Part shown: in pieces, positions 1 through 26,007 of the stretch
Numbering within the stretch: the stretch's first letter is position 1
How the letters are laid out: each line of letters opens with the position of its first letter
Source: a virus
Length of the DNA: 26,007 nt
Strand: one strand, 5' to 3'
Virus record (IMG/VR): IMGVR_UViG_3300035187_000415
Span: 1-26,007 of that record
Position numbers and translations under genes: made by a program
Notes under the pieces: model-generated
The model's input: only the letters and a program-made list of their open reading frames with translations
Database searches by the model: none
What the model was told of the DNA's origin: nothing

Positions 1-1
1 C

Positions 2-1042
2 AAGTTCCTTGTCGCCCCGAAGGAGATTCCGTTTGCTTTCGGTCAGCCGTTTGTGATGATTCGTAACTATGACGTTCCTGAGACGTTTTATCCGATGGGT
101 GAACTTGAGGCGATTGAGCCGTTGCAACATGAATTGAATCAGACTCGTACACAGATGATGAATCATCGTAAACGGTTCTCGCGTAAGTGGCTGTATAAGG
201 AATCTGCGTTTGATACTGATGGTCGTCAAGCGTTGGAGTCTGATGAGGACAATGTGATGGTGCCTGTGATTACGGATGACAGTTTGGGTAACGTGTTGTC
301 TCCGATGCCTGCGGTGATTAACCCACCAGAGTTGTATAACCAGTCGGATTTGATTTCTTCGGACATGAACCGTGTTTCTGGTGTGTCTGAGTATCAGCAG
401 GGTTCAATGCCTGAGATTCGTCGTACGGCTACTGAGGCTGCGATTGTGCAGGATGCGTCCAATGCTCGTTCTAGTGACAAGTTGGCGATTATTGAGCGTG
501 CTATCGGTGAGTGTGCTCGCCGTTTGGTGATGCTGGCACAGCAGTTTATGACTGGTGAGCAGGCGATTCGTGTTATTGGTTCTGAGGCGCAACCGTTGTG
601 GTTGACGTTTGACCGTGACTACATTCAGGGCGAGTTTGACTATGAGGTTGAGGGTGGGTCTACTGCTCCGATGAATGAGTCGTTCCGTCGCCAGCGTGCT
701 TTGCAGATTGTGGACGCTATGGCTCCGTTTGCTGGGGCTGGGATTTTGGACATGGGCAAGATGGCTACCTACGTGTTGCAGTACGGGTTTGGTATCAAGC
801 AGGCTCAGGGGTTCATTATGGCTCAGCCACCGATGGGAGCCATGCCGCCCGAGGCGGCTGGCGGTGCTCCTGCTGGGATGATGCCACCAGAGGGGATGGT
901 GCCCGGTATGGGTGCTGCGGAGGGTGAGCCGACTGGTGGTATGCCTTTGCCGAGCAATATTCCGCCTGAAATTCTGTCGCAATTGCTGGCTGCTGGTGCT
1001 CCTTTGCCGAATACGCAGTTGCCGAATGAACAAATTATGTAG
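2..1042 (+). CDS. portal protein, C-terminal part (truncated by window edge)
   Basis: The frame is open from base 2, so the gene begins left of the window and only about 346 C-terminal residues are visible. The portal is the dodecameric ring at one capsid vertex through which DNA is packaged and ejected. Seen here: a segment with a helix rich in paired Q/H/R residues (ELNQTRTQMMNHRKRF), then a polar segment with the signature RRTATEAAIVQDASNARSSD followed by an amphipathic helix, which is the usual stem/crown pattern of podovirus-type portals. The last ~70 residues are a flexible Gly/Pro/Met-rich tail. The following genes are scaffold and major capsid, the classical order. A GTG codon at 53 is only an internal codon, because upstream in-frame sequence is also portal-like. 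Family call is by sequence pattern; exact subfamily is not resolved. Confidence 0.85.
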   Translation, partial: KFLVAPKEIPFAFGQPFVMIRNYDVPETFYPMGELEAIEPLQHELNQTRTQMMNHRKRFSRKWLYKESAFDTDGRQALESDEDNVMVPVITDDSLGNVLSPMPAVINPPELYNQSDLISSDMNRVSGVSEYQQGSMPEIRRTATEAAIVQDASNARSSDKLAIIERAIGECARRLVMLAQQFMTGEQAIRVIGSEAQPLWLTFDRDYIQGEFDYEVEGGSTAPMNESFRRQRALQIVDAMAPFAGAGILDMGKMATYVLQYGFGIKQAQGFIMAQPPMGAMPPEAAGGAPAGMMPPEGMVPGMGAAEGEPTGGMPLPSNIPPEILSQLLAAGAPLPNTQLPNEQIM

Positions 1043-1084
1043 CGTCTGGTACTAGGGGTAGAGCAACCGCCGAAGGAGGACTCT

Positions 1085-1870
1085 ATGAGTAATATTGAAA
1101 ACACCGTTGAAGAAGTTACTGACACACCCATCGTTGATGGGCAAGTTGATGCGAACTCCGAAACTGGTGAAGCCTTAGAGGCTGAACCGAAAGAGTATTT
1201 CGTCTGGGACGAATATGCTGACAAGCCCGTCAAGTTAATTGTTGATGGCGAAGAAATTGAGGTTCCGCTCGCTGAGGCGCTCAACGGTTACCAGCGTCAA
1301 TCGGACTATACCCGTAAGACGCAGGAACTTGCTGAGCAACGAAGACAGGTGCAGTTTGCGGCCGCTTTGCAAGAGGCTTTGCAGAATGACCCAGCAAGCA
1401 CTGTGGAATTGCTTTCGCAACATTATGGGGTGAACAAGCAACCAACATCCGAAGAGGATGAGTTTCTTGACCCAGTGGAGAAGCAGTACCGCCAACTTGA
1501 AACTCGGATTCAGGCATTTGAACAGGAGAAAGCGATGCGTGAGTTGGAGAATCAGATTGAGTCTTTGTCACGGAGATACGGGGAACTTTTTGATGCCAAT
1601 GAGGTCGTAGCGAAAGCATTGGCGACAGGAAGCACGAATCTTGAAGCAACTTATAAGCAGATTGCGTTTGACCGTTTGTTTGAACAGTCTCGTACCAAGG
1701 AAGTAGCAACTAAAGTGAAATCTGAGGAAACGAAGAAGATTGTTGATGCGAAACGGGATGCCGCAGTGGTGTCTAAAGGTGCTTCTGCGAAGAGTGCCGA
1801 TGTGTCTTCTAAACCTATTCGTAGTGTTCGCGATGCCTTTGAATCTGCCAAACGGCAGTTAGAGGGCTAG
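1085..1870 (+). CDS. capsid scaffolding protein
   Basis: 261 residues. Start ATG follows a strong ribosome-binding site (AAGGAGG). The N-terminal ~50 residues are very acidic (many E/D). A short segment then reads as a small beta domain (residues ~45-65, 'KPVKLIVDGEEIEVPLAEAL'). It leads into the motif YQRQSDYTRKTQELAEQRR and a long charged coiled coil (~80-160), with a basic Lys/Ser-rich C terminus (~205-261). That layout, and the place between portal and major capsid genes, is that of phage scaffolding proteins, which nucleate procapsid assembly and leave before DNA packaging. The basic C terminus is where such proteins usually contact the coat. No protease domain is seen, so release would be by exit rather than self-cleavage. 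The role is inferred from pattern and position. Confidence 0.8.
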   Translation: MSNIENTVEEVTDTPIVDGQVDANSETGEALEAEPKEYFVWDEYADKPVKLIVDGEEIEVPLAEALNGYQRQSDYTRKTQELAEQRRQVQFAAALQEALQNDPASTVELLSQHYGVNKQPTSEEDEFLDPVEKQYRQLETRIQAFEQEKAMRELENQIESLSRRYGELFDANEVVAKALATGSTNLEATYKQIAFDRLFEQSRTKEVATKVKSEETKKIVDAKRDAAVVSKGASAKSADVSSKPIRSVRDAFESAKRQLEG

Positions 1871-1903
1871 CACAATTTCAACCAAACCAAGGAGTAATTC
1901 ATC

Positions 1904-2845
1904 ATGACTGCAAATGCAAATTTTGATGCGCTGCTTTCAACAACGCTTGCTAACTACCGTTCGCAACTCACGGATAACGTGTTCACTGCACGTCCGCTGA
2001 CCTATTTCCTCATGGATAAGGGTCGCATCCGTATGCTCAACGGTGGCACCAAGATTATTGAGCCGCTCATCTACGGAAAGAACAGCACTGTGGGTTCGTA
2101 CTCAGGGTACGACTCGCTCAGCCTGACCCCGCAAGAGGGAATCTCGGCTGCGGAGTTCGAGTGGAAGCAGTACGCTGCATCCATTTCAATCTCCGGTATT
2201 GAAGAAGCCAAGAACAACGGTGAACAGGAAATCATTAACCTGTTGGAAGCGAAAATCATGCAGGCTGAAGAGTCCATGCGTGAGTCGTTCAACCAGATGT
2301 TCTTCGCTGATGGCACTGGCAACAGTGGCAAAGATTGGAACGGCTTGGGCAACCTCGTTGAGGCAAGCGGCACTGTTGGTGGTATCAACCGTGCAACTTC
2401 TGGCAACGAGTTCTGGCGTTCATACGAGGAGAACACCGCAACTGCGTTGACTCTCGCTCAGATGGCAACTGCCTACAACACCGTGTCGGTTGGTAATGAC
2501 CACCCAGACATGATTCTTACGACTCAAACCCTGTTTGAGAAGTATGAGGCTCTGTTGCAGCCACAACTTCGTTACACGGACACCAAGACCGCAGATGCTG
2601 GATTCCAGAACCTGCTGTTCAAGGCTGCCCCAATTGTGTACGATGTTCACTGCACTTCGGGTGTCATGTACTTCCTCAACAGCAAGTACCTCACGTTGGT
2701 GGGTCACAGCGGCAAGTGGTTTGCACAAACTGAGTTTGTCAAGCCAGAAGACGTTGATGCTCGCTATGCGCTCATCATGTGCTACGGCAACTTTACGGTC
2801 CGCAACTGCGCCAAGCAGGGCAAACTGACCGCCAAGACAGCCTAA
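1904..2845 (+). CDS. major capsid protein (HK97-fold type)
   Basis: 313 residues, with an AAGGAG ribosome-binding site eight bases before ATG. It forms the icosahedral shell. Features matching a coat protein are a helical N-arm, a PLIYGKNSTVGSYSGYD segment typical of the E-loop region, an 'EFEWKQYAASISISGIEEAKNNG' stretch followed by a long helix (~115-140, spine helix), and a C-terminal beta segment ending in FVKPEDVDARYALIMCYGNFTVRN. Length is normal for the family. Its codon use stands out: AAC, TAC, ATC and CTC dominate, whereas neighbours favour AAT, TAT, ATT and TTG, as expected for the most heavily translated gene. It lies directly downstream of the scaffold gene. I see no delta-domain protease in the window, so maturation cleavage is not indicated. 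Confidence 0.9.
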   Translation: MTANANFDALLSTTLANYRSQLTDNVFTARPLTYFLMDKGRIRMLNGGTKIIEPLIYGKNSTVGSYSGYDSLSLTPQEGISAAEFEWKQYAASISISGIEEAKNNGEQEIINLLEAKIMQAEESMRESFNQMFFADGTGNSGKDWNGLGNLVEASGTVGGINRATSGNEFWRSYEENTATALTLAQMATAYNTVSVGNDHPDMILTTQTLFEKYEALLQPQLRYTDTKTADAGFQNLLFKAAPIVYDVHCTSGVMYFLNSKYLTLVGHSGKWFAQTEFVKPEDVDARYALIMCYGNFTVRNCAKQGKLTAKTA

Positions 2846-2874
2846 TCGGTAACTAGGAAACAAGGAGAAATATC

Positions 2875-3279
2875 ATGCCATTGAAGCCAAACAGCACATC
2901 CGGTACCATTACGCGCAAGCGTATTGAGGACTGGGTAACAGCGTTTGAAAAGGTTGCTGAGGTCGCTGAGACTGATGCAGCACAAACGTTGAGCGCCAGC
3001 GAATTGCTGGAGAGCAAACTGTTCACCTGCACGCCAACTGCGGCTCGTAACTTTACGACCGCTACGGCTGCGCAGATTGTGGCAGCGCTCACGGATGAAG
3101 CAACTGGTACGTCATTTGAGTTCACGATTGTGAACCTTGCTGCCTCAACCCACGCAATCACCCTTGTCGGTGGCACTAACGTGACCATCGTCGGTGCTGC
3201 TGCGGTTTCGGCTGCGACGTCAGGCACTTTCGTCGGGGTTGTCCAGTCGGACAGCACCGTGAAGGTGTACCGCAAGTAA
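2875..3279 (+). CDS. probable capsid decoration/minor head protein
   Basis: 134 residues with an AAGGAG ribosome-binding site before ATG, 29 nt after the capsid stop. Residues ~1-50 are mixed (a short basic stretch then helices). Residues ~55-134 are Thr/Val/Ala/Gly-rich with alternating hydrophobic residues, predicting a small beta sandwich that ends in STVKVYRK. There are no transmembrane segments and one cysteine. Codon use is C-ending like the capsid gene, suggesting equally high expression. A strong hairpin follows the stop codon. Small beta-rich proteins encoded right after the coat gene are often head decoration (cement) or head-fibre proteins. I do not recognise the specific family, so the role is from position, composition and expression pattern. 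Confidence 0.55.
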   Translation: MPLKPNSTSGTITRKRIEDWVTAFEKVAEVAETDAAQTLSASELLESKLFTCTPTAARNFTTATAAQIVAALTDEATGTSFEFTIVNLAASTHAITLVGGTNVTIVGAAAVSAATSGTFVGVVQSDSTVKVYRK

Positions 3280-3292
3280 GGGAGTTGATGTT

Positions 3293-3320
3293 GGGACGGG
3301 GGGATGAAGCCCTCCGTCCC
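3293..3320 (+). terminator. strong GC-rich hairpin after capsid/decoration genes
   Basis: Two 11-nt arms (3293-3303 and 3310-3320) can pair fully, with one G-T wobble and a 6-nt loop (ATGAAG). The stem is very GC-rich. There is no U-tract afterwards, so it may be a partial terminator, an attenuator or a 3'-end stabiliser that sets high capsid/decoration mRNA apart from the downstream genes. It lies entirely in the 67-nt gap between stop codon 3279 and the start at 3347. Confidence 0.55.
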
Positions 3321-3346
3321 ACATCACATCAATAAAGGAAAAAGAA

Positions 3347-3733
3347 ATGCCACAGTATTACGCAATACTTGATAACGGTCAATCTAAACCAAAGGGGGCA
3401 GGGATGCCACGCAAGAATCAGAATAAGAATCGTCAGGGCGGCAAAAAGGTAAACTATCGCATGGCTGCGGGTTCAAACTATTACGGTGACGTAACAGCGG
3501 GAAAAAAGCAGGCATCGTATAGCAAAGCCGAGAATGCTCGTTTTGCAGGGAAAGGTCGCGGCAAGAACAACAAGGCTGAAGATTCACGTCTTGCAGGCAA
3601 GAAGCCCAAGGCAAAAACTTCTGGTCGTACTGCCGATAGTCGTGGTGGTCGTGGTGGTTCAATGCGTGCAGAAGATGTGCGCAATGCACGCAAAGCCCCA
3701 AGCAAGAACTACCGTAAGGGTCTGTACCGCTAA
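3347..3733 (+). CDS. highly basic repeat protein of the virion module
   Basis: 128 residues, roughly a quarter Lys/Arg, so strongly basic. Three near-repeats share the pattern (K/R)AE(D/N)xRxAxK: residues 59-69 (SKAENARFAGK), 75-85 (NKAEDSRLAGK) and 106-116 (MRAEDVRNARK), separated by Gly/Lys/Arg linkers, with a degenerate fourth at ~93-104. Low hydrophobicity predicts a largely disordered protein. The start used has AAAGGA upstream; a second in-frame ATG at 3404 (residue 20) also has a purine-rich AAAGGGGGCAGGG leader and could yield a shorter product. It lies between the decoration and adaptor genes. Binding of packaged DNA or of the acidic scaffold is plausible by charge, but I do not recognise the family. 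Confidence 0.7.
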   Translation: MPQYYAILDNGQSKPKGAGMPRKNQNKNRQGGKKVNYRMAAGSNYYGDVTAGKKQASYSKAENARFAGKGRGKNNKAEDSRLAGKKPKAKTSGRTADSRGGRGGSMRAEDVRNARKAPSKNYRKGLYR

Positions 3734-3744
3734 TTGAGTTGGGT

Positions 3745-3781
3745 CCCCACCTCATGCCCACCTCCCTTCCGTGGGGTGGGG
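3745..3781 (+). terminator. possible GC-rich stem-loop between small head genes
   Basis: CCCCACC at 3745-3751 can pair with GGTGGGG at 3775-3781, and inside it CCAC (3758-3761) with GTGG (3771-3774). It fills the gap after the basic-protein stop. There is no clear U-tract. It could be a second attenuator, or just a chance GC-rich patch. Confidence 0.3.
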
Positions 3782-3815
3782 GCTTAACTTTAAGTAATAA
3801 AAGGGGTTAATAGTG

Positions 3816-4040
3816 ATGAACGCTAAACCCGCACATGCAATGTACGGCGAACCCGTAAACGCTTACCGTCAAGCAGCCGTAAGTTTGGCTGGAGCCAAAT
3901 TGCAGGCTGGTGGGGGTGAATATACGGGTCGTAACCGCTGTGTAGCGGATAACGACACCTGTGAAGGTCCCAAGGCGAAGGGTACGCAGTATTGCATCGG
4001 TCATTTGCGTAAGGCTGCCAAGGGTGGTGATGTTCAATGA
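3816..4040 (+). CDS. small Cys/His protein, possible zinc knuckle
   Basis: 74 residues from ATG 3816, which lies nine bases after AAGGGG; a GTG directly before it (3813) is too close to that site. Residues 41-64 hold C42, C49, C60 and H63 (pattern C-x6-C-x10-C-x2-H), a spacing compatible with one bound zinc, preceded by an Ala/Gly-rich helix and followed by a short basic tail. The stop overlaps the adaptor start by 4 nt (ATGA), so the two are probably translated together. Function is unknown. Position in the head module suggests a minor head or assembly factor. Zinc binding is inferred from residue spacing only. Confidence 0.6.
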   Translation: MNAKPAHAMYGEPVNAYRQAAVSLAGAKLQAGGGEYTGRNRCVADNDTCEGPKAKGTQYCIGHLRKAAKGGDVQ

Positions 4041-4726
4041 ATCTTGCTGACGTTCGCACGATGGTGCGAGACATCTCTGACCTAGACACCGTTGACTTGC
4101 CGAACAGTTTGTTGGACACGTTTGTCAAAGAGGCGTTTCAGCGTATTGTTGCGTTGGAGCGTCGCTGGCCGTTTTTCCAAGAGACGTACACATTGAACAC
4201 GGTGGTAAATCAGCGTCCGTACACAATTTCTACTATTGGGGACATTCGCGAAATTATTTCTATTGTGGAGACTACTGCTTCGGGTAATCGTTTTACAGAG
4301 ATTGCGTATGATGATGCTGAAGAGGTGTGGCTGGGCAACACTGATGTTGCCAGCCGACCGTACTTCTGGGCTGTGTGGGATGGGCAGATTCATCTGTATC
4401 CGAAGCCTGACAATGTGTATCCGTTGACAGTTCGTGCGTATCGTAATCCTTCGTACACGTGGTTGACGAACACGGCTACTGAGATTGATATGGATAACTG
4501 GTTCCACATCTTGTTGGCGTATTATGCGTTGGCTCGGGTGTATCAGCGTCAAGAGGATAATGAGATGGCGATGATGTATCAGCGTTCGTTTGAGGAAGGT
4601 GTGGCGATGGCTCGCCGCGACCTTATGAAGGCTCGTTCTCATCGTCCGTTGTTGTTGTCGGGTGGCAAGAAGTATCCGACGATGCGTAGATGGTTGCAGA
4701 CTTTGGGGGCGACGCTTGGGTCATGA
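4037..4726 (+). CDS. head-tail adaptor (connector) protein, P22 gp4/T7 gp11-like role
   Basis: 229 residues. It starts with ATG inside the previous stop (ATGA) and ends in the same way inside the next gene. It has an N-terminal helical segment (residues ~1-45, 'MVRDISDLDTVDLPNSLLDTFVKEAFQRI'), then a Trp/Arg motif (RRWPFF), a beta-rich middle (~50-140, including 'YPKPDNVYPLTVRAYRNPSY'), and a C-terminal helical region with 'WFHILLAYYALARVYQRQED'. This is the usual layout of podovirus adaptor proteins that sit under the portal and join it to the tail nozzle. The next gene encodes that nozzle. Role assignment is by pattern and gene order; the exact family is uncertain. Confidence 0.7.
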   Translation: MNLADVRTMVRDISDLDTVDLPNSLLDTFVKEAFQRIVALERRWPFFQETYTLNTVVNQRPYTISTIGDIREIISIVETTASGNRFTEIAYDDAEEVWLGNTDVASRPYFWAVWDGQIHLYPKPDNVYPLTVRAYRNPSYTWLTNTATEIDMDNWFHILLAYYALARVYQRQEDNEMAMMYQRSFEEGVAMARRDLMKARSHRPLLLSGGKKYPTMRRWLQTLGATLGS

Positions 4727-6336
4727 GCAGACTATTGACGGACCGCTATGACGATTTTACGGGTGGGTTGAACCTTCGCGCTGACCAGTTTCAGTTGGCG
4801 AAGAATGAGTCGCCTGACATGTTGAATGTGGAGATTGACCCTCGTGGTGGTGTGTTTAGTCGTGGTGGTATGCACAGGTTGAATACGACTGCTGTGTCTG
4901 GTACGTGGGACCCGCAACGTTTGTATGCGTTTTATGGTAATTCGTCTCGTCTGATGTTGACCAGTAACACTCACGTGTTCTGGTCGTCTGGTACGAACTT
5001 TACTCGTTTGGAGTATTCGTCGGGTAATCCTGTGACTGGGACTATTGCGAATCATGGTGTGTGTATGTATGCGTGGGGTGACACGTTGTACATGGCGACT
5101 GGTGCAACATCTACTTCTGTTGGCTACAGGTGGAAGACAACTGATACGTATGCGACTGCGTTGTCTGCGAATGGTCCGACTTGGCAGCCGTACAACAATC
5201 CGATTGGTGGATTCATGCCACGGGCTGACCATGTGATTACGCACACAAACAAACTGTTTGTTGCGGGGACATACGAAGCGGGTGTGCTGCATCCGAATCG
5301 TTTGCGTTGGTCACATGAAGGTTTGCCGGGTGACTGGATGGCAGATGACTTCATTGATTTCAACGGTGGCGGTTTGGGCATCCGTGGTTTGGCGATTGTT
5401 GCTGGTCAACTTGTTATCTTTAAGCCGAACGGTATTTATCTACTTGTCGGTAACTCGTCTGACAACTTCCAAGTTGTTGAGTTGTCAACGAACCTTGGTG
5501 CAAACAACCATCACAGTATGGCTCAGGCTGAAGATGGAGTGTATTTCTACTCCAATCCAGAAGGTGTGTTCTTTTATAACGGCACCAAAATCATGGATGT
5601 GTTTGAACCGTTGCGTCCACTGGTGGACGAACGTTTGTTGTCTACGGCTTCCACTGAACCGTATTCGGTGTCGTGGATTGGTCGTCGTGCATGGATTGCG
5701 TTGCCGTACGACCCAGACAATATTGCAACCAAGCCGACACGCAACTATGTGTTGGACCCTTCTATTGGTGCTCGTGGTGCGTACACACAGTTCGCTACGC
5801 ATGATGGTTATGGGTTGATTGGTGGTACTGACTGGACTGACGACGCAAACACGAACTTTCGTGTTGCGTGTCATCCGACGCAGCCGTATGTGTTGAAGGT
5901 TGATTTGTATCAGGAGGAGCGTGACAACATCACTGGTACGTTGACAGCGTTCTCGTCGTATTATCGCACTGGTTGGGTGGATGGAAATACGTATGCGCAG
6001 AAGAAGATGTTTCGTCGTCCTGACATTGTGTTTAAGCAGGTTGATACGCAGCGGATTGTGAACGTGAAGGTGTTTCAGAATTATGAGGAGGCTGCTGGTA
6101 ACGAGCGTAAACAGTTTGATGTGTCGTTGTCTGGTGCTGGTACTGGTGCGTATTGGGGTGTTGCGTTGTGGGGTTCAGGCTTGTGGGGTTCTTCGTCTGA
6201 AGGTGTGGTTGTGAAGAATGGTCGGAATCTTGGTTTGGCTCGCAGTGTGCAATTGTTGTTCACTGGTCCTTCCAATGGTGGTTGGGGGATTGATTCAATT
6301 ACTTATAAGTACAACAACCGAAAGGTGAGTGGCTGA
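4723..6336 (+). CDS. tail nozzle protein (T7 gp12/P22 gp10-like)
   Basis: 537 residues from the ATG at 4723, which overlaps the adaptor stop (ATGA). An upstream in-frame start at 4690 would overlap the adaptor more and lacks a better site. The N-terminal motif DDFTGGLNLRADQFQLAKNE followed by 'MLNVEIDPRGGVFSRGGM' is characteristic of podovirus tail-nozzle proteins, with repeated beta-strand/Trp-Gly patterns consistent with a beta-propeller (for example the LVIFKPNGIYLLVG and GVYFYSNPEGVFFYNG segments around residues 225-285). The protein forms the distal tail tube that carries fibres and gates DNA exit. The C terminus has a Trp/Gly-rich stretch (WGVALWGSGLWGSS). No enzymatic motif is seen. 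Confidence 0.75.
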   Translation: MSRLLTDRYDDFTGGLNLRADQFQLAKNESPDMLNVEIDPRGGVFSRGGMHRLNTTAVSGTWDPQRLYAFYGNSSRLMLTSNTHVFWSSGTNFTRLEYSSGNPVTGTIANHGVCMYAWGDTLYMATGATSTSVGYRWKTTDTYATALSANGPTWQPYNNPIGGFMPRADHVITHTNKLFVAGTYEAGVLHPNRLRWSHEGLPGDWMADDFIDFNGGGLGIRGLAIVAGQLVIFKPNGIYLLVGNSSDNFQVVELSTNLGANNHHSMAQAEDGVYFYSNPEGVFFYNGTKIMDVFEPLRPLVDERLLSTASTEPYSVSWIGRRAWIALPYDPDNIATKPTRNYVLDPSIGARGAYTQFATHDGYGLIGGTDWTDDANTNFRVACHPTQPYVLKVDLYQEERDNITGTLTAFSSYYRTGWVDGNTYAQKKMFRRPDIVFKQVDTQRIVNVKVFQNYEEAAGNERKQFDVSLSGAGTGAYWGVALWGSGLWGSSSEGVVVKNGRNLGLARSVQLLFTGPSNGGWGIDSITYKYNNRKVSG

Positions 6337-6590
6337 TGCCTCTTTCTGTTCCTTATTCTTTTACATCTAACACGGTTATTGAAGCCGCTGAGATGAACAG
6401 CAACTTCACTGCGGTGAAGAACTTTGCTGACGGTTTGGCTTCGGGTGTGAACCTTGAAGATGGTGCTGTGACGACAGCCAAGATTGCTACTGGTGCGATT
6501 ACTTCTGCGAAGTTGGACCCCAGTGTTGCGAACTCTTTGGCTTCTGGTGATTCTGACCAAGTGGTGTTGGGTACGCAGGTGTTCGGATGA
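6336..6590 (+). CDS. small tail-fibre-like protein
   Basis: 84 residues. The start ATG shares one base with the nozzle stop. Residues ~9-32 (TSNTVIEAAEMNSNFTAVKN) match the short N-terminal motif that many phage fibre and spike proteins use to attach to the tail. Residues ~40-60 hold a hydroxyl-rich repeat-like stretch (DGAVTTAKIATGAITSAKL), a sequence style common in trimeric fibre shafts. There is no receptor-binding C-terminal domain, so it may be an adaptor for a fibre encoded elsewhere, or a reduced fibre. It ends with ATGA overlap into the next tiny gene. Confidence 0.6.
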   Translation: MPLSVPYSFTSNTVIEAAEMNSNFTAVKNFADGLASGVNLEDGAVTTAKIATGAITSAKLDPSVANSLASGDSDQVVLGTQVFG

Positions 6591-6763
6591 GAAGCCCTTG
6601 GTCTTCGCCCATTATCAACACGTTGACGACTGATGATGCTGCTCGTTTGCAACAGATTTTTATGTCGTTGTCTCGCGAGTTGACTGAGGTGCGGACGGAG
6701 ATGGATGATTTGAAGAGGATGGTTGCACGAATGGATAGAGGTAATTATGGCGTACGACCCTAG
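6587..6763 (+). CDS. 58-residue coiled-coil protein
   Basis: A short frame starting with the ATG that overlaps the previous stop (ATGA) and ending at TAG 6761-6763, 17 nt inside the next gene. It reads MRSPWSSPIINTLTTDDAAR and then a heptad-like helix from ~16 to 50 (L-x6-F/M-x2-L-x3-L, V-x2-M-x2-L-x3-V). Tight coupling on both sides and codon style like its neighbours (ttg, cgt, gat) support a real gene. A helical trimer or tail-assembly accessory is plausible from position. No family is recognised. Confidence 0.6.
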   Translation: MRSPWSSPIINTLTTDDAARLQQIFMSLSRELTEVRTEMDDLKRMVARMDRGNYGVRP

Positions 6764-7181
6764 TTTGTATGAGGCTCGTCGGCGTGGCTATACGGAAAAT
6801 TATGCTGCGACTGCTGCTGCGAATCAGTATTCTCGTACGTTGGCTCAGCAGCGGGGTTCTCGTGCCCGTCAGAATGCGTTGCGTGAGTATGAGCGAGCGC
6901 AACCGCAGTTGGTGCGTGGCTATTCGCAACGTAATCTAGTTACTCCGAACGTTCGTTCAGGTATTTTTAATCGTGCGATGCAAGAGTTCGCTGGTGAGCG
7001 TGCACGTAATTTGTCTGAGTTTGATTTGGGTCAGGCTGAGCAGATGCGGGGGTTTGATTTGGAGGATGCTCGTTTGTTGCAGCAGTACCGTCAGGCGTTG
7101 GGAGATTTGGAAGCGGATAAGGCAAGAGAAATCGCAGATGCTGCTCGGCAGTTGTTTGCGTTTAGAGCAGGAGCAATGTAA
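6747..7181 (+). CDS. Arg/Gln-rich helical virion-module protein
   Basis: 144 residues from ATG 6747, which follows AGAGG by seven bases. A TTG 24 nt upstream is in frame but has no such site. Composition is rich in R, Q, A and E, with Tyr/Arg repeats near the N terminus (YEARRRGYTENY) and predicted helices throughout; the last ~60 residues are heptad-like (FDLGQAEQMRGFDLEDARLL then QYRQALGDLEADKAREIAD). It lies in the block between the tail genes and the giant gene, where T7-type phages carry internal core proteins. It could be an internal-core or ejection protein. No catalytic motif is visible and no family is recognised. Confidence 0.65.
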   Translation: MAYDPSLYEARRRGYTENYAATAAANQYSRTLAQQRGSRARQNALREYERAQPQLVRGYSQRNLVTPNVRSGIFNRAMQEFAGERARNLSEFDLGQAEQMRGFDLEDARLLQQYRQALGDLEADKAREIADAARQLFAFRAGAM

Positions 7182-8275
7182 TGTCACAGCGTGGAGTTAC
7201 TACTTATGGTGTTCCTGTTGACCGCAGGACAACTGGAAATGTGCCAGTCCCACCGAAGAATGAGACTTCGGCTTCAATGGGTGGTACTACCGCACCTGCT
7301 AGTGACGGTTCTGGATTTGATTATAGTCAGGACCCGATTGCTGCTGCTGTGGCTGCAATTGGGAATTTGAATTTTACTCCTACTGCGTCGTATGGTGCTG
7401 GTTCTGGTGATTCTTTGGCTTCACGAAAGTATGCCGATGAATTAGCGAAGGAACGTAGAACGATTGAGGCTTACCAGAATATGTTGTCTGGTGGCGGTTA
7501 TCGTGCTGGTGCTGACCGTTTGTTGGGTTTGATTAATCAGCAAGGTGACGTTTCTAGGGCTGCTACTGAGCAGTCGTATCGTGATGCGTTAGCAAACATT
7601 TCTGCCGGTTTTGGTGATGCGGAACGTTTGACTGGCGAAGGCTATTCTGCTTTGGAACAATTCTTGCGTCAGAACCCGAACAACCCGTATGCGGGTGTTC
7701 AGGTTTCTGCTGGTCAGGCTCCTGATGCGATGGAGCAGTTGTTGTCTGCGTATGGTGTGTCTGCTGACCCTGTGCGTGCACAGGTGGCTGCGGAACAGGC
7801 TGCTGCTCAGCAGGGTGCTGCTGGGTTTCAGAATTTGTTGAACACGTTGGGGGCTTCGGCTCAGCAGTCTGATGCTTCTCGTTTGGCTGAGATGATGATG
7901 GCTCGTAATGTGGCTCAGACTTCGTTGGGTTCGCAGAGGGCTGGGTTGCAGTCTCAGGCTGCTCGTGCACAGGCGGATGCGTTGGCTCAGATTCAGGCTC
8001 AGTTGGCTCAGGGTCGTTTGGAGCAGGAGACTGCTGCTGAGGGTCGTCGTCAGGACATTGAGGATTTGATTGCTGCTGCTGGTGGCCGTATTCCCGTCGC
8101 CAAGGGCGAAGGGGAATCGGCTTCTCGTCCTATAGACCAGTTGGCTGCGAAGGCTTCAACGGTCAAGGATAAGAAGTTGGCTGCCCGTATTGAGGCGTTT
8201 GTGAAAGCCAATCCGAATGCGGGTATTCCAAAGATTAGTAAGGAATTTCCTTCACTAGCCAAGAACCTGAAGTAG
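7181..8275 (+). CDS. Ala/Gln-rich internal virion protein candidate
   Basis: 364 residues. ATG shares one base with the previous stop. The N-terminal ~60 residues are Pro/Thr/Ser/Gly-rich and probably flexible. The rest is helical. Residues ~200-300 form an almost unbroken Ala/Gln-rich coiled coil (AEQAAAQQGAAGFQ, SQAARAQADALAQIQAQLAQ), and the C terminus (~315-364) is Lys/Pro-rich and basic. Long Ala/Gln helices of this kind are typical of phage internal core or DNA-ejection proteins that line the membrane channel. I infer that role from composition and from its place in front of the giant gene, not from recognised homology. Confidence 0.65.
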   Translation: MSQRGVTTYGVPVDRRTTGNVPVPPKNETSASMGGTTAPASDGSGFDYSQDPIAAAVAAIGNLNFTPTASYGAGSGDSLASRKYADELAKERRTIEAYQNMLSGGGYRAGADRLLGLINQQGDVSRAATEQSYRDALANISAGFGDAERLTGEGYSALEQFLRQNPNNPYAGVQVSAGQAPDAMEQLLSAYGVSADPVRAQVAAEQAAAQQGAAGFQNLLNTLGASAQQSDASRLAEMMMARNVAQTSLGSQRAGLQSQAARAQADALAQIQAQLAQGRLEQETAAEGRRQDIEDLIAAAGGRIPVAKGEGESASRPIDQLAAKASTVKDKKLAARIEAFVKANPNAGIPKISKEFPSLAKNLK

Positions 8276-8294
8276 CAAAAGGGCTATAAGTAGA

Positions 8295-9500
8295 ATGTCT
8301 ATTCCGCAGGACCAACTCCTGCTACTTGCCCGTGCCTTGTCAGGCAAGGGCAACGTAAGCAGTGGCGATATCAGCACGTTGCTTTCGCCTGAGTTGGGTT
8401 ATCTGACTGGGACGTTTTATGGTGGGCAGGATGCTGAGCAGGCTGCGCAGGATGACGAGTTGTTGTGGATGGATTATGCGCCTAATTTTCGTAAGGCGTT
8501 GACTCTTCCTGATACGGACATTCGCAAGATTATTGCTGCCGAGATTTATCGTGGTGCTGCTCCTTGGGATGTGAAGCGTCAGATTGAGGAGTATACGGCT
8601 GGTCAGGCTGATTTGTCGCCCGGGTTGATTAATCAGGAGGGTGAGACAAAAGATTTGCAATCTTTTGCGAACACAGTGTTCAGTGAGTACAACAACTATC
8701 AGGTTGCCAAGAAGAAGGCTGACCGTACTGCTGCGGGTAAGGACCCGTTTGTTGCTGGCGGTATTCCTTCTCCTGAGATGGATTTTGCTCCTGAGCAGTT
8801 GGCTCCTGAGTTGTTTGAAAATTTGGCTAAGGAGTCTGCGGCTCGTGGTGCTGAGTCAAAGAAGTTTCAGCAGCGTGGTAAGAGTCGTTCTGCTGCGTTG
8901 GAGTTTTTGAGCAGGGGCAAGAGTTTTAATCCTGCTACCGAAAAACTTCCAACGTATGAGGATGCGAATTATTTTGATTGGGCTTCTGGTGGGACTGGTC
9001 TTCAGGATGAGCAGGCGAATTTCGCTAAGCAGGTTGAGGGGTATCAGAAGGAATACATGAAGCGTGTGGACATACTGAATCGGGTTAAGAGGGGTGGGTG
9101 GAAGAGGTTGTTTCCGGAACTTCGTTCTGAGCAGGAGGCTCTTGCAGCAGCACAGAGGGGTGTTGACGTTTACAAGAAGCAGTTTGATACTGCGTTTGAG
9201 GCAGCGAAAACCAAGTTGGGTATGTATACGCCTGAAAAGATTGTTAATCCGAGTCAGAAAGATAATTCGTTTCAGCGTGCAGAGGACATTCGTTTTGGGC
9301 GTACGGCTCAGCAGGTTGTTGACCGTAGTGAGAACGTTGGTAAGGATATTGTTGAGTCAGCCCGAAAAGAAAAGTGGTTGCAGGATTTTAATTCTGCATT
9401 GGGGATGCTTGTGCAAGCGAAGGCTCGTGGTGCTGGTTATACGCCGTACCAAGAGACGTTGACTGCACGTTCTAATTTCTTGCGGGCTGGTGGGATGTAG
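8295..9500 (+). CDS. helical virion-module protein (possible internal core protein)
   Basis: 401 residues, with an AAGGG site before ATG. Globular helical N-terminal half (residues ~1-120, including 'LPDTDIRKIIAAEIYRGAAP'). A Pro-rich linker follows (~145-165, GGIPSPEMDFAPEQLAPELF), then a Lys/Glu-rich helical C-terminal half with a predicted coiled coil (~250-320). No signal peptide, transmembrane helix or catalytic motif. Its TAG stop shares its last base with the GTG start of the giant gene, so both are probably made together. Part of the four-gene block 6747-18628 that I interpret as the internal or ejection protein set. Family not recognised. Confidence 0.6.
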   Translation: MSIPQDQLLLLARALSGKGNVSSGDISTLLSPELGYLTGTFYGGQDAEQAAQDDELLWMDYAPNFRKALTLPDTDIRKIIAAEIYRGAAPWDVKRQIEEYTAGQADLSPGLINQEGETKDLQSFANTVFSEYNNYQVAKKKADRTAAGKDPFVAGGIPSPEMDFAPEQLAPELFENLAKESAARGAESKKFQQRGKSRSAALEFLSRGKSFNPATEKLPTYEDANYFDWASGGTGLQDEQANFAKQVEGYQKEYMKRVDILNRVKRGGWKRLFPELRSEQEALAAAQRGVDVYKKQFDTAFEAAKTKLGMYTPEKIVNPSQKDNSFQRAEDIRFGRTAQQVVDRSENVGKDIVESARKEKWLQDFNSALGMLVQAKARGAGYTPYQETLTARSNFLRAGGM

Positions 9501-12500
9501 TGGCTGTTGACCCGAACCTTGATGAACTGTTGGCGAGGCTGGCAAACGTAAAGAGTTTGCCTGCGCCTTCGCAACCGTTCCGTACTGCTGAGGCTGCTGC
9601 TGGTTCTCAGGCTCGTGATGCTGCTGGTCGTGCGTTTGCGGCTACGCCTCGTTTGGGTGATGCGATTAAGGGTATTCAGCAGGGTGGTGTTGCTCAGACT
9701 GGTGCGAAGGGTACGTTGGCTCGTGTGTTGGGTTCGCCACTTGGGAAAGTGGCGTTGGGTGGTTTGAACATTATTGACATGCCTCGGCGTGCGATTATTT
9801 CTGGTTTGAAAGAAACTGTTGATTTGCTTGACAAGGACCCAAATACGAAGGCTTCGTTTGGGGATTTGCGTACACAGTTTAATGACCCAACTTTTGGTTT
9901 TGGTCGTGTTATGCCGATGGATGGTTGGAAGGGTCGTATTGTTGGTTTCATTGGTGATGTTGTTCTTGACCCGACAACGTATTTGACGTTGGGTGCTGCT
10001 GTGCCTGTGAAGGCGATTGCTCGTGGTGCTGGTGCTGCTGGGTTGCGTGCAACAGCCAAGGTTGGTGCGCAGGATGTTGCGTTGCGTGCTGCGTTGGGTA
10101 CGAAGAATGTTTCTGGTCGTGAGGGTCGGTTCGCTTTGGCGAACCTTGTGAAACAGTATGGTGGTAATGCTGACGAAATTGCTGCTGTTGCTTCTCGTGG
10201 CAAATCTGCTGTGCCTGATGACATTGCGAAGGTTATGGGTTTGCAGCGTAACGGTTTGTACATGTTTGGTTCTCGTGTACGTTTGCCGGGTTCTGGTGCT
10301 ATTGGTGGTGCGCTTGAGTCTGGTTTGATTAAGACACGTTTGGGTATTACGAACACAAACGTGGGTAAGAAGTTGCAGTATTTGTATACGCCGAGGGGTG
10401 CTTCGGGTACTCAGGGTGACGTAAGTAAGATGCGTGCAGATTTTGCTTCGGGTCGTGTGCCGAAAGAAAAAGTCGGCATGTATATGGCTGCTCTTGGTGG
10501 TTCGGAGAATGGTCGTCGTCGTGGTGCTTCGTATGGTCAACAGTATTTGCGTGATGCTCGTGCTGTTGCGATTCTTGATTCTGTGTCGCAGTTTGATGAC
10601 CAGATTCATCGTTTTATTGAATCTGCTGACCCGGGTTTGTTGTCGCCAGCGCAGCGTGAAGCGACGCAGGCTGTGCAGGACCATTGGGAGAAGGTTCGTA
10701 TTTTGTTGGAAACTGAGGGGCAGAGAATTGACCCTAGTTTCAGGTTGAATGTTGGTGCGATTGACCAGATTACGGGTCGTCCACGATACATGCCGCACAT
10801 TCAAACTGCTGAGGCGTACCGTTGGCGTCAACGGAACGCTACAAATCCGTGGTCACAGTTGTTGGATAGAGCAACGAGCGTTGATGTGTTGGACATGAAC
10901 AACAACCTTGCTGCACGATACTTTAAACAGGGTCAAAAGTTTTTGGATACGGAAGATGTCATCAAGACTGGTTCGATTGATGAGATTAACGCCTTGTGGC
11001 GCAAGCACACAAAACTTGATTTTGATTTGTTTGAAACAAGCACGTCACGTATTTTGGCTGGTTATGAGCAAACTGTTCGTGGTGCGTTTGAAGCGTTTAC
11101 ATTGCTTGACGAATTGAAGGACGCTGACTTTGTTCGCATGTTGCGCACACAGGGGGAGATTGACCCAGATTATTTAAAGGCGTTGGAAAATTTGGCGACA
11201 AGTAAGGCGAAGAATGTTGCTGATTTGACTTCTTCTGCTCGTTATGCCGCCGATGAGTTGGTGAAAGTTGTTCAGCAAACTTTTGATACGAACTATCGTC
11301 GTTCTATTGCTTCTTCTGTGAGGGGCGAGATTTTGGATGTTCGTGCTGAGGTTCGTGCGGGTGAGCGTGCTGTGGCTGATGCTGCTGAGGCTGGTTCTCG
11401 TGCGACTGCGTTGTCTAAGCAGTTGACTGATTTGTCTGCCAAGCAACAGGCTGAGGCTGTTGCGTTGGCTGCGATGTTTGAAGAAAAGAACGCTGTGATG
11501 ATGTTTATGAACGATGCTTTGACTCGTTCACATGACGAGGCAGTTGATTTGGCTCGCCAAGCAGACCAGATGAATGAGATGATTGCTGCTCGTGTTGTGA
11601 CCGCTGAGCAGGCTGAGGCGGCGTTTGAGGCTTTCAAACAGAAAGCCAAGGACGCTGACGAAGCGTTGAGGCGTTCTGAGGAGACGTTGAACTATTACCG
11701 TTTGTATGGTGACGAGTTGGGTCCTGCTTTGCAGAGTATTTATGAGCGTATCCGTTTGGCTGATTCAACGAGCGATGGTGTGTTGGATGAACCTGCTGTG
11801 TATCGGATGTTGGAATCTGACATTGAGGAAGGTCTTTTTTCTGGTGATGAGCGTGTAAACAGGGTTCTCAACATTTTGATGCGTCCGTTTGACAACACTC
11901 CGTTTGCCAGTAGCACCGATTTGGGTCAAGGGTGGTTGAGTGATGCGTTGAACTCTATTGGTGATACCGGCAAGTTGTTGAACAGCATCCCCGACATGGG
12001 TGCGCCGAAAGGTAATCGTGCGACTCGTGCGAACATGGCTCGTGCTGGTAAAAGCAATAAACGAAAGTTGACTGGTGCGCAAGTTAACGACATTATTGGT
12101 CGTGGTGCAACTGTGGGCGATAACCATGCTGAGATGGCTGATGCTTTCTTCTTTATGACCGCACGCGAATTGCGTGCAGTCAATGATGCTTACGGTGGTG
12201 GGGCTGCTGGGTTGGCTGCGCAGGATGCGCTAGCCAAAGAGTTGCTGGAGGGTACTTCTGAGCGTGCAAAGGTTTGGCGTGAGGCTCGTATTGCTGTTCA
12301 ATATGTAAAAGAGCAGATGGACATTATTCGTGAGATTGGTTCAATGCGAAACCAACGTGGTGGCAGGTTTGCTGACAGTTCTGAAACGATTGCTCGTATC
12401 GCGGAAATTCAAGACAAGATAGACAACTTGGAATTTGCGATACCAGATTTGGCGCTTACTGCGTACTATCGTGCCAAGGAGTCGGTTGATACGTTTAAGG

Positions 12501-15500
12501 GTGCTCCGGGTCTTGTTGCGACACCGCAGTATTCTGCTGACATGTTTGAGCGTTTGAATGTGCTTGTCAACAATTTGGCTATTGCTCGTCCAGAGTTGCA
12601 GAGCGGCATCGCTGGTTTTCAAGATGTTATTCAGCAGACAAGACAAAGAATTGAAGGCGGTTTGATTCCACAGGTTGATGGTGTCAAACAGTTGTTTGAC
12701 CAGATTGACGAGTTTGTTCGCAAGCAGTTTACGAACGAAGATGAACTTCGTCGTTTGACTGCTGTGAAAGCAGAGTTGGAAAAGAACGCTGATGCTGCGT
12801 TGAAGGTTGATAAACGGTTTACGGAAGTTTCTACTGACGTTCTTGAATCAACTAAGGATGCTGGCATAAAGTTGGCTAACTATCACATTCTTCATGCGAC
12901 CCGCCTTGCTGTGGATGCTATTGCTGCGTTGACTCCTAGTGGTACTGCGCCCAGTGAGGCGCTGTTTGCGTTTGCTCGTTCTGGTGCTGCACGTCAACAG
13001 TTGAAGCATTTGACAGATTTCCAGCATACGGTGTTTACTGCCAACGAGGTGATGGAGAAGATTCGTACACAGGTGTTTGGTGGTGTTGAGGTTGCTGGTG
13101 ATGTGAAAGTTGCTGGTGACAGGATTCGTTCTACGAGGGTTGCTGACCGTGCGCTTGTGTTGCGTCAGGCTGTGCAGAATCTTTCTGATGATGAACGTGA
13201 AGCGCTGTATGCGGTTGTTGGTGATTTGAGTTATGTAGAGAAGCAGATTTCTATTGGAACGAAGATGGAGGTGGCCCGTAGGACCACCCCAGAGTATGCG
13301 CAGGCTCGTGACCGTGTGTGGGCTGTTGAGGCTGGTAATCCGGATTGGCGTGGTCAGATTGAGTTGGATATTCCAAGTTATGTTCGTACTCCTTCTCGTG
13401 CTCGTACTTATCAGTATGCGGATGATGCGTCAAGGTTTGAGACGGATGTTTCTGAAGGTGTCGTGGAGTCTGTTGATGCGCAGGTTAAGGCTGCGCAGAA
13501 TCGTATTAACCGAATGGAGAATGCAACGCCTCAAGCGTTGAATAAAGAAATTGACCGTCTTGTTGAGGTTGGCAAACTAACTTCTAGCGAGGCTGAGGAT
13601 TTGCGTCTCGCCGTACAGCAGGGCGAAGAGGCCGCAAAGCGTACACAGAAGGTTGCTCGTGAGCGTGCTGGGGCTACTGGTAAGGGTGAGCGTGCTGCTC
13701 GTCAGCGTGCTCGTGGTGTGTTGCGTTCTGGTGATGAGACGTTTGGTATGAGTCGTGCGTTTTGGATTGCGACAAGAACCAATGCTGATGGTTCCACGTT
13801 GAGTAATCAACGTGTGGTTGATTTCTTTACGATGGTGTTTGGTGATGGTGAGATTCGTGTTTCTAATAGCGGTGGTTTTAAACGTCCATCAAATGTTGTT
13901 GGTGGTGATGAAATTGGTTTCCGTGAGGAAACAACAAGAGTAATCAATGCTGCGAAAGCAGAAAAACAGAAAGCAAAGGCTGAGTTGCCTGCTGGTTTGA
14001 GCAAGGATGCTAAGGAAGAGGCGTTGCGCAACATAGAACTGAACTATTGGCGTACGTTGGGGAATCAAGAAAACGCTTTGGTTGATATTAGGGCTGTTGA
14101 AAGAATTTTGTCAGACATTGAAAAGACGAAGGTTGAGATTCGTTTCTTGAAAGCGGACGCAAGGAATGCGCCTATTGGGACTTTTAAGCGTCAAAGTTCT
14201 GCTTCTGCTGCTGCTCGTGCTGAAGCAAAACTGAAGTCGTTGCGTGGACAGTTGGGCGCTCTTGAGCGTGAGGCTACACAGTTGGTGCAGCGTGGGACTA
14301 GCAGCCCAGCGGCAACATACAAATATATTTCTGTTGGGGAATCTGTTTTGGGTAAGGCTGGTGCTCGTACACGTGCACGTATTGAGGCTTTGCGTACGTT
14401 GGCTCGTGACCCCGAGGCTGGTGAAGCGTTTAGTTTGGCTACTGGTGTTGAGCGCAATGAGGTGTTGACTGGGACGTTTGGTTACGTGGAGTTTTTGCGT
14501 GGTCGTGCGAATGAGTTGCAGGCTGCTTATGATGCGACGCAGAGAACTGCTGCGGAGTTGAAGAAGGTTGAGGACAGGATTGGTCGGGCTTCTGCTGTTC
14601 GCAAGCAGGGTGTTGATGAGGCTGAGCAGATTGCTGCAAGTCCGAAGATGCAGCAGCGTTTGGATGCGGCAATCAATGTTGTGTCCGATGATGAGCAGGT
14701 TCGCAATAAGGCGACTAGCCAGTTGTTGCGTTCTAAGCAGTGGACTGCAAAGGAAGCACCTTTGCCTCCACGTGTGGCGAAGATTGTGAATGAGCAGGAG
14801 CAGATTAAGCGTCAGATTTTGGCGATTGAGAAAACTCCTGAGTATACGACTGCTGTTGAGCGTGAGTTCCGTCATAAGGTTTTGATGGGTTTGGCTCGGT
14901 TGGATTTGTCCGACCCGAACATCCGTTTCCCCGAGGAAACGTTCACAGAGCAAACTCTTGGTGCGTTGAGCAGGTTTGCTTCTCGTGGTCCGGGTGTAGC
15001 AGAGCAACTTGATGGCGGCGCCGTTCAAGTATTTGATATGGCGGAAGTTTCTTTGGAGGATGTCGCCAATGATGTGTTGAAGGGTCAAGCATCCAAGTAT
15101 GTGTTTGTTGTTGGCAATCGCAGAATTGGACCTTCTGTTGTTCGCGATGTTCTTGTGAAGAAGAACAATTCCAAGTTCCGTTATGTGGTTGAAAGTTTTG
15201 ATGACGGGTCTGGGAATAAGACTTTCGTGTACAGGGATAAGGGAAATGGTTCTGTACATACTTTCCGTGAGGCTGCGCCAGAGAAGTTTGAACCAAGAGA
15301 AATCGTGTTGGATGAACCGATTTATATTGCCCGACCTGTGTCGGACAATTTGACTTCTATTGAAAAAGATGCTTTGGCTAGAGCGCAAACCGAATACTAT
15401 TCGGCGTTGGAAGGGAACCTGACAACGTTCAAAAAGAGTAGGCAGATAACTGCTGGTAAGAGCGGTGAATCTTTCTATGAACCGACCAGCGCTTATGCGC

Positions 15501-18500
15501 TGTTTGGTTCGCCAACTGGTGAACGTGTGCATCGCATGGACGAGGTGGTTGGTACGTCTAGGTACGCTCGTGGAACGAATCCGCTTGACCCTGCGGTTGT
15601 GTTTGACGAGTCTCAGGGTCGTGGCATTGTTCGCAATTTTGGTTCTTTGTTTGAAGAGCCTGCTTCTCCGACCAGTCAGCGTGGCCGCGAGTTGCGTGCA
15701 CAGGCGAAGGCTAAGCAGGCTGAGCGTGACAAGGTTGCTGTTGAGCACGCTAAACAGTTGGATGCCATGCGTTCTGCTACGACCGAGAAGGCTCGTCGTT
15801 CTGCTCAGTCTCGTGCAGCGAACCTTAGTGACAGGATTAATGCGTTTGATGCAGAGTTGGATGTTTTGGAGAATCGGATTGCGAACTCGAGTCCTGTTAC
15901 TCAGATGATTACCGTTGAGGGTGTTGTTCGTGTTGCGGAGTATTTTAGGAACAATCCTGATTTGTTGCGTCGTTTGGGTGTGCGTATTGATGGCGATGTT
16001 GTGAGCGATGCTGACGTATTGCGTGGTATTGATAAGTATGTTGAGGCGTTGGAGTTCAGGAAACTGAACCCAACGAAGAAGGCACCGAAGCAGAATAAGT
16101 ATGGTGCTTTTAATACTGCTGGTGTTCCAGATGATTCTGCACCTGTTGCGTCTATTTCGGTTGCTGAGGTTAAGCGTCGTCGTAGGACGTTGAATAAGGT
16201 TTTTGATGCTTCTCCGCAAGGCAAGTTGTTGGCTGATGTTCGTGGCAAGAACGCTCGTTTGGCTGCCAATCAGAAAGAGTTGATAACTGTTCGCAACGGT
16301 GGCGAGGGTGCAGAGTTGCTTGCTGCTAAGCGTTCAACTGAGGAAGAATTGGCTAGGGCTGAGCGTAGTTTGAAGTTGAATGAAAAGAATGTTTCCAAGG
16401 CTTTGCGTGAGCAGAAGCCGAAGGTTGAGCCGTTGCCGGGTGAAAGTCTTGCCGACACTGCGTTGCGTGTCGCAAGAGAAGAAGAAACTAGGTTGGCTGC
16501 CAAACCGTTGCAGAGGTTCGGTGAAGCACTTGATGGTCCTGTGGCTGCTCAGGCACGTGCGGATGCTTTTGCTTCTGCCGCTCCAGAGTATGCAACGGCA
16601 ACATGGTTTGATTCTGCTGGAAGAAACATTCCGCAAATCATGGACGGTATCAATGCTGACATTTCTGCACGCAGAAGCATTGTGGAGACGTTGAAGGCAC
16701 GAGAGATTGAGGTCAAGGACCGTATCTCTGTTATCACCAAGATGATTGCTGGTGACAGGGTTCCTGCTAATCAGCGTCAACTTTTGACTGATGAGTTGCG
16801 TTCGTTGAATCTACAACTTCATGGTGTTCCAAGAACACCGAAGCGTGCTGGCGAGAAGGGTTTGAATCAGCAAATTAGCGAGGCGCTGGAACGTATCAAC
16901 GTGTTGCAGAAGCAGCGTAGGACTGTTGAGGCTCAACTGGTTCAGGAGCGTTCTGCTGCCGATGCTGGTTTCTATCTTGAGTTGAATCTGAACGACGCCC
17001 GTAAGCGTCTTGATTTGTTGAATGCGTCGCTGGAAGACATCAAGGGCATTCGTACTCGTGCACGTGTCGGTAAAAAGGATGGTTGGATGGCGGACTTTGA
17101 TGAGTTCGCCGCCGAGGTTTCTGATGTGATGAATCGTTTGAACACGATGCAAGACGGTCCTGACACCCGACGCTTGGCGTCGGTGTTGACTGGCTATTTG
17201 GAAGCACGGGCGAATCTGTTGCGTGGTACTGCGGAGTTGGAAGATGTTGCGCAGATGGAGCGCATGATTGCTTCTGGTCGTGTGTTCGCTGAGGGTGACC
17301 ACATTGTGTTCAAGCAGGTGATGGATGAGGGCTGGATGAAGTTGACTGGTTCTGGTGCGTTGGCTTCGTTTGAGAATTTGCAGATGCGTCCAGAGGTTAC
17401 TGAAATTCTTACGAACATGGGTCGCTTGCGTGACCCAGCGTTCGTCAAGAGCATGCGTGTATGGTTCGGTCCGTACACAAGGTTCTTTAAGGCTTGGGCG
17501 TTGTCCACACCCGGTTACCATGTGCGCAACAGTGTGACTAACGCTTTCATGCTTGTGGCTGCTGGTGGGCGTCCACAGTTCTTGGCTGAGGGTATGCGTG
17601 AATACAACGCTCTATACAACAGTTTGAAGAAGGGAACGTCTATTGACGACTATTTGGCTGATTTGCCTGAGAGTCGCCGTTTGACTGTTTCTCGAGCGTA
17701 TGAGTCAATGCTTGGTTCTGGTGTTGGTCAGTCTGAGGAAATTGCGTTTGATACGGCTGGCGTGTTGACGAACAATCCGATTACTCGTGCCAACAGGCGT
17801 GTGGGTGCGTGGGTTGAGCAGCATTCACGTTTCATGTTGGCGTACGATGGTATTCGTCAAGGTTTGGATGTGAACGGTGCTACTGCTCGTACACGCAAGT
17901 TCTTGTTTGACTACGAAGACATTTCCACTTTGGATGCGTACATGCGCAGCATTGTTCCGTTCTGGATGTGGACGAGCCGTAACTTGCCGTTGACGATTCA
18001 GAACATTTACATGAATCCTCGCCCATACCAGTGGTATCAGAGTGTTCGTCGCAACATTGAGGACCAAGAGAAGACTGAAGGGTTGCCGTTGTACATGCGT
18101 GAGGCTGGCGGGTTTGCGTTGGCTGGCACGAATCTGGCTGCGACACCTGACTTGGGTTTCAACAGGTTGCAGGCTGATGTGAGCATGTTGACTGACCCGA
18201 CACGGTTTGCTGCGAACATCAACCCGTTGTTGCGTGTGCCTGCTGAAACGATGCTGGCAAACAAGTCGTTCTTCCGTAACAGGGAGTTCAATAGGGAACC
18301 GATTGCTGTTGAGGGTCCTGTTGGTACGTTGGCTTCGCTGTTGGGTCAGCCGATTGGTGCTGGTAGTTCTGTGGGCGGTCAACGATTTGTTGATGAGAAG
18401 TTGTTGTATGCGTTGGGGAACTTGGTTCCTACGTTGAATCAGGTGGAACGGTTTGTTCCTTCGCAAGAGTACTATCAGCAGCGTGGTTCTACGAACCCGC

Positions 18501-18628
18501 TGTTGGGTTACTTGGGTGCGCCTGTTCGTGAAGTTACTCCGCAGATGCGCACAAGTGAGCAGCGTCGTATCCTTGCGGAGTTACAGAAACTTGTTGCTGC
18601 TCAACCGAAGGTGGAACCTAATGAGTAA
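9500..18628 (+). CDS. giant virion protein, 3042 residues, LPD38-like C-terminal region
   Basis: GTG start overlapping the previous stop by one base. The frame runs 9.1 kb without interruption. N-terminal region (1-60) is disordered-looking; residues ~143-175 contain a hydrophobic motif GFIGDVVLDPTTYLTLGAAV, possibly membrane-interacting. Several Ala/Glu/Arg/Gln-rich coiled coils follow (about 615-755, 1490-1595, 1665-1695, 2060-2130, 2455-2525). A beta-rich island lies at ~1835-1945. The C-terminal ~380 residues contain WALSTPGYHVRNSVTNAF (~2665) and IVPFWMWTSRNLPLTIQN (~2818-2835), a pattern I associate with the LPD38 region of phage polyvalent/virion proteins. I infer an ejected internal virion or scaffold-like protein, as with T7 gp16 or N4 vRNAP by position. 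I looked for T7-type RNA polymerase motifs and saw none. No catalytic residues are assigned. Confidence 0.8.
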   Translation: MAVDPNLDELLARLANVKSLPAPSQPFRTAEAAAGSQARDAAGRAFAATPRLGDAIKGIQQGGVAQTGAKGTLARVLGSPLGKVALGGLNIIDMPRRAIISGLKETVDLLDKDPNTKASFGDLRTQFNDPTFGFGRVMPMDGWKGRIVGFIGDVVLDPTTYLTLGAAVPVKAIARGAGAAGLRATAKVGAQDVALRAALGTKNVSGREGRFALANLVKQYGGNADEIAAVASRGKSAVPDDIAKVMGLQRNGLYMFGSRVRLPGSGAIGGALESGLIKTRLGITNTNVGKKLQYLYTPRGASGTQGDVSKMRADFASGRVPKEKVGMYMAALGGSENGRRRGASYGQQYLRDARAVAILDSVSQFDDQIHRFIESADPGLLSPAQREATQAVQDHWEKVRILLETEGQRIDPSFRLNVGAIDQITGRPRYMPHIQTAEAYRWRQRNATNPWSQLLDRATSVDVLDMNNNLAARYFKQGQKFLDTEDVIKTGSIDEINALWRKHTKLDFDLFETSTSRILAGYEQTVRGAFEAFTLLDELKDADFVRMLRTQGEIDPDYLKALENLATSKAKNVADLTSSARYAADELVKVVQQTFDTNYRRSIASSVRGEILDVRAEVRAGERAVADAAEAGSRATALSKQLTDLSAKQQAEAVALAAMFEEKNAVMMFMNDALTRSHDEAVDLARQADQMNEMIAARVVTAEQAEAAFEAFKQKAKDADEALRRSEETLNYYRLYGDELGPALQSIYERIRLADSTSDGVLDEPAVYRMLESDIEEGLFSGDERVNRVLNILMRPFDNTPFASSTDLGQGWLSDALNSIGDTGKLLNSIPDMGAPKGNRATRANMARAGKSNKRKLTGAQVNDIIGRGATVGDNHAEMADAFFFMTARELRAVNDAYGGGAAGLAAQDALAKELLEGTSERAKVWREARIAVQYVKEQMDIIREIGSMRNQRGGRFADSSETIARIAEIQDKIDNLEFAIPDLALTAYYRAKESVDTFKGAPGLVATPQYSADMFERLNVLVNNLAIARPELQSGIAGFQDVIQQTRQRIEGGLIPQVDGVKQLFDQIDEFVRKQFTNEDELRRLTAVKAELEKNADAALKVDKRFTEVSTDVLESTKDAGIKLANYHILHATRLAVDAIAALTPSGTAPSEALFAFARSGAARQQLKHLTDFQHTVFTANEVMEKIRTQVFGGVEVAGDVKVAGDRIRSTRVADRALVLRQAVQNLSDDEREALYAVVGDLSYVEKQISIGTKMEVARRTTPEYAQARDRVWAVEAGNPDWRGQIELDIPSYVRTPSRARTYQYADDASRFETDVSEGVVESVDAQVKAAQNRINRMENATPQALNKEIDRLVEVGKLTSSEAEDLRLAVQQGEEAAKRTQKVARERAGATGKGERAARQRARGVLRSGDETFGMSRAFWIATRTNADGSTLSNQRVVDFFTMVFGDGEIRVSNSGGFKRPSNVVGGDEIGFREETTRVINAAKAEKQKAKAELPAGLSKDAKEEALRNIELNYWRTLGNQENALVDIRAVERILSDIEKTKVEIRFLKADARNAPIGTFKRQSSASAAARAEAKLKSLRGQLGALEREATQLVQRGTSSPAATYKYISVGESVLGKAGARTRARIEALRTLARDPEAGEAFSLATGVERNEVLTGTFGYVEFLRGRANELQAAYDATQRTAAELKKVEDRIGRASAVRKQGVDEAEQIAASPKMQQRLDAAINVVSDDEQVRNKATSQLLRSKQWTAKEAPLPPRVAKIVNEQEQIKRQILAIEKTPEYTTAVEREFRHKVLMGLARLDLSDPNIRFPEETFTEQTLGALSRFASRGPGVAEQLDGGAVQVFDMAEVSLEDVANDVLKGQASKYVFVVGNRRIGPSVVRDVLVKKNNSKFRYVVESFDDGSGNKTFVYRDKGNGSVHTFREAAPEKFEPREIVLDEPIYIARPVSDNLTSIEKDALARAQTEYYSALEGNLTTFKKSRQITAGKSGESFYEPTSAYALFGSPTGERVHRMDEVVGTSRYARGTNPLDPAVVFDESQGRGIVRNFGSLFEEPASPTSQRGRELRAQAKAKQAERDKVAVEHAKQLDAMRSATTEKARRSAQSRAANLSDRINAFDAELDVLENRIANSSPVTQMITVEGVVRVAEYFRNNPDLLRRLGVRIDGDVVSDADVLRGIDKYVEALEFRKLNPTKKAPKQNKYGAFNTAGVPDDSAPVASISVAEVKRRRRTLNKVFDASPQGKLLADVRGKNARLAANQKELITVRNGGEGAELLAAKRSTEEELARAERSLKLNEKNVSKALREQKPKVEPLPGESLADTALRVAREEETRLAAKPLQRFGEALDGPVAAQARADAFASAAPEYATATWFDSAGRNIPQIMDGINADISARRSIVETLKAREIEVKDRISVITKMIAGDRVPANQRQLLTDELRSLNLQLHGVPRTPKRAGEKGLNQQISEALERINVLQKQRRTVEAQLVQERSAADAGFYLELNLNDARKRLDLLNASLEDIKGIRTRARVGKKDGWMADFDEFAAEVSDVMNRLNTMQDGPDTRRLASVLTGYLEARANLLRGTAELEDVAQMERMIASGRVFAEGDHIVFKQVMDEGWMKLTGSGALASFENLQMRPEVTEILTNMGRLRDPAFVKSMRVWFGPYTRFFKAWALSTPGYHVRNSVTNAFMLVAAGGRPQFLAEGMREYNALYNSLKKGTSIDDYLADLPESRRLTVSRAYESMLGSGVGQSEEIAFDTAGVLTNNPITRANRRVGAWVEQHSRFMLAYDGIRQGLDVNGATARTRKFLFDYEDISTLDAYMRSIVPFWMWTSRNLPLTIQNIYMNPRPYQWYQSVRRNIEDQEKTEGLPLYMREAGGFALAGTNLAATPDLGFNRLQADVSMLTDPTRFAANINPLLRVPAETMLANKSFFRNREFNREPIAVEGPVGTLASLLGQPIGAGSSVGGQRFVDEKLLYALGNLVPTLNQVERFVPSQEYYQQRGSTNPLLGYLGAPVREVTPQMRTSEQRRILAELQKLVAAQPKVEPNE

Positions 18629-19166
18629 GACGTACACAGGGAATCGTGATGGGGATTACGGCAAGGCTCGTGCAGGCTTGTTGGAGTTCGTGAAGACGAT
18701 TGAGCAGATTACGGATGGTGCGTTGTGGAACAACGGCACCTATGTGAAGCGTGACATGCGTGGCAAACCGGGAACGATGAGCGTACACAGCACTGGTCGT
18801 GCGGTTGATTTGTCGTATCGCAAGTTGGGTACCAAGGGTCGCCGCAATGGGCGGCGTATGGCTGAATGGGTTTGTGATGTGTTAGCAGACCACTCTGAGG
18901 TGTTGGGTGTGGAATGTATTTTGGATTATTTCCCCGAACCTCACGGGCGTGGCTACAGGTGGGACCGTGATAGTTGGGTGGCGTACAAGACGCCGACTAT
19001 CGGCGGTGCGCCTTCAGGTGATTGGTTGCACGTGGAACTTTCACCTCGTATGGCGGATAGTCCAACGCTGGTGAGAGAAGCGTGGTCGGATGTGGCTGAC
19101 TCTGATTTGTTTCTCCATATGCCGAAAGGTCAAGCGAAGAAAAATCGGGGGAAGTCAGGTAACTGA
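18621..19166 (+). CDS. peptidase M15-type protein, probable endolysin
   Basis: 181 residues from ATG 18621, which overlaps the end of the giant gene by 8 nt; an in-frame upstream extension to 18453 lies wholly within the giant gene and is ignored. Residues 54-63 read SVHSTGRAVD, matching the SxHxxGxAxD zinc signature of M15/VanY peptidases (H56, D63), and residues 133-140 read GDWLHVEL, matching the second ligand region (H137, with E139). This fold cleaves peptide cross-links or stem peptides of peptidoglycan (D-Ala-D-Ala or L-Ala-D-Glu bonds); which one is not decidable here. No signal peptide or membrane helix, so release would need a holin, and none is identified. The 3' end is overlapped by a leftward gene. 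Confidence 0.8.
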   Translation: MSKTYTGNRDGDYGKARAGLLEFVKTIEQITDGALWNNGTYVKRDMRGKPGTMSVHSTGRAVDLSYRKLGTKGRRNGRRMAEWVCDVLADHSEVLGVECILDYFPEPHGRGYRWDRDSWVAYKTPTIGGAPSGDWLHVELSPRMADSPTLVREAWSDVADSDLFLHMPKGQAKKNRGKSGN

Positions 19167-19413
19167 TTTGGTTCACCATCCCTTTCGGGATGTGTGTGAC
19201 CATGCCGACATCTCCTGCTTCGTCTGAGTTGTCCGCAGATGGACACCACGAGGTTGTGAGCGACAGGTGGCCGGGTAGGCAATCTTCCCACACGTAGCCG
19301 ACAGTGATAACGTACTGTGGTGTTGGTTTGTAGTCCTTGACGGTTATCCAACCGTTGCTTGAATCAAATGCGTCGGTCCAATGTACGACAGCAAGTTTTG
19401 GTGGGATTTTCAT
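18997..19413 (-). CDS. unknown small phage protein overlapping the endolysin gene
   Basis: 138 residues. ATG 19413 follows a perfect AAGGAG site with eight-base spacing and overlaps the upstream stop (ATGA). The first ~85 residues look like a genuine compact beta-rich domain: KLAVVHWTDAFDSSNGWITV, YVITVGYVWED, then THIPKGMVNQISYL. This V-x-W-x-D-A...GW...VGY...IPKG pattern is one I recognise from small uncharacterised phage proteins that usually end near 'IPKG..'. Here the frame continues for ~50 more residues antisense to the endolysin C terminus, and that extension looks less protein-like (Ser/Pro/His-rich). The tail may therefore be a late-acquired extension, or a stop codon may have been lost. 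No function is assigned. Confidence 0.65.
   Translation of the reverse strand: MKIPPKLAVVHWTDAFDSSNGWITVKDYKPTPQYVITVGYVWEDCLPGHLSLTTSWCPSADNSDEAGDVGMVTHIPKGMVNQISYLTSPDFSSLDLSAYGETNQSQPHPTTLLSPALDYPPYEVKVPRATNHLKAHRR
19174..19196 (+). terminator. hairpin just after the late operon stop
   Basis: CATCCC (19177-19182) pairs with GGGATG (19187-19192) around a TTTC loop, and CAC (19174-19176) with GTG (19194-19196) leaving one bulged T. It sits 8 nt after the endolysin stop, where a rightward terminator is expected at a convergent junction. There is no U-tract, and the same bases encode part of the leftward gene (IPKGM), so it may be incidental. Confidence 0.35.
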
Positions 19414-19676
19414 TCGTCTTCTCCTTCTAGGTGGTTTTTCATGTTGGAGATGAGGTGGTCTACGAACGACGAGATACGCAGCCATGCGTATACGTCGCCA
19501 TCGGTTGCTCTGTCCCAAGTTTTACAGATGTCAATTACATCTTCTTTGGTTGCGCTCATCATGAGCGTGATGATTGTGTTGGAGTTTTGTTCAATGCTTT
19601 CAAGTTTGGCATCCATGTTGTCTGCTTCTTTTTTGGGCATGAACTCGTAAATCCAATCGCCGTTATCTGTGGACAC
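19410..19676 (-). CDS. small acidic protein, unknown
   Basis: 88 residues if the GTG at 19676 is used; that codon follows AGAAGGAAG with six-base spacing and overlaps the upstream gene by 14 nt. An ATG at 19727 (AAAGGAA upstream) would give 105 residues but a 65-nt overlap. The protein is acidic at its C terminus (HLEGEDE) and helical, with hydrophobic positions in MDAKLESIEQNSNTIITLMM and AWLRISSFVDHLISNMKNHL. The stop overlaps the next start (ATGA). No family is recognised. It belongs to a set of three small genes ending the leftward operon. Confidence 0.55.
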   Translation of the reverse strand: MSTDNGDWIYEFMPKKEADNMDAKLESIEQNSNTIITLMMSATKEDVIDICKTWDRATDGDVYAWLRISSFVDHLISNMKNHLEGEDE

Positions 19677-19842
19677 GAGTCTTCCTTCTTTCGTTATGAA
19701 TGTAGACGCTGTTTTCTGGTAGTCCATTGACTGTGATTCCTTTGCCCATCTCAACGTCATCAAAATGCGCAGTAAGTATTTGGACAATCGTTTCCACATG
19801 GACTGCTTTATCAAACCCGATTGTTATTTGCCGATATGCCAT
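19663..19842 (-). CDS. 59-residue unknown protein
   Basis: ATG 19842 follows GGGAG by seven bases, and the start lies 32 nt inside the 3' end of the sigma4/Nmad1 gene. The sequence MAYRQITIGFDKAVHVETIV reads like a small alpha/beta protein, followed by 'QILTAHFDDVEMGKGITVNG' and a basic tail with RRKTRVHR. No cysteine, no transmembrane segment. I do not recognise it. The upstream in-frame ATGs at 19878 and 19875 have no good ribosome-binding site. Confidence 0.5.
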   Translation of the reverse strand: MAYRQITIGFDKAVHVETIVQILTAHFDDVEMGKGITVNGLPENSVYIHNERRKTRVHR

Positions 19843-20686
19843 ACTCTTCTCCCAACGAAAGTTTGAACGTGTCATCAAGAACCATCAACGCGACTACACA
19901 GTAGCCGATGATGTCGTGCAGCGTATCAGCAATTGTTTCGTTGACGAGTGGCGCAACAGCGCCACCGTCCTCAAGGAAATCTTTCGTGAACTGCAAGTTC
20001 GTTAGACGCTCATACTTGTCGGTAAGGCGAACAACGATGCCCTTCAAACCGAAACGGGTGATGTTCTTGTGACCGTAATCGTGTTGCTTGCACGCAAGCA
20101 GACGAGCCATCTCTGCTGAATCCCACCAGTCATGTGCACGCAAATAAGACACCACAGGCAAAGCAATGGCACTGAATGCTTCAGGGTTCGGCTCAAGGTT
20201 GTTGTGGAATGTGATGCCGATAAGCGCATCTATCCTGTCGTGCAACGCAGCGAAATCTATTTTGTTGTTTGGTTTCGCCAACGAGCCGAGGTGCGTACAC
20301 CACTGTGTTGCTGACTGGTCCCATGTTGTAGCCATTTCGTATCTCCTTCTGAGTGTGACGCTCATCGTCAACGCTTCTTTGAGTTTATCATACGCCGTGT
20401 TACGAAGGCGCATGGTGTGAACATCGGAGTAGCCAAGTAACTCTCCTGCTTCTCGCAAAGACAAACCTTCATACATCAGTAGTTGGATTGTTTTGCGATA
20501 TTTGTTTGGCAACGATTGAACTGCTTCGGCTACCGCCTCACGCAGTTCTAACAGTTCATCGGCAGAAGGCATCGGGTCTTGACCCGGTGCCGTAATCATG
20601 AGTGCTTCCATTTCCGACGATGGTCGTCGGCGTGACTGCAACTTCTCAAACACCTCCCCAGCGAACAGGACGTGTTTTCTAGCCAT
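19811..20686 (-). CDS. sigma-70 region 4-like HTH fused to Nmad1-like (DUF1599) domain
   Basis: 291 residues, two parts in one frame. Residues ~46-105 (LREAVAEAVQSLPNKYRKTI then QLLMYEGLSLREAGELLGYS and MRLRNTAYDKLKEAL) form a helix-turn-helix of sigma-factor region 4 type, which contacts promoter -35 DNA; regions 2 and 3 are absent. Residues ~118-280 match what I recall of the Nmad1/DUF1599 family: K200-x2-DYG (~200-205), RFGLKGIVVRLTDKYERL (~211-228) and NETIADTLHDIIGYCVVALM (~249-268), with acidic positions E250, D254 and D258. That family is linked to nucleotide or DNA-base metabolism in phages. Met118 (ATG at 20335) is preceded by an ideal ribosome-binding site, so a separate 174-residue Nmad1 protein is likely made as well. 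The 20686 start has only a weak site. Fusion versus two products is unsettled. Confidence 0.7.
   Translation of the reverse strand: MARKHVLFAGEVFEKLQSRRRPSSEMEALMITAPGQDPMPSADELLELREAVAEAVQSLPNKYRKTIQLLMYEGLSLREAGELLGYSDVHTMRLRNTAYDKLKEALTMSVTLRRRYEMATTWDQSATQWCTHLGSLAKPNNKIDFAALHDRIDALIGITFHNNLEPNPEAFSAIALPVVSYLRAHDWWDSAEMARLLACKQHDYGHKNITRFGLKGIVVRLTDKYERLTNLQFTKDFLEDGGAVAPLVNETIADTLHDIIGYCVVALMVLDDTFKLSLGEEYGISANNNRV
20333..20350 (-). promoter_or_regulatory. internal ribosome-binding site and ATG for a separate Nmad1 protein
   Basis: On the minus strand AGAAGGAGATACGAA lies directly before ATG 20335-20333, inside the sigma4/Nmad1 frame. The SD core AAGGAG with 7-base spacing is as good as any start in the window. 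It forces the codons AGA-AGG-AGA (Arg-Arg-Arg), which are scarce among the CGT-type Arg codons used elsewhere, so the stretch looks selected as a translation signal rather than as protein. The product from here would span 19811-20335, 174 residues. Confidence 0.7.
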
Positions 20687-21110
20687 CGTAAGCCGAGTCG
20701 TAAAGAAGTTCTGCGACGTTCTCAGGTTTCAGTAGGTAACCCCATGCTGGGTTGTCTGAGCGACGAGCGAAGTCTCGTGTCTCTAATGTTTCACGGTTGG
20801 AGTCAATGTAACGCTTCAAGCGGTCTACGGACACAATGACGAAGCCACCGTCCATTGAGAAGATGTACACCCACCATTGTGCTTTGGTGACTTGCAACCC
20901 TGACGGTATCCACTTGCCGCATTTGCGTGGGTTCTGACGCATCTCCACTGCCATGTTGCCGTTGCGGTAGCGGTCTGACTTCACTTCAAAGGAGCCCTCA
21001 ACGAGAGACTCCAACATTTTGCGTATCCGTTTCTCGCCCAGTTGACCGTACTTGAGGTCTTCTGCAAAGTTGAATGTGTTCTTTTCAATATCCCATTTAC
21101 TGTTCTTCAC
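20679..21110 (-). CDS. PD-(D/E)XK-type nuclease-like protein
   Basis: 143 residues from GTG 21110, which follows GGGAG by eight bases and overlaps the upstream gene by 14 nt. The open frame extends to 21212, but that part is antisense-free reading of the small upstream gene in another frame and is not needed. Key residues: GEKRI with E26, then a strand-like FEVKSDRYRNGNMAVEMRQN (residues 41-60) containing E42-V-K44, D46 and E56, then GKWIPSGLQVTKAQWWVYIF (65-84). This E-x-K with a downstream SG-x-x-x-T-K-A-x-W-W pattern is what I recall of small phage restriction-like nucleases. Possible roles are recombination or DNA processing alongside RusA. Its stop overlaps the sigma4 start by 8 nt. Confidence 0.6.
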   Translation of the reverse strand: MKNSKWDIEKNTFNFAEDLKYGQLGEKRIRKMLESLVEGSFEVKSDRYRNGNMAVEMRQNPRKCGKWIPSGLQVTKAQWWVYIFSMDGGFVIVSVDRLKRYIDSNRETLETRDFARRSDNPAWGYLLKPENVAELLYDSAYDG

Positions 21111-21267
21111 TAAGAATCTCCCATGATGCCTGCGAGAAGCCTCGCACTTTTCCGTCTGGTTGTATGTACACCCATTGCGGGGCATCAGGGTCACAGTTGC
21201 ATCCTGTGACATTGCGTTTATCGTGAACGATTATTTGTTGGCAGTTGTTGCATCTTACTTTGGTCAT
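21097..21267 (-). CDS. 56-residue Cys-rich (zinc ribbon-like) protein
   Basis: ATG 21267 overlaps the RusA stop (ATGA) and the TAA stop is at 21099-21097. The product begins MTKVRCNNCQQIIVHDKRNV and contains C6-x2-C9 and C23-x-C25, a four-cysteine arrangement fitting a small zinc-binding knuckle, followed by a conserved-looking stretch PDAPQWVYIQPDGKVRGFSQ and SWEILSEEQ. The QWVYIQPDG-type ending resembles small uncharacterised phage proteins I have seen described only as hypothetical. Perfect coupling to both neighbours makes it a real gene. A DNA- or nuclease-partner role is possible from context but unproven. Confidence 0.7.
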   Translation of the reverse strand: MTKVRCNNCQQIIVHDKRNVTGCNCDPDAPQWVYIQPDGKVRGFSQASWEILSEEQ

Positions 21268-21611
21268 AGTTTTTTCACCGTCAATTCAATGATTTGCTTG
21301 TCATCTTCCCACGCTACACCGTTCAGCCCATCAAGGATGGACTTCACGTAATTATCTACGTCGCCTTTCAACGAAGATTTGTGGTCGGGGTTTTTGGTGG
21401 CGGTCACAGTGATGGTGGTGCCTTTGAGTGTGAACACGAGTGACACTTCTATGGTGTGGGATGCATCAAACATCGGGCCGGTATACGCCTTGGCGACAGC
21501 CTTCTCGTAGTCGGCTGTTCGTTTCGGTGTGTAGACGTGACCTGTGCGTGTGGCTCGTGGACGTTCCTTGGCTAAGGGTCGCAGTGGAATGAACTGTTTG
21601 TGTTTCTTCAC
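21264..21611 (-). CDS. rusA: RusA-family Holliday junction resolvase
   Basis: 115 residues, the family's normal size. GTG start at 21611 overlaps the primase stop (GTGA). RusA dimers cut four-way DNA junctions with Mg2+. Signature segments: N-terminal PLAKERPRATRTGHVYTPKR (residues ~12-31), and the catalytic block KGDVDNYVKSILDGLNG (~82-98) followed by VAWEDDKQI (99-107). The conserved acidic residues are D84, D86, D94, D103 and D104, and K90 follows the usual pattern. In this operon it would resolve replication or recombination intermediates and clear branches before packaging. It sits with helicase, primase and a Cas4/RecB-like nuclease. Confidence 0.9.
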   Translation of the reverse strand: MKKHKQFIPLRPLAKERPRATRTGHVYTPKRTADYEKAVAKAYTGPMFDASHTIEVSLVFTLKGTTITVTATKNPDHKSSLKGDVDNYVKSILDGLNGVAWEDDKQIIELTVKKL

Positions 21612-22480
21612 GAGTCGTAAACTTTCATCACCATTGCTTCAAGGTGCATGATGCCATCTTCACGGTCATGGAACTTGCCCCACTTCTTGTCTGCTTCAAT
21701 CAGCATCGTCAAAGTTTCTGCTGGTAGCAGACCGTCTGAACGCAGACGGTATGCGAGACGAATCAGTGTGGTGGAACGGTCAGAACCTTCGAGCGGTCCT
21801 TGCGACATGATTGTGTACGAGTATGGGCTAATCATGTAGCGCAGTTCACCGAGCGACATCGGTTTGCCTGAACGCATCACCGTGTTTTTGGGGGTGGGCG
21901 GAACCCATAGTTCTGCTACATGGGCAATCAAATCGGGTTCAACACGCCCTGAATACGCTTGCTCAACGAAATCTTGGAGTGACATCGTGGTGTCATGTTG
22001 GTTGAGCATGATGCGTTCGGTTGGCTGGTTTTCCCAGCCACCGAAGTACGGGAGGCGAACATAGTTGCCGTAGCCGTTGGACACAGATTCCTGTTTGGGG
22101 TTCACTTCTTTGGCTGGGTATTCGCACACTTTGTGTGCTGCTAGTAGGCAACGACGCATCGTTGCTGCTGGTACAGGTTCAGTGGCGAACACCCACAGGT
22201 GGTAGCCACGACGAGTACGTTCAATCCAAGAGTGAATGTTCTTGACCGACAGTGCGGTGCGCAGGTTGTGCACAGCATCCAAATCGGGGACGTCAATGTC
22301 TGAGCATCCCCAACGAGTCATGTTGTGTTCGTTCACAGGGTAGATGCCCATGCCGATGTCACCTAGCAGGTGGGACATGAACAGGTCTTGGGTGACTGGT
22401 TTTTTGACGCAGCCACCTTCCCATGAACCGTATGCGTCTGTGCGCCCCGAGAATAGTTCTATGAATTTAGAAAGCGCCAT
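21608..22480 (-). CDS. archaeo-eukaryotic-type (AEP) DNA primase
   Basis: 290 residues from ATG 22480, which has GGAG upstream and overlaps the helicase 3' end by 14 nt; the open frame upstream to 22573 lies in the helicase gene. AEP signatures are present: CSDIDVPDLD (D61, D63, metal-binding h-h-D-x-D), WIERTRRGYHLWVF (residues 85-98, with H94 of the s-x-H motif), and a helical segment after it. C-terminal residues ~225-288 (SDRSTTLIRLAYRLRSDGLL onward) resemble a PriCT-type helical extension. Primases of this kind make the primers for replication. Immediate neighbours are a RecA-fold helicase and RusA. No polymerase gene is seen in the window, so the host enzyme or one outside may be used. 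Confidence 0.8.
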   Translation of the reverse strand: MALSKFIELFSGRTDAYGSWEGGCVKKPVTQDLFMSHLLGDIGMGIYPVNEHNMTRWGCSDIDVPDLDAVHNLRTALSVKNIHSWIERTRRGYHLWVFATEPVPAATMRRCLLAAHKVCEYPAKEVNPKQESVSNGYGNYVRLPYFGGWENQPTERIMLNQHDTTMSLQDFVEQAYSGRVEPDLIAHVAELWVPPTPKNTVMRSGKPMSLGELRYMISPYSYTIMSQGPLEGSDRSTTLIRLAYRLRSDGLLPAETLTMLIEADKKWGKFHDREDGIMHLEAMVMKVYDS

Positions 22481-23516
22481 GATTGACACGCTCCAAATGT
22501 TGCGACGGTAACTCTGCGTTACGCAACGCACGCAACCTTCCTGTGTGCAAATCAAGTTCGTAGTCAATGTCATCTACGAGCGAACCGCCCGGACGTTTGT
22601 TCTTCAACAATGACAAGGTGACGGTGAACTCGTGGATGGTCAACAGGTAGCGCAGTTCATCTAAACGTTCTTGTGCACGTTCCGAGTGTGAGCGGTCAAG
22701 TTTCTCAACTATCTCGTTCATCTCTGACATGATTTGGAACTTCTTGCGACGCACACCGATGATGCTGGTTGCTTGCTGTTCACCACCGTATGAACCTGAT
22801 GACATGGTGAGTTTGGCTCCGTCCGCACCTGCGGTGCGTGACGTTTGATGCAACACGAGCAACGGCACATCGTGGCGACGACCAAACGATTTCAGGAACG
22901 TCGCTTTGTCGGGAACCGTTTCGCCTGCTTCCACAAGGTCAAGGTAGTCAACGACCACAAGTTCTGGTGCTTGACCCCACACGTCGCACAGTTCGTGGTA
23001 TGCACGTTCCATGTCGGATGCAGACAGGGGTTGGTCAAACACAGCAAGGTTCGGATAGTGGTCTACTGCTGTTGAACGAAGAAGGCTGATTGCTTCTTGG
23101 TCATCGGCAGCGACTCGTGCTTCCAGTTCCCGTGCAGGGATGCCGTGTTGGATGCAGGTGAGTTTGGTGAGAACCAACTGTCGTGGTTCGTCGGGGATGA
23201 ATAGTGCGATGTGCTTTTCGCGGTTGTGACGCAACATGTGCAACAACGCAAGGGTCTTACCGCCGTGAGCGAAACCGAGCATCACTGTCATTTCGCCGGG
23301 TGCTATGCCACGCATTTCTTCATCTATTTGGGGGACACCCAAGTGGATGCGTTCATGTGTTGCTTGCGCCCAACGGACAAACGAATCTGCCGCTTCACTC
23401 AAAGGCTCGTACATTCTGTAAGCAGGAGGCTGGTCAACCGCCAGCACAGGAGTGGGAGGGTTCTCCTGTGTGGCGGTATTCCAACGTGCTGCTAAATCGC
23501 CAGCACTGATTCTCAC
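22467..23516 (-). CDS. RecA-fold replicative helicase (DnaB-like C-terminal type)
   Basis: 349 residues. GTG 23516 overlaps the previous stop (GTGA). Walker A is GFAHGGKT at residues 81-88 (K87), Walker B is LVVVDYLDLV at 186-195 (D190), and LLVLHQTSR at ~219-227 follows as the H3-like sensor segment. A short N-terminal region (~1-60) lacks the full DnaB N-terminal domain, so it is a compact helicase like those in many phages. A C-terminal SLLKNKRPGGS segment is the usual DnaB-family Lys/Arg patch. Predicted role: hexameric ATP-driven unwinding at the fork, partnered by the primase next to it. Confidence 0.85.
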   Translation of the reverse strand: MRISAGDLAARWNTATQENPPTPVLAVDQPPAYRMYEPLSEAADSFVRWAQATHERIHLGVPQIDEEMRGIAPGEMTVMLGFAHGGKTLALLHMLRHNREKHIALFIPDEPRQLVLTKLTCIQHGIPARELEARVAADDQEAISLLRSTAVDHYPNLAVFDQPLSASDMERAYHELCDVWGQAPELVVVDYLDLVEAGETVPDKATFLKSFGRRHDVPLLVLHQTSRTAGADGAKLTMSSGSYGGEQQATSIIGVRRKKFQIMSEMNEIVEKLDRSHSERAQERLDELRYLLTIHEFTVTLSLLKNKRPGGSLVDDIDYELDLHTGRLRALRNAELPSQHLERVNHGAF

Positions 23517-23947
23517 TTACGTGCACGACCCTTCGGTTCCCAGTACGCCTTGTCAACGCCGACAGCCTTGAACCAAGGACGCTTCGGGTTGTCAGCCAAC
23601 TGGTTACGGTTGTCAAACACTCGGGTCACGTTGTCACGCTTGCAAGCGGACACAAGCCATGCAGGAAGTTCACCGTGCTGTTCTCCTTGAACGGTGACTG
23701 TAAAACCCTGCGAGTCAGACTGAACTTCGGTTGAGTTCGGGAAAGTCTTTTGGACCATCTGAATCACATCTGCTGTCTTGCCCGTGGTGACACGAGAGTT
23801 GATTGAGTCAAACACCATTTCGGTTACGAGGCTCAGCAAGATACCGAAACGGTCAGCCGTAACTTGTGTATCTTCATCCTTCGTAGTCAGGTCGGCAGCA
23901 ATCTTTGCGCAGACCTGTGAAATGATTTGAATTTCTTTGTTATCCAT
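23513..23947 (-). CDS. unknown protein between nuclease and helicase
   Basis: 144 residues from ATG 23947, which has AGGAG upstream and shares one base with the previous stop (TAATG). Residues ~1-70 are helical and hydrophobic (IQIISQVCAKIAADL, FGILLSLVTEMVFDSI). The middle has a beta-like segment (QGFTVTVQGE). The C-terminal ~40 residues hold the striking string VFDNRNQLADNPKRPWFKAV and end in a basic KGRARK tail. Position between a Cas4/RecB-like nuclease and a helicase suggests a DNA-binding or recombination accessory protein, such as a single-strand annealing or binding factor. I do not recognise the family, so that is inference from context and from the basic C terminus. Confidence 0.6.
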   Translation of the reverse strand: MDNKEIQIISQVCAKIAADLTTKDEDTQVTADRFGILLSLVTEMVFDSINSRVTTGKTADVIQMVQKTFPNSTEVQSDSQGFTVTVQGEQHGELPAWLVSACKRDNVTRVFDNRNQLADNPKRPWFKAVGVDKAYWEPKGRARK

Positions 23948-24795
23948 TATTCGTCTCCTGACGTGTTGTGGGTATTTTGAATGAACACTCCTTTGCACAC
24001 CGACCACCAAGGACACCAGCGTTCGGAGCACAAGAAGTGCTGGTCGTTCTTCAACCAAGGGCGATTGAACTCGCCTTCGGTATTTCGCATTGCGAGCGCC
24101 AACCTGACCATAGTTGACGCTTGTTCTGTCACCCACATCGAGTGGGCGCTGTTGCGCTTGATGCGAACTATTTGTGAATCGCCTTTCAGGTTGCGAATCA
24201 TAACACCGAAGTTGAAACCAACGTCGCCGTTGGCATCAATTTCTACTTCGCCTGACTGCAAAGCGTATCCAGAATAAATACTTGCCTGAATGGACTGCGT
24301 TTGTTTCTCCAACAGCGAATACTTTCTCGCTGCTGTTTTCCAATCCCACACACCTGTCGGATGGAAGTAGTCCATCGTGCCTTCAAACCAGATTGCGTAA
24401 CCGTCAACCATAATGTTTGAGAAGTACTCAAACTTGAACTCGGGTTGACCACCCAACGGAACTTCGGGCAACACACCTGCCACCCAAGCGTTCGTCATTG
24501 AGCGAACCAAATCTTCCCAAGTGGAAGGGTCCGTGTTCGTCACTTTCACCTTCTCTGTGTCTTTGATGAGATTCAATTTGGACACGGACACATGATGTGC
24601 GTCTCGTGCGTCAATCGTGCCACGCAACACCGCTTCAATACCGGCATGCACAGCAGTACCCATCACAGCAGAGTCGTTCGTAGTGCGAAACTCTGGTGAC
24701 ACCATCATGCGACGTCCACGTTCCTGACACAGCATTGAATCACCGAGCCACGACTGTCTCACGTACACACGCTTGTTCTCTTCGTCAATTCTCAT
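23947..24795 (-). CDS. Cas4/RecB-like PD-(D/E)XK exonuclease with Fe-S cysteines
   Basis: 282 residues; ATG 24795 has AAGGAG upstream. PD-(D/E)XK nuclease of the RecB/Cas4 type: GTAVHAGIEA (residues 46-55, H50), WFEGTMDYFHPTGVWDWKTA (136-155; D142, D151, K153 are the metal/catalytic residues) and the QSIQASIYSGYALQ helix (167-180, Q170/Y174). Four cysteines, C23 plus C256, C261 and C267 (CSERWCPWWSVC), match the iron-sulfur cluster position of Cas4 and AddB-type nucleases. Such phage enzymes trim DNA ends for recombination or replication restart. It is the first gene after the noncoding gap and heads the replication block. Confidence 0.85.
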   Translation of the reverse strand: MRIDEENKRVYVRQSWLGDSMLCQERGRRMMVSPEFRTTNDSAVMGTAVHAGIEAVLRGTIDARDAHHVSVSKLNLIKDTEKVKVTNTDPSTWEDLVRSMTNAWVAGVLPEVPLGGQPEFKFEYFSNIMVDGYAIWFEGTMDYFHPTGVWDWKTAARKYSLLEKQTQSIQASIYSGYALQSGEVEIDANGDVGFNFGVMIRNLKGDSQIVRIKRNSAHSMWVTEQASTMVRLALAMRNTEGEFNRPWLKNDQHFLCSERWCPWWSVCKGVFIQNTHNTSGDE

Positions 24796-24831
24796 CTATC
24801 TCTCCTTCGTTGTTTGTTTGTGTTCGTTCTA

Positions 24832-24859
24832 GCATCGCCAACCTTTCAGGTTGCGATGC
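24832..24859 (-). terminator. strong stem-loop between lysozyme and nuclease genes
   Basis: GCATCG then CAACCT (24832-24844, one bulged C) pairs with AGGTTG then CGATGC (24848-24859), a 12-bp stem with a TTC loop. It lies in the 95-nt noncoding gap, the only real break in the leftward run, 31-58 nt after the lysozyme stop. It could be a terminator or attenuator reducing read-through into the replication genes, or a 5' leader element for the nuclease. There is no U-tract on the minus strand. I see no convincing promoter consensus in the rest of the gap. Confidence 0.55.
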
Positions 24860-24883
24860 GTAATGCTGAGGCTTTGGCTACTG

Positions 24884-24900
24884 CCCCCCCTTACCCCCCC
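24884..24900 (-). repeat. G7-TAA-G7 tract across the lysozyme stop (G-quadruplex candidate)
   Basis: On the minus strand seven Gs, TAA, seven Gs. The first run encodes the last Gly-Gly codons, TAA is the stop codon, and the second run is the start of the 3' UTR. It satisfies G3-N1-G3-N3-G3-N1-G3, so a three-layer intramolecular quadruplex is possible in the transcript or DNA. Confidence 0.7.
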
Positions 24901-25490
24901 ACGATAGCAGACGGGTCACACAAGTTGTGGACCGACTCACAGAAATCTTTCTGCATTGTCCACGGCTGCCATCCGTTCAGATTGTGTTCGCTGGAATACA
25001 GGTAGATGTTCAACCCAGCAAGCAGATTTATTGCCGGAATGTACAAGTCATCGCAAGATGACAGAAGTCCTTGCGCCTGCAAATAGCCTTGCGGATGATA
25101 GCGAGACGGTTCACACCAGTATCCGTTGATTTGCATCAAACCGTACGACCCACCGTTGGGGTCTTTGTCGTAATGCACATCAGGCAGACATCTGGACTCA
25201 CGCCAAATCACGTAAGACAACTCATCCAAATCCTCCGTTTTCCAACCCAGCGAATGAGCCAAATTCACTACATCGGCGCACACAGAAACTGATACCTGAG
25301 TATCAGTTGGAATTAGAATAACAGTTGATACACTGGGTATTTCGGCCACTTTTGGGTCTTGCCAAGGTGTGAACGGCACAACGATTGGTGGTGCAAGAGC
25401 GGGGGCAACTCGTGCCCCCACCCATGCAAACAACACCAACACAGATGCCACAGCCACACGCCTACGAATGTAAGTCATGCGAGTTGGCAT
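24891..25490 (-). CDS. membrane-anchored or secreted lysozyme/SLT-like protein
   Basis: 199 residues from ATG 25490, six bases after GGAGG; an adjacent ATG (25493) is only three bases away and less suitable. An N-terminal basic stretch (TYIRRR) then a hydrophobic helix (~residues 12-34, AVASVLVLFAWVGARVAPAL) is a signal peptide or signal anchor. The catalytic region (~90-180) has YVIWRESRCLPD with E98 (E99 counting from 25493) as the likely acid, SYGLMQINGYWC, AINLLAGLNIYLY and GWQPWTM, the pattern of soluble lytic transglycosylase/lysozyme folds that cut glycan strands. Six cysteines suggest disulfides and export. It may weaken the wall at lysis, or act early at the envelope; regulator genes directly upstream hint at the second. 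It ends inside the G7 tract. Confidence 0.8.
   Translation of the reverse strand: MPTRMTYIRRRVAVASVLVLFAWVGARVAPALAPPIVVPFTPWQDPKVAEIPSVSTVILIPTDTQVSVSVCADVVNLAHSLGWKTEDLDELSYVIWRESRCLPDVHYDKDPNGGSYGLMQINGYWCEPSRYHPQGYLQAQGLLSSCDDLYIPAINLLAGLNIYLYSSEHNLNGWQPWTMQKDFCESVHNLCDPSAIVGG
25287..25308. repeat. perfect 9-bp inverted repeat within the lysozyme gene
   Basis: AACTGATAC and GTATCAGTT flank a CTGA loop; a third related half-site, AGTTGATAC, follows at 25323-25331. It lies where the signal/linker region meets the catalytic domain. An operator or RNA hairpin is possible, but short palindromes of this size also occur by chance. Confidence 0.35.
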
Positions 25491-25710
25491 CATTCACCTC
25501 CATGTCCACGATGTCAGTCAACGCACGCTCAAAGTGCAACTTCGTATGCGTCAACAGTTGATACTCGCTCAACACATCGCCAGCACGATAAGTGCCACGC
25601 ACACGGTCAAGTTTCTTGCCCACTTGGTCAGCGCCAATACTCAACGATTTGACAATCGTGCGTATCTCATCCAATGTCAGTGACAACTTCACGGTGTAAC
25701 GACCAGCCAT
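25462..25710 (-). CDS. 82-residue unknown protein
   Basis: ATG 25710 has AGGGAAG upstream; the start lies 44 nt inside the WhiB gene and the stop lies 29 nt inside the lysozyme gene. The protein is mostly helical with a beta start (RYTVKLSLTLDEIRTIVKSL), a basic middle (GKKLDRVRGTYRAG), then a leucine-containing helix (LLTHTKLHFERALTDIVDME). No cysteine, no membrane helix. I do not recognise the family. Being the second gene after WhiB in a tight operon, an early host-takeover or regulatory role is possible. Confidence 0.6.
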   Translation of the reverse strand: MAGRYTVKLSLTLDEIRTIVKSLSIGADQVGKKLDRVRGTYRAGDVLSEYQLLTHTKLHFERALTDIVDMEVNDANSHDLHS

Positions 25711-25978
25711 GTTCTTCCCTCAACTTTCTTGCTAGATGTTCTGATACATACTGTCCACCCCAAATGCCGATGGAATCAGTGCGACAAGCGTACTCCAAAC
25801 ACTCAGACTGAATCGGGCACACAGAACAATACTGACGTGCCTTGGCAATCTGCTTAGGTGTGATACGCCCCCTGAAATGCAGGTAGTTGGGAAAGAACAC
25901 TTCGGTAGGGACACCTTTGCAGGCAGCCCTAGCGAAGTTCGGTGCTTTATCAACCACGAAACGAAACTGATGTTTCAT
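25667..25978 (-). CDS. WhiB-family Fe-S transcription regulator
   Basis: 103 residues; ATG 25978 follows GGAG by six bases. The four Fe-S cysteines are C20, C51, C54 and C60 (C-x30-C-x2-C-x5-C), and GIWGG at residues 71-75 is the invariant WhiB turn; a basic C-terminal helix (ARKLREEHGWSLHREV) follows. WhiB-like proteins bind a 4Fe-4S cluster and act mainly through region 4 of the primary sigma factor. They are hallmarks of actinobacteria and their phages (for example TM4 WhiB). As the right-most gene seen of the leftward run it is probably expressed early and may turn host or phage promoters on or off. Its promoter would lie at or past the right edge. Confidence 0.93.
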   Translation of the reverse strand: MKHQFRFVVDKAPNFARAACKGVPTEVFFPNYLHFRGRITPKQIAKARQYCSVCPIQSECLEYACRTDSIGIWGGQYVSEHLARKLREEHGWSLHREVVTDIG

Positions 25979-26007
25979 TGTGTGCGCTCCATTCGTTGCT
26001 CGGAACC

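What the first reader, a model, noticed from the sequence alone, without database searches (positions are those of the whole stretch)
19811..20686. Sigma-region-4 HTH joined in frame to an Nmad1-like domain, with a perfect ribosome-binding site at the joint
Seen directly: a single frame carries both domains, yet the bases coding Leu-Arg-Arg-Arg-Tyr-Glu before Met118 are an ideal Shine-Dalgarno plus spacer. Just upstream, the +1 frame has two TGA codons (around 20357-20366), so a one-base change would end the HTH protein there. This looks like two genes recently fused by an indel, or a deliberate dual-product locus giving a DNA-bound and a free form of a nucleotide-metabolism protein.
Basis: partly seen in the sequence, partly recalled or inferred. 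Interest (0 to 1): 0.65.

Follow-up and report, generated by a model that had tools for sequence, protein, structure and literature searches.

The report
Phage fusion gene with second start
One phage gene joins a DNA-binding domain to a domain predicted to act in nucleotide modification, and the DNA at the joint is kept almost unchanged in related phages as a second translation start, so the gene probably makes both the joined protein and the second half on its own.

Summary
Window 19811-20686 (minus strand) is one 291-codon frame with a sigma-region-4 HTH (residues ~42-107) and a DUF1599/Nmad1 domain (~119-280). Met118 sits behind AGAAGGAGATACGAA, one of the strongest Shine-Dalgarno (SD) contexts in the window. 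It is neither an indel error nor recent: five other environmental phage contigs (100, 84, 77, 67 and 66% identity) carry the same fusion, all gaps keeping the frame. The three Arg codons forming the SD are AGA AGG AGA in all five distinct sequences tested, while only 1 of 41 other six-fold-degenerate invariant columns is codon-identical. A sister fused clade keeps a GTG start and its SD just as strictly; another fused clade has lost the start codon, and its joint drifts at the normal rate. More distant phages have two separate genes, usually overlapping by 1-32 bases, with the Nmad1 SD inside the 3' end of the HTH gene. Best explanation: an overlapping gene pair whose frames coincide, giving an HTH-Nmad1 fusion plus a free Nmad1 protein. 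Direction (fusion or fission) and number of events are unresolved. The +1 TGA codons are ordinary. Biochemical function is inferred only. New variant of a known kind (in-frame dual-start gene).

The parts
19811..20686 (-). Fused gene, 291 aa: sigma-region-4 HTH + DUF1599/Nmad1
   Evidence: Open frame; Pfam; same fusion in five other contigs
20366..20563 (-). Sigma region 4-like HTH domain (about residues 42-107)
   Evidence: Pfam/NCBIfam sigma models; predicted fold matches solved sigma region 4, target TM about 0.78-0.88 for isolated region 4 chains
20333..20350 (-). Joint: AGA AGG AGA TAC GAA ATG, internal Shine-Dalgarno, spacer and Met118 start; also codes Arg-Arg-Arg-Tyr-Glu-Met
   Evidence: SD energy -9.3; best-conserved 6-codon window, 1 of 288; AGA AGG AGA invariant
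19814..20335 (-). Predicted short product: free Nmad1 protein, 174 aa from Met118
   Evidence: In separate-gene relatives the Nmad1 gene starts at the homologous place; model puts Met118 at the domain boundary
20679..20686 (-). 8-base overlap ATGGCTAG with the upstream gene; start of the long product, no SD of its own
   Evidence: Sequence; SD energy -1.7; ATG at this place kept in relatives

Best explanation
The locus is an in-frame version of an operon pair that related phages carry as two genes: a small sigma-region-4-like DNA-binding protein followed by an Nmad1 (DUF1599) protein. In the two-gene form the pair usually overlaps, and the Nmad1 ribosome-binding site is built into the last codons of the HTH gene. 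Here the two frames coincide, so ribosomes that start at 20686 (probably by coupling to the upstream gene) make a 291-residue HTH-Nmad1 fusion, while ribosomes that bind AGAAGGAG at the joint start at Met118 and make a free 174-residue Nmad1 protein. Selection keeps both the protein frame and the internal start. Likely consequence (inferred): part of the Nmad1 subunits is tethered to DNA or RNA polymerase through the HTH and assembles with free subunits. Shown: anatomy, conservation, two-gene relatives. Inferred: that both proteins are made, their ratio, mixed assembly, biochemical activity, and the direction of the fusion.
For: Same fusion, full length, in five other contigs at 66-100% identity. 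In five distinct sequences Arg113-115 are AGA AGG AGA throughout; elsewhere 1 of 41 six-fold invariant columns is codon-identical (hypergeometric from these counts about 3e-4), and AGA/AGG are 16% of Arg codons in the window. The joint ranks 1 of 288 in nucleotide identity. Natural contrast: in a sister fused clade with a GTG start (12 distinct sequences) the joint is 99% identical against 82% elsewhere and ranks 1 of 277; in a fused clade without a usable start codon (11 distinct) it is unremarkable (78 against 72%; 85 of 283 windows as good). Two-gene relatives: 24 distinct loci with HTH then Nmad1, 23 of them overlapping by 1-32 bases, frame offset 2 in 18, including MW202803.1. Strong internal SD against a nearly absent SD at 20686. 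The domain boundary in the predicted structure falls at Met118.
Against: No translation data for any of these phages. The Fisher test over all six joint codons in the window clade alone is only p = 0.058 because Tyr and Glu vary synonymously; the strong signal is in the SD codons. Some fused relatives have a weak or no internal SD, so the short product is not needed in all lineages. Nmad1 has no solved relative found by sequence, so the idea of mixed oligomers is unsupported by structure.
Confidence: 0.77

Rival explanations
1. Only one product matters: the protein is used only as the fusion, and the purine-rich joint is conserved because the Arg-Arg-Arg-Tyr-Glu linker is needed in the protein.
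For: Basic residues at the joint (LRRRYE, IRKKYD, IRKKVR, IRKAIR) recur across fused relatives, also in those without a start codon. The fused clade without a start codon exists.
Against: The amino acids do not explain the fixed codons AGA AGG AGA; where the start codon is missing the Arg codons vary among CGT, CGC, CGA and AGA.
Confidence: 0.1
2. Nmad1 is made almost only from Met118; the in-frame read-through from the HTH is a tolerated by-product, and the HTH works the same with or without the Nmad1 tail.
For: The internal SD is far stronger than that of the HTH start; in two-gene relatives each protein stands alone.
Against: No stop codon lies in the linker of any of the 27 distinct fused sequences, although a stop there would restore two genes, and one fused clade depends on the fusion because it has no internal start.
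Confidence: 0.09
3. Sequencing or assembly error, or a very recent indel, that joined two separate genes.
For: Separate genes exist in distant relatives.
Against: Five other contigs carry the fusion without a frame-breaking gap, down to 66% identity.
Confidence: 0.01
4. Programmed +1 frameshifting near the TGA CGA TGA releases a free HTH protein.
For: A +1 stop lies 27-33 bases before Met118 and part of it is kept in the five close sequences.
Against: 12 stops in the +1 frame, nothing unusual here; it is kept because Met-Ser/Asn is kept; the GTG clade lacks it (ATGCAC). No slippery site was seen by eye (not tested systematically).
Confidence: 0.03

Closest known systems
Nmad1 / DUF1599 phage proteins (PF07659, PHROG 1485)
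   Same: C-terminal half matches the family; K-Q-H-D-Y-G, N-I, R..DK..R and E...D...D core invariant among 50 relatives
   Different: Usually annotated as a single-domain protein; here fused to a sigma-region-4 HTH. Function of the family is a prediction
Sigma-70 region 4 / ECF sigma -35-binding domain
   Same: Sequence and predicted fold of the HTH
   Different: No region 2, so not a complete sigma factor; fused to Nmad1
In-frame internal-start genes such as type I-D CRISPR cas10d/cas11d (PMC10212523) and bacterial N-terminal proteoforms (PMC11005335)
   Same: One frame, second start, C-terminal part made on its own
   Different: Here two-gene, dual-start fused and start-less fused states of one locus all survive in relatives
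T7 gene 4 (4A/4B primase-helicase; from general knowledge, not tested here)
   Same: Phage gene with an in-frame second start that drops the N-terminal domain
   Different: Different proteins; no homology claimed
Translationally coupled overlapping gene pairs (PMC10666635)
   Same: Two-gene relatives overlap by 1-32 bases; short-distance pairs are enriched for subunits of one complex
   Different: In the window the pair is a single frame
A0A6J5QFU4, uncultured Caudovirales phage (BFVD)
   Same: Predicted structure matches over 279 columns, 40% identity: a deposited fused relative
   Different: Named only after phage phiCTP1 Gp74; the fusion is not noted in that name

Membership tests
DUF1599 / Nmad1 | Pfam PF07659 match above gathering score | tested here: inconclusive
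   Window protein 21.6 bits against 25; homologues L022, L028, L033, L016, L060 pass
DUF1599 / Nmad1 | Role in nucleotide or base modification | not testable with these tools
   Family name only; no modification enzymes recognised among the window proteins scanned
Sigma-70 factor | Region 4 HTH | tested here: met
   Pfam and NCBIfam region 4; fold match to sigma region 4
Sigma-70 factor | Region 2 (core binding and -10 recognition) | tested here: not met
   No region 2 match in the 291 residues; hence not filed as a sigma factor
In-frame dual-start gene | Start codon with SD inside the frame at a domain boundary | tested here: met
In-frame dual-start gene | SD conserved beyond protein constraint | tested here: met
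In-frame dual-start gene | Both proteins detected | not testable with these tools
   Needs ribosome profiling or proteomics

The most novel reading that the evidence does not exclude
The HTH-Nmad1 fusion and the free Nmad1 protein form one mixed complex that places a nucleotide- or base-modifying activity at phage promoters or RNA polymerase, and phages tune the ratio by switching between two-gene, dual-start and single-fusion states of the same locus.
Probability: 0.22. Interest if true: 0.68.

Novelty: new variant of a known kind. Interest (0 to 1): 0.5.

Why it matters
The same locus is caught in three states among related phages: overlapping separate genes, fused with a conserved internal start, and fused without one. 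That makes it a natural experiment on how two-gene operons turn into (or out of) multidomain proteins and on whether an embedded ribosome-binding site is kept. It also links a widespread, uncharacterised phage family (Nmad1) to a sigma-like DNA-binding partner, which gives a concrete handle on its function, and it warns that gene callers will report only the long protein.

Tried and rejected
Assembly error or recent indel: rejected by independent contigs. Meaning of the +1 TGA pair: rejected, ordinary density. RNA structure around the joint: none beyond shuffles (z -0.34). Single fused origin: the best tree needs three changes of state but a single clade of fused proteins is not rejected (AU p 0.32), so I do not claim repeated fusion. 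First structure prediction with 4 sequences was poor (pLDDT 57) and not used. A solved relative of Nmad1: none by sequence, and the full-length fold search returned sigma domains; a MazG-like reading of the invariant acidic residues was considered and left as a guess. DNA-level relatives among isolated phages: none. Genome contigs gave only three Nmad1 relatives without useful host information. Two of the six contigs found by the joint DNA pattern (L007, L009) encode no relative and are chance matches. Papers on Nmad1: no informative one in the library (the paper I remember as defining Nmad domains is not held).

Full report
Observation. On the minus strand, window 19811-20686 is a single open frame of 291 codons. 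Its N-terminal half matches sigma-70 region 4 and its C-terminal half matches DUF1599, 'nucleotide modification associated domain 1'. Most matches for this protein lie just under Pfam's curated cut-offs, but relatives of identical architecture pass both, and the predicted structure (50-sequence alignment, mean pLDDT 82.5, pTM 0.75) places a sigma region 4 fold in residues ~42-107 (fold search against solved structures: target-normalised TM about 0.78-0.88 for isolated region 4 chains, whole-query E-values weak). Met118 lies between the last HTH-side helix and the first Nmad1 helix. It follows CTCAGAAGGAGATACGAA: anti-SD pairing -9.3 kcal/mol; 3 of 168 internal ATGs reach -9.0 or better, and only one of the window's listed gene starts is stronger. 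The frame's first ATG at 20686 has nearly no SD and overlaps the upstream gene by 8 bases (ATGGCTAG), so the long product probably depends on coupling (inference).

Not an artefact, not recent. Five other IMG/VR contigs encode the full fusion: L005 (100%), L012 (84%), L002 (77%), L003 (67%), L004 (66%). L005 is nearly the same phage as the window; the others are clearly diverged. All alignment gaps in the coding sequence keep the frame.

Selection on the internal start. In five distinct sequences (window, L012, L002, L003, L004) the three Arg codons of the joint are AGA AGG AGA without exception. Of 44 invariant six-fold-degenerate columns four are codon-identical: these three and one other. 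AGA and AGG together make 16% of Arg codons in the window's genes. The six joint codons are the best-conserved six-codon stretch of the gene (1 of 288 windows). The plain Fisher test over all joint codons is weaker (p 0.058) because the spacer codons TAC/TAT and GAA/GAG vary, as expected of a spacer.

Natural contrast. A search with the Nmad1 profile returned 80 loci, which I classified, with the window and the earlier loci, by whether an HTH reading frame lies upstream: 27 distinct sequences fused, 24 distinct separate with the HTH gene immediately upstream, the rest without a detectable HTH. A related fused clade has GTG in place of ATG at the joint with AGAAAGAAGG before it; across 12 distinct sequences the joint is 99% identical against 82% elsewhere (1 of 277 windows; Fisher p 0.002). 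A third fused clade has CTA, CTC or GTA at that place and no SD; across 11 distinct sequences its joint is ordinary (78 against 72%; 85 of 283 windows as good), with Arg codons CGT, CGC, CGA and AGA. So the codons are frozen where an ATG or GTG start is there to be used, and drift where it is not. Other fused relatives (L045, L060, L049, L053, L046/L057) also have an ATG at the joint with moderate to strong SD.

Two-gene relatives. In podovirus MW202803.1, which shares the primase and RusA order with the window, the HTH frame ends in TGA 26 bases inside the start of the Nmad1 frame, in a stretch that the record leaves unannotated. In 24 distinct two-gene loci the overlap is 0-32 bases, the Nmad1 SD lies in the HTH coding sequence (for example ...TTC AGG AGA AAA TAT G, coding FRRKYG, in L048), and the frame offset is 2 in 18 of 24. 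The LRRRYE of the window thus corresponds to the C-terminal tail of the separate HTH protein. Relative to these pairs the window differs by a shift of frame in the short stretch around the SD and start. Whether the ancestor was two genes or one is not settled: the best tree of the Nmad1 core needs three changes of state, but one clade of fused proteins is not rejected (p 0.32).

Mechanism. Most likely the locus makes a 291-residue HTH-Nmad1 protein and, from the internal start, a free 174-residue Nmad1 protein. Gene pairs at very short distance are enriched for subunits of one complex (PMC10666635), and internal in-frame starts that release a C-terminal subunit are known, for instance cas11d inside cas10d (PMC10212523) and several bacterial proteoform pairs (PMC11005335). 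By analogy I infer, without direct evidence, that free and tethered Nmad1 subunits assemble together and that the HTH brings part of them to DNA or RNA polymerase. The HTH lacks sigma region 2, so I do not call it a sigma factor. What Nmad1 does chemically remains a prediction; its invariant K-Q-H-D-Y-G, D-K, E, D, D residues suggest a metal-dependent enzyme (inference).

Host. A WhiB-like gene in the window points to an actinobacterial host (inference).

Verdict. The case is a new variant of a known kind, of moderate interest because three states of one locus survive side by side.

Noticed in passing
MW202803.1 16962-18999 (L016:2973-5010): The public podovirus record leaves about 2 kb without any annotated gene, exactly where the HTH and Nmad1 frames and neighbours lie.
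   Followed up: yes
9500-18628 (+): A single 3042-residue frame, about a third of the window, with no PHROG match at 1e-3; perhaps a giant virion protein.
   Followed up: no
20679-21212 (-): 177-residue protein of PHROG 13596 (unknown function) directly upstream; the motif EVKSDRYRNGNMAVEM looks like a PD-(D/E)XK nuclease core (by eye).
   Followed up: no
19663-19842 (-): A small frame overlaps the end of the fused gene by 32 bases and again has its SD (GGGAGAAG) inside the preceding coding sequence.
   Followed up: partly
21608-23516 (-): Archaeo-eukaryotic-type primase next to a DnaB-like helicase; the listed frames overlap by 107 bases, so one start is probably further downstream.
   Followed up: no
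25667-25978 (-): WhiB-like regulator, which suggests an actinobacterial host.
   Followed up: no
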